Source of the DNA: Candidatus Shapirobacteria bacterium
Lineage (GTDB): Bacteria; Patescibacteriota; Microgenomatia; UBA12405
Assembly (NCBI GenBank): GCA_028704635.1
Contig: JAQWFB010000004.1
Span: 66,656 to 111,556 of the forward strand
Length of the DNA stretch: 44,901 nucleotides
Direction: 5' to 3'
Shown: piece by piece, positions 1-44,901 of the stretch
Layout of the letters: every line of letters begins with the position of its first letter
How positions within the stretch are numbered: the stretch's first letter is position 1
Made by a program: the position numbers and the translations under genes
The notes under the pieces: model-generated
Seen by the model: the letters and a program-made list of their open reading frames with translations, nothing else
Told to the model about the DNA's origin: nothing
Database searches by the model: none

Positions 1-866
1 TGAAAAGTTCTTCCTTCTCCTTCTCCGATCATTGATTTTGGTTTTCCAACATCATGCAGTAATGCCGCCAATTTTGTAACAGGATTATTAGTAGAACAAT
101 TATCTAAGGTTTTTAAATTGTGAGTCCACACATCATCAATATGATGTCCCTTTTGTCGGACTCCTACTCCATCCAATAATTCTGGAATTATTTCTTTTAA
201 TATCCCAGAATTATTCAACAAAATAATTCCGTCACTAGGATTAAAGGAAACTAATATTTTAAATAATTCATCCCTTATTCTTTCGCTAGCTATCTTTTGA
301 ATTAAACCAGCATTTTTTTGGATTGATTTAAAGGTTTTTTCTTCGATTAAAAATCCAATTTGTGAGGCAATTCTAATTGCCCTCATCATTCTTAATGCAT
401 CTTCCCCAAATCTTTCATCTGGGTTTCCCACACACCGTACTAATCTGCTTTGCAGATCATTTTGTCCATCATACAAGTCAATTAATTTTTTGTTCCAATC
501 CAAAGCAATTGCATTAATTGTAAAATCTCTTCTTTGCAAATCTTCTTCTAATGTTTTTCCCCATTTAATTTCATCTGGATGTCTAGCGTCTGAGTAACCT
601 CTTTCAGTTCTAAAAGTAGTCACTTCAAAAATATCATCACCATCAACTACACTAATAGTTCCAAATTTATTATTATAAAAACTATTTTTCGGAAAAATCT
701 TTTGCATTTCCTCTGGTGTCAAATTTGTTGTAAAATCCCAGTCTTTAACCTGCCTTTTTAAAATTAAATCGCGAACAGCCCCGCCAACAATATAAATCTC
801 AGCATTATTTTCTCTAAATTTTTTAATTAATTTTTCCACCTTTACAGGTATCACAAAATCATTCAT
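1..866 (-). CDS. cca: CCA tRNA nucleotidyltransferase / poly(A) polymerase family with HD domain (C-terminus cut by window edge)
   Basis: My reverse-strand translation from the ATG at 866: MNDFVIPVKVEKLIKKFRENNAEIYIVGGAVRDLILKRQVKDWDFTTN...RRDFTINAIALD...RFGEDALRMMRAIRIA...KLAALLHDVGKP; GG-x(n)-DxD NTase and HD motifs. Open to the left edge, so absent from the ORF track. Confidence 0.93.
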   Translation of the reverse strand, partial: MNDFVIPVKVEKLIKKFRENNAEIYIVGGAVRDLILKRQVKDWDFTTNLTPEEMQKIFPKNSFYNNKFGTISVVDGDDIFEVTTFRTERGYSDARHPDEIKWGKTLEEDLQRRDFTINAIALDWNKKLIDLYDGQNDLQSRLVRCVGNPDERFGEDALRMMRAIRIASQIGFLIEEKTFKSIQKNAGLIQKIASERIRDELFKILVSFNPSDGIILLNNSGILKEIIPELLDGVGVRQKGHHIDDVWTHNLKTLDNCSTNNPVTKLAALLHDVGKPKSMIGEGEGRTF

Positions 867-1018
867 CTATGTTTATATTTTACTCTATTTTTTAAATTGA
901 TTTTTACCGACAATTATCCTACAATATCAACGGCTCTAAAGTGCAAAGAAAGGCTCTTTGTTAAACTTAGTTCATTCACAATTAATCTTAAAAAAGAAAG
1001 AAGGGCAGGTGGATTAAA

Positions 1019-1303
1019 ATGCTTTATTCAAATCAGATTCCCATCTTTACTGATGAAATGTTGAATCGTATTAAGGAATTAAAAGAACAATTTGAATCAG
1101 CGGTTATTGGCAGTGATGATAGGGTAAATCTTCTTAAAAAATTAAATACTTTAATTTTGGAATCAACAGGAATATCCATCACTCTATCTCAAATCCAAAA
1201 AGTCTACGAACTAACGCCTCCTCAAATTAATACCTATGTCTTAAACGCTGTTGTTGGAAAAATAAATTTTTTAAAAAAAACAACATCACACCCACCCCTT
1301 TAG
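1019..1303 (+). CDS. small hypothetical protein (94 aa)
   Basis: ORF with its own promoter (TTGATT-N17-TACAAT near 898-930), purine-rich SD-like leader and a strong terminator downstream. Confidence 0.6.
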   Translation: MLYSNQIPIFTDEMLNRIKELKEQFESAVIGSDDRVNLLKKLNTLILESTGISITLSQIQKVYELTPPQINTYVLNAVVGKINFLKKTTSHPPL

Positions 1304-1322
1304 TTTTATTAAGACTACAACC

Positions 1323-1366
1323 AATACCGTAATACTTTACACCCCATGTGTAAATTTTACGGTATT
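1323..1366. terminator. bidirectional two-storey hairpin terminator
   Basis: AATACCGTAA-tac-TTTACAC-cccat-GTGTAAA-tt-TTACGGTATT then TTG TTTT; lies between convergent genes. Confidence 0.8.
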
Positions 1367-1371
1367 TTGTT

Positions 1372-1638
1372 TTAAACAGTTGATACTTCAGGTCGGGGGA
1401 TTGCCTCTTTGACGACAATTTTTCTACCCATTTGTTCACTATCATTCAATTCCACCACAGCTTTCATAGCATCTTCATCATTTTCAAATTCAACAAATCC
1501 AAAACCTTTAGATCTACCAGAAAATTTATCCATTACCACATTTACTGAGACTATTTGCCCATAAGGGGTAAATATTTCTTGTAATTTATCTTGATTAATC
1601 GAAAAATCTAAATTACCTACAAATAATTTTTTTGCCAT
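1372..1638 (-). CDS. RRM-domain RNA-binding protein
   Basis: KLFVGNL (RNP2) and KGFGFVEF (RNP1); SD AAGGAG upstream. Confidence 0.95.
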   Translation of the reverse strand: MAKKLFVGNLDFSINQDKLQEIFTPYGQIVSVNVVMDKFSGRSKGFGFVEFENDEDAMKAVVELNDSEQMGRKIVVKEAIPRPEVSTV

Positions 1639-1727
1639 TTTTCACTCCTTCATTTTATTAATTAAATAACAATTAATTATATCCCTAATTTTCAAAAAAA
1701 TAAAAAAGTGTACAATCTAATATCTTT

Positions 1728-3416
1728 ATGTTTTCCGAGATTATTTTAAAAAACAAAAAAATAATAGACAAATCTTTTTCAGAATCAGATTTTTTAGATC
1801 TTTTGTTAAAAAATCGTCAAATTAAAAAATCAGACTATGATGATTTTTTTAAACCTCATTTTCCTATCGATTTAGATTTCAACGTTAATAAAAAAGAACT
1901 AAAAAATGCCACAAATAGGGTTAATTTAGCCATTAAAAATAATGAAAATATTTTAATTTATGGCGATTATGATGTTGATGGTATCACTGCCACCGCCATT
2001 CTTTGGCAGGTTTTATACCAAAAAGGTGCCAAAGTTTTGCCATTCATTCCAGATCGCGAAGCCGATGGTTATGGTATTAAATCAAAGTCATTTTTCGATT
2101 TTGAAACTCAAAAAAAGATTCATTTTGATCTTTTAATAACCGTCGATAATGGTATTGTGGCCAATCTCGAGCTTGAAAAAATTGCCAAAAAAAACACCGA
2201 TATTATTATTGTCGATCATCATTTGCCGACTGAAGATTTACCTAAAGTTTCAGCCATAATTCATTCCACCGATTTTTCTGGTGCGGCTCTTTCTTGGTTT
2301 TTTTCCACCCAATTCGATAAAAATGCTGATATTGGTTTGGCCGCTGCTGGAACTGTGGCTGATTGTCTTCCTTTAGTTAGTATTAATAGAAGTATCGTTG
2401 TTCATGGTTTAAAATCTTTGCGAAAAAATCCCAATCATGGATTAAAAAAATTAATCGAAGTCAGTGGTATTAAGCAAGATTCGGTTTCTGCTTATGATTT
2501 AGGTTTTGTCATTGGTCCGCGAATCAATGCCGTCGGACGTCTTTCAAATCCAACTGAAGCCCTCCGACTTTTATGCAGTCAAAATTCAATCCAGGCCGAT
2601 AAATATGCCCAAAATTTAGACAAATTTAATAAAGACCGTCAGGATATTCAAAAAGAAAATTTAAAAATCGCCGAAGAGATTATCAGTAGAGACGTTCTGC
2701 AGAACGTCTCTACTTTAAATAAAAAAAATGTTTCCACTCAAAATAAATTAATTTTTATTTCCCATAAAGAATTTTTACCAGGAATCATTGGCTTAATTGC
2801 CGGTCGTTTAACCGAAAAATATTATTTACCCTCAATTATTATCAGCGTTGGCGATGAATATTCCAAAGGTTCTTGCCGATCAATCAAAGAATTAAATATC
2901 GTCGAATCACTTCGACAGTTTAATGACGATTTAGTTGACCTAGGTGGCCATGCCGGTGCTGCTGGCTTCACTATTAAAACCACTAATATTAAAAAATTTC
3001 AAAATAAAATTACTGATTACATAAATCAACAGCTTAAAGATATTGATTTAAAACCAACAATTATTGTCGAATCAGAAATGAAATTATCTGCAGTCAATAT
3101 TAAAAATTGCCGATTAATAGGAAAATTAGAGCCATTTGGCATTGACAACACCAAGCCTTTATTTCTATTTAAAAATCTTCGCATTATTCAAAAAAGAGTT
3201 CTCGGTTCTACTGGTGATCATTTAAAACTAAAGCTCGATGATCCCAATACTAATAAATTAGAAAATATTCCCGCCGACGCCATTGCTTTTAAAAAAGGTG
3301 ATTTAGATAATCAATTTCAAAATGGTGATTTAATTAATATAATTGCCTCCCTTGATTTAAATATCTGGAACGGCCAAACCTCTCCCCAACTCATCGTCAA
3401 AGAAATCTTTACCTAA
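1728..3416 (+). CDS. recJ: single-stranded-DNA-specific exonuclease RecJ
   Basis: DYDVDGITATAIL, VDHH, GPRINAVGRL, GGHAGAAGFT (DHH/DHHA1 motifs). Confidence 0.96.
   Translation: MFSEIILKNKKIIDKSFSESDFLDLLLKNRQIKKSDYDDFFKPHFPIDLDFNVNKKELKNATNRVNLAIKNNENILIYGDYDVDGITATAILWQVLYQKGAKVLPFIPDREADGYGIKSKSFFDFETQKKIHFDLLITVDNGIVANLELEKIAKKNTDIIIVDHHLPTEDLPKVSAIIHSTDFSGAALSWFFSTQFDKNADIGLAAAGTVADCLPLVSINRSIVVHGLKSLRKNPNHGLKKLIEVSGIKQDSVSAYDLGFVIGPRINAVGRLSNPTEALRLLCSQNSIQADKYAQNLDKFNKDRQDIQKENLKIAEEIISRDVLQNVSTLNKKNVSTQNKLIFISHKEFLPGIIGLIAGRLTEKYYLPSIIISVGDEYSKGSCRSIKELNIVESLRQFNDDLVDLGGHAGAAGFTIKTTNIKKFQNKITDYINQQLKDIDLKPTIIVESEMKLSAVNIKNCRLIGKLEPFGIDNTKPLFLFKNLRIIQKRVLGSTGDHLKLKLDDPNTNKLENIPADAIAFKKGDLDNQFQNGDLINIIASLDLNIWNGQTSPQLIVKEIFT
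2685..2714. repeat. 30-bp perfect palindrome (28-bp GTAGAGACG-family element) inside recJ, in frame
   Basis: AGTAGAGACGTTCTG|CAGAACGTCTCTACT. Confidence 0.95.
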
Positions 3417-3431
3417 CCAGCCATTATATCG

Positions 3432-3440
3432 TGTTATAAT
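3432..3440 (+). promoter_or_regulatory. extended -10 promoter (TGtTATAAT) for the 118-aa gene, followed by a ~160-nt leader
   Basis: TG-N-TATAAT at 3432-3440. Confidence 0.6.
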
Positions 3441-3607
3441 TTACCACTAATTATTAAACTAATTGCTAGTTGTTAAATAATTTGCACCTTAAAATATTTT
3501 TTTGAATATTTTGGTGAGCGGAAATTTGTTTCGTTCTGCAAAGCAGAAAGTGATAGATTCCCGTTCATCAAAAATGATGAAATATGGGAGAAAGTAGGTG
3601 TTAAAGA

Positions 3608-3964
3608 GTGGAAAATCAAAATCATACAGAGGAACAACTTGTCATAGCCGAAGAAATTTCTAGAAAATTTGAAATACCATTAATTGACGTTTTAGATGCA
3701 CTTAATTTTCTACCAGAATGTTCTTCTGAGACAGTTGAAGACGCTATGTCAGAATATTACAAAAACGCCCTAGATTGCCCGCAAAAAAGAGCTGCTCTCT
3801 ACAAGTGGAATAAGCTTATTATCGGTTTAGCCAATGCAGCCACTACTTGTGAAGAAATTGCAATAATTCTTTCTAAAACCCCACCAAAAAGAAGTAAAGT
3901 TGATAGCGAATCCCAAAAAATAACTATCAATAAAATCTACGAACTTTATTTAAACTCAAAATAA
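3608..3964 (+). CDS. small hypothetical protein (118 aa), GTG start
   Basis: ORF with SD-like aggtg, long leader, strong terminator downstream. Confidence 0.65.
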   Translation: MENQNHTEEQLVIAEEISRKFEIPLIDVLDALNFLPECSSETVEDAMSEYYKNALDCPQKRAALYKWNKLIIGLANAATTCEEIAIILSKTPPKRSKVDSESQKITINKIYELYLNSK

Positions 3965-3985
3965 TCTCTTCAAAAAATATTTATC

Positions 3986-4031
3986 AACACCGTATTATTT
4001 TTACAATAAAATGTAAAATAAATACGGTGTT
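3986..4031 (+). terminator. two-storey hairpin intrinsic terminator
   Basis: AACACCGTATT-(TTTTACA/TGTAAAA inner stem)-AATACGGTGTT followed by T-run. Confidence 0.88.
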
Positions 4032-4051
4032 TTTTTTGTTAAAATACTCCT

Positions 4052-5848
4052 ATGGAAAGAACACTTGCAAACGACTGCCTCCAAAAAATCGGAGAAAAAG
4101 TTTTACTTCAAGGTTGGGTTAATAATATCCGCGATCACGGTCAACTAATTTTTATCGATTTCAGAGATTGGAGCGGCACCGTTCAAATTGTTGTCAATGC
4201 TAATAATAATTCTGAAATTCACAAACTTGCATCCACTATTGGTTTAGAATGGGTAATTGAAGTTGAAGGTCAAGTTGCTAACCGTGATTCAAATGCTGTT
4301 AATAAAAAAATAACCACTGGTTCTATCGAAATTACCTGCGAAAAACTAACTGTTTTAAATAAAAGCGAGGTTTCTCCTTTTCCTCTCGATACCGACGGTA
4401 CCGAGCTTGATGAACCCTTACGTTTAAAATATCGTTATCTCGACTTGCGTCGTCCTCGTCTCGCCAAAATTATTCAAGACAAACATAAATATATTTTAGC
4501 CGTCCGCAATTGGATGGATAAAAATAATTTTATTGAAATCATCACTCCGCTTTTAACCACCACTTCGCCAGAAGGTGCTCGCGATTTTTTAGTTCCTTCT
4601 CGCATTCACAAAGGCAAGTTCTTTGTTCTTCCTCAAGCCCCCCAACAATTTAAACAATTATTAATGGTTTCTGGTGTCGATAAATATTTTCAAATTGCTC
4701 CTTGTTTTCGCGACGAAGATCCTCGTGCAGATCGTCACGCCGGCGCTTTTTATCAAATCGACATGGAAATGAGTTTTCCTACCATCGATAAAATTTTTAC
4801 CACTGCCGAAAATTTAATTAAAGAAACTTATCAAACTGTTGCTCCTCAAAAAACCATTGCCAAATTTCCTTTTCCCCGAATTTCTTACAAAGAATCCATG
4901 GATAAATATGGCAGCGACAAGCCTGACACGCGTTTTGGCTTAGAATTACAAAATATTACTGAAATCGTCAAAGGCAAAAGCGATTTTAATGTTTTTAACA
5001 ACGCTGAAATTGTTAAGTGTATTGTTGCTCCAAAATGTGGCGAATTTAGTAAAACTCAAATTGATAAATTAGAAAATTTAGCCAAAGAAAAAGGCGCTAA
5101 AGGTTTAGCCTACACTAAAGTTCTCGATGGAAAATTAGACACTGGTGTGGCTCGATTTTTTGATGCCCAATTACAACAGGAAATTATAAAATCAGTTTCC
5201 GCTGATGTTGGTGATTTAATTCTTTTTGTTGCCGATAAACCAACTACTACCAATAAAGTTCTTGGAAGTATTCGCCTATCATTAGGTGATATTTTAAATC
5301 TTCGTGACCCAAATGTTTTATATTTCAATTGGATCACTGATTTCCCGTTTTATGAATTTAATGATGATGGTGATTTAGATTTTGGACACAATCCCTTTTC
5401 TATGCCTCAAGGTGGCATGGAATCTCTAAAAAATAAAGATCCATTAAATATTGAGTCTTACCAATACGATCTAACATTAAATGGTTTTGAATTAGCATCC
5501 GGATCAATTCGTAATCACGAACCAGAGACTCTTGTTAAAGCTTTTGAAATTGTTGGTTACAACCGAGACGAAGTTATTAAAAAATTTGGTGGTTTATATA
5601 ATGCCTTTCATTATGGTGCTCCACCACATGGTGGCTGGGCCATTGGACTTGATCGTCTTTTAATGTTATTTCTCGACGAACCAAATATTCGTGATATTTA
5701 TGCTTTTCCTTTAAATTCTAATGGGGTTGATCTTTTAATGAACGCTCCTAGTGAGATAGATCAACATCAACTCGATGATGTTGGTTTAATATTAAAACCA
5801 GAAATCAAAGCAGATCTAAAAAATGAAAAAATCGATTCTAAAACGTAA
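4052..5848 (+). CDS. aspS: aspartyl-tRNA synthetase
   Basis: class II motifs: [33 protein letters not shown]. Confidence 0.97.
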
Positions 5849-6755
5849 ACTGTTTGAAATCATAATTATTTTTTTAATCGCCTTTTTAAATTTATTTTGG
5901 CTACCAACTTTTAGTTTTTGGAATATTTATCCCAAGAATTTATCTTTTTCCAAAAATAACGATTTAATTCAATATAAACATCCAGCCAAAGTTTATTTTA
6001 AACTTTCTGTCGAACCACAACTAAATTCTACTCATTATATTCTTATTGATGCTGCTACCAACACTATAATCTTATCCAAAAATCGAGATGAAAAAATTTA
6101 TCCAGCTTCCACTACTAAATTAATCACTGCTCTGACTGCCCTAAATATCTATCCATTAGATGAAGAATTAACCATAAATCAAGAATATTTAGAGGGTCAA
6201 GTTATGGGTTTAAAATTAGGTGAGAAAATTACTATCAAATCTTTAGTCAATGCTCTTTTAGTTTATTCCGCTAACGATGCCGCTTTTACTCTAGCTAATC
6301 ATCACCAAAATGGAGAGTCAGGTTTTATTGAAGAAATGAATTCACTTATTCAAAAATATGGTTTAAAAAACACCCATTTTACTAATTACGACGGTATCCA
6401 CAATGAAAATCATTATTCCACTGCCTACGACCTTTCTCAGATTGCTAGACTTGCTATTAAAAATTCCACCATTACTGAAACTGTTAAACAAAAAAGTATT
6501 ATCGTTGAATCTGTTGATAAAACCATTAAACATGAATTATCATCAACAGATGAACTTCTTGGAATAGTGCCAGAAATTGAGGGACTTAAAACAGGTTTTA
6601 CTCAAGAAGCTGGTGGTTGTTTTATTGGTCTTATTAACTTAAACGGACATTATTTAATTAGTGTTGTAACCCAAAGTGATGACCGTTTCGGTGACACCAA
6701 AAAATTAATTAATTGGGCTAAAGACAATGTCTTTTGGCAACCTTACCAGCCCTAA
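5823..6755 (+). CDS. D-alanyl-D-alanine carboxypeptidase (PBP5-like, S11)
   Basis: SxxK (ASTTKLIT), SxN (YSAND), KTG (LKTGFT); overlaps the aspS 3' end by 26 nt. Confidence 0.9.
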
Positions 6756-7796
6756 TTATTGAGAAATATATTTACTCGTTACTGCCGACACGTAAGCTAC
6801 GAAATTATTATCGCCTTTAAAAACATAAATTGGTTGTAAATATTGAGTCAGTGTCACTGGTTCATAGTAAGCCAATTCCATACTTCTAATCGTTACGATT
6901 TCCGAACTAACATCAGACGCTGGCCAATAATTTCCCGCTTTTAATTCAGCAATTGCTTCATTAGCAGTTTTAATTGGGTAGGTAGAATATGACTCCCTAT
7001 CAATATTGGCATATTTAAAATTAGCTTCAATTATTTTTTTATCACTTTCAGCAGATCCAGAAACTAAAATTGATACTGAGGCCGCCCCACTTTGAGGCGA
7101 AACTATTTCCCATTTGTCATCCAAAAATTCTCTATAAAATTCAATCTTTATCGCATTCGATTCAGACAATGCACCAACTGATGTCAAAGTTCCATCACTA
7201 ATTTTCCAATAAGTTACATCCTTTTTTCCATTTTTTAAATCACTAGTATATTTATTCCCAGATTCTAAAAAAGATTCGGCGGTTTCTATTGCTTTGTCTT
7301 TGGTTGGCATATCTTTTGCTTCCAAAATAGAAGCATCATTTAAATATGGATATTTCAAACTAAAATCACCCTCCAAAACGTTCATTGTCAATATTTTTTG
7401 AGTCGCTTCATTTTTAAATTCATAAACACCATTGCTTACTTCCGACGGTTCACTTTCAAAACCAAAATTTTTTGCCACTCCCTTTGCCTCCTCTAATGCT
7501 AAAATTTCTGTCTTAGATCTATAAATAATGTAAACTTTTGTTTGATCACTGAAACTTGGTATCACATCATTAGTAAATTCAAAGGTAAAATTTTTGGCCG
7601 TAAATTCTTTAGCTGGGAAAACATTTTTTGGTAAGATTCCATATTTTACTGTTGGTGCCACATATGCTGGATGGGTGGATTTATAGGCTTTAATCGATGT
7701 TGCTCCAATCGACCACAACAAAACAAAAGCAACTAAAGCAGACCCGCCATATTTAATTAAATTTCGACTAGCATAAGCAGTGTAGGTCAAAGACAT
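6756..7796 (-). CDS. hypothetical membrane-anchored protein
   Basis: N-terminal TM segment; track start is 7832, but ATG at 7796 fits a TAAAAT -10 located 5 nt upstream. Confidence 0.65.
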   Translation of the reverse strand: MSLTYTAYASRNLIKYGGSALVAFVLLWSIGATSIKAYKSTHPAYVAPTVKYGILPKNVFPAKEFTAKNFTFEFTNDVIPSFSDQTKVYIIYRSKTEILALEEAKGVAKNFGFESEPSEVSNGVYEFKNEATQKILTMNVLEGDFSLKYPYLNDASILEAKDMPTKDKAIETAESFLESGNKYTSDLKNGKKDVTYWKISDGTLTSVGALSESNAIKIEFYREFLDDKWEIVSPQSGAASVSILVSGSAESDKKIIEANFKYANIDRESYSTYPIKTANEAIAELKAGNYWPASDVSSEIVTIRSMELAYYEPVTLTQYLQPIYVFKGDNNFVAYVSAVTSKYISQ

Positions 7797-7830
7797 AAAA
7801 TATTTTACACTAATAATGGTAAAATTAGCC

Positions 7831-9264
7831 ATGATTGAATCTAAAATTATCAGAACTCGTATTGCCCCCAGTCCAACTGGTGAGCTCCATATCGGAACCC
7901 TAAGAACTCTTCTTTACGATTATGCTTTGGCCAAAAAAAACCATGGTCAATTTATCTTTCGCCTAGAAGACACCGATCAAAAACGTTATGTCCCTGGTTC
8001 TGAAAAAAGACTAATGGAAGTTATCAAAGATTATGGTTTATCCTGGGATGAAGGTCCCGACATTGGCGGTCCTTATAGTCCCTATGTTCAAACTCAACGT
8101 CTCGATATTTATCAAAAATATATCAAAGAACTTTTAGATAAAGGTTTAGCATATTTTTGTTTTTGCACACAAGAAAGACTTGATGATCTTCGTGCTACTC
8201 AAAAAGCGCAAAAACAAATTCCTCGCTATGATCAACACTGTTTTCATTTATCTAAAGAGGAAATTAAAAAAAATCTCGACAATAAAGTTCCATACACCAT
8301 CCGTATGGTCATTCCTAAAAACGAAACCATAGTTTTTGAAGACCTAATTCGTGGCAAAATAAAATTCAACACCAACGAAGTCGATGATCAAGTTTTGATT
8401 AAATCAAACGGAATTCCCACTTATCATTTTGCCGCTGTTGTTGATGATTATTTAATGAAGATCACCCATGTTTTCAGAGGTGAAGAATGGTTAACATCTA
8501 CTCCCAAACACCTTTTGCTTTATCGCGCCTTTGGTTGGGAACCACCACAATTTGCCCATCTTACAGTTTTATTAAATCCAGACGGTAAAGGTAAAATGAG
8601 TAAAAGATCTGGGTCAACTCACGCTCGAGCCTTTTTAGATGACGGATATCTTCCCGAAGCTATGCTGAATTTTTTAATGCTTCTTGGTTGGAATCCCGGC
8701 ACTGAAAAAGAATTTTTTACTCTCGATGAATTTGTTGAAGCTTTCAGTATTAACCATCTTCATAAAAAATCACCAATTTTCGACCGCAAAAAATTAGATT
8801 ATTTTAATGGTTATTATCTTCGCCAAAAATCAGACGAGCAATTATTTGTTTTATTCAAAAAATTTTTACCTCAAGCTTCTAAGGATCAAATTAAGATTTT
8901 AGTTCCAGTTTTAAAAGAAAGAATTGTCAAATTATCCGACCTTCCAGTTCAAACAAAATTTCTTTTTGAAAACGTCGATTACGATAAAGAACTTTTACTT
9001 AAAAAGGGAACCGATTCAAAATTAGCCATTGATATGCTTCAAAAAACAAAAGAATTAATTAATAAAGATTTTTCTAATCTCTCAGAAAGAATTTTAGAAT
9101 TAATCAAAAATAATAATTGGAATGTTGGTGAATTCTTTATGGTTTTTCGGGTGGTCATTTGTGGTACCGTTTTCACTCCACCAGTGGTCGAATGTCTACC
9201 GGCCTTAGGTCAAGAAAAAACTTTGGAAAAAATAAATATCGCCATCTTAAAACTAACTGAATAA
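7831..9264 (+). CDS. gltX: glutamyl-tRNA synthetase
   Basis: PSPTGELHIGTLRT and KMSKRSG; start set to ATG 7831 rather than the track start 7816. Confidence 0.95.
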   Translation: MIESKIIRTRIAPSPTGELHIGTLRTLLYDYALAKKNHGQFIFRLEDTDQKRYVPGSEKRLMEVIKDYGLSWDEGPDIGGPYSPYVQTQRLDIYQKYIKELLDKGLAYFCFCTQERLDDLRATQKAQKQIPRYDQHCFHLSKEEIKKNLDNKVPYTIRMVIPKNETIVFEDLIRGKIKFNTNEVDDQVLIKSNGIPTYHFAAVVDDYLMKITHVFRGEEWLTSTPKHLLLYRAFGWEPPQFAHLTVLLNPDGKGKMSKRSGSTHARAFLDDGYLPEAMLNFLMLLGWNPGTEKEFFTLDEFVEAFSINHLHKKSPIFDRKKLDYFNGYYLRQKSDEQLFVLFKKFLPQASKDQIKILVPVLKERIVKLSDLPVQTKFLFENVDYDKELLLKKGTDSKLAIDMLQKTKELINKDFSNLSERILELIKNNNWNVGEFFMVFRVVICGTVFTPPVVECLPALGQEKTLEKINIAILKLTE

Positions 9265-9281
9265 TTTGCTAAACTAATTTT

Positions 9282-10019
9282 GTGTTAGTTTTCTTACTAT
9301 TATTTTTTAGTGTTTTTAGCCATCCAGTTTTAGCCGACGATTCAATAATTAAAATCACCAATTTTTCTTCAGATTCAGATCCGGAATGGGTCGAACTAAG
9401 TAACACTACTAGTGAAGATATTAATATTGATGGTTGGATTATTAGAGACGATAATACTAGTAAAACAGATGATTTATCGCTTAATGGTCTTATTCCTGCA
9501 TCTTCAAAAATCATTTTTTCCCATGCAAAAGGTTGGCTTAACGATGGTGGCGATATTATTTATCTTTATAACTCAAGCAATACTTTAATTGATAAATTGA
9601 GCTATCCAACCCCAACTCCCACTTCAACGCCAACTCCAATATTAGCATCAACCCCTGTTCCAACTCTCACCCCAGAATTAACACTTACTCCAACTCCAAA
9701 TAAAACTCCGACTTCTACTAAAACCCCAACCCCTACCAAAACCTTAACTCCAACTAAAACTCTAACACCTACAAAAACATCAACTCCAATTAAAACCATA
9801 ACTCCAACAAAAACTCTCACTCCTGCTCCTACTTTAGCCACTGAATCGGCCATTTTAGTTTCCACTCAAACTCCTACACTAACCCCAACTCCCGTTCCTA
9901 AAATTCTTGGCACCACCACTATTAATAAAAAAAATTATCTCCCTTTAGTTTTTATTTGTTTTGGCGGTTTGTTTTTGTTAACTCCATTGATAATTGCTAA
10001 AATTAAAAATGAAAATTAA
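9282..10019 (+). CDS. lamin-tail-domain-like surface protein with Thr/Pro-rich linker and C-terminal TM anchor
   Basis: IIKITNFSSDSDPEWVELSNTTSEDINIDGWIIRD... (LTD-like), TPTPTSTPT-type linker, C-terminal hydrophobic helix plus KIKNEN. Confidence 0.75.
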   Translation: MLVFLLLFFSVFSHPVLADDSIIKITNFSSDSDPEWVELSNTTSEDINIDGWIIRDDNTSKTDDLSLNGLIPASSKIIFSHAKGWLNDGGDIIYLYNSSNTLIDKLSYPTPTPTSTPTPILASTPVPTLTPELTLTPTPNKTPTSTKTPTPTKTLTPTKTLTPTKTSTPIKTITPTKTLTPAPTLATESAILVSTQTPTLTPTPVPKILGTTTINKKNYLPLVFICFGGLFLLTPLIIAKIKNEN

Positions 10020-10368
10020 CAAAATAATCCGATTTATACCATCCATTATTTGGATGTCGGTAATTTTTTATTTTTCTTCCCGACAGACAACTGGTATCGG
10101 TGGCACTAATGAAACCAATCGTTTTTTGATTTTAAAATCTTTCCACCTAATAGAGTATGCTTTTTTAGCTGGTCTACTTTCTTTAGCTATTTTTAAAAAA
10201 AAATGGGTAATTTTAATCGCCTATTTATACGCAATTTCAGATGAGATTCATCAGTCTTTCGTTCCTGGTCGTACCTCTCGTCTTCGAGATACACTAATCG
10301 ATTTGATTGGAATTTTAATCGGTATTTTTATTATCGATAAAATTTTCTCCAAAAAAAAACAAGTTTAA
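9994..10368 (+). CDS. VanZ-like family membrane protein
   Basis: FYFSSRQ... HLIEYAFLAGLL ... SDEIHQSFVPGRTSRLRDTLIDLIGILIG. Confidence 0.88.
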   Translation: MLKLKMKINKIIRFIPSIIWMSVIFYFSSRQTTGIGGTNETNRFLILKSFHLIEYAFLAGLLSLAIFKKKWVILIAYLYAISDEIHQSFVPGRTSRLRDTLIDLIGILIGIFIIDKIFSKKKQV

Positions 10369-10433
10369 GTCCTTGACTCGCTTCGGTAAAAAAGTTTTAA
10401 TGTATATCTGTTACACATTATTTTTTTATTTTT

Positions 10434-11039
10434 ATGAAAAAAATTTTTTTAAGTTTGGCGATAATTATCGCAGTTAGTAGTTTTTCATTCCTACTAACAA
10501 AAGCCTATTTTACCGATAAAAAAACTAGCAGTGGTAATACATTTACTGTTGGTACTCTCAATTTAGAAGTGGGTGGTTCCCAAAACGGCCAAATTGAACC
10601 ATTCGTTATTTCTGATTTAGGTAATGGAGAAATTACTGGTCAAAAAGTTTGGAAATTAAAAAATACGGGCAGTTTACCTGGTCAATTTATTATTAGTCTC
10701 GATAATATTTTAAATAATGAAAATGGCTGTAACACTCCAGAAAGCGAAGTTGATCAAACTTGTAATAATCCAGGCGTAGGAGAAGGGGAATTGGGTAATG
10801 TTATTAGCGCTAATTTTTATATCAATAATGTTTCCAAAATTAGTATTCCGTTAAATGAAAGCGGTGCCAAAACTCTTTCAAATTATTGGAATAACGAATT
10901 AAACACTCTCGTTTTAGAGCCAAATCAAGAAGTCGAGTTAAAAATTGAGTGGTTTGAATCCGGCTCGTACGGTAATGAAATTCAAAGCGACAGTCTTTCT
11001 TTTGATCTCAATTTTAATCTTCAACAAGTAATTCAATAG
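10434..11039 (+). CDS. SipW-dependent TasA/camelysin-like secreted protein
   Basis: signal peptide followed by KAYFTDKKTSSGNTFTVGTLNLEVGG. Confidence 0.85.
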   Translation: MKKIFLSLAIIIAVSSFSFLLTKAYFTDKKTSSGNTFTVGTLNLEVGGSQNGQIEPFVISDLGNGEITGQKVWKLKNTGSLPGQFIISLDNILNNENGCNTPESEVDQTCNNPGVGEGELGNVISANFYINNVSKISIPLNESGAKTLSNYWNNELNTLVLEPNQEVELKIEWFESGSYGNEIQSDSLSFDLNFNLQQVIQ

Positions 11040-11048
11040 ATCCAATTT

Positions 11049-11531
11049 ATGTCGAAGATTATTAATTTTTTTTTGATATTATTTTTACTTTTAATTACAA
11101 CCTTTTTTTTATTTTCCCAATTAAATTTTCCAGGAAATTATAAAATACTTTTGGTTCAATCAGGATCCATGTCACCAGTTATTAACACTGGCGATTTAGT
11201 TATTATTAAACCTAGTTCTAAATATCAAAAAGGAGATATTATTACCTTTTTATCAAAAGGAAAAATCAATATTACTCATCGTATTGTCGATATTCAAGGC
11301 AATCAAATAAATACTAAAGGTGACGCTAATCAAGTTAATGACCAGGATTTTATTGAAAAAAAACAAATTTTAGGGAAAGTTCTTTACAGTCTCCCTAATT
11401 TTGGTTATTTAGTTTTTTTTATCAAAAGTATCCCTGGCCTAATCGCTCTTATTATTATTCCTGCCACCATTATTATTTATCAAGAATTTGTCCAAATCAA
11501 AAATAATTTTAAAAAAATGTCAAAACGATAA
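11049..11531 (+). CDS. signal peptidase I, SipW/S26B type
   Basis: SGSMSPVINTGDLVII ... GDIITF ... INITHRIVDI ... TKGDAN: Ser/His ER-type catalytic pattern. Confidence 0.88.
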   Translation: MSKIINFFLILFLLLITTFFLFSQLNFPGNYKILLVQSGSMSPVINTGDLVIIKPSSKYQKGDIITFLSKGKINITHRIVDIQGNQINTKGDANQVNDQDFIEKKQILGKVLYSLPNFGYLVFFIKSIPGLIALIIIPATIIIYQEFVQIKNNFKKMSKR

Positions 11532-11533
11532 TT

Positions 11534-12085
11534 ATGTTAAGGTTATTATTCCTTTTATTTATGTTTAGTCTAACTTTAATTGGATCCACCAATGCTGATT
11601 TTGTTTTTAAAAAAACCATAAAAAATAATCAGTTTTCTGCCACCACACTTGATTTTTCTCAATTAAAAACCAGTAATAATTCAGCTGTCGAAAGTTTATT
11701 TAATATCAACGGTATTTTGGCCGGCGGTTATCAGGTCGACACTTTGAGAATAAAAAATCAAGGTGCCACCAACTTTAATTATTCTTTAACTTTTGAAAAA
11801 GTTAGTGGTGATGATAATTTTTGTAAAAACTTAGAAATTAATTTAATTAAAAATGGACAGTCGCAATACAATGGTTTTTTGGTTGATTTAAATTTAAAAA
11901 GTAGCCTTAATGCTGACCAGAGTTTTTCCGACTGGTTGGTTTTTGTAAAACTAAAAGACAATTATATAAACTCCAAATTAGAATCTTGTGATTTTAATTT
12001 AAACATAACTGGTTTTAATGATCCAGATCAAAAATCTGGATTCAAATATAAAAGATTAATTTCAAACCATATTTCTTCAATTTGA
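11534..12085 (+). CDS. second TasA-like putative SipW substrate
   Basis: signal peptide, ADFVFKKTIKNNQFSATTLDFSQL; start codon 3 nt after the sipW-like stop. Confidence 0.6.
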   Translation: MLRLLFLLFMFSLTLIGSTNADFVFKKTIKNNQFSATTLDFSQLKTSNNSAVESLFNINGILAGGYQVDTLRIKNQGATNFNYSLTFEKVSGDDNFCKNLEINLIKNGQSQYNGFLVDLNLKSSLNADQSFSDWLVFVKLKDNYINSKLESCDFNLNITGFNDPDQKSGFKYKRLISNHISSI

Positions 12086-12987
12086 TTTTTCTTTTAAAAA
12101 TAATGAAAATCATTTATACTGATAGTGTGCTAAAGAAACTCTTAACTCATTACTTCATTCCTCAACCCAAAAATAACCATCGAGCTACTGTTTTAAAACC
12201 AAATTGTTTAATTTTCCTTTTAGTCCTTTATTTATTGAGTCAGTCGATTATTAAAAGTTTAACAATTGTCAAACCAGGTATTCTTGGTTATTCTTCAGAA
12301 ATTACCGCCCAAAAAGTTCTTGATCAAACCAACAATGAAAGAATAAAACTTGGTTTAGAGCCTCTTGTTTATAATTCTGTTCTTTCGGAATCAGCTAAGG
12401 AAAAGGCCGACGACATGTTCACTAACAATTATTGGGCTCACAATTCACCTCAAGGAAAAACTCCATGGACTTTTTTTGACGCCGTTGGTTATAAATATTC
12501 AACCGCTGGTGAAAATTTGGCCAAAGACTTTTACAACACCGATTCATTAGTTTCCGCCTGGATGAATTCTCCCACACATAAGGAAAATATCATCAACACG
12601 AAATACAAAGAAATTGGTATTGCTGTTGTCAATGGCACTCTTGGTGATATTAAAACCACACTAGTCGTTCAACATTTTGGCACCCCTCTTACGGCAACTA
12701 CCAAAGAGATTATCTCTCCAAAATCGAACGACATCGTCGTCCCAGAAGTTCTGTCTCAAACCAGTGTTTTATCCAGTCAAAATGAAAAATTAATCAGTCC
12801 ACTAACTCTCAGTAAAATTTTTAGTTCTGTTATTTTTATTATTCTGATGGTAGTACTTTTTATAGATGGTTTTATTACTGTTAAAAATAACATTCATCGC
12901 TTAACCGGTTCCACTGTTGGTCATATTGGTTTTCTATTCTTTATCTTTTTATTAATGATTTTTAACCAACAAGGGAGTATTTTCTAA
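12082..12987 (+). CDS. CAP/SCP-domain protein with TM segments
   Basis: NNERIKLGLEPLVYNSVLSESAKEKADDM...WAHNSPQG...AGENLAKDF...WMNSPTHKENIINTKYKEIGIAV. Confidence 0.92.
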   Translation: MIFLLKIMKIIYTDSVLKKLLTHYFIPQPKNNHRATVLKPNCLIFLLVLYLLSQSIIKSLTIVKPGILGYSSEITAQKVLDQTNNERIKLGLEPLVYNSVLSESAKEKADDMFTNNYWAHNSPQGKTPWTFFDAVGYKYSTAGENLAKDFYNTDSLVSAWMNSPTHKENIINTKYKEIGIAVVNGTLGDIKTTLVVQHFGTPLTATTKEIISPKSNDIVVPEVLSQTSVLSSQNEKLISPLTLSKIFSSVIFIILMVVLFIDGFITVKNNIHRLTGSTVGHIGFLFFIFLLMIFNQQGSIF

Positions 12988-13256
12988 TGATCATTCCAAA
13001 AGAAATTAAACAAAAACCAGTAGAATATATTTTTTTATTATTAATCTTTATTATTGGATTTTTTTTATACGTTTTTATTAATAACTCCCAAACTAGAATA
13101 TGGATAGTTTCCGGAGTTGTTCTATCCTATTTTGGTTGGAGTTTATATCACCACCAAAAAAGGGGAGATTTACACACTTCAATTATCATTGAATATTTAC
13201 TTATTATTTTGTTTGGGCTTGTTTTTCTTTTATTTGATCCATTTGCCATTTTTTAA
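12987..13256 (+). CDS. small membrane protein (89 aa)
   Basis: hydrophobic ORF overlapping the upstream stop; converges with and overlaps trmD. Confidence 0.55.
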   Translation: MIIPKEIKQKPVEYIFLLLIFIIGFFLYVFINNSQTRIWIVSGVVLSYFGWSLYHHQKRGDLHTSIIIEYLLIILFGLVFLLFDPFAIF

Positions 13257-13932
13257 TTTTTTTTGGGTCGCCACTTACTAAAACTTCTGGTACTTTATAA
13301 CCCATAAAATCTTGAGGTCTAGTATATTGGGGATATTCAACTGTTCTTATTTTTTTTCCATCAATTTCAATTTCAGACCAGCTTTCAATTTGACTCGATT
13401 TATCTTTTCCTAATACTCCTGGAACCAATCTTGCCACCGCATCAGTTATTACCATTGCTGGTAATTCTCCTCCAGTTAATACATAGTCGCCTATCGATAT
13501 TTCCTCATCTACCATAAAATCAGAGATTCTTTGATCAAATCCTTCATAATGTCCAGCAATCAAAATTAAATTATCCAATTTAGCCAATTCTTCAGCCTTT
13601 TTCTGATCAAACTTTCTTCCTCTCGCCGACATCAAAATTATCTTCGATTTTAGACCTCTCCCTTTTTTAAGGGGAGATGTCGCTTTAGCGACAGAGAGGT
13701 TTTGATTTTTAATTGTTTTTAAAGCATTAAACACCGGTTCTGGCCGAATCAACATTCCTACATCGCCTCCAAATGGCTTATCATCTACCGATCCATAACT
13801 ATCTATCGCCCAATCCCTCAAATTATGAATTTTTAAATTAATAATTTTATTTTTTATTGCTCGATTAATTATGCTTTCAGCAAAAGGTGACTCAAACATT
13901 TTAGGGAACAATGTGACAATATCTATATTCAT
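13204..13932 (-). CDS. trmD: tRNA (guanine-N1-)-methyltransferase
   Basis: MNIDIVTLFPKMFESPF, GHYEGFDQRI, SIGDYVLTGGELPAM. Confidence 0.96.
   Translation of the reverse strand: MNIDIVTLFPKMFESPFAESIINRAIKNKIINLKIHNLRDWAIDSYGSVDDKPFGGDVGMLIRPEPVFNALKTIKNQNLSVAKATSPLKKGRGLKSKIILMSARGRKFDQKKAEELAKLDNLILIAGHYEGFDQRISDFMVDEEISIGDYVLTGGELPAMVITDAVARLVPGVLGKDKSSQIESWSEIEIDGKKIRTVEYPQYTRPQDFMGYKVPEVLVSGDPKKIKKWQMDQIKEKQAQTK
13652..13701. repeat. multi-hairpin repeat in frame inside trmD
   Basis: outer ACCTCTC/GAGAGGT; inner CCCTT-tttt-AAGGG and TGTCGCT-tt-AGCGACA. Confidence 0.85.
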
Positions 13933-13968
13933 ACCAATATTTTATCATTTGCGATATACTGATTTATT

Positions 13969-15159
13969 ATGAAACAACAAAATACTGCAGTCATCGTTAT
14001 TCCGACCTACAATGAAGCCGATAATATCGGCAAAATGATTGAATATCTTAATACCAAAACTTTTCCCAATATCGTCGCTAAGAAAGGCGATTTGACTCAA
14101 AACTGGGATATGAAAATTTTAGTCGTTGATGGAAATTCTCCCGATGGTACTGGAAAAGTTGTCGAAAAAGAAGCTAAAAAATATAACAATACTTTTCTCT
14201 TAACTGAAACCAGTAAAGATGGTATCGGTGCTGCCTATCTCAAAGGTTTTAAATACGCCATTGATAAATTAAATGCGGATTTTGTTTTTGAATTTGATGG
14301 TGATTTTCAACATCCTCCAGAAACCATTCCTTTAATGCTTAAAGCCATAGAGGAAGGTTATGATTATGTCATTGGTTCTCGTAAAATCAAAGGCGGTTCT
14401 AACCCAAAAGGTTGGGGTTTTAAACGAGTTTTCTTCAGCGAATTTGGTGGTTTTGTTGCCCGATTCATTATGTTTTTTCCTTTCAAAAATTTCTTTAAAG
14501 TTACCGATCCTACTACTGGTCTAAAAGTTACCCGAGTCAAAGGTTTTGTTGACAAAATGGATTTGGATTGGAAAGGCGATCGATTATTAACTAAAAGTTT
14601 TGGTTATAAACTCCAGCTTCTTTTTGAAACTTTAAAAATGGGTGCTAAATTTAAAGAGGTCCCACTTAATTTTCATGTTAGAAATGCCGGTGAGTCAAAA
14701 ATAGAAGCAAAAACTGCCAAAGATATTTTTAGAGTTGCCATTCTTCTTCGTTGGTATGATGATTTCACTCAAAAGTTTTTAAAATTTGGAACAGTTGGGT
14801 TTATTGGATTTATTATTAATGCTATTTTTCTAAATTTATTTTCTACATTTTTAAATAAACCTTGGCCTTGGACATTTTCTGCCGAAATTGCCATCATTAG
14901 CAATTTTACTTTAAATAATCTTTGGACTTTTAGATCACAGCAAATCTTTGGACCAAGCAGATTAATCAAAAAATTCTTCCAATTTAATTTAAGTTCTGCT
15001 GGTGCCATCGTTATTCAAACTATTTTTGGAACCCTAGCAGAATATCTTTTTGGCCCAGGGAATAAAACATTATATTTAGCCGTAATTATCGTATTTTTAG
15101 TTCTACCATACAATTGGACTATGTACAATCTGGTCATTTGGAAAAACAAAAAGAAATAA
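13969..15159 (+). CDS. GT2 glycosyltransferase (dolichyl-phosphate mannosyltransferase-like) fused to a GtrA-like membrane domain
   Basis: [40 protein letters not shown]-terminal [18 protein letters not shown]...[12 protein letters not shown]. Confidence 0.92.
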
Positions 15160-15178
15160 TTATAGTAAAATATACTTT

Positions 15179-15898
15179 ATGAAAGGAATTATTTTAGCTG
15201 GTGGTCGAGCTACTCGTTTACGTCCACTAACCACCATTACTTCAAAACAGCTTTTGCCGGTTTACGACAAACCGATGATTTACTATCCAATCGAAACTTT
15301 AATTAAAGCCGGGATTACTGATATATTAATTATAATTGCCCCAGATTATTCTGGTCATTTCCTAAATCTTTTAGGTGATGGTAAAGAATTTGGTGCCCGT
15401 TTTAGTTATGCAGTCCAAAAAGAACCAAAAGGTTTAGCCGATGCTTTTATTATCGGAGAGGATTTTATCGGCGATGATAATGTCACCATGATTTTAGGTG
15501 ATAATATTTTTGATCAAGATTTTTCTAAAGAAATTAAAGAGTTTAAAAGTGGCGCCATGGTTTTTGCTAAACAAGTTGAAGATCCAGAGCGTTTTGGTGT
15601 TGTTGAGTTTGATCAAAATATGAAAGCCATTTCTATTGAAGAAAAACCAGATAATCCCAAAAGTAATTATGCTGTTGTTGGCCTTTACACTTACGATAAT
15701 CGTATCGTTGAATATGCTAAAAATTTAAAACCATCACCCCGCGGCGAAATTGAAATCACTGATTTAAACAACATTTATCTCCAAAACGGAGAAATGAAAG
15801 TTAAGATTTTTGACACTCTTTGGGAAGATGCTGGTACATTTGATTCCCTTCTGAGAGTCAGTAATATCATGGCTGAGAAATCTAAGTCTAAACAGTAA
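15179..15898 (+). CDS. rmlA: glucose-1-phosphate thymidylyltransferase (short form)
   Basis: [46 protein letters not shown]. Confidence 0.92.
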
Positions 15899-17294
15899 TC
15901 AGGCTGATATCGCTAGTTGACCCACTCTCCATCCAATTATTTCCATGGATAATAATTATATTTTCTCCGTTATTTATAAAATCAAATCCGATTAATTCAT
16001 CTATTAATTTTTTAGTTATTTTAAAATTATTTTCTTCAAACTTTTTATAATAAGGGTTTACTCCGTAACTCATCAATAATTTTCCAGCAATATCTCTTTT
16101 ATCAGTTATCACCACTATTGGAATATTTAATCTGTATTTTGAAAAAATTCTAGCAGTGTTTCCAGATTGAGTAAAAATAATAACCGCCTTGATTGGTAAT
16201 TTTTTATTATTTTTAATAATATTTACAGCTGCGTCAACCAAAATTTCAGTCGAATTTTCTGGTTCCACTTTTATTTCCCGGATATTGCCATTATTTTCTG
16301 AAAAAACGGCAATATTTGTCATTTCAGATACCACTCTGGCTGGGTATTTCCCCACAGCTGTCTCTTCTGATAACATCAAAGCATCGGTTCCGTCAAAAAC
16401 AGCATTTGAAACATCGGTCGCTTCGGCTCTTGTCGGTCTATGATTTTCAATCATAGATTTAAGCATTTGAGTTGCCACAATCACTGGTTTATTATTTTTT
16501 CTAGATAAATCGATTATTGTTTTTTGCCAAAAAGCCAATTCTCTTATCGGTACTTCAATTCCTAAATCACCCCTAGCCACCATTATCCCGTCTGCAATCG
16601 AAATTATCTCTTCAAGATTTTTAAGTGCACTAGCATTTTCAATTTTAGCTATTACTCCAATTTTAGGATTTATTTTATGTAATAATTTTTTCAATATCAC
16701 CACATCCTCTTTATTTCTAACAAATGACAGTGCAATATAATCTATTTTTAATTCATCTATTCTTGCCAATGCTTCCATATCTCTGTTGGCCAAAAGTGGT
16801 AAATCAAAACTTCTAGTTGGAACATTCAAACTTTTTCTATTTTTTATTATGTAATTTCTTTCAGCTTTTGCCTCTAAAATATTTCCATTTTTACCAATTA
16901 TTTTTAATTCCAAATCACCATCATCCAAAAAAACAACATCACCAATTTTAATTTGTTTTATTACTAAAGACGGGTTAATTTTTATATTTTTTTCATTTTC
17001 TATAAATTTATCGGTAACAAAAACAGATTCTCCTGCTTCAATTTTTAAATCGTCCTCATTTTTAGTTTCCACTCTAAGCTCTGGACCTTGAAAATCAACT
17101 ATAATTCCAATTTTTTTATTTAGTTTTTTTGCAACTTCTTTCGCTTTTGTAATTGTTTTCTTATGCCAATCAAAATTATTGTGTTTTAAATTAAAACGAA
17201 ATAAATCTGCTCCATTTTTTATCAACTGCTCCAACACCTCTTCTGATTCTGAAGATGGTCCAATTGTTGCTACAATTTTAGTTTTTTTATTCAT
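15888..17294 (-). CDS. pyk: pyruvate kinase
   Basis: [66 protein letters not shown]. Confidence 0.97.
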
Positions 17295-17348
17295 GTTGAT
17301 ATTAAAATCATACCATTTGCCCTAATTAAATATGGTACTATATTTAAT

Positions 17349-17888
17349 ATGACCCAAAATAATAATGATGTTTGTCCAAAATGCGGTGCTGCTTTAAGCG
17401 AAATAATTGAAACTCCAACCGGTCGTCGTCTTCAGCGATGTTCCACTGGATCTTGGAATCCTCAAACTCACAAAACTGAAGGCTGTGATTATGTTAAATG
17501 GCTTGAAGTTGAACCAAAAGAATTAGATGAAAAATGCCCAAAATGTGGTGCTCCTTTAGTTTTACAAGTCACTCGATTCGGTAAAAAAATGAAAAAGTGT
17601 AGTGCTGGTACTTGGAATAAAGAAACCAAAAAAGTAGAAGGTTGTGATTTTGTTGAGTGGATCAACGGCACCACTGAGTCTATAGATGAAAAATGTCCAA
17701 AATGTGGTGAACCTTTAGTTCTTTTTACCACTGCCAACGGTAAAAAAATGAAAAAATGTTCCACCTCGGGTTGGGACAAAGAAGCTAAAAAAGCCACCGG
17801 TTGTGATTATATTCTTTGGTTAAAAGCCAACCAAGTTTCCAGTGATAATGGCGAAGAATACTTGCCACCACCAGAAGAAGAATTCTAA
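17349..17888 (+). CDS. triple C4 zinc-finger protein (topoisomerase I C-terminal zinc-ribbon-like)
   Basis: three tandem CPKCG...GKKMKKCS...W...GCD(Y/F)..W repeats. Confidence 0.85.
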   Translation: MTQNNNDVCPKCGAALSEIIETPTGRRLQRCSTGSWNPQTHKTEGCDYVKWLEVEPKELDEKCPKCGAPLVLQVTRFGKKMKKCSAGTWNKETKKVEGCDFVEWINGTTESIDEKCPKCGEPLVLFTTANGKKMKKCSTSGWDKEAKKATGCDYILWLKANQVSSDNGEEYLPPPEEEF

Positions 17889-18710
17889 ATGTTGCTTTCT
17901 CAAAACTTTATTAAAGACCCATTTGTTGTCAAAGAGCTTTTAGCCGTTAGCTCTATCAATTCCAATGATTTAGTTGTCGAAATCGGTCCAGGCAGGGGAA
18001 TTATCACTAAAGAATTAATTTTAAAAGCTAAAGAAGTTGTTGCTATTGAAAAAGATTTAGACTTATATCAAAGTCTAATTGAAAAATTTAAAGATACCAA
18101 AAATTTAAAAATTTTAAATAAAGATTTTTTAAACTGGAATTTACCTACCTTGCCCTATAAAGTTTTTTCTAATATTCCTTTCAATATTACTGCCGAAATT
18201 ATTGATAAATTTCTCAAATCAACTAATCACCCCACTGAAATTTATTTCATTCTTCAAACCGAAGCTGCCCAAAAATATCAAGGTGGGGAAATCGAAACCC
18301 AAAGCTCCATTCTGGCAAAAATTTTTTATGATGTCGAAATTTTAGGTGAAATTGATCGCACTGCTTTCACTCCTAAGCCCCAAATCAATATTAGTTTCAT
18401 AAAATTCACCCTAAAAAACCAAGATCTAATTGACCAAGAAATTTATCAGCAATTTCGCGATTTTGTTATTTATGGTTTTAATCAATGGAAAGCTGATATT
18501 TTTAATGCCTACAAAAAAATTTTTTCTTATCAACAATTTAAATTAATTAACCAAAAATTAAAAATTAATCAATTAAAACCCAGCCAGTTAAAATTAAACC
18601 AATGGTTTGATTTTTTTGATATTTATCAAAAATTTGCGCCAGTTTCTAAAAAAGATTTGATTGATGGTTTTGAAAGTAAATATTTGAGAAAAATTAGAGT
18701 TAGAATATAA
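17889..18710 (+). CDS. rsmA: 16S rRNA (adenine1518/1519-N6)-dimethyltransferase
   Basis: SQNFIKDPFVVKELL, VVEIGPGRGIIT, VFSNIPFNIT. Confidence 0.93.
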   Translation: MLLSQNFIKDPFVVKELLAVSSINSNDLVVEIGPGRGIITKELILKAKEVVAIEKDLDLYQSLIEKFKDTKNLKILNKDFLNWNLPTLPYKVFSNIPFNITAEIIDKFLKSTNHPTEIYFILQTEAAQKYQGGEIETQSSILAKIFYDVEILGEIDRTAFTPKPQINISFIKFTLKNQDLIDQEIYQQFRDFVIYGFNQWKADIFNAYKKIFSYQQFKLINQKLKINQLKPSQLKLNQWFDFFDIYQKFAPVSKKDLIDGFESKYLRKIRVRI

Positions 18711-18714
18711 ACTA

Positions 18715-19839
18715 GTGACCCGAAAAAAAATTATATTAATTACTACCGCTGCTTTATTTCTTTGTATCCTTATTTTTTTTACAGTATTTGCTTTTTTAAA
18801 ATATAAACAAGTCGTTGTTAAAGTTAATAAAGATGCAACCCCAGCCAATATTTCACCCACTCCCACTCCCGATCCAGACCGACCTTTTTCTATTTTGTTA
18901 ATGGGCTATGGTGGTGGCGTTCATGAAGGCGGCACTCTAACTGATTCTATAATTGTCGCTTTATTTATTCCCAAAGAAAAAAAGATTAAATTAATTTCTA
19001 TTCCTCGTGATCTTTGGGTACCAATACCAATCGCTGTCGGTGAAACTAAAATGCTTAAAGTTAATGAAGCTTATTCAATTGGTCTTGATGATAAAAAATA
19101 TCGAGACAAAGAAACTCAATTTACTGGTAAAGCTGGTGGTGGTCAAATGGCAAAATCAGTTTTATCACAAGTGGTCGGTTTTTCTATTGATAACTTTGCT
19201 ACTATTAATTTTAGTGGTTTTTTAAAAACCATCGACACCCTTGGAGGCATTGAAGTTAATGTTCAAAAAACTTTTGACGATTTTTTATATCCTATCGAAG
19301 AAAAAACCACTGACACTTGTGGTAAGTCAGATGAAGAAATCACTGCTTTAACTGCCACAGTCTCGGCTGGAAAATTAGAAGAATATTTTGAATGTCGTTA
19401 CGAACATCTTCATTTTGATAAAGGTTTACAGACCATGGACAGCGCCACAGCACTCAAATTTGTCCGTTCTCGCCATTCACAAGAGGATGGGGGAGATTTT
19501 AATCGCTCTGCTCGCCAAAAAATAGTTATTGAAGCTGTTAAGAAAAAAATTATTTCTCTGAATTTTGTCCCTAAAATAATTCCACTTATCAATTCCTTAG
19601 CGGGCAATCTAACCACCGATATCGACCTAAATAAAATGGAAGAACTTCTTTCCAGGTCTGACGAATATCAAACTTACAAAATTGAATCATTTCCAATTAC
19701 CGACCAGAACTTTTTAATGAACTCTAAAAGTAGTATTGGTCAATTTATTTTAATCCCAAAATTAGGCGAAAATAATTGGACCGACATTCAAAAATTCATT
19801 TCCCAACCAACCGCCACTTCTTCTGCTTCTATTGAATAA
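18715..19839 (+). CDS. LytR-CpsA-Psr (LCP) family protein, GTG start
   Basis: PFSILLMGYGG...TDSIIVALFIPKEKKIKLISIPRDLWV; FVRSRHSQEDGGDFNRSARQKIVIEAV. Confidence 0.94.
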   Translation: MTRKKIILITTAALFLCILIFFTVFAFLKYKQVVVKVNKDATPANISPTPTPDPDRPFSILLMGYGGGVHEGGTLTDSIIVALFIPKEKKIKLISIPRDLWVPIPIAVGETKMLKVNEAYSIGLDDKKYRDKETQFTGKAGGGQMAKSVLSQVVGFSIDNFATINFSGFLKTIDTLGGIEVNVQKTFDDFLYPIEEKTTDTCGKSDEEITALTATVSAGKLEEYFECRYEHLHFDKGLQTMDSATALKFVRSRHSQEDGGDFNRSARQKIVIEAVKKKIISLNFVPKIIPLINSLAGNLTTDIDLNKMEELLSRSDEYQTYKIESFPITDQNFLMNSKSSIGQFILIPKLGENNWTDIQKFISQPTATSSASIE

Positions 19840-19840
19840 T

Positions 19841-20359
19841 TTATTTTAAAATTCCTTTCAATACCAAATCTTGAATTTCTTTTGCCTTAACATCTTTGCA
19901 ATTCAAACAAGTCATTGCTGTTAACCAAAACAAAGACACTGAAGCCGTGTTGGTATTCAAATTTTTTCTAAATTCTCCTTTAGTAATTCCTTTATTTAAA
20001 ACCCCCTCAATAACGTTAAAAGAAGTTATTTTATTAATCGTGTCACCTAAATAAACTAAAAATAAATCTCTGTATTTATGAATAAAATCAACTTCTATCT
20101 CAATAATTTTTTCAATTTTTTCTCTTTCAGTTTTCAAATTTTCTATTTTCTTTTCAACTATTTTTTCAAATCTTTTATGTGCTTCAGAAACTATCTCTTC
20201 AAACAATTCATTTTTAGATTTAAAATGATAAAAAACCGTTCCTTTGGCAACTTTTGCTTTCAGAGCAATTGCGTCAATTGACGCTTTTTCAAAACCATCT
20301 CTAGCAAATTCAGAAATTGCAGCTGAAATTATTTTTTCTTTTTTGTTTTTAAGCAACAT
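19841..20359 (-). CDS. TetR/AcrR family transcriptional regulator
   Basis: KEKIISAAISEFARDGFEKASIDAIALKAKVAKGTVFYHFKSKNELFEEIV. Confidence 0.93.
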   Translation of the reverse strand: MLLKNKKEKIISAAISEFARDGFEKASIDAIALKAKVAKGTVFYHFKSKNELFEEIVSEAHKRFEKIVEKKIENLKTEREKIEKIIEIEVDFIHKYRDLFLVYLGDTINKITSFNVIEGVLNKGITKGEFRKNLNTNTASVSLFWLTAMTCLNCKDVKAKEIQDLVLKGILK

Positions 20360-22143
20360 GGGTTTTTGACTTTAACTAATAACAGTTTAACTGGTTTCAA
20401 TAAATAAGTAAAAATTAGAACTAATACAAACAAAATAATATATAAAATTATTTGACTATCAAATATAACTAAATTAAAATTACTTCCAGAAACTAATTCT
20501 CTTAATCCCGAAACAGCATAAGTAAATGGTAAATATGGACTAACTTTTTGGAAAAATTCCGGTGCAGTTTCCAACGGGTAAGTTCCAGCACAGCTAGTTA
20601 ATTGCAACATTAACAATACAACTCCAATGAATCTTCCTGCCATTTCGAAAACCAAAACCAAAATCATTTGAATTAAAGTAAAACACCAAGCCAACAACAT
20701 AGTAAATCCAATAAATTGCCAAAAATAATTTATTTGTAGTCCTAAAAAATAAATTAATACAAAATCCAAGGTAATAACTTGAAAAGTGCCGACAATTAAA
20801 GATAACCATAATTTAGGCATAAATTCTTTCACGATATTTTTACTTTTGAAAGTCAATTCAATCAAGAAAAAAGTTGCTAAACCGCCAATCCACAAAGCTA
20901 ATGGAATAAAGTAAGGAGCAAAACCAGTCCCATTATTATTCACAATATCAATTGAAACATCATGAATATCAACAGGTGCCGACATTACTGTTGCTTGAAC
21001 TGCATTTTTAACTTCATCAGTCTTGTCGATATTTTTATCAACTGATTCACTTAATTTATCTCTCAATTCCACCGATCCATCATAAGCATCAGCTAATCCA
21101 TCACCTAATTCTTTTTCTCCATCTTTAATCTCTGCTAATCCATCCATTAAAGTTGCCCCGCCATCAACAGCTGAAGATAATCCGTCTCGTAAACTAGCAC
21201 TGCCAGTCGCAATATTACTCACGCCTACTGACAAAGAAGATAATCCAGTTTTTAATTGATTAATTCCACCATTAACTTGTGTGGCTGCAACTAAAGCTGT
21301 TTGCAACTCTGCTGAAGTAGATGCTTCCGGATGTAGTGATATATAGGCATTTATTGCTGAAATTACAGCTGATTGCCCAGCGCTTAAATTATTTGTTCCA
21401 GTCGATAATTGATTCACTCCACTTAAAGCATTACTGGCTCCAGTTGCCAATGTTTCTGATCCATTATGTAAAGTATTTAGCCCATTTTTCAAATCATAAG
21501 CGCCACTATTAGCCTTGTCAATTCCATCATATAAATCATTACTCCCGTCTTTTGCTTCTAATAATCCATCGGCCAAGTCCGACGCACCATCAGCTGCTTT
21601 TTTTAAATCTTTAACAGAATCTCTTGTTTCCGAAAAAATATTATCAAAATATTCTTTAGAAATTTTTTCATTCAACGCCGCCTTGATTTTATCAAAAGCA
21701 GTATCAGTGAATTTTGATGCCATAAAACTCGATGCCTCTCTCGATTTAAATTCGATTTGAGCTTGTTGTGGATTATCACTATCTACCGACAAAATATTTT
21801 CTGAAAAGTCTTTAGGGATGGTCGCCATAGTGTAATATGTTTTATCTACTAATCCTTTTTCTGCTGTTTCATTATCGACAAACTGCCAGTTCATATCCTT
21901 TTCTTCCTTCAATTTGTCCATTAATTCTTGTCCAAAACAATATTGTTCTTTATCACTTTTGTCTGATTTATAGGCACATTTATCTTCATTAACAATAGCC
22001 ACTGGTAAATTCTCCATCTTACCGTACGGATCCCAAAAAGCCCATAAATAAAGAATGCCATAAATTAAAGGCAAAATAACCACCGCCACCAATGTGGCTG
22101 TTAACAATTTTGACTTAAAAATACGCTTTAATTCGTTTTTCAT
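20329..22143 (-). CDS. YhgE/Pip-family ABC-2-type membrane protein
   Basis: N-terminal TM plus WDPYGKMENLPVAIVNED; repetitive DGLxxAxDGSxxLxDG region; C-terminal multi-TM; 3' end overlaps tetR. Confidence 0.9.
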   Translation of the reverse strand: MKNELKRIFKSKLLTATLVAVVILPLIYGILYLWAFWDPYGKMENLPVAIVNEDKCAYKSDKSDKEQYCFGQELMDKLKEEKDMNWQFVDNETAEKGLVDKTYYTMATIPKDFSENILSVDSDNPQQAQIEFKSREASSFMASKFTDTAFDKIKAALNEKISKEYFDNIFSETRDSVKDLKKAADGASDLADGLLEAKDGSNDLYDGIDKANSGAYDLKNGLNTLHNGSETLATGASNALSGVNQLSTGTNNLSAGQSAVISAINAYISLHPEASTSAELQTALVAATQVNGGINQLKTGLSSLSVGVSNIATGSASLRDGLSSAVDGGATLMDGLAEIKDGEKELGDGLADAYDGSVELRDKLSESVDKNIDKTDEVKNAVQATVMSAPVDIHDVSIDIVNNNGTGFAPYFIPLALWIGGLATFFLIELTFKSKNIVKEFMPKLWLSLIVGTFQVITLDFVLIYFLGLQINYFWQFIGFTMLLAWCFTLIQMILVLVFEMAGRFIGVVLLMLQLTSCAGTYPLETAPEFFQKVSPYLPFTYAVSGLRELVSGSNFNLVIFDSQIILYIILFVLVLIFTYLLKPVKLLLVKVKNPCCLKTKKKK

Positions 22144-22153
22144 AATAGAATAA

Positions 22154-22196
22154 ACTGACCAGTCAGTATAATAACTCTAACCCCAAAAAAAGTCAA
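22154..22196 (-). promoter_or_regulatory. promoter (TTGACT-N17-TATTAT) abutting a TetR-type operator ACTGAC-CA-GTCAGT (22154-22167)
   Basis: perfect 6-2-6 inverted repeat directly after the -10, just upstream of the pip-tetR operon start. Confidence 0.78.
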
Positions 22197-22237
22197 ATAA
22201 AATCAAGGAAAAAATGATCAAATTTAATTAAAATTTC

Positions 22238-22567
22238 TTACGGTATCAGCTTCAAAAGAAACATATTTACCAGCGACAAAACTACAGCTGCCAAAAGAGC
22301 TGTTCCAAACCCAGAAATACTAAAACCAGGGACTATTTTGGTCATTAACATTAAAAGTAGTGCATTAATAACAAAAGTAAACAAACCTAAAGTCAAAAAA
22401 TTAATCGGCAATGTTAATAAAATTAATATTGGCCTAATTATCAAAGTTAATATTCCCCAAACTATAGAAATAACCACTAACGCCATCCACCCGCTGATTA
22501 TAAAACCAGGGATTAAATAAGCAGTAATATAAAAAGCAAAGGCACTGATTAATAATTGCATGATCAT
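22238..22567 (-). CDS. phage holin family (PF04020-like) small membrane protein
   Basis: AYLIPGFIISGWMALVVISIVWGILTLIIRPILILLTLPINFLTLGLFTFVINALLLML. Confidence 0.88.
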   Translation of the reverse strand: MIMQLLISAFAFYITAYLIPGFIISGWMALVVISIVWGILTLIIRPILILLTLPINFLTLGLFTFVINALLLMLMTKIVPGFSISGFGTALLAAVVLSLVNMFLLKLIP

Positions 22568-22718
22568 AATTCAATAATAAACCATTGATATAAATATTAC
22601 AAATTTGTTTATCTTCTAGAACAATGTCAGAACTTTTTTAAAATAAAAAAAACAACTCCTAATAATTTATTTTTTACATAGAAAAAATAAGCAAAACAAT
22701 ATTTTCAGTCTAAATTTT

Positions 22719-23081
22719 TTATCTAATCAAGATTAAAAATAATAAAATAATTATTATTGTCGTTGGTGCAAGGGCGGCAAACCAACCAACAATCAAGCAG
22801 ATTAAAAAAATTGCAATAGAAATCCCAAGCAACCATTTAACTGCCACTACAGAAAAGCCGAGAATATTTTTTAAACCGAGTATTCCATTTTGTATCCATA
22901 CTGCAAATATAATTAGTATAATCCAAAAAGCAATTGTACCTATAGTTTCATTATTTAATATCTGTTGTAAAAAATCTGCCAATAAAAATGATAACCCAAT
23001 TCCTAGGAAAAACGAAATAACCCCATGTTTTTTTAACCATTCTCTGATTACATTTCCATTTAGTTCAATTTCTTTGTCCAT
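22719..23081 (-). CDS. hypothetical membrane protein (120 aa)
   Basis: multiple hydrophobic segments. Confidence 0.55.
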   Translation of the reverse strand: MDKEIELNGNVIREWLKKHGVISFFLGIGLSFLLADFLQQILNNETIGTIAFWIILIIFAVWIQNGILGLKNILGFSVVAVKWLLGISIAIFLICLIVGWFAALAPTTIIIILLFLILIR

Positions 23082-23158
23082 ATCTATCTAAATACATTTA
23101 TAACTCATTATACATCCTTTCATTTCTAATTATTAGACTCTCACACACGACAATTTTG

Positions 23159-23229
23159 TTGCTTCGTATGGATTCGAACCACAATTAATCGGTTCAGAGC
23201 CGATTGTCCTACCATTAGACGACGAAGCA
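23159..23229 (-). tRNA. tRNA-Gln (anticodon CUG), CCA not encoded
   Basis: TGCTTCG TC GTC-TAATGGTAG-GAC A ATCGG-CTCTGAA-CCGAT TAAT TGTGG-TTCGAAT-CCATA CGAAGCA A; all four stems pair. Confidence 0.93.
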
Positions 23230-23305
23230 TTAAAACGCCTTTATTATATCAATTTTTACTATTAATAATATTGACTTCGTATTATATTTGGGTTTATTAT
23301 TAATA

Positions 23306-24154
23306 ATGAAAACTACTTTAGTTAAAACACTTTTAAATAATTTTGAATTGTATGCTCAAAAAACTGAGGATGGGGTTGAGTTTTGGTTAGCTAGAGATTT
23401 GCAACATTTATTAGGCTACAGTAAATGGGATAATTTTCTAAATGTAATTTCAAAAGCAAAAACTGCCTGTGAGATATCAGAACATAAGATTAGTGACCAT
23501 TTTGCCGACGTCGGGAAAATGGTTTCCATCGGATCTAATGCGGAAACTGAAATATCAGATATTATGCTTACTCGTTATGCTTGTTATCTAATTACTCAAA
23601 ACGGTGATCCAAGAAAAGAAGAGATCGCTTTTGCTCAAACTTATTTTGCGATTCAAACAAGAAAATTAGAAATAATTGAACAAAGATTATTAGAATCTGA
23701 AAGATTATCAGCCAGAAGAAAATTAGCTCAAACAGAAAAAGAATTATCTGGTGTAATTTTTGAACAAACTGGAAGTGATCGAAATTTTGGAATCATTAGA
23801 AATAAAGGGGATTTAGCCCTGTTTGGGTATCCTACAAAAGAGATGAAGAAAAAATGGAAAATACCAAACAGCAGGGCATTATCTGATTTTGCGCCAACAA
23901 TAATTTTAAAAGCAAAAGATTTTGCTACAGAAATAACAATTTTTAATGCCAAAGAAAAAAAGATGAAAAGTGAACAGCAAATATCAAATGAACATATTAC
24001 TAATAATAAAAGTGTTCGTAAAACATTAATAGAAAGAGGAATTAGACCAGAAATTTTATCTCCAGAAGAAGACATTCAAAAAGTCGAAAGAAAATTAAAA
24101 TCACAAACTAAAAAAGAACTTAAAAATCCCCTTGCTTTAAATAAAAACAATTAA
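23306..24154 (+). CDS. dinD: DinD-like damage-inducible protein (BRO-N-type domain)
   Basis: VEFWLARDLQHLLGYSKWDNFLNVISKAKTAC...ISDHFADVGKMV...LTRYACYLITQNGDPRKEEIAFAQTYFAIQTRK; start moved to ATG 23306. Confidence 0.92.
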   Translation: MKTTLVKTLLNNFELYAQKTEDGVEFWLARDLQHLLGYSKWDNFLNVISKAKTACEISEHKISDHFADVGKMVSIGSNAETEISDIMLTRYACYLITQNGDPRKEEIAFAQTYFAIQTRKLEIIEQRLLESERLSARRKLAQTEKELSGVIFEQTGSDRNFGIIRNKGDLALFGYPTKEMKKKWKIPNSRALSDFAPTIILKAKDFATEITIFNAKEKKMKSEQQISNEHITNNKSVRKTLIERGIRPEILSPEEDIQKVERKLKSQTKKELKNPLALNKNN

Positions 24155-24171
24155 ATGATATAAATATCCAA

Positions 24172-24339
24172 ATGCAAACCATTGAAGAATTAACTCAAGA
24201 TCTAAAACTAAATTCAGAGCAATCTCAAGCTATTGAAAATTATATTAATAGCCTTTTGATTGAACTTCTCGAAAGTATTAAACAAGATCACATCAAAAAC
24301 TTTGAAGAAACTATTGAGAATCTAAGACATAACGTTTAG
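24172..24339 (+). CDS. small ORF, 55 aa, helical
   Basis: MQTIEELTQDLKLNSEQSQAIENYINSLLIELLESIKQDHIKNFEETIENLRHNV*; below the track length cut-off. Confidence 0.45.
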   Translation: MQTIEELTQDLKLNSEQSQAIENYINSLLIELLESIKQDHIKNFEETIENLRHNV

Positions 24340-24949
24340 ACTCCCTTTCAATTGTCGTTTCTTCACCGTGTCCTGGTAAAACTAAAGTATCCTTAGGTAA
24401 TTTCATTAACTTTTTCAAACTCTCAAATATTTTTGGCGTCGAGCCATAACTAAAATCAGTTCTTCCCCTAAGTCCAGCAAATAACGTGTCCCCACTAAAT
24501 AATAATTTATTTTTTTTATTATAAAAACAAACCCCTCCCGGCGTATGTCCTGGCGTTTTTATAATTTCCAAAACTTCATCACCCAATTTAAAACTTTTTA
24601 TTTTATCCAAATCAATATCTATTTTGACAAAGTTTGGCGGTGGATTTTTTTCTTTAAAAAAATATTTAGCCGTTTCATCTTGTCTATCTAAAATAAATTT
24701 GTCCTTACTATTGCAACCAAAATCAACATTGTAAATTAATTTCAAATCCAACGCCCCCAAACTATGATCCAAATGTCCATGAGTCAAAAATATTGTCTTC
24801 ACGTTCAATTTTCGACTATTTATTTCCTCACTAATACTCACCCCATCATCAGCCGGATCAATCACCAAACATTCTTTGGTGTCTTCGTCCCACACTAAAT
24901 AACAGTTGGTCGACAGCATTCCTATTACTAATTTTTCATACTTAAGCAT
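24311..24949 (-). CDS. MBL-fold metallo-hydrolase (glyoxalase II-like)
   Basis: FLTHGHLDHSLGA, KTPGHTPGGVCFY, LFSGDTLF, LPGHGEETTI. Confidence 0.94.
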   Translation of the reverse strand: MLKYEKLVIGMLSTNCYLVWDEDTKECLVIDPADDGVSISEEINSRKLNVKTIFLTHGHLDHSLGALDLKLIYNVDFGCNSKDKFILDRQDETAKYFFKEKNPPPNFVKIDIDLDKIKSFKLGDEVLEIIKTPGHTPGGVCFYNKKNKLLFSGDTLFAGLRGRTDFSYGSTPKIFESLKKLMKLPKDTLVLPGHGEETTIERESKRYVLDSQ

Positions 24950-24981
24950 TATTTATTTTAACAGGTATAATATAAGCATCT

Positions 24982-25716
24982 ATGTCATCAACTAAACCTG
25001 TCTCAAAACGCCTATTCATCGGCAGTTTACCTTATCGGTTCACCGAAGGGGAACTACTTTCTATTTTTATTACCGAAGGTAAAATTGTCTCCGTCCGCAT
25101 TGTCAATAACCGTTGGGGTCGAAGTCGCGGTATGGCTTATGTTGAATATGAAAACCTTGAAGATGCCATTCGTGCTAAAGAAAAATATCATAATTATTTC
25201 ATTAGTGATCGCACTATTATTGTTGATTATGCCGAACCAGATCCTTATTTAACTGAAGAAGGTAAAGCTCGTCATGAAGAATCAGTTGAAAAACATCCAA
25301 ATCGTCGTCAAGTCCAAGTTTTTTTACCCCATCCCGACAGTGACGTTTCCGATTACCAACAACAAAAAAAATCTCTGGACAATCGTCAATACCCACCTCG
25401 TCAAGCATCTTCAGTTCGTTCATCAGTTCCCAAAGAAGAAAGAAAACCTCGCAAATACAAAGGTGGTAAACCAGTTTTCAACTCTCTTGGCAGATCATTA
25501 AATCGAAATACCACCGGCGAATATGTCCCAAAATTTTTTCCAACTACTGCCGCTGCTTCTCCAAATAAAAAGAAATTTCGCCCAAAGATGGGCCAAAAAC
25601 CAGAGTATAAATCCAGTTCTGATCTCCATGTCCGAACCACCGTTTTTAAACAACGATCATTTGGTTCTAAAGTCGGCGCCAAGTTCGCCTTCAAAACCAA
25701 AAAAAAACAAAGATAA
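24982..25716 (+). CDS. RRM RNA-binding protein with long basic low-complexity tail
   Basis: RLFIGSLPY, RGMAYVEYE; Lys/Arg/Ser/Pro-rich C-terminus. Confidence 0.88.
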   Translation: MSSTKPVSKRLFIGSLPYRFTEGELLSIFITEGKIVSVRIVNNRWGRSRGMAYVEYENLEDAIRAKEKYHNYFISDRTIIVDYAEPDPYLTEEGKARHEESVEKHPNRRQVQVFLPHPDSDVSDYQQQKKSLDNRQYPPRQASSVRSSVPKEERKPRKYKGGKPVFNSLGRSLNRNTTGEYVPKFFPTTAAASPNKKKFRPKMGQKPEYKSSSDLHVRTTVFKQRSFGSKVGAKFAFKTKKKQR

Positions 25717-25722
25717 TTATTT

Positions 25723-25752
25723 TGTAGAGACGCCAGATCTGGCGTCTCTACA
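25723..25752. repeat. 30-bp perfect palindrome (28-bp GTAGAGACG-family element), intergenic
   Basis: TGTAGAGACGCCAGA|TCTGGCGTCTCTACA. Confidence 0.96.
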
Positions 25753-25763
25753 TTGAAAATCAT

Positions 25764-26840
25764 ATGAAAAATAATTCACCAATAATTGGTTTAGCTCCCA
25801 TGGATGGCATCACCGACGAAGCCTATCGTCTTCTTCAAACCGAAATTGCCAAACCAGATTTAATTTTTACTGAATTTGTTAGTGCGGAAGGTATCAGTCA
25901 TGGTGGAGTTAAATTATATGACACACTTTTATTTTCTGCCAAAGAACGCCCAATTATCGGCCAATTATTTGGTAAAAATCCAGAAAGTTTTTATAAGTCA
26001 GCCATTATTTTATCGGAATTAGGTTTTGATGGTGTCGATATTAACATGGGTTGTCCCGCCAAAACTGTCACTCAAAATGGTAGTGGTGCCGCTCTCATTG
26101 GTAAACCAGATTTAGCTGTTGAAATAATTCAAGCCACTAAAAAGGGGATTGATGATTGGTTTTCCGGCAAAATCAAAGTCACTGATCTTAGTCTCAACCA
26201 AAAAAGCCTTGCCGTTATCGAAAGAAATAAAAAATATTCTGTCTTTGATTTTGTAGAGACGCATCATGATGCGTCTCTAACTACCAAAAAACAAACGTCT
26301 CTACCCAAAACCAAACCAACCATCTCCGTTAAGACTCGTCTCGGCATTTCTGAATCAATTATCGAAAGTTGGGCCTCAATTTTATTGGCTCAAGACTTAG
26401 ATTTTTTAACCATTCATGGTCGCACCCTTAAGCAAGGTTATGCCGGATCTGCTGATTGGTCCGAAATTCAAAAAGTTGTTGAGTTGGCCAAAAATACTAA
26501 AACTAAAATTTTTGGTAATGGCGACATTCAATCAAAATTCCAAGGTTTAGAATTTTGCCAAAAGTACGGTGTTAATGGAGTTTTAATTGGCAGAGCCGCT
26601 TGTGGCAACCCTTGGTGTTTTAACGATTACACCGCCACTCCAAAAGAGCGATTTTCCGCAATGCTTCTTCATGCCCAATTTTTTACAGAAATTTTCCCCA
26701 ATCGTCGTTTCGACAGTCTCCGTAAAAACTTTTTATTTTATGCTTCCGGTCTATCTAATGCCAAACAACTTAGATCAAAATTAGTCCGATTAAATTCAAT
26801 TGAAGACCTTTTACAACTTGAAGCCGACTTTCAATCCTGA
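25764..26840 (+). CDS. dus: tRNA-dihydrouridine synthase
   Basis: GLAPMDGITDEAYR, VDINMGCPAKTVTQNGSGAALI, VKTRLG, LTIHGRTLKQGY, GNGDI, GVLIGRAACGNPW. Confidence 0.95.
   Translation: MKNNSPIIGLAPMDGITDEAYRLLQTEIAKPDLIFTEFVSAEGISHGGVKLYDTLLFSAKERPIIGQLFGKNPESFYKSAIILSELGFDGVDINMGCPAKTVTQNGSGAALIGKPDLAVEIIQATKKGIDDWFSGKIKVTDLSLNQKSLAVIERNKKYSVFDFVETHHDASLTTKKQTSLPKTKPTISVKTRLGISESIIESWASILLAQDLDFLTIHGRTLKQGYAGSADWSEIQKVVELAKNTKTKIFGNGDIQSKFQGLEFCQKYGVNGVLIGRAACGNPWCFNDYTATPKERFSAMLLHAQFFTEIFPNRRFDSLRKNFLFYASGLSNAKQLRSKLVRLNSIEDLLQLEADFQS
26253..26304. repeat. 28-bp GTAGAGACG-family palindrome in frame in dus, plus an adjacent half-arm (CGTCTCTAC, 26296-26304)
   Basis: TAGAGACGCATCA|TGATGCGTCTCTA at 26254-26279. 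Confidence 0.93.
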
Positions 26841-26854
26841 TAAAGTTAAACGGT

Positions 26855-27265
26855 ATGCCAAACGAAAATCAAAACCCAAACCAAGTTGCAAATTTGTTAA
26901 ACATTGAATCTCTTATCAACTCTTCGACTACTAGATTTGATGTTCTTCAAAAAGAGTACCAAGAACAAAAATCACAACTCGATTCTATTTTAGATAGTGA
27001 CGTTGAATACCAAGAAATCGCTCAGGAAGCTCAAAAACAAGCCAAACTTAAAACCATCGCCAAACAAAAAGTTATGGTTCGTCCTGAAGCTGCTCAATTA
27101 GTTGAAAAAATGAAAGACGCCCATATTCAAATTAAAGAATTAAAAACCGCCATGTCCGATTATTTAGCTCAATTTGTAATTTTGTCTGGCACTAATCAAA
27201 TCGAAGGTCCAGATGGTGTTCTTCGCCAAATAATTTACACTGCTAAGCTAGTTAAAACAAAATAA
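26855..27265 (+). CDS. hypothetical coiled-coil-like protein (136 aa)
   Basis: charged, helical ORF in an operon-like position. Confidence 0.6.
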   Translation: MPNENQNPNQVANLLNIESLINSSTTRFDVLQKEYQEQKSQLDSILDSDVEYQEIAQEAQKQAKLKTIAKQKVMVRPEAAQLVEKMKDAHIQIKELKTAMSDYLAQFVILSGTNQIEGPDGVLRQIIYTAKLVKTK

Positions 27266-27279
27266 GTTATAATTAAATT

Positions 27280-27591
27280 ATGATCAACATAAATAAAGAT
27301 AATTTCAAATCAGAAGTTTTAGATTTTGACGGCAAAGTCCTTATCGACTTTTGGGCTCCCTGGTGTGGTCCTTGCCAAATGCTTGGTCCAGTCATGGAAG
27401 AAATCAGTAATGAATTATCCTCAGTGGTTAAAGTTGTCAAAGTTAATGTCGACGAAGAATTAGATTTATCTGTAAAATATAATGTTTCTGCTATTCCCAC
27501 TGTTCTTCTTTTTAATAAAGGAGAACTAATAGACACCTTTATAGGCTTTAAACAAAAAGAAGATTACATTAAAGCCATAAATAAGGCATAA
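27280..27591 (+). CDS. trxA: thioredoxin
   Basis: LIDFWAPWCGPCQMLGPVMEEIS. Confidence 0.97.
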   Translation: MININKDNFKSEVLDFDGKVLIDFWAPWCGPCQMLGPVMEEISNELSSVVKVVKVNVDEELDLSVKYNVSAIPTVLLFNKGELIDTFIGFKQKEDYIKAINKA

Positions 27592-27594
27592 TAA

Positions 27595-28590
27595 ATGGAT
27601 TTAATTAAATTAAAAGAAACTTTAGATTCACTAAACCTCCCTACTTTTAGGTACCGTCAAATAATTAAGAATTATTATTCTGGTCGCTATTTAAACTTCG
27701 ACCAGATGACCGATTTATCTCTTGACCTCCGCCAGAAATTATCAGAATCTTTAAACTTATTATCAGTTTCAGAAAAAAATATTGTTGGTGATGATTCTAC
27801 CCAAAAAGTTTTATTAGAGCTTTCTGATGGTCAAAAAATCGAATCGGTTTTTATGGATTATGACGATTGGTTAACCGCCTGTGTCTCCAGCCAAGTCGGT
27901 TGTTCTCTTGGTTGTCATTTTTGTGCCACTGGGAAAATGGGTTTTAAAAGAAATCTTACTCCCGAAGAAATTGTTGATCAAATTTTATATTGGAACCAAA
28001 AAATTTATCCAAAATATATTGGTCGAGTTGTTTTTATGGGCATGGGTGAACCATTTTTAAATTGGGATAATGTATTGACCGCCATCAATATTATCAATAG
28101 TAAGGACGGATTAAATATCGGAGCCAGAAAAATTAGCATTTCCACTGCCGGTGTCGCCGATAAAATTATTGAATTTGCTGATTTGGATACTCAAATTAAT
28201 TTAGCAGTTTCCCTTCATTCTGCCGATCAAAAAATTAGAGAATCTTTTATGCCAATAGCCAAAAAATATTCTCTATCTCAACTTAAAAATTCTTGTAATT
28301 ATTATGTTGGTAAGACTAACCGCCAATTATTTTTTGAATATGCCTTAATGGATATTAATACCAATCAAAACGATGCTAAATTATTGATTGATTTTATTAA
28401 CTCTAATCGTCTTTTCTTTTTAAATTTAATTCCTCTTAATACAGTTGAAGGCGGTATGACTCCAGCTTCTCCAAGTCAACAAAAAGCTTTTATAAATTAT
28501 TTAGATCAGTCCAGAATCGAATATTCTCTCCGTCGTTCCTTTGGTCAAAATTTTGCCGCCGCCTGCGGTCAATTAATAACTTCCAAATAA
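27595..28590 (+). CDS. rlmN: 23S rRNA (adenine2503-C2)-methyltransferase (radical SAM)
   Basis: SSQVGCSLGCHFCATGKMGFKRNLTPEEIVDQ; GMGEP; SLRRSFGQNFAAACGQL. Confidence 0.95.
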   Translation: MDLIKLKETLDSLNLPTFRYRQIIKNYYSGRYLNFDQMTDLSLDLRQKLSESLNLLSVSEKNIVGDDSTQKVLLELSDGQKIESVFMDYDDWLTACVSSQVGCSLGCHFCATGKMGFKRNLTPEEIVDQILYWNQKIYPKYIGRVVFMGMGEPFLNWDNVLTAINIINSKDGLNIGARKISISTAGVADKIIEFADLDTQINLAVSLHSADQKIRESFMPIAKKYSLSQLKNSCNYYVGKTNRQLFFEYALMDINTNQNDAKLLIDFINSNRLFFLNLIPLNTVEGGMTPASPSQQKAFINYLDQSRIEYSLRRSFGQNFAAACGQLITSK

Positions 28591-28602
28591 AAAGATATTT
28601 TG

Positions 28603-28640
28603 TTCCCCTCCTTGTCAAAGGAGGGGTTAGGGGTGGATTT
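28603..28640. repeat. GC-rich dispersed hairpin repeat
   Basis: CCCCTCCTT-gtca-AAGGAGGGG followed by TTAGGGGTGGATTT. Confidence 0.75.
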
Positions 28641-28657
28641 GCTGCTATAATACTCCC

Positions 28658-29608
28658 ATGTTAATCGATGAAGTTAGAATTACAATTAAAGGCGGCGATG
28701 GTGGAAATGGTTCTGCTCATTTCTATAGTGACGCTTTTCGCCCCAAAGGTGGCCCAGATGGCGGCATTGGCGGCGACGGCGGTTCTGTTTTTTTTGAAGC
28801 CGTTTCCGATATTAGTAAATTAAACCAATTTCGTCACGCCAAAGTTTATGCCGCTCAAAACGGCGAACAAGGTGGTCATAATAATTGCACTGGCCATAAT
28901 GGTGAAGATTTAATTATCCAAGTTCCTGTTGGCACTCTTGCCACTTACGACAATGGTACCTCGGTTGAATTAACTGAATTAGGTAAAAAAGTTTTAATGG
29001 CCAAAGGTGGCAGTGGTGGTCGTGGTAATTTTTGCTTCAAATCATCCACCAATCAAACTCCTCTAGAAAAAGAATTAGGTTATAAATGTCAAACTAAAAA
29101 ATTATTTTTACAATTAAAATTAATCGCCCAAGTTGGTTTAATTGGTTTGCCTAATACTGGTAAAACTAGTCTTTTAAACGAACTCACTCCCGCGGATGCT
29201 AAAGTTGCTAACTATTCCTTTACCACTCTCGAGCCAAATTTAGGTGTAATGAAAAATGGTCTAATTATTGCCGATATTCCGGGACTAATTGAAGGTGCTG
29301 CTGATGGTAAGGGTCTTGGTATTAAATTTTTAAAACATATTGAAAGAACAAGTTTATTGGTTCATTGTATTGGTGCCGATTCTAGTGATCCTTTAAAGGA
29401 TTATCAAACCGTCCGCCAAGAATTAAATAATTACAGTTCTAATTTAGCCAATAAACCGGAAATAATTGTTCTAACCAAATCAGACACCCTCGATTCAAAA
29501 GAAATTCCTAAAATTCAAAAATTAATCAAAGCTCAAGTTTCCACTTCCATTATTGATCCTGAAAGTATCAAAAAACTCAACGATCTCATCACCAAAAATT
29601 TAAAATAA
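28658..29608 (+). CDS. obg: Obg-family GTPase
   Basis: VRITIKGGDGGNGSAHF glycine-rich OBG fold; GLPNTGKTSLLN; TTLEPNLGVM; DIPGLIEGA. Confidence 0.96.
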   Translation: MLIDEVRITIKGGDGGNGSAHFYSDAFRPKGGPDGGIGGDGGSVFFEAVSDISKLNQFRHAKVYAAQNGEQGGHNNCTGHNGEDLIIQVPVGTLATYDNGTSVELTELGKKVLMAKGGSGGRGNFCFKSSTNQTPLEKELGYKCQTKKLFLQLKLIAQVGLIGLPNTGKTSLLNELTPADAKVANYSFTTLEPNLGVMKNGLIIADIPGLIEGAADGKGLGIKFLKHIERTSLLVHCIGADSSDPLKDYQTVRQELNNYSSNLANKPEIIVLTKSDTLDSKEIPKIQKLIKAQVSTSIIDPESIKKLNDLITKNLK

Positions 29609-29609
29609 A

Positions 29610-30521
29610 TTATTTTTGAATATCTCTTTCTGCCCAGTGCTTGTCTATCTCTACTGTCAGTTCCAAAAACACTTTTCGGCTCGACATTAATTCCAATTCC
29701 TTTCTAGCGTTATAACCAATTTCTCTTATCTTCTTTCCACCCACCCCAATAATCATTTTTTTATACCTATTTGCAGTAGTCAATATTCTTGCTTTAATTA
29801 AAATTAATTTTTTCTTATCGATCACCTCATCCACTTCCACATTAACTGAATAAGGGACTTCTTTTCTCAAAAACAAATAGGCTTTTTCTCGAATAATTTC
29901 AGCAATATATTCTTTTGAATTTAAACTAATGACTGGTCCTTTTTTAGATTCCATTATTTCCAAATCCTCTTCGGTTAATTTGGAATCTTTTTCCGGTAGT
30001 AATTCAAAAATAAGATTAATTAGCCCTTTAATATTTGTCTCTTTAATAGCGCTTACCGAAATCACTTCGTCAAACTCATCTTCCAAATAATTATATTCAG
30101 CCAAATGGTCCTTACTCCCAATTGCTTGATCAATTTTGTTATAAACCAAAATCTTTTTTGCTTTTGATTTTCTAACTAATCCAATCACTTTATTTTCTTC
30201 TTCAGTTTTTGGTCGAGAAATATCTAAAAGACATATCACCACATCAGCTCTCCCAACTTCTTTTGGAGCTTCAGTATTAACGCGTTTACCAACTAAATCA
30301 GACACTTTATTAATAATTCCTGGAGTATCAGAAAAAATAATTTTCCCTTTTTCACTACTAAAAACCACTCGTGCATTTTTTCGAGTCGTTTGAGCCATTG
30401 GTGAAGTAATTGCCACTTTTTGGCTCATTATGGCATTAAGCAAAGTAGATTTTCCAGTATTAGGTCGCCCTAAAATCACCACTCGTCCAATTTTAACTTT
30501 TTCCTCAATTACTTTTCGCAT
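29610..30521 (-). CDS. era: GTPase Era
   Basis: ILGRPNTGKSTLLNAI, FSDTPGI, NKID; C-terminal KH region; start moved to ATG 30521. Confidence 0.93.
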   Translation of the reverse strand: MRKVIEEKVKIGRVVILGRPNTGKSTLLNAIMSQKVAITSPMAQTTRKNARVVFSSEKGKIIFSDTPGIINKVSDLVGKRVNTEAPKEVGRADVVICLLDISRPKTEEENKVIGLVRKSKAKKILVYNKIDQAIGSKDHLAEYNYLEDEFDEVISVSAIKETNIKGLINLIFELLPEKDSKLTEEDLEIMESKKGPVISLNSKEYIAEIIREKAYLFLRKEVPYSVNVEVDEVIDKKKLILIKARILTTANRYKKMIIGVGGKKIREIGYNARKELELMSSRKVFLELTVEIDKHWAERDIQK

Positions 30522-30663
30522 CGTCATATTTTACCAAATTTTCGATTATAATTGACTTCCTGATTATATTCATTACAATAAGACAAGTTTACAAATCAAC
30601 ACGATTTTAATAACCCAGAACCTTAAAATCCATAAACTTAACAAAAAGAGAGGAGGTACTAAT

Positions 30664-30930
30664 TTGGCGGATCTAGAAGAATTTTTTAAAAACATCTTCC
30701 CGGATCTAAAGGAATATAAAGAAAAACAAAAAGAACATTTTAAATTTGTGAGTTTTGTTTGTAGTTTTGGCGATATACTTTTTGCCATTTCCAAAGACAA
30801 TCATATTTATGACCTATTTTTTTTAAATATCCCCGTTGTTATTAATATTGATAGACAATTAAAAATCTATCCCTTAAATCAGCAGTTTGTCGAATATTTA
30901 ATAAAAAGAGAGGAGAATAGTAATGACTGA
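30664..30930 (+). CDS. small hypothetical protein (88 aa), TTG start
   Basis: strong SD gagaggaggt; promoter TTGACT-N16-TACAAT upstream. Confidence 0.65.
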   Translation: MADLEEFFKNIFPDLKEYKEKQKEHFKFVSFVCSFGDILFAISKDNHIYDLFFLNIPVVINIDRQLKIYPLNQQFVEYLIKREENSND

Positions 30931-31186
30931 TTTTTTTGGATTAACTAGATCTTACAGAGCAACAACACCTTTCATTGAATTTTTAAAAGAAGCTTTTCCT
31001 ATTGATTTTAATATTTACGAAGAAAAAATTGAAAGACAGAAATGGTTAATTTTTGATTGTAGTCATAAAGAAAACAGGGGTATCATCAAAATCGATCTTG
31101 AAACGGGTCTTCTTGACGAGCAAGCTACGGCTCCCATTTTTTTAATAAAAATTAAAGAACAAATGAGAAAAACAAAAACAAATTAA
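30923..31186 (+). CDS. small hypothetical protein (87 aa)
   Basis: SD gagaggag; overlaps the previous ORF; terminator downstream. Confidence 0.65.
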   Translation: MTDFFGLTRSYRATTPFIEFLKEAFPIDFNIYEEKIERQKWLIFDCSHKENRGIIKIDLETGLLDEQATAPIFLIKIKEQMRKTKTN

Positions 31187-31195
31187 GTTTATGGT

Positions 31196-31240
31196 AAAAG
31201 AGATGTAGTTTAAAACTACCCAGTCTACATCTCTTTTTTT
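31196..31240 (+). terminator. intrinsic terminator
   Basis: AAAAGAGATGTAG...CTACATCTCTTTTTTT. Confidence 0.88.
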
Positions 31241-31294
31241 CCTCATTGCCAATTAAGATTCTCCAGGTAAAATAAAAAGACCATAAAAAACCAT

Positions 31295-31330
31295 TTGACA
31301 CTTAGCAAACCAAGTGATAGACTGCTAATT
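31295..31330 (+). promoter_or_regulatory. lon promoter (TTGACA-N17-TAGACT) with CIRCE-like operator TTAGCAAAC-N9-GACTGCTAA (31302-31328)
   Basis: exact 9-9-9 geometry of CIRCE; ends 2 nt before the lon ATG. Confidence 0.75.
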
Positions 31331-33709
31331 ATGCCAGAAAATACAAATCAAAATCCAACTCCAGCTCCACAACCTCTAAGAAAAGTATTACCTTTAATTC
31401 CTCTCCGTAACATTGTTTTATTTCCGTCAGTTGAAACATCACTTTTTTTTGGCCGCAAAGAATCAATGAATTCCTTGCTTCATGCCTATGACAACACCAA
31501 TAAATTAGTTATTATTACCGCTCAACAAAATTCTCGCGTTGAAAAGCCAGAGTATAAAGATCTCTACAATGTTGGTGTTTTAGCTAAGATTGAACATATT
31601 CTTCAAAGTGATGGTAGCCTCCATGCTATTGTCAAAGGAGTTTCTCGAGTCAACATTTTAAATTTAATTCAAACAGATCCGTTTTTCATGGTCGAATATG
31701 TTGATCTTCCTGTTGTCCCCGAACCAGTCGCTGAAATTCAACAATCTGCCGAAGCTCTTTTAAGTCAATTAAAAAAAGCCTTTGCCATGGGTCGTCAATT
31801 TGATTTGCCTGCCATGATGCAACTTAGCACTGGCGTTTCCAGCGGTGACTTAGCCGATCAGGTTTGTTTCTCGGTCGAAGGAAAAATACCCGAAAAACAG
31901 GTCTTATTAGAAACATTAATTGTTAGTCAACGATTAAAAGCAGCCACTGAATATTTAATTCAAGAGATGAAAGTTGCTGAATTAGAAAGATCTATTGAAG
32001 AAAAAACTCAAGAAAAGTTCAACACTGGTGTCAAGAGAAATGTTTTAGAAGAAAGAAAACGCCAAATTGAAAAAGAATTAAAACGTCTTGGTCAAAATAG
32101 CGGTGGTGAATTTTCCGATTTAGAAAAGAAAATTAAAAATAAAAATATTCCACCTGAGGTTCGAAAAAAATTAATTAAAGAACTAGAACGTCTCACTGAA
32201 ATGGGGTCAATGTCTCCAGAATCAGGTTACATAAGAACTTATTTAGAAACAGTATTGGAATTACCTTGGGGAAAATACAATAAATCTGATATTAGTTTAT
32301 CTAAAGCCTCAAAAATCCTCGACCAAGATCATTACGGCATAAAAGATGTTAAAGAAAGAATTTTAGAATATTTGGCTGTTTTAAATTTGAAAAGTAAAAA
32401 CAAAAAGAAAGGTGAAGAAATCTCTTCCACTGCCAATATTTTATGTTTCATTGGCCCTCCAGGCGTCGGTAAAACTTCTCTTGGAAAGTCGATTGCTAAG
32501 GCAATGGGTAAAAGTTTTATTCGTGCCTCTCTTGGTGGAATTCGTGATGAGGCTGAAATTCGCGGTCATCGTCGAACTTATGTCGGTGCCATGCCTGGTC
32601 GAATCGTTAAAGGTCTTAAAGATGCTAAATCTATGAATCCAGTTTTTATGTTGGATGAAATCGATAAAATCGGTGCCGATTACCGTGGCGATCCGTCAGC
32701 AGCTCTTTTAGAAACTCTCGACCCCGAACAAAATCGCGAATTTGCCGATCATTATCTCGATTTTCCTCTCGATCTATCTAAAGTCTTCTTTATTTTAACT
32801 GGTAATGATATTTCCACAATTCCAGGTCCTCTTCGTGATCGTTTAGAAATTATCAATTTTTCTGGTTATACCCAAGACGAAAAATTTCACATTGCTAAAA
32901 ATTATTTAATTAAAAAAGAACTTAATGCCAATGGTTTAAAAGAAAATAATATTGTCGAAATTAAAGACGAAACCATTAAATTTATTATTGATAAATACAC
33001 TCGAGAAGCTGGTGTTCGTGGTTTAGAACGAACTTTTGCCAGTTTATTTAGGAAAGCTGCCAAAAAAATTATTGTTAATCGTGTTAATAAAGTCAACTTA
33101 AATGATCCGTTAATCATCAAAAAATTTTTAGGCCCGGCCAAATTTACTTCAACTTTAAAAGGTAAAAAAGATGAAGTTGGACTCTCTACTGGTTTGGCTT
33201 GGACTTCTGTCGGTGGTGAAATTTTATTTATTGAAGTTAATGTTATGCCCGGCAAAGGTCAATTAATTTTAACCGGAAAACTTGGTTCAGTTATGAAAGA
33301 ATCATGTCAAGCTGCTCTTTCTTTTATTCGTAGCCAAGCTAAGGAATTTGGTATCAAACAAGATTTTCATAAAATCGATATTCACATTCATGTTCCCGAA
33401 GGTGCCACTCCAAAAGATGGCCCCAGTGCTGGCGGTGCCATTACTACAGCTTTAATTTCTGCTCTCAAAAAAGTTGCCGTTCCTCGTGATATCGGTATGA
33501 CCGGGGAAATCACTCTTCGTGGAAATATTTTAGAAATTGGTGGTCTTAAAGAAAAATCAATTGCTGCTCATCGTGCTGGGTTAAAAACTATTTTTATTCC
33601 CAAAGACAACGAAAAAATCCTGATCAATATTCCCAAGGAAGTTAAAAAAGATATCAAATTCATTCCAGTTTCCCACTATTCCGAAATCTACAAAAAGATT
33701 TTTGGATAA
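31331..33709 (+). CDS. lon: ATP-dependent protease Lon
   Basis: GPPGVGKTSLGKSIA; KDGPSAGGAITTALISAL catalytic Ser; ATG 31331 preferred over TTG 31295. Confidence 0.97.
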   Translation: MPENTNQNPTPAPQPLRKVLPLIPLRNIVLFPSVETSLFFGRKESMNSLLHAYDNTNKLVIITAQQNSRVEKPEYKDLYNVGVLAKIEHILQSDGSLHAIVKGVSRVNILNLIQTDPFFMVEYVDLPVVPEPVAEIQQSAEALLSQLKKAFAMGRQFDLPAMMQLSTGVSSGDLADQVCFSVEGKIPEKQVLLETLIVSQRLKAATEYLIQEMKVAELERSIEEKTQEKFNTGVKRNVLEERKRQIEKELKRLGQNSGGEFSDLEKKIKNKNIPPEVRKKLIKELERLTEMGSMSPESGYIRTYLETVLELPWGKYNKSDISLSKASKILDQDHYGIKDVKERILEYLAVLNLKSKNKKKGEEISSTANILCFIGPPGVGKTSLGKSIAKAMGKSFIRASLGGIRDEAEIRGHRRTYVGAMPGRIVKGLKDAKSMNPVFMLDEIDKIGADYRGDPSAALLETLDPEQNREFADHYLDFPLDLSKVFFILTGNDISTIPGPLRDRLEIINFSGYTQDEKFHIAKNYLIKKELNANGLKENNIVEIKDETIKFIIDKYTREAGVRGLERTFASLFRKAAKKIIVNRVNKVNLNDPLIIKKFLGPAKFTSTLKGKKDEVGLSTGLAWTSVGGEILFIEVNVMPGKGQLILTGKLGSVMKESCQAALSFIRSQAKEFGIKQDFHKIDIHIHVPEGATPKDGPSAGGAITTALISALKKVAVPRDIGMTGEITLRGNILEIGGLKEKSIAAHRAGLKTIFIPKDNEKILINIPKEVKKDIKFIPVSHYSEIYKKIFG

Positions 33710-33722
33710 ATTAAAAAAAGAG

Positions 33723-33763
33723 AAACAAGGGTGTTATTGTGTTGAAACAACACCCTTGTTTTA
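33723..33763. terminator. bidirectional terminator between lon and a convergent small-protein operon
   Basis: AAACAAGGGTGTT...AACACCCTTGTTTT. Confidence 0.85.
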
Positions 33764-33777
33764 TTTCATAAAATTAG

Positions 33778-34062
33778 TCATTGGATTGTTTTTGTTTGCT
33801 GTATTTTACTAATATCTGAAACAGTTATTTTCTTTTTGAGACAATCAATACAAAGTTCCGGATCTCTTGTGTTTTCAATTTTACCAACTATTGTCCTACC
33901 TCTTTCATCAACCATCTCAATTCTCTCCGTCACTTTTGTTTGGTGACCACATTTAGCCGTTACTTTTCCTAAACCAAAAAAATACAATAATTTATTAAAC
34001 AATTTCAACCCATCCTTTCTTACCAGGAAAAAAAATTTACTTCCACTCCAGAGCTTGTCCAA
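33778..34062 (-). CDS. small Cys-rich protein, putative zinc-binding; true start probably an internal TTG near 34003-34008
   Basis: AKCGHQTKV...ELCIDCLKKK; SD AAAGGATGGG. Confidence 0.6.
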   Translation of the reverse strand: MDKLWSGSKFFFLVRKDGLKLFNKLLYFFGLGKVTAKCGHQTKVTERIEMVDERGRTIVGKIENTRDPELCIDCLKKKITVSDISKIQQTKTIQ

Positions 34063-34274
34063 TAACCATCTATTTTATGGTTACCACGACATCCCTTTCT
34101 AAAACAACAAACAGACTTTCCTTCAAAAACTACAACATTTTTTGGAGTTAAACCATCTTCTCTTTCGTGTAAAGTAATAGGATCACCAGGTATAATAATC
34201 CCCCCACACTTGGCACATCTAACCATCGATTCACAACGGAACCAAATTACGATTTTTTTCAAAAACTCCAACAA
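34020..34274 (-). CDS. small zinc-ribbon-like protein, TTG start
   Basis: VRCAKCGGIIIPGDPI ... SVCCFRKGCRGNHKIDGYW; SD AAGGAAGGG; promoter TTGATA-N17-TATAAA at 34355-34327. Confidence 0.65.
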   Translation of the reverse strand: MLEFLKKIVIWFRCESMVRCAKCGGIIIPGDPITLHEREDGLTPKNVVVFEGKSVCCFRKGCRGNHKIDGYWTSSGVEVNFFSW

Positions 34275-34359
34275 TTCAATCCCTTCCTTTCTGGTCTAAT
34301 TTTATGAAATTTTAAAGATCCACCCTTTTATACCATCTAAAAATACAAATATCAATTTT

Positions 34360-36039
34360 CTACATTCTTTCCACTGTTTTTATTCCCAACAAATTTAATC
34401 CGGTTTTTAAAATACTTACTGTAACTCTGGTTAAAAATACTCTAAAAACCTCCTCTTTTTGGTCAATAATTCTATTTTTTGCATAAAATTCATTATATTT
34501 TCTAGCCACTCCCAATAAATATTCTGCAATTACAGAAGGGGAGAAGCGTTCACTTGCTTCCATTATTTTTTCTTCAAATCTATAAAATTCCTTAATTAAG
34601 GCCATTTCGTCGTCATTAATATTTTCAGGAATTTCATTAATATTTTTTTGTTCTTTAATTTTAGTTTTATCTAAAACACTTTTACATCTAGCATAAGTGT
34701 ATTGCAAATACGGCCCAGAATCTCCATCTAAACTCATAATCTGATCCCAATCAAAAATCACATCTTTTCTCGGGTCGCTGCTCAAATCGTTAAATTTAAT
34801 TGCCCCAATCGCCACTGCCTCAATAGTTTCAATATCATTTTCTGGTGCCATTTCTTTTGCTCTTTCCATTGCCTTATCAATCACATCCGACAAATGAATC
34901 GTATCGCCTTTTCGAGTTGAAAACTTTCCAGTCGTCCATCTAATTAATCCATGAGCAATATGTACCATTCTCTCATCCGGCATCCACCCCATCATTTCCG
35001 CTGTTTTAAACACCTGTTTAAAATGTAATTGCTGATCAGCACCAACTTCATAAATTATCAAATTTGGTTTCCAGTTTTCCATCCTATATCTAATTGTTGC
35101 CATATCGCGGGTAAAATATGTTGTAGTCCCATTTGATTTTTGCAACATCGCCGGTGGTGTGTCATCAAACTCAATTATTATTGCCCCCTCGCTTTTTTTT
35201 GTAATTCCCTTGTCAATAATTTCTTTAGTTACTTCTTCCAGCTTTTCTTCATAAAACGATTCACCATGAACAAAATCAATATTTACTCCTAATAATTCAT
35301 AAACTTTTTCAAATTCGACCATCGAAATATCAATGCATTTTTGCCAAATTTCTTTAGCCTCCTTATCTCCTTTTTCTAATTTTGCAAACCAATCTCGCCC
35401 CTCATCAATTAATTTTTTGTCAGTTTCTGCCTCTTTATGAAATTTTACATACAATTTTTCCAAATCATCAATCGTCAAATCATTTAAATCTTTTTTATTC
35501 CATTTTTTGATTGCTGCCACCAACTTTCCATATTGAGTTCCCCAATCTCCAATATGATTATCGCCAACACAATTCCATCCTAAAATTTTGTAAATATTAT
35601 AAATAGCCTGTCCGATATTTGTCGATCTCAAGTGCCCAATTCCAAAAGGTTTGGCAATATTCGGTGCTGAATAGTCAATTACCATTGTTTTCCCTTTTCC
35701 GTTTTCACTCAATTCATTTTTAAAAATACTTTCATAATTGATTTTTTCTGCCTCTTTAATTAAAAATTCCGACTTCAAATAAAAATTAATAAATCCTGCC
35801 CCAGCCACTCCAACTTTTTCCACAAAATCACTTTTATCAATACTGTTTACTATTTTTTGAGCCAATTCTTTTGGATTAATTTTTTCCTGTTTCGCCAGAA
35901 TCATGGCAATGTTTGTTGAATAATCTCCAAAACTTACATCAGCTGGATGTTCAATTTTTATTTCTTCTTCGACTACAGATAATTTTAGATCACTACAACT
36001 TTCAAGAATTATTTTTTTAATTTCTTCAGCAATTTTCAT
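34360..36039 (-). CDS. argS: arginyl-tRNA synthetase
   Basis: DYSAPNIAKPFGIGHLRST; GADQQLHFKQVF; KFSTRKGDTIHL; start set to ATG 36039 (track 36060). Confidence 0.95.
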   Translation of the reverse strand: MKIAEEIKKIILESCSDLKLSVVEEEIKIEHPADVSFGDYSTNIAMILAKQEKINPKELAQKIVNSIDKSDFVEKVGVAGAGFINFYLKSEFLIKEAEKINYESIFKNELSENGKGKTMVIDYSAPNIAKPFGIGHLRSTNIGQAIYNIYKILGWNCVGDNHIGDWGTQYGKLVAAIKKWNKKDLNDLTIDDLEKLYVKFHKEAETDKKLIDEGRDWFAKLEKGDKEAKEIWQKCIDISMVEFEKVYELLGVNIDFVHGESFYEEKLEEVTKEIIDKGITKKSEGAIIIEFDDTPPAMLQKSNGTTTYFTRDMATIRYRMENWKPNLIIYEVGADQQLHFKQVFKTAEMMGWMPDERMVHIAHGLIRWTTGKFSTRKGDTIHLSDVIDKAMERAKEMAPENDIETIEAVAIGAIKFNDLSSDPRKDVIFDWDQIMSLDGDSGPYLQYTYARCKSVLDKTKIKEQKNINEIPENINDDEMALIKEFYRFEEKIMEASERFSPSVIAEYLLGVARKYNEFYAKNRIIDQKEEVFRVFLTRVTVSILKTGLNLLGIKTVERM

Positions 36040-36040
36040 A

Positions 36041-36376
36041 TTAAAAAACCTTTGATCCAACCGGTAAATCTTTATCTAGTAAAAGCATGCTCATATTTTC
36101 TCCATCATCGTCTTCCGAACCAAAAATCATTGCCTCCGACAACTCACCCATAATTTTTCGTGGTTTTATATTTGTTACAAAAACAGTTTTTTTACCGATC
36201 AAATCAGCAGGGGAATACCATTTTTTAATTCCCGAAAAAATATTTCTCAATTTTTCCTCGCCAAAATCAACTTGGAGTCTTAATAGTTTTTCCGAGCCTT
36301 CAACTTCAACTGCTTCTTTAATTTCACCAATCTTAAATTCTACTTTGGCAAAATCATCATATTTAATTTGATCCAT
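36041..36376 (-). CDS. stand-alone tRNA-binding OB-fold domain (MetRS C-terminal/Arc1p-like)
   Basis: FAKVEFKIGEIKEAVEVEGSEKLLRLQVDFG...RNIFSGIKKWYSPADLIGKKTVFVTNIKPRKIMGELSEAMI. Confidence 0.9.
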   Translation of the reverse strand: MDQIKYDDFAKVEFKIGEIKEAVEVEGSEKLLRLQVDFGEEKLRNIFSGIKKWYSPADLIGKKTVFVTNIKPRKIMGELSEAMIFGSEDDDGENMSMLLLDKDLPVGSKVF

Positions 36377-36456
36377 GCCCAATTTTATCAAAAAAGAGAC
36401 CCAAATGTGTTATCCTTGCTTACACCGTTCATTATTAATTTAATTTAAAATTTTTT

Positions 36457-37818
36457 ATGATTGATCTCGATACTTCCATTTTTAAATCTTATGACATTCG
36501 TGCTGTTTATCCCACTCAAGCAGACGAAGAATTGGCCGAAAAAATCGGTCGTGGTTTCGCTAAATATTTAAATTTCCCCACCAAAGTCGTTGTTGCTCGT
36601 GATGGCCGAATTTCTGGTGAGTCAATGAAAAACGCCTTAATTGAGGGATTAACTAAAGTAGGGATTAATGTTATTGATATCGATTTAGCTTCTACTGATT
36701 CTTTTTATTATGCTTGTCAAACTCGTGATCTTCCCGGCATCACTGTCACTGCCAGTCACAATCCAAAAGAATACACTGGTTTTAAAATGGTTAAAAAAAT
36801 CCCTGAACTTTTATCGGGTGATGCTGGAATTAAAGAAATAAAAGAATACATATTAAATAATGATTTACCTGCCGACAGCGTCACTTTGGGTACAATTGAA
36901 TACCAAGATGTCAAATCTGAATTTGTTGATTATGTTTTATCTTTGGTCAATATTTCCAATTTTAAAAATTTTAAAGTTCATGCCGATACTGCCAATGGCA
37001 TGGTTGGTCCATTTTTAGAATTGGCTTCTCAAAAATTACCAACAGTCGAATTTATTAAAATGTTTTGGGATATTGATGGTAACTTTCCAAATCATGGTGG
37101 CGATCCATTATTAGCCGCAAACAGGACAGAAATTCAATTACGAGTTCCAAATGAAGGCAGTGATTTGGGAATTATGTTCGATCCTGATGGTGATCGTTTT
37201 TTTGTTATTGATAAAAAAGGCCGTTTTATTCCTGGTGATTTTATGACTGCAATTCTTGCCGAATATTTCGTCAAAAAATATCCAGGCTGCAGTATCGTTT
37301 ATGATATTCGTGCCTCCAAAGTTGTCCCCGAGACTATTTTAGCCTGTGGCGGAAAACCCCTAGCCAATCGTGTCGGACACACTCACATTAAGGCCCGTAT
37401 GAAACAGGAAAATGCCTATTTTGGTGGCGAAGTTTCTGGTCATTATTATTTTAAAGATTTCTTTTTGTGTGACACCGGTTTAGTAACTTTTATCTATCTT
37501 CTCGATTTCTTGTCTACTACCGATAAATCTCTCGAAACAATTATCGATGAAATGTTGGCCAAATATCATATTTCTGGCGAAATAAATTCAAAAGTTGTCG
37601 ATGTTCCAAGTGTCTTAACTAAGCTTGAAAATACCTACGGTTCAAAAACCATTGCCCCAATTGAGCGTATGGATGGTATGACTTTTGAAATGGGCGATTG
37701 GCGTTTTAATATTCGTTCATCAAACACCGAACCTCTACTTCGTCTAAATCTTGAAGCCAACACAGAAGAACTCATGGCTCAAAAACGTGATGAAGTTTTA
37801 GCCATAATTAACGGATAA
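36457..37818 (+). CDS. phosphomannomutase/phosphoglucomutase
   Basis: FKSYDIRAVYP; TVTASHNPKEYTGFK; FDPDGDRFF; GGEVSGHYYF; IRSSNTEPLLRLNLEA. Confidence 0.95.
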   Translation: MIDLDTSIFKSYDIRAVYPTQADEELAEKIGRGFAKYLNFPTKVVVARDGRISGESMKNALIEGLTKVGINVIDIDLASTDSFYYACQTRDLPGITVTASHNPKEYTGFKMVKKIPELLSGDAGIKEIKEYILNNDLPADSVTLGTIEYQDVKSEFVDYVLSLVNISNFKNFKVHADTANGMVGPFLELASQKLPTVEFIKMFWDIDGNFPNHGGDPLLAANRTEIQLRVPNEGSDLGIMFDPDGDRFFVIDKKGRFIPGDFMTAILAEYFVKKYPGCSIVYDIRASKVVPETILACGGKPLANRVGHTHIKARMKQENAYFGGEVSGHYYFKDFFLCDTGLVTFIYLLDFLSTTDKSLETIIDEMLAKYHISGEINSKVVDVPSVLTKLENTYGSKTIAPIERMDGMTFEMGDWRFNIRSSNTEPLLRLNLEANTEELMAQKRDEVLAIING

Positions 37819-37821
37819 TTT

Positions 37822-39021
37822 ATGTATCAACCGTCTTCTGAAATTCTAAATAAATATGCTGATGTTTTGGTAAATTTTGCTTTAAACAATGGTCGTGGAG
37901 TCAAAAAAGGTGAAGTTGTTTTTCTCCAAGTTCCCGAATCTGCTAAACCACTTTTAATTTCACTTCAAAAATCTGTTTTAAAAGCTGGTGCTCACGCCAT
38001 CATTCAGTATTTACCCGATGAAATGTCTCGTGAATTTTTTGAGTTAGCCGATGATGATCAATTAAAATTCTTCCCCGCTACTTTTTTAAAAGGCCGCGTC
38101 AAGCAAGCGGATCATTTTTTAATGGTTTTGGCCGAAACCAATTATCATGAACTTGAAGGCATCGATCCACAAAAAATCATGGAGCGAAATCAGGTTTTTA
38201 AGCCCTACAAAGATTGGCGTGACGCCAAAGAAAATAAAGGCAAGTTAACATGGACTATTGGTCTTTACGCCACTCCGGCCATGTCCAAAGAAGCTAATTT
38301 AACCCTTCGTCAATGTTGGCAACAAATTATCAAAGCTTGTTATTTAAACAATCCAAATCCAGTTGAAAAATGGTGTCAAATTCAAAATCAATCAAATCAT
38401 CTTCGTCAAAAATTAAACAAATTAGAAATTTTAAAAGTTAATATAAAAGCTAAAGATACTGACCTGAATATTGGTATCGGTGAAAATCGTCAATGGCTTG
38501 GTGGTGATGGTAATAATATTCCTAGTTTTGAAATTTTTACTTCACCTGATTGGCGCCAAACCAATGGTTATATTTTTTTTGATCAACCGCTTTACCGTCA
38601 AGGCAATTTAATTAAAAATATAAAATTAACTTTTAAAGATGGCCTTGTTGTCGATGCTCAAGCCGGTTATGGTGAAAAGTTTTTAAAACAATTAATCAAA
38701 GTTGAAAATTCCGACAAAATAGGGGAGTTCTCCTTAACCGATAAGCGTTTTTCTAAAATAAATAAATTTATGGCAGAAACTCTTTATGATGAAAATTTTG
38801 GCGGGTCTTTTGGTAACACCCATATTGCTCTTGGTTCATCTTTTAAAGATGCTTACTCTCAAAAAATAAACAAATTAACCCCTAAAGATTGGCAAGATTT
38901 AGGTTTTAATGATTCAGCTGTCCACACTGATATCATCGCCACCACCGACCGCACTGTCACCGCCACTCTAAAAAACGGCCAAGAAATTATTCTCTATAAA
39001 TCTGGTAGATTCCAAATTTAA
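37822..39021 (+). CDS. aminopeptidase, M29 family
   Basis: GRGVKKGEVVFLQVPESAKPLL; NFGGSFGNTHIALGSSFKDAY; HTDIIATTDRTVTA. Confidence 0.85.
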   Translation: MYQPSSEILNKYADVLVNFALNNGRGVKKGEVVFLQVPESAKPLLISLQKSVLKAGAHAIIQYLPDEMSREFFELADDDQLKFFPATFLKGRVKQADHFLMVLAETNYHELEGIDPQKIMERNQVFKPYKDWRDAKENKGKLTWTIGLYATPAMSKEANLTLRQCWQQIIKACYLNNPNPVEKWCQIQNQSNHLRQKLNKLEILKVNIKAKDTDLNIGIGENRQWLGGDGNNIPSFEIFTSPDWRQTNGYIFFDQPLYRQGNLIKNIKLTFKDGLVVDAQAGYGEKFLKQLIKVENSDKIGEFSLTDKRFSKINKFMAETLYDENFGGSFGNTHIALGSSFKDAYSQKINKLTPKDWQDLGFNDSAVHTDIIATTDRTVTATLKNGQEIILYKSGRFQI

Positions 39022-39041
39022 AAATTCCTTTATAATAAATC

Positions 39042-39515
39042 ATGTCTAAAGATAAAATAATTACAGCCTCCCTAATAATTATTTTTGTTTTAGCTTTTTA
39101 TTTTTTAACCAAAAAACCGAGCAGTATCGAAAATCAAATTTCCAATACTACTCCAACCTCAAATCCTATGCCAACTCTTCCTCCATCCAAAGTTACCGAA
39201 TTAAAAATTGAAGATATTAAAGTCGGAACTGGTAGTGCTGTTAAATCTGGCGACACTGTTTCCATAAACTACCTTGGCACTCTCGAAGACGGTACCAAAT
39301 TCGACAGTTCCTACGATCGAAATCAGCCTTTTGAAACACAAATCGGCGTTGGTCAAGTTATCGAGGGTTGGGACAAAGGTGTGGTTGGTATGCAAGTTGG
39401 TGGTAAAAGAAAATTAAGCATTCCTTATCAAATGGCCTATGGTGAAAATGGCTACGGTCCAATTCCTGCCAAAGCTACCCTTATTTTTGAAGTTGAATTA
39501 ATGGCAATTAAATAA
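39042..39515 (+). CDS. FKBP-type peptidyl-prolyl cis-trans isomerase, membrane-anchored
   Basis: N-terminal TM; VSINYLGTLEDGTKFDSSYDRNQPFETQIGVGQVIEGWDKGVVGMQVGGKRKLSIP. Confidence 0.96.
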   Translation: MSKDKIITASLIIIFVLAFYFLTKKPSSIENQISNTTPTSNPMPTLPPSKVTELKIEDIKVGTGSAVKSGDTVSINYLGTLEDGTKFDSSYDRNQPFETQIGVGQVIEGWDKGVVGMQVGGKRKLSIPYQMAYGENGYGPIPAKATLIFEVELMAIK

Positions 39516-39562
39516 ATCTCTCCCTTTTTTAAAGGGAGAAACGGCGAAGCCGAGAGGGATTT
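39514..39562. repeat. multi-hairpin repeat (same architecture as the trmD insert), intergenic
   Basis: TCTCCCTTT-ttt-AAAGGGAGA, CGGC-gaa-GCCG, GAGAGGGATTT. Confidence 0.8.
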
Positions 39563-39572
39563 TGTCTAACAA

Positions 39573-39602
39573 AAAAATGCCGACGATTGTCGGCATTTTT
39601 AT
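39573..39602. terminator. bidirectional intrinsic terminator
   Basis: AAAAATGCCGAC-gatt-GTCGGCATTTTT. Confidence 0.88.
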
Positions 39603-39618
39603 TATTCAAATTTATTTA

Positions 39619-40290
39619 TTATTTATAAATAATCTTTGCTGAAGATTTTAAATTACTAAACCAAGTGCTAAGAGCTGTATTTTTTGCTTGAGTTTCAAGT
39701 TGCTCTTTCGCTAACATTTGCAATTCATTATCATTTTTTCCTGTTGGTAAATAAGCCTTATTCTCTTTTAAAAATGCATCAATTTGTTCTTTTGTAATTT
39801 CAGCACTAGGTGAAGCCAATGCTTCAGCAATTTTTTGAGTACGAATTTGTGACATAACTTCTTCTCTTGTTACACCTTGTGCTTTCATAGCCTCATCCAA
39901 AGTTGTTCCTTGTGCTTTAACTTGATCTTCAATGGCAGTTAAGCCTTTATCAATTTCTTCCTGATTGATAACAATTCCTTTATTTTTAGCCTCACCTGCT
40001 ATTAAAGCATCTTGGACCATTTGGCTAAGAACTGTTTGTTTATCTTGTTTTTGTAATTGTGCGATATATGAATGTCTATAAATTGGTTTTCCATTTACTG
40101 TTGCTACAATTCCAAATTTATAAAAACAACCAGCAGCAAAGGCTAATAAAACTAAAAAACTAATCAAGTGAATTGTTGCCACTCTAGACATTTTTTTCAT
40201 TGCGAATTTCTTCTTTGGTATTTTCTTTTCTACTGCATTTTTAACATCAACAACTTCTTTCTTGTTTGTTTTTTTGATTATTTTTTTCAT
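39619..40290 (-). CDS. SurA N-terminal-like/foldase-type membrane-anchored protein
   Basis: TM, then VATVNGKPIYRHSYIAQLQKQDKQTVLSQMVQDALIAGEAKNKGIVINQEEIDKGL. Confidence 0.82.
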   Translation of the reverse strand: MKKIIKKTNKKEVVDVKNAVEKKIPKKKFAMKKMSRVATIHLISFLVLLAFAAGCFYKFGIVATVNGKPIYRHSYIAQLQKQDKQTVLSQMVQDALIAGEAKNKGIVINQEEIDKGLTAIEDQVKAQGTTLDEAMKAQGVTREEVMSQIRTQKIAEALASPSAEITKEQIDAFLKENKAYLPTGKNDNELQMLAKEQLETQAKNTALSTWFSNLKSSAKIIYK

Positions 40291-40340
40291 ATGTTTATTT
40301 ATAATATCACTTTTTTAAAATAATTTTCTTTTTTAAGCAA

Positions 40341-40366
40341 AAAAAAAGACACTCTCGAATGTCTTG
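40341..40366 (-). terminator. minus-strand intrinsic terminator
   Basis: minus strand: AAGACA-ttcgagag-TGTCTTTTTTTTT. Confidence 0.65.
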
Positions 40367-40499
40367 TGACCCTACTGTTCCACAGATGGAACTCATTTTT
40401 GAATCTGTAATTAAAACATATTACAAACTCCAAGAGCTAGGTATTGTCAAAATAGATGGAAAAATAGTATTTATTGATAATATGGAGGTAGACAAATGA
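40359..40499 (+). CDS. small ORF (46 aa; alternative start 40386), overlaps the PLD gene start as ATGA
   Basis: MSCDPTVPQMELIFESVIKTYYKLQELGIVKIDGKIVFIDNMEVDK*. Confidence 0.45.
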   Translation: MSCDPTVPQMELIFESVIKTYYKLQELGIVKIDGKIVFIDNMEVDK

Positions 40500-40942
40500 A
40501 TACTTATAATTCCACTCTTCATGACGAAAAAACATTTTATCAAGCCTTTATAAAAGACCTAGAAAAATGTCAGGAAGAAGTTATTATTGAAAGCCCTTTT
40601 ATAACTTCCAAAAGAATGAAAACCCTCAGTCCTATTTTTAATAAACTCTACAATCGGGGAATAAAAATCTATATCATCACTCGTGACCCAAAAGAACATA
40701 ATGAAGGATATGAAATTCAATCAGAGAATGAAATTGAAGCATTTGAAACCACAGGAATTCAAGTGTTACTCTGCACCGGTAATCATCATCGAAAACTGGC
40801 CATCATCGATCGTAAAGTCCTTTGGGAAGGAAGTTTAAATATATTGTCACAAATTAGAAGCAGGGAAATTATGCGTCGCCTTGAAGGCGACGGCTTCGCC
40901 AGGGATATGTTTAAATTTTTGAATTTTGGGAGATATATCTAA
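40496..40942 (+). CDS. PLD-like (single HKD) nuclease-family protein
   Basis: HHRKLAIIDRKVLWEGSLN; SD tggagg. Confidence 0.85.
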   Translation: MNTYNSTLHDEKTFYQAFIKDLEKCQEEVIIESPFITSKRMKTLSPIFNKLYNRGIKIYIITRDPKEHNEGYEIQSENEIEAFETTGIQVLLCTGNHHRKLAIIDRKVLWEGSLNILSQIRSREIMRRLEGDGFARDMFKFLNFGRYI

Positions 40943-40943
40943 A

Positions 40944-41165
40944 ATGTTATACTTCGATAATATGACACAAGATGTTGGTTATAAAATTACCAAACAAGAT
41001 ATAGATTCCACTATTATTTACCTTAAAACTCAAAATAAACCAAACTCAAGAGAAGATGCAATTAATTATCTTCAAGAAAAAGCAGCAGTCGCCCATGTAG
41101 CTGCACATAAGATAGTTGAGGATGAACAAAGTGGAAAAATTGACCTAGTTAAACTAAAACGATAA
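40944..41165 (+). CDS. hypothetical small protein downstream of PLD
   Basis: MLYFDNMTQDVGYKITKQDIDSTIIYLKTQNKPNSREDAINYLQEKAAV...; SD gggaga; start moved from 40926. Confidence 0.6.
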   Translation: MLYFDNMTQDVGYKITKQDIDSTIIYLKTQNKPNSREDAINYLQEKAAVAHVAAHKIVEDEQSGKIDLVKLKR

Positions 41166-41357
41166 AATATCTGAAGATTTTACTTTTAAAGCCTTAAATA
41201 CCCCTTCAAGTGTTTCTAGTGTTGGATTTTCTTCATCACGCTCAATTCTGGCATAATAATTCACACTTATATTAGCTTTTTTAGCCACATCAGATTGTTT
41301 TAACCCGATTTTAATACGAAACTCTTTTAATTTTTTACCAATTTTTTGAGGAGACAT
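41154..41357 (-). CDS. XRE-family HTH regulator
   Basis: IGKKLKEFRIKIGLKQSDVAKKANISVNYYARIERDEENPTLETLEGVFKALKV. Confidence 0.93.
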   Translation of the reverse strand: MSPQKIGKKLKEFRIKIGLKQSDVAKKANISVNYYARIERDEENPTLETLEGVFKALKVKSSDILSF

Positions 41358-41417
41358 AATTATATTTTACGACAATTCGACCATAAAATCTTTTGTTTAA
41401 AGTTATTTATCATTATA

Positions 41418-41450
41418 AATGTATACAAAGTATGGTATTTTGTATACATT
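41418..41450. promoter_or_regulatory. inverted-repeat putative operator upstream of the XRE gene
   Basis: AATGTATACAAA-gtatggtat-TTTGTATACATT; two TGTATACA boxes 21 bp apart. Confidence 0.7.
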
Positions 41451-41552
41451 AAATTATAAATAGATACAAACTTACTTTTTTATAAAACAAATATTTTTTA
41501 AAATATTTTAGTGCGATTGTTGCGCAATTATTAATTAATCTATTTTTATTTT

Positions 41553-42287
41553 TTAAATCAGCCTAGCAATTTCATTATCTAAAAACATAAGAGTTTCCTC
41601 TTTAAGCGTTTTTCTGATTTTATTAAAATTTTCAACCGGTAAGAGGGTGTTTAAATCTTGGTCTATCAGAGTTTGATTAACTTTTTCATTAATAAAATTA
41701 CGAAGATAAATAAGATATTCTTTAACTTGTAAACTAGTTCTTTCAATTATTATTTGTTCACTATATTTTAGATTTTTTAAGAAAAAATAATGAATATCAT
41801 AAATATCTCGACCGGCAATTGATTTTTTACGATCCCAACGATCCTTAACCGCCACCATTTTATTGGCAAAAATACTCTCTTGGTTTTGACAATTAACAGT
41901 CCGATTAATTTCTGGCAAAAAGACCGGTGTGTAGACGTTTGATTTAACAATAAAGTTAAGGGCATCAATTTTTAAAGTGTTTCTTTGATTTGGTGAATTT
42001 TGGTATTTAAGGAAAAATTCCAAAGCATTTTTACTTTCTTGATCAAGACTAAATCCAAGTTTTTTAAAAATTTTATGAAATTCATTTCTCAATTCTTTTT
42101 CATCTGCTCCAACTTTAAGATCAAAATCAAGATCAACTGAAAATCTATCAAGAATTCCCATCATTGAAGCGCAAGTACCACCTTTGAAATAGAGTGAAGT
42201 GGATAAAATGGGATTATCAACTATTTCAGTCAGAGTTCTGAGTAGATAAGCTTTATGAATGGCATCTGTTGGTCTTAGTGTAATCAT
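41553..42287 (-). CDS. AbiEii-family nucleotidyltransferase toxin (type IV TA)
   Basis: LYFKGGTCASMMGILDRFSVDLDFDLKV; KMVAVKDRWDRKKSIAGRDIYDIHYFF. Confidence 0.92.
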   Translation of the reverse strand: MITLRPTDAIHKAYLLRTLTEIVDNPILSTSLYFKGGTCASMMGILDRFSVDLDFDLKVGADEKELRNEFHKIFKKLGFSLDQESKNALEFFLKYQNSPNQRNTLKIDALNFIVKSNVYTPVFLPEINRTVNCQNQESIFANKMVAVKDRWDRKKSIAGRDIYDIHYFFLKNLKYSEQIIIERTSLQVKEYLIYLRNFINEKVNQTLIDQDLNTLLPVENFNKIRKTLKEETLMFLDNEIARLI

Positions 42288-42823
42288 AAATAAATTTGTT
42301 GTTGATAATTTTTAACTAATTTCCAATCAATAATACTATCAGCGTCAAAATGATAATTCGGTTGAAAATATAACATGTCGGCAATTGCTCTCTCAGTAGA
42401 AGCTATAAAAACACCTTTGTCATTTTGAACTATTCCGACAGTATTATTTAAACATTGAGGTTTAAGCTGTCTTACTAAATAAGAGACTCCATTAATATTA
42501 AAATTAGCTGGAGAACTAGAGAGAAAAGTTATTTTACCTGGAGATTGGTTGATTATTCCATTTTTTGACAAAACGGATTCAGTACTTAAATAACTAAAGT
42601 GATTTATGGCCCTGAAGCCAATTTCAATTGGATCCAGCCGATCTAAAGGAACGATGCTATAAAAACCTTTTTGAATACTAATCAAAACCTTCTTTTGAAT
42701 TAAACGGGCAATAGTTTTATAAAGTGTGTTTTGGTTTGAAATATTCCAAAGAACTTTTAAGTCTGAAGTGTGAAATAATTTTTGTCCTTGTTGGATTAAA
42801 ATCCCAATTTTATCTTTAGTCAT
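42284..42823 (-). CDS. AbiEi-family antitoxin/transcriptional regulator
   Basis: N-terminal wHTH-like region, YLSTESVLSKNGIINQ, ASTERAIADMLYF; 4-nt overlap with the toxin. Confidence 0.88.
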   Translation of the reverse strand: MTKDKIGILIQQGQKLFHTSDLKVLWNISNQNTLYKTIARLIQKKVLISIQKGFYSIVPLDRLDPIEIGFRAINHFSYLSTESVLSKNGIINQSPGKITFLSSSPANFNINGVSYLVRQLKPQCLNNTVGIVQNDKGVFIASTERAIADMLYFQPNYHFDADSIIDWKLVKNYQQQIYL

Positions 42824-42867
42824 GTTGTATTATCTAGTACTAATATGTACAGGATAGCATAACTATA

Positions 42868-42882
42868 ATACTTGTCAAGTAT
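42868..42882 (-). promoter_or_regulatory. AbiE promoter operator
   Basis: ATACTTG-T-CAAGTAT perfect inverted repeat overlapping a minus-strand TTGACA. Confidence 0.65.
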
Positions 42883-42917
42883 GCATTTATACATCAATAT
42901 ATTAGTTTTTGGTTTAA

Positions 42918-43547
42918 CTAATATATTGTGATCTGCCCTAAAAAAGTCCTTGGATTGACTGGTATCCCAAATACATTAATCTGAAAATGTACATGTGGTC
43001 CAGTTGACCAACCAGTCGATCCCATTTTCCCAATTACATCATTAATAGTTACCTTTTCTCCTTTATAAACCAATACTTTATCTAAGTGACCATATAACGA
43101 TGTCACATTGTTCCCATGATCGATAATTATGTGTTTTCCATATCCGATTGCCGTTTCTCCAGCATAAATCACTGTGCCATCCATAAAGGGACTAATATCA
43201 TCGCCAATTTTTCCCTGCGGATTAGCAATATCAATTCCAGTATGCATAATTTCATAAGGTAAATCAGACTTACCAAATTCTAAAGTAATTACACCCTTAA
43301 CTGGCCAGATCATCGGAGAAGAAATCGTGGTAATTACTACTCCACTGGTTGGATCGTGTATTTCTACTGTATTAGTGGATGAATCCAATGAAACTAACTT
43401 ATCAGAAACTATATTAATTCCTGTCTGAGTTAAAATAATGACCGCCACTACTGGTAATAATAATATTAAAAGAAAAGCGCCTGTTACTATTTTTAATTCT
43501 TTTCGATAAGACCACAAAGTAAAGACTGTTCCAATAGGCATTGCCAT
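42918..43547 (-). CDS. M23-family peptidase, membrane-anchored
   Basis: MHTGIDIANPQG...GYGKHIIIDHGNNVTSLYGHLDKVLVYKGEKV...GSTGWSTGPHVHFQI. Confidence 0.94.
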   Translation of the reverse strand: MAMPIGTVFTLWSYRKELKIVTGAFLLILLLPVVAVIILTQTGINIVSDKLVSLDSSTNTVEIHDPTSGVVITTISSPMIWPVKGVITLEFGKSDLPYEIMHTGIDIANPQGKIGDDISPFMDGTVIYAGETAIGYGKHIIIDHGNNVTSLYGHLDKVLVYKGEKVTINDVIGKMGSTGWSTGPHVHFQINVFGIPVNPRTFLGQITIY

Positions 43548-43549
43548 AA

Positions 43550-44901
43550 TTAGCTATAAATTTCTCTTGGATCTGTAGTTAGTAAAGGATGTTCTTTTTC
43601 TGAAGCTACCACTTTTAAGGCCACATGATTTTGATCGGCAATAATCAAAGCTTCGCCTCGGTCACAAGTTAATAAGAAATGTTGTTCATAAGCACTTAGA
43701 TTAAACTCTTGAGCCACTTTTTTAATAGTAGTTGTGTCTTGTTTCATTAATACTCTTAAAGATGATTGAGAGGCAATGGCTCTGCCATATTCAGAACTCA
43801 AAAAATCATTAGCTTGTTGGGAAATTATAGTCACTCCTAAATAATACTTTCTGGCTCTTCTAACTAGGCCAGAGATAAATCGGGCACTCTCTTCTTGTTG
43901 TAAAAGTATCCACCCTTCATCAATAACTAGGATTCTTTTTTGAGGAGAGGATTTTACTTGAGAATTAACAAAGTTAGCAATCGTTAGCATCATAATTGGT
44001 CTAAGGGTTTCAGAAAGGTCTTTAATGTCAAAAATGACTAAGCGGTTATCCAATTCAATATTAGTTTGAGAATCAAAGACTGAAGACAATGATCCTTTAA
44101 CAAATCTTTCCAATCGATCACAAATATCTTTTTGTTTAAGTTTTTTAAGGGTTTTATAAAAATCTTTAAGAAGGGGGAACTTCTGTTTCTTTTTGGCCTG
44201 ACTTTTACCATGCAGAGTATAACCAAACTCTTTATAAACCTTAATAATCGCCCGATCCATAACCGCTTTCTCCTCAGAAGTTAAAGTTCCCAACATTAGA
44301 GATAAAATCTCCGTTAAATTTTGGATATGCTCCGATAAAGCATTTTCACCGGTGACGGTTGTAACTGAAAAATCAAAAGGATTAATTTTTTCCCTAGATT
44401 TTGTTGATAGATGAATATAGGTGCCGTCAACCGAAGCTGCTAATTGTTTATATTCTCTTTCTGGATCAACCACAATCACTTTTGTGCCTTGCATTAATTG
44501 TCGCAATATTTCCACTTTGGCAGTATAACTTTTCCCTGATCCTGATTGAGCAAAAATAATAGAATTGGCATTAGTTAAAGAAAATCTATCAATTATCACC
44601 AGCGAATTATTAGACTTGTTAATTCCATAAAGAATTCCTGATTCTTGGACTAATTCTGAAGAGACAAATGGAAAAGTAAGGGCAGCCGATGAGCTATCTA
44701 AATTTCTTTTTTGACCCAATAAATTTTCTCCCCGAGGTAAGATAGATTGTAAACCTTCAACTTGCTGGAAAGTGGCTGTTTTAATATAAAACAAACGGGT
44801 GGACATGACAGTTTCCAAAAGAGTTGTTAATTTCTGTAATTCAGACAAAGAGTCGGCCGAAATTGTCATATAAATCGAAATTTGAAATAGTTTTTCTTGA
44901 C
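43550..44901 (-). CDS. VirB4/TraC-like type IV secretion ATPase (N-terminus beyond window)
   Basis: FAQSGSGKSYTAKVEILRQLMQGTKVIVVDPEREYKQLAASV; LVIDEGWILLQ; frame open through 44901. Confidence 0.92.
   Translation of the reverse strand, partial: QEKLFQISIYMTISADSLSELQKLTTLLETVMSTRLFYIKTATFQQVEGLQSILPRGENLLGQKRNLDSSSAALTFPFVSSELVQESGILYGINKSNNSLVIIDRFSLTNANSIIFAQSGSGKSYTAKVEILRQLMQGTKVIVVDPEREYKQLAASVDGTYIHLSTKSREKINPFDFSVTTVTGENALSEHIQNLTEILSLMLGTLTSEEKAVMDRAIIKVYKEFGYTLHGKSQAKKKQKFPLLKDFYKTLKKLKQKDICDRLERFVKGSLSSVFDSQTNIELDNRLVIFDIKDLSETLRPIMMLTIANFVNSQVKSSPQKRILVIDEGWILLQQEESARFISGLVRRARKYYLGVTIISQQANDFLSSEYGRAIASQSSLRVLMKQDTTTIKKVAQEFNLSAYEQHFLLTCDRGEALIIADQNHVALKVVASEKEHPLLTTDPREIYS

Follow-up and report, generated by a model that had tools for sequence, protein, structure and literature searches.

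The recJ gene in the window (the whole 44,901-nucleotide stretch of Candidatus Shapirobacteria DNA that was analysed, with a coding density of about 94%) raises the question of how a perfect palindrome came to lie inside its reading frame, and what might have moved it there. The gene (1728..3416, + strand) encodes 562 amino acids with DHH, DHHA1, and RecJ_OB domains. The palindrome at 2685-2714, AGTAGAGACGTTCTGCAGAACGTCTCTACT, is 30 nt long, with 15-nt arms and a loop of zero. It consists of a 28-nt element, GTAGAGACG-TTCTGCAGAA-CGTCTCTAC (2686..2713, no strand assigned), and the A and T that flank it. The first-pass annotation had described this element as in frame and free of stops, and the translation of the ORF at 1728-3416 bears this out: the element encodes SRDVLQNVST, residues 320-329, between the DHH and DHHA1 domains. 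Folded as a single-stranded DNA hairpin, it has a predicted energy of -11.1 kcal/mol (z = -6.5), with a 12-bp stem and a 4-nt loop, and GTAG is paired with the terminal CTAC.

The RecJ loop with and without the element

In the AlphaFold2 model of RecJ (25 RecJ sequences; mean pLDDT of 90.9), the pLDDT falls below 50 in one segment only, residues 324-337, which follows the long linker helix 287-322 and precedes the strand 342-346. The alignment to the solved RecJ structure 8y30 has gaps in the same stretch as the insert. This puts the insert in a linker that is probably disordered and lies apart from the conserved motifs; a surface loop, as had been claimed, is thus probable from the model. Most likely, the 10 inserted residues lengthen the DHH-DHHA1 linker in a tolerated, near-neutral way.

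The closest relatives in the RecJ alignment, G003 (80% identical) and G004 (78%), both lack the insert residues. The loop reads AEKNNLNNKNKL in G003 and AEEENLNNQNKL in G004, and AEEII-SRDVLQNVST-LNKKNVSTQNKL in the window; the former two are empty alleles, and the claimed insertion in recJ is confirmed by them. The indel that the ortholog alignment had been expected to reveal is there as an absence in the closest relatives, but it is not a clean one: the filled allele is longer by 45 nt, which exceeds the palindrome, because 15 more nucleotides of the loop follow the 30-nt palindrome downstream. A later or additional change in the recJ loop is therefore indicated. Within these 15 nt, AATGTTTCCACT (2727..2738, + strand) matches the right arm of the element at 9 of 12 positions, and is possibly an older decayed half copy of it.

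The case that the annotation had named as refuting, in which the RecJ sequence is ancestral and palindrome-like by appearance only, has next to no probability. No supporting point was found for it; the residues are absent altogether in the closest relatives, and copies of this 28-mer are found at several loci elsewhere in the genome. The empty alleles and these other loci together rule it out.

Two of the other copies are in the window, both zero-loop palindromes with no strand assigned. The second copy, with the core CCAGATCTGG, is at 25724..25751, between an RRM-protein gene and dus. The third, with the core CATCATGATG, is at 26253..26280 within dus itself (tRNA dihydrouridine synthase; 25764..26840, + strand), where it is in frame as VETHHDASLT and its last base is degenerate (GTCTCTAA). 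As had been read before, the two in-gene copies use different frames: A-GT AGA GAC GTT... in recJ and GTA GAG ACG in dus; reading in the third frame would produce TAG. Downstream of the dus copy, an extra half arm matching CGTCTCTAC is found at 26296..26304 on the - strand. At no more than one mismatch, GTAGAGACG occurs 8 times in the window, compared with 1.9 expected from dinucleotide shuffles, none of which reached 8. In the 1.0-Mb genome (G000), the pattern TAGAGACG-N-CGTCTCTA gave 21 matches and the reversed control pattern gave 0. The recurrence of the palindrome in the window and in the genome is not due to chance. GTAG...CTAC is without mismatch in 18 of 22 G000 matches. Allowing up to three mismatches over 28 nt added few copies, which means that the arms of the element are nearly uniform. 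Ten of the 21 exact-arm copies are within genes; the hosts identified by Pfam are RecJ, Dus, LeuS, PheT, Pth, DnaX, a Wzy_C/TPR protein, and a Y1 transposase.

Distribution of the element and its candidate mobiliser

In total, 186 copies were catalogued in 22 genomes, all draft assemblies, of one family of Candidatus Shapirobacteria (Patescibacteria). The element is present in 21 of the 35 sampled genomes of the family, and additionally in G057, and in none of the 22 genomes of other families. G000 has 21 exact-arm copies, and the highest number in a genome is 41, in G029. Among the 28-nt copies (n = 170), which have 50 different cores, 120 are fully self-complementary; where a core is mismatched, it is usually by a single G-T or A-C step. 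The flanks of the element show a T-rich bias, and a 2-nt flank repeat is about twofold over expectation; a strong target motif was rejected, since the flank composition gives the T-rich bias only. Tandem half copies were likewise rejected as a general feature (12 family-wide versus 7 in the control, with no clear enrichment of half arms).

Seventy-eight copies (about 42%) are intragenic, 98 are intergenic, and 10 are at ORF ends. The 81 robust intragenic copies are all in the two stop-free frames, 49 in the VET..SL frame and 32 in the xRD..VST frame. This agrees with the claim that only two frames are tolerated; however, these counts should be read with the ORF criterion in mind, which excludes the TAG frame by construction, and that frame is not scorable in this set because TAG ends the ORF.

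The copies outside genes are mostly between tandem or convergent genes (28 copies in the convergent case), with a median distance of 27 nt to the 3' end of the nearest upstream gene. This placement, together with pairing that is perfect despite varied cores, would fit a functional RNA or DNA site, namely a transcript hairpin, an operator, or a terminator, with a regulatory role for the position in recJ. Such a role is very improbable. The sense-strand mismatches of the in-gene copies have no G-U bias (8 G-T versus 12 A-C), by which selection of an RNA hairpin through G-U wobble was rejected. Furthermore, the sites are patchy between sister species, and the recJ copy has no T-run directly after it.

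The copies track a divergent RAYT (REP-associated tyrosine transposase). The RAYT gene of G000 (L076, 1873-2448) has a Y1_Tnp match and contains a copy of the element. Its best NCBIfam match, REP_Tyr_transpos, scores 45-51 bits, below the cut-off of 80; by sequence, no match was found among solved structures. In each of the 16 best RAYT loci examined (E < 1e-35), an exact-arm copy lies within the gene or close to it, and several of these loci have two to four copies sharing one core. A more distant RAYT in G002 is accompanied by GTAGGGGCG palindromes in place of the element. Among named genomes, the identical 28-mer is found in Candidatus Shapirobacteria and in one Ignavibacteria genome. On the Ignavibacteria contig (L095), the RAYT at 3904-4482 carries the 28-mer inside its ORF (GRDVLQNVST) and also upstream, and it is 32% identical to the G000 RAYT. 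This suggests transfer of the repeat and the transposase between phyla, or misbinning. The plasmid collection gave four weak repeat matches only, one of them in a cyanobacterium, and RAYT matches of no more than 35% identity, all of which are useless for tracing the origin. Searching the literature for the arm sequence gave only unrelated papers among those listed.

Cleavage of single-stranded REPs is known for the RAYTs of E. coli, Stenotrophomonas, and Marinomonas, and GTAG takes part in recognition or site choice (PMC8266576). The RAYT of G000 might cut the single-stranded element likewise, and it is the best candidate for the mobiliser. The element is probably a mobile palindrome of a Shapirobacteria lineage, REP-like and tagged with GTAG, which a divergent RAYT (HUH/Y1 transposase) from the same genomes would move in trans. 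The RAYT would recognise the single-stranded hairpin starting with GTAG, cut it, and rejoin it elsewhere, as homology and association suggest. The insertions would scatter over T-rich flanks, and a purifying step would leave within genes only those with a frame-keeping length, TAG out of frame, and a disordered host loop. Insertion into recJ would have occurred once in the G000 lineage, most simply after its split from the two closest relatives, as the empty sisters support. Core changes would probably arise when one arm mutates and is then followed by copying from the other. It should be mentioned that several points stand against this reading: the paired GTAG, the sub-cut-off score of the RAYT, flanks that are only T-rich, the shared frame and column at common sites, the two-gene tree, and the draft assemblies.

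Probable parallel filling of the same protein loops

The RecJ loop is occupied in other species of the family as well. Intact copies are found in G025 (core TTGCATGCAA) and G029 (TGATTAATCA), copies decayed at the right end in G020 and G027, and a related GTAAGGGCG-type palindrome in G008. Each RecJ-filled genome adjoins empty sisters, except the G020/G008 pair, in a tree built on two genes, RecJ and Dus, which are both themselves hosts. The six filled Dus copies all read GTA GAG ACG (ATA in G030). In-frame copies are found in the conserved genes for RecJ, Dus, LeuS, PheT, Pth, and DnaX, and clustering of the hosts gave further common sites in PheT, Pth, and LigA-like, RuvB-like, and UvrC-like proteins, the last three being named from motifs only. 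Distant species have the RecJ, Dus, LeuS, PheT, and Pth loops filled with different cores, and in most cases their sister species are empty. The same loops, and others, would have been filled repeatedly, which we propose is because few loops tolerate inserts.

At one orthologous site, nearly all copies are in the same frame, often in the same alignment column. This agreement of codon and frame across species exceeds what random independent insertion would require; target preference, selection at the protein level, or partial common descent may be behind it. Descent in its full form would mean a single entry into recJ, dus, leuS, and other genes in the family ancestor, homogenisation of the cores in each genome by gene conversion, and loss of the copies by precise excision in most lineages. 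The common column and frame at the RecJ, LeuS, and PheT sites across genera are consistent with it, as are site cores that match the common cores of the genome (for instance TTCCGCGGAA in the dus of G009 and TGATTAATCA in the recJ of G029) and the likeness of the cores that G000 and G003 have in the Wzy_C/TPR protein. In addition, excision of the IS200/IS605 type is scarless. However, a single gain would need 16 losses in RecJ, 13 in Dus, and 11 in LeuS, compared with 5, 6, and 3 changes for the 5, 6, and 3 filled genomes, respectively. The empty RecJ alleles of several genera have a conserved DKNIDLKNK-type sequence with no scars, and the fixed arms are intact in flanks that are barely alignable. 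Unrelated palindromes also occupy the LeuS and Dus loops elsewhere, such as the GTAGGGGCG palindrome in the LeuS of G021. Descent from a single entry therefore seems unlikely.

Exchange of insert-bearing RecJ, Dus, or LeuS alleles between species by homologous transfer is very unlikely. A LigA-like protein does have its site and its core, TCATTAATGA, in common between G009 and G029, but elsewhere nearly every shared site has differing cores, and the flanks differ between filled species.

Two further loci were observed. In the recJ of G029, one core is found twice, at different sites and in the same frame (L037, 1991 and 2462). The LeuS loop of G001 (L323) encodes RSEATKQSLGDCHGLRSRNDV, and its DNA contains GCGACGAAGCAATCTC, a third type of repeat there, which we take to resemble CGTC-type repeats.

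Relation to known palindromes and side observations

The element had been likened to the Rickettsia palindromic elements (RPEs). The analogy is sound, in that both are palindromic, lie in frame in conserved protein genes, and are apparently tolerated, but membership does not hold: Rickettsia RPEs are 105-146 bp (PMC2229807), and the short RPE-4/6 are assigned to the CGTC superfamily, which has no dedicated transposase (Di Nocera et al., PMC3733652), whereas the present element is 28 nt, GTAG-tagged, associated with a RAYT, and found in Shapirobacteria. It is best read as a variant of the GTAG-type REP that is RPE-like in behaviour, because its copies track the RAYT and because the Ignavibacteria RAYT carries the identical 28-mer.

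According to Di Nocera et al. (2013, PMC3733652), GTAG REPs are associated with RAYTs and also occur inside genes, many of the copies being in genes for replication and repair. The element shares with them and with their REPtrons the GTAG start, a short stem-loop (within the 5-13 bp stem and 2-20 nt loop of the GTAG REPs), tens of copies per genome dispersed through it, complementary variation of the stem, a RAYT gene flanked by copies, and in-gene copies that include repair and tRNA-synthetase genes. It differs in that GTAG, normally unpaired at one end of a REP, pairs here with CTAC, the palindrome being symmetric throughout. The intragenic share of about 42%, the parallel filling of orthologous loops, and the Patescibacteria host are also different.

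The IS200/IS605 family has single-stranded hairpins as its substrates and uses guide tetranucleotides (PMC8266576). Being related to Y1_Tnp, the RAYT is comparable to the TnpA (HUH, Y1) of that family, but the elements are non-autonomous 28-nt units and the transposase is of the REP-associated branch. The TIRs of TIRYT genes, some of which are self-complementary (PMC3733652), likewise flank a tyrosine transposase gene; the present element, unlike them, keeps the GTAG tag and has copies also inside the transposase gene.

REPs are usually described as extragenic. In contrast, this streamlined genome has nearly half its copies in genes, mostly those of core enzymes. Tentatively, and at somewhat less than an even chance, RAYT-driven palindromes may be a recurrent source of in-frame peptides in a reduced Patescibacteria lineage, refilling, independently in one species after another and with codon precision, the same disordered loops in core enzymes for repair and tRNA modification and in tRNA synthetases. 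If so, nature would have carried out a replicated insertion-scanning experiment, and the constancy of the frame at each site would indicate a target preference or a protein-level selection not yet described for REPs. The parallel filling makes testable both which protein sites tolerate peptides from mobile elements and how site-selective RAYT insertion is. No report of RAYT-linked palindromes in Patescibacteria was found in the literature searches.

Repeats of another kind are also present in the window. A loop of trmD (13204-13932, - strand) encodes ATSPLKKGRGLKSK from an inverted repeat of the CCTCTCCC...GAGAGG type, with its DNA at about 13655-13700; this looks like a second, unrelated family of in-gene palindromes. 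The intergenic hairpins CCCCTCCTTGTCAAAGGAGGGG (28605-28626) and TCTCCCTTTTTTAAAGGGAGA (39519-39539) may be relatives of the trmD repeat.

Follow-up and report, generated by a model that had tools for sequence, protein, structure and literature searches.

Fixed-arm palindromes with variable cores in a Shapirobacteria genome: probable double-foot REPs whose core is shared in and around individual transposase genes

The short palindromes described here, which have fixed arms and a variable self-complementary middle, are very probably non-autonomous mobile double-foot REPs of the TnpAREP subclass 2.4/RAYT group 4 type. This kind of element has already been described; what the present analysis adds turns out to be the role of the variable middle (the core) as a tag tied to each transposase gene. 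The unit would be 28 nt long (sometimes 29), with a 5' GTAG foot on either strand, an AGACG stem segment common to the whole family and a variable palindromic core. A palindrome found across phyla is in this way tied to a specific transposase type, and its core behaves as a tag of the REPtron (a RAYT together with its REPs). This offers a handle on how REP transposases and REPs co-diversify, with respect to the switching of cores, their specificity and their symmetry about the dyad.

The following features were located in the window, by which we mean the whole 44,901-nt stretch of Candidatus Shapirobacteria DNA that was analysed.

2686..2713, no strand assigned: double-foot REP with core TTCTG/CAGAA (GTAGAGACGTTCTGCAGAACGTCTCTAC), an exact match, in frame within recJ (ORF 1728-3416)
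2727..2737, plus strand: possible decayed extra arm AATGTTTCCAC, 13 nt past the recJ element
25724..25751, no strand assigned: double-foot REP with core CCAGA/TCTGG (GTAGAGACGCCAGATCTGGCGTCTCTAC), an exact pattern match
26253..26280, no strand assigned: double-foot REP with core CATCA/TGATG (core CATCATGATG), in frame in the variable loop of dus
26294..26304, plus strand: extra right arm AACGTCTCTAC, 13 nt past the dus element

Two exact copies of the pattern GTAGAGACG-N10-CGTCTCTAC are present in the window, and shuffled sequences gave zero matches. The sequence-only reading had counted three 28-bp copies with identical arms; this holds for the copy in recJ and for the one upstream of dus, but the copy inside dus ends in A (CTAA) and has one mismatch to the pattern. 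The recJ frame matches the Pfam families DHH, DHHA1 and RecJ_OB. According to ORFs and Pfam, the copy upstream of dus is intergenic, with an RRM-protein ORF (24982-25716) on one side and dus (25764-26840) on the other, and positions 25723 and 25752 flank it with an additional complementary T/A. The possible decayed arm in recJ differs from the extra arm in dus by 3 mismatches and stands at the same 13-nt spacing. The extra right arm in dus is comparable to the tandem arrays found by RAYT genes in another genome, G025 (L211:2481-2620 and L210:2696-2805), in which the right arm CGTCTCTAC and a site-specific spacer of 12-13 nt together make up the repeated unit, with a period of 21-22 bp. On a viral contig (L366:3405-3643), whole elements stand in tandem at 42-bp spacing. 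Tandem extra arms were also considered as a part of the element unit itself, and this was rejected, as they are a minority feature.

The palindromes form a dispersed family, as a search for further copies confirmed. Throughout the genome (1.0 Mb, 16 contigs; referred to as G000) we found 18 exact copies, all of them 28 bp long with 10 bp between the arms in a search that permitted gaps of 0-30, while the reversed pattern, used as a genome-wide control, gave 0 copies. Three further copies have one mismatch and one has three. It had been proposed that each core is perfectly palindromic, which proved slightly overstated genome-wide: the core is perfect in 13 of the 18 exact copies, and the remaining 5 carry 1-2 mismatches of the transition type (A.C or G.T). 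About half of the copies examined in this genome lie within protein-coding genes, namely recJ, dus, pheT, ligA, pth, dnaX and uvrB, as well as genes for a Wzy/TPR protein, an unidentified protein and a RAYT, and a gene whose relative in G009 is leuS. There is a weak preference for a pyrimidine before the element and a purine after it. Among the papers listed by a literature search with the bare sequence GTAGAGACG, there were only primers and similar unrelated matches. A second family of double-foot palindromes, GTAGGGG...CCCCTAC, also exactly 28 bp long, has three copies in the same genome (G000:C12:66645-66672, C12:103110-103137 and C16:9608-9635), one of which is 21 bp away from a GTAGAGACG copy.

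Comparison of orthologous loci with and without the element, which had been suggested as a check, revealed empty sites both in recJ and in phages. The recJ genes of G003 and G004 lack the element and are 45 bp shorter at its position. The site of the window's intergenic copy is empty in G003, G004 and G006. As to phages, among the matches listed in the scan of relatives the element at one phage gene was present only in the sister lineages L399 and L400. The homologues have diverged too far (flank identity 70-90%) for a target-site duplication or the exact junction of an insertion to be fixed. In the variable loop of dus, three genomes carry three different REP cores (those of G003 and G009 differ from the window's), and G004 is free of REPs. 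The same loop (window 26220-26320, orthologues L257-L275) holds several unrelated palindromic repeats in various relatives, and is apparently a permissive insertion spot.

The statement that similar palindromes occur in other phyla was borne out by a cross-phylum pattern scan: among the matches listed, they are present in at least Bacteroidota, Cyanobacteria, Chloroflexota, Spirochaetes, Planctomycetes, Patescibacteria and others, and also on viral contigs. Closer to the window's genome, they were found in 21 of 57 relatives, with a maximum of 41 per genome, and in this sample all positives belong to the window's own family. In a sample of 294 genomes from the phylum, 17 carried them.

An encoded Y1/HUH transposase, whose presence the sequence-only reading had proposed to look for, was indeed found. 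A Y1_Tnp search gave matches adjoining the palindromes, and the RAYT genes in the regions retrieved carry the palindrome in frame, translated as VET...ASL. In the window's genome this gene is the following ORF.

L206:14373-14948, minus strand, contig C15 of G000 (a contig other than the window's): RAYT, Pfam Y1_Tnp

Its product scores 28.2 bits against Pfam Y1_Tnp (cut-off 23), its match to NCBIfam NF047646 (REP-associated tyrosine transposase) is significant (E=8e-13) yet below the cut-off of that family, and the sole PDB match of its profile is the TnpAREP structure 4er8. The motifs NHVH, WQ and YIKNNP match the set NH[IFV]H, WQ and YIxNNP given for subclass 2.4 in PMC6006769. The palindrome lies in frame between the HuH and Tyr motifs, as do 38 of the 41 internal copies among the RAYT-like genes compared, 37 of 54 of which contain one. 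The motifs and the Pfam, NCBIfam and PDB matches point to a REP transposase, and the motifs, together with the REP within the gene and the double foot, fit the published description of TnpAREP subclass 2.4/RAYT group 4 (PMC6006769); as judged from its sequence, the C15 ORF is a probable REP transposase of this type. No flanking REP was present within 400 bp of it; flanking REPs occur at 18 REPtrons elsewhere. The genome also contains a second RAYT-like gene (G000:C11:190027-190629; L208:1522-2133) with the repeat-encoded inserts GAGLVPAQ and TRAGTTNNRATTRVAPT, which probably derive from another REP family, and RAYT-like matches within a 1924-aa open frame (G000:C12:97266-97769).

Palindromes and RAYTs occur together. 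All 13 relatives with a strong match to the RAYT profile bear palindromes, and none of the 36 palindrome-free genomes has a strong match; as the profile was partly built from genes picked for carrying elements, the test on relatives was repeated without the genomes that had contributed to it (p=2e-4). In the phylum sample (n=294), both were found in 10 genomes, the palindrome only in 7, a RAYT only in 2, and neither in 275 (p=1e-12). The 7 genomes with palindromes only may have lost the RAYT, it may have been missed, or the genomes may be incomplete.

By analogy with studied relatives, mobility of these elements may be envisaged as follows. Where the DNA is single-stranded, as at a replication fork, the element would fold into a GTAG-tagged hairpin, which the Y1/HUH RAYT would recognise, cleave and move by strand transfer; for TnpAREP proteins of groups 2 and 3, recognition of single-stranded hairpins that bear a GTAG tag and cutting at CT dinucleotides are on record (PMC8266576), and the RAYT discussed here probably acts on replication-exposed hairpins in a similar manner. 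Because the foot is double, the two strands would be equivalent substrates. After insertion a copy would drift, and insertions would persist between genes as well as in those protein loops that tolerate them, the net change in length there preserving the reading frame. The elements observed look like spent insertions, many of them within housekeeping genes.

The core is a REPtron-specific tag, common to the copies in and around one RAYT gene. In 18 REPtrons having both internal and flanking copies, the mean edit distance between their cores is 0.78, as compared with 5.82 after shuffling (minimum 3.83 in 2000 shuffles). We considered whether cores simply track RAYT phylogeny, and found no support for this: similarity of RAYT proteins is hardly reflected in similarity of cores (Mantel r=-0.09, 140/2000), and the cores of related RAYTs are often unrelated. 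Two G025 RAYTs that are 70% identical, for instance, have the cores CACGATCGCG and TTGCATGCAA. As copies within and beside a RAYT gene share their core, most of the many cores of G000 would be traces of several REPtron lineages that exist or once existed. Seven of its 11 core types match RAYT-internal cores of other genomes at an edit distance of at most 1 (random palindromic cores gave 1.07 such matches, maximum 5), and the remaining four are two edits away; the former result suggests that core variety is mainly variety of REPtron lineages. The C15 RAYT carries only the core CGCCATGGTG, present in 2 copies in the genome, and most copies would therefore need RAYTs that were lost or are foreign, or else a relaxed core specificity. 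One may go further and regard the core as a swappable specificity cassette, with group 4 RAYTs rewriting whole palindromic cores in concert, both for the copies within and next to the transposase gene and, at times, at other sites that are already occupied; arms would then stay fixed across phyla while dyad-symmetric cores turn over. We offer this as a speculation, and consider it rather improbable.

The halves of the core covary strongly, which answers the proposal to check for it. Of the 115 distinct 10-bp cores compared, 96, 102, 109, 85 and 92 have a Watson-Crick match at the first to the fifth (central) core pair, respectively, whereas 29-48% is expected from column composition; p ranges from 3e-15 to 4e-51 over the five pairs, values which treat distinct cores as independent, while related cores are not. 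For the central pair (92/115) p=3e-16. A core length of 10 is dominant, followed by 11. The centre is mostly pyrimidine-purine-pyrimidine-purine (CATG, TGCA, CGCG or TATA in 34 of 51 perfect cores), and perfect cores are shared between taxonomic sets above chance, though weakly. In the few pairs of orthologous copies that differ by point changes, these changes are asymmetric (e.g. L202 vs L204), which argues against selection for symmetry at each site. The idea that a hairpin, a cruciform or symmetry itself is maintained rather than the sequence can be upheld in part: the hairpin-type architecture is conserved while cores vary, but maintenance site by site is not supported, given the asymmetric drift of copies and their likeness to spent insertions. 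The symmetry is most readily understood as a property of mobile lineages, each REPtron having its own core.

Two other processes could add to this explanation. The first is an exchange of cores between copies, in which an existing element would be the target and its core would be replaced while the arms are kept. In two phages the same start codon is preceded, at a distance of 16 nt, by an element whose core differs in sequence and length between them (CAATTAATCG in L399 and TCACAATGTGG in L400), different cores with flush flanks are seen in L376/L387 (CGATTAATCG) and L290 (TGCCATGGCG), and within a REPtron the core changes in step in internal and flanking copies, though related RAYTs differ in core. 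On the other hand, independent insertion at the same permissive site might produce the same picture: insertion offsets in dus differ, and other repeat families occupy this loop too. L290 and L376 lie within a repeated context of about 80 bp and may be paralogous, while the flanks at leuS and in L015/L065 are flush on one side at most. The different cores at a few orthologous sites fit an exchange of cores as well as repeated insertion where a site tolerates it, and we regard exchange as rather unlikely.

The second process is a copying that regenerates symmetry, such as interstrand template switching at a fork, by which one half of the core would be rewritten from the other; imperfect copies would in this way regain their perfection, and any new core would be symmetric from the start. 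The two central pairs would lie in a 4-nt hairpin loop, and symmetry therefore extends beyond the need of a hairpin; they are nevertheless still mostly Watson-Crick (92/115 and 85/115). Moreover, the cores TTCTGCAGAA, TTCTGCGGAA and TTCCGCGGAA, which are neighbours by one compensatory step, occur together in G009, where the RAYT on contig C95 has TTCTGCAGAA both inside and beside it. However, the outer pairs are accounted for just as well by stepwise compensatory change under selection during transposition, point-changed orthologous copies remain asymmetric, and zero direct conversion events were seen among the copies compared. We find regenerating copying, and with it symmetry of new cores from the start, unlikely. 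Finally, hairpins or cruciforms maintained by the host at each site for a local function (terminator, mRNA stability or binding site) are very improbable: the window copies are predicted to fold strongly as DNA (-11 to -13 kcal/mol) and symmetry extends through the dyad, but the window region 25600-26400 contains 0 intrinsic terminators (a GC stem followed by a T run), no Rfam family was found in the region scanned, about half of the examined copies are inside protein-coding genes, orthologous copies drift asymmetrically and close relatives have empty sites.

As mobile double-foot REPs, the palindromes can be compared with several known systems. Cyanobacterial very small mobile repeats (SDRs) are reportedly dispersed mobile sequences of 20-30 nt, and resemble the present family in these properties. 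REPINs (Bertels and Rainey 2011, PMC3116915) are, like the present family, non-autonomous elements associated with RAYTs, but consist of two inverted REPs and a spacer, whereas the unit here is a single palindrome with a 10-bp core; identity with REPINs was rejected on this ground. The GTAG REP families (Di Nocera et al. 2013, PMC3733652) are likewise GTAG-tagged palindromic repeats, some copies of which lie within genes, frequently those for replication and repair, and are known from Cyanobacteria, Chloroflexi and Planctomycetes. Their tag is unpaired at one end and their loop usually non-complementary, while here there are feet at both ends and pairing continues to the dyad. The closest likeness is to the REPs of subclass 2.4/RAYT group 4 (Corneloup et al. 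2018, PMC6006769). Those too are double-foot REPs with 5' GTAG and 3' CTAC ending a long stem, with REPs in frame inside tnpAREP between HuH and Tyr and others flanking the gene, with the NHxH, WQ and YIxNNP motifs, and with an occurrence in Bacteroidetes, Cyanobacteria and scattered phyla. In the main text of that paper we found no GTAGAGACG family, no division into core and arms and no match between internal and flanking cores. By contrast with that description, a single arm sequence is here common to several phyla, in a host whose lineage has small genomes.
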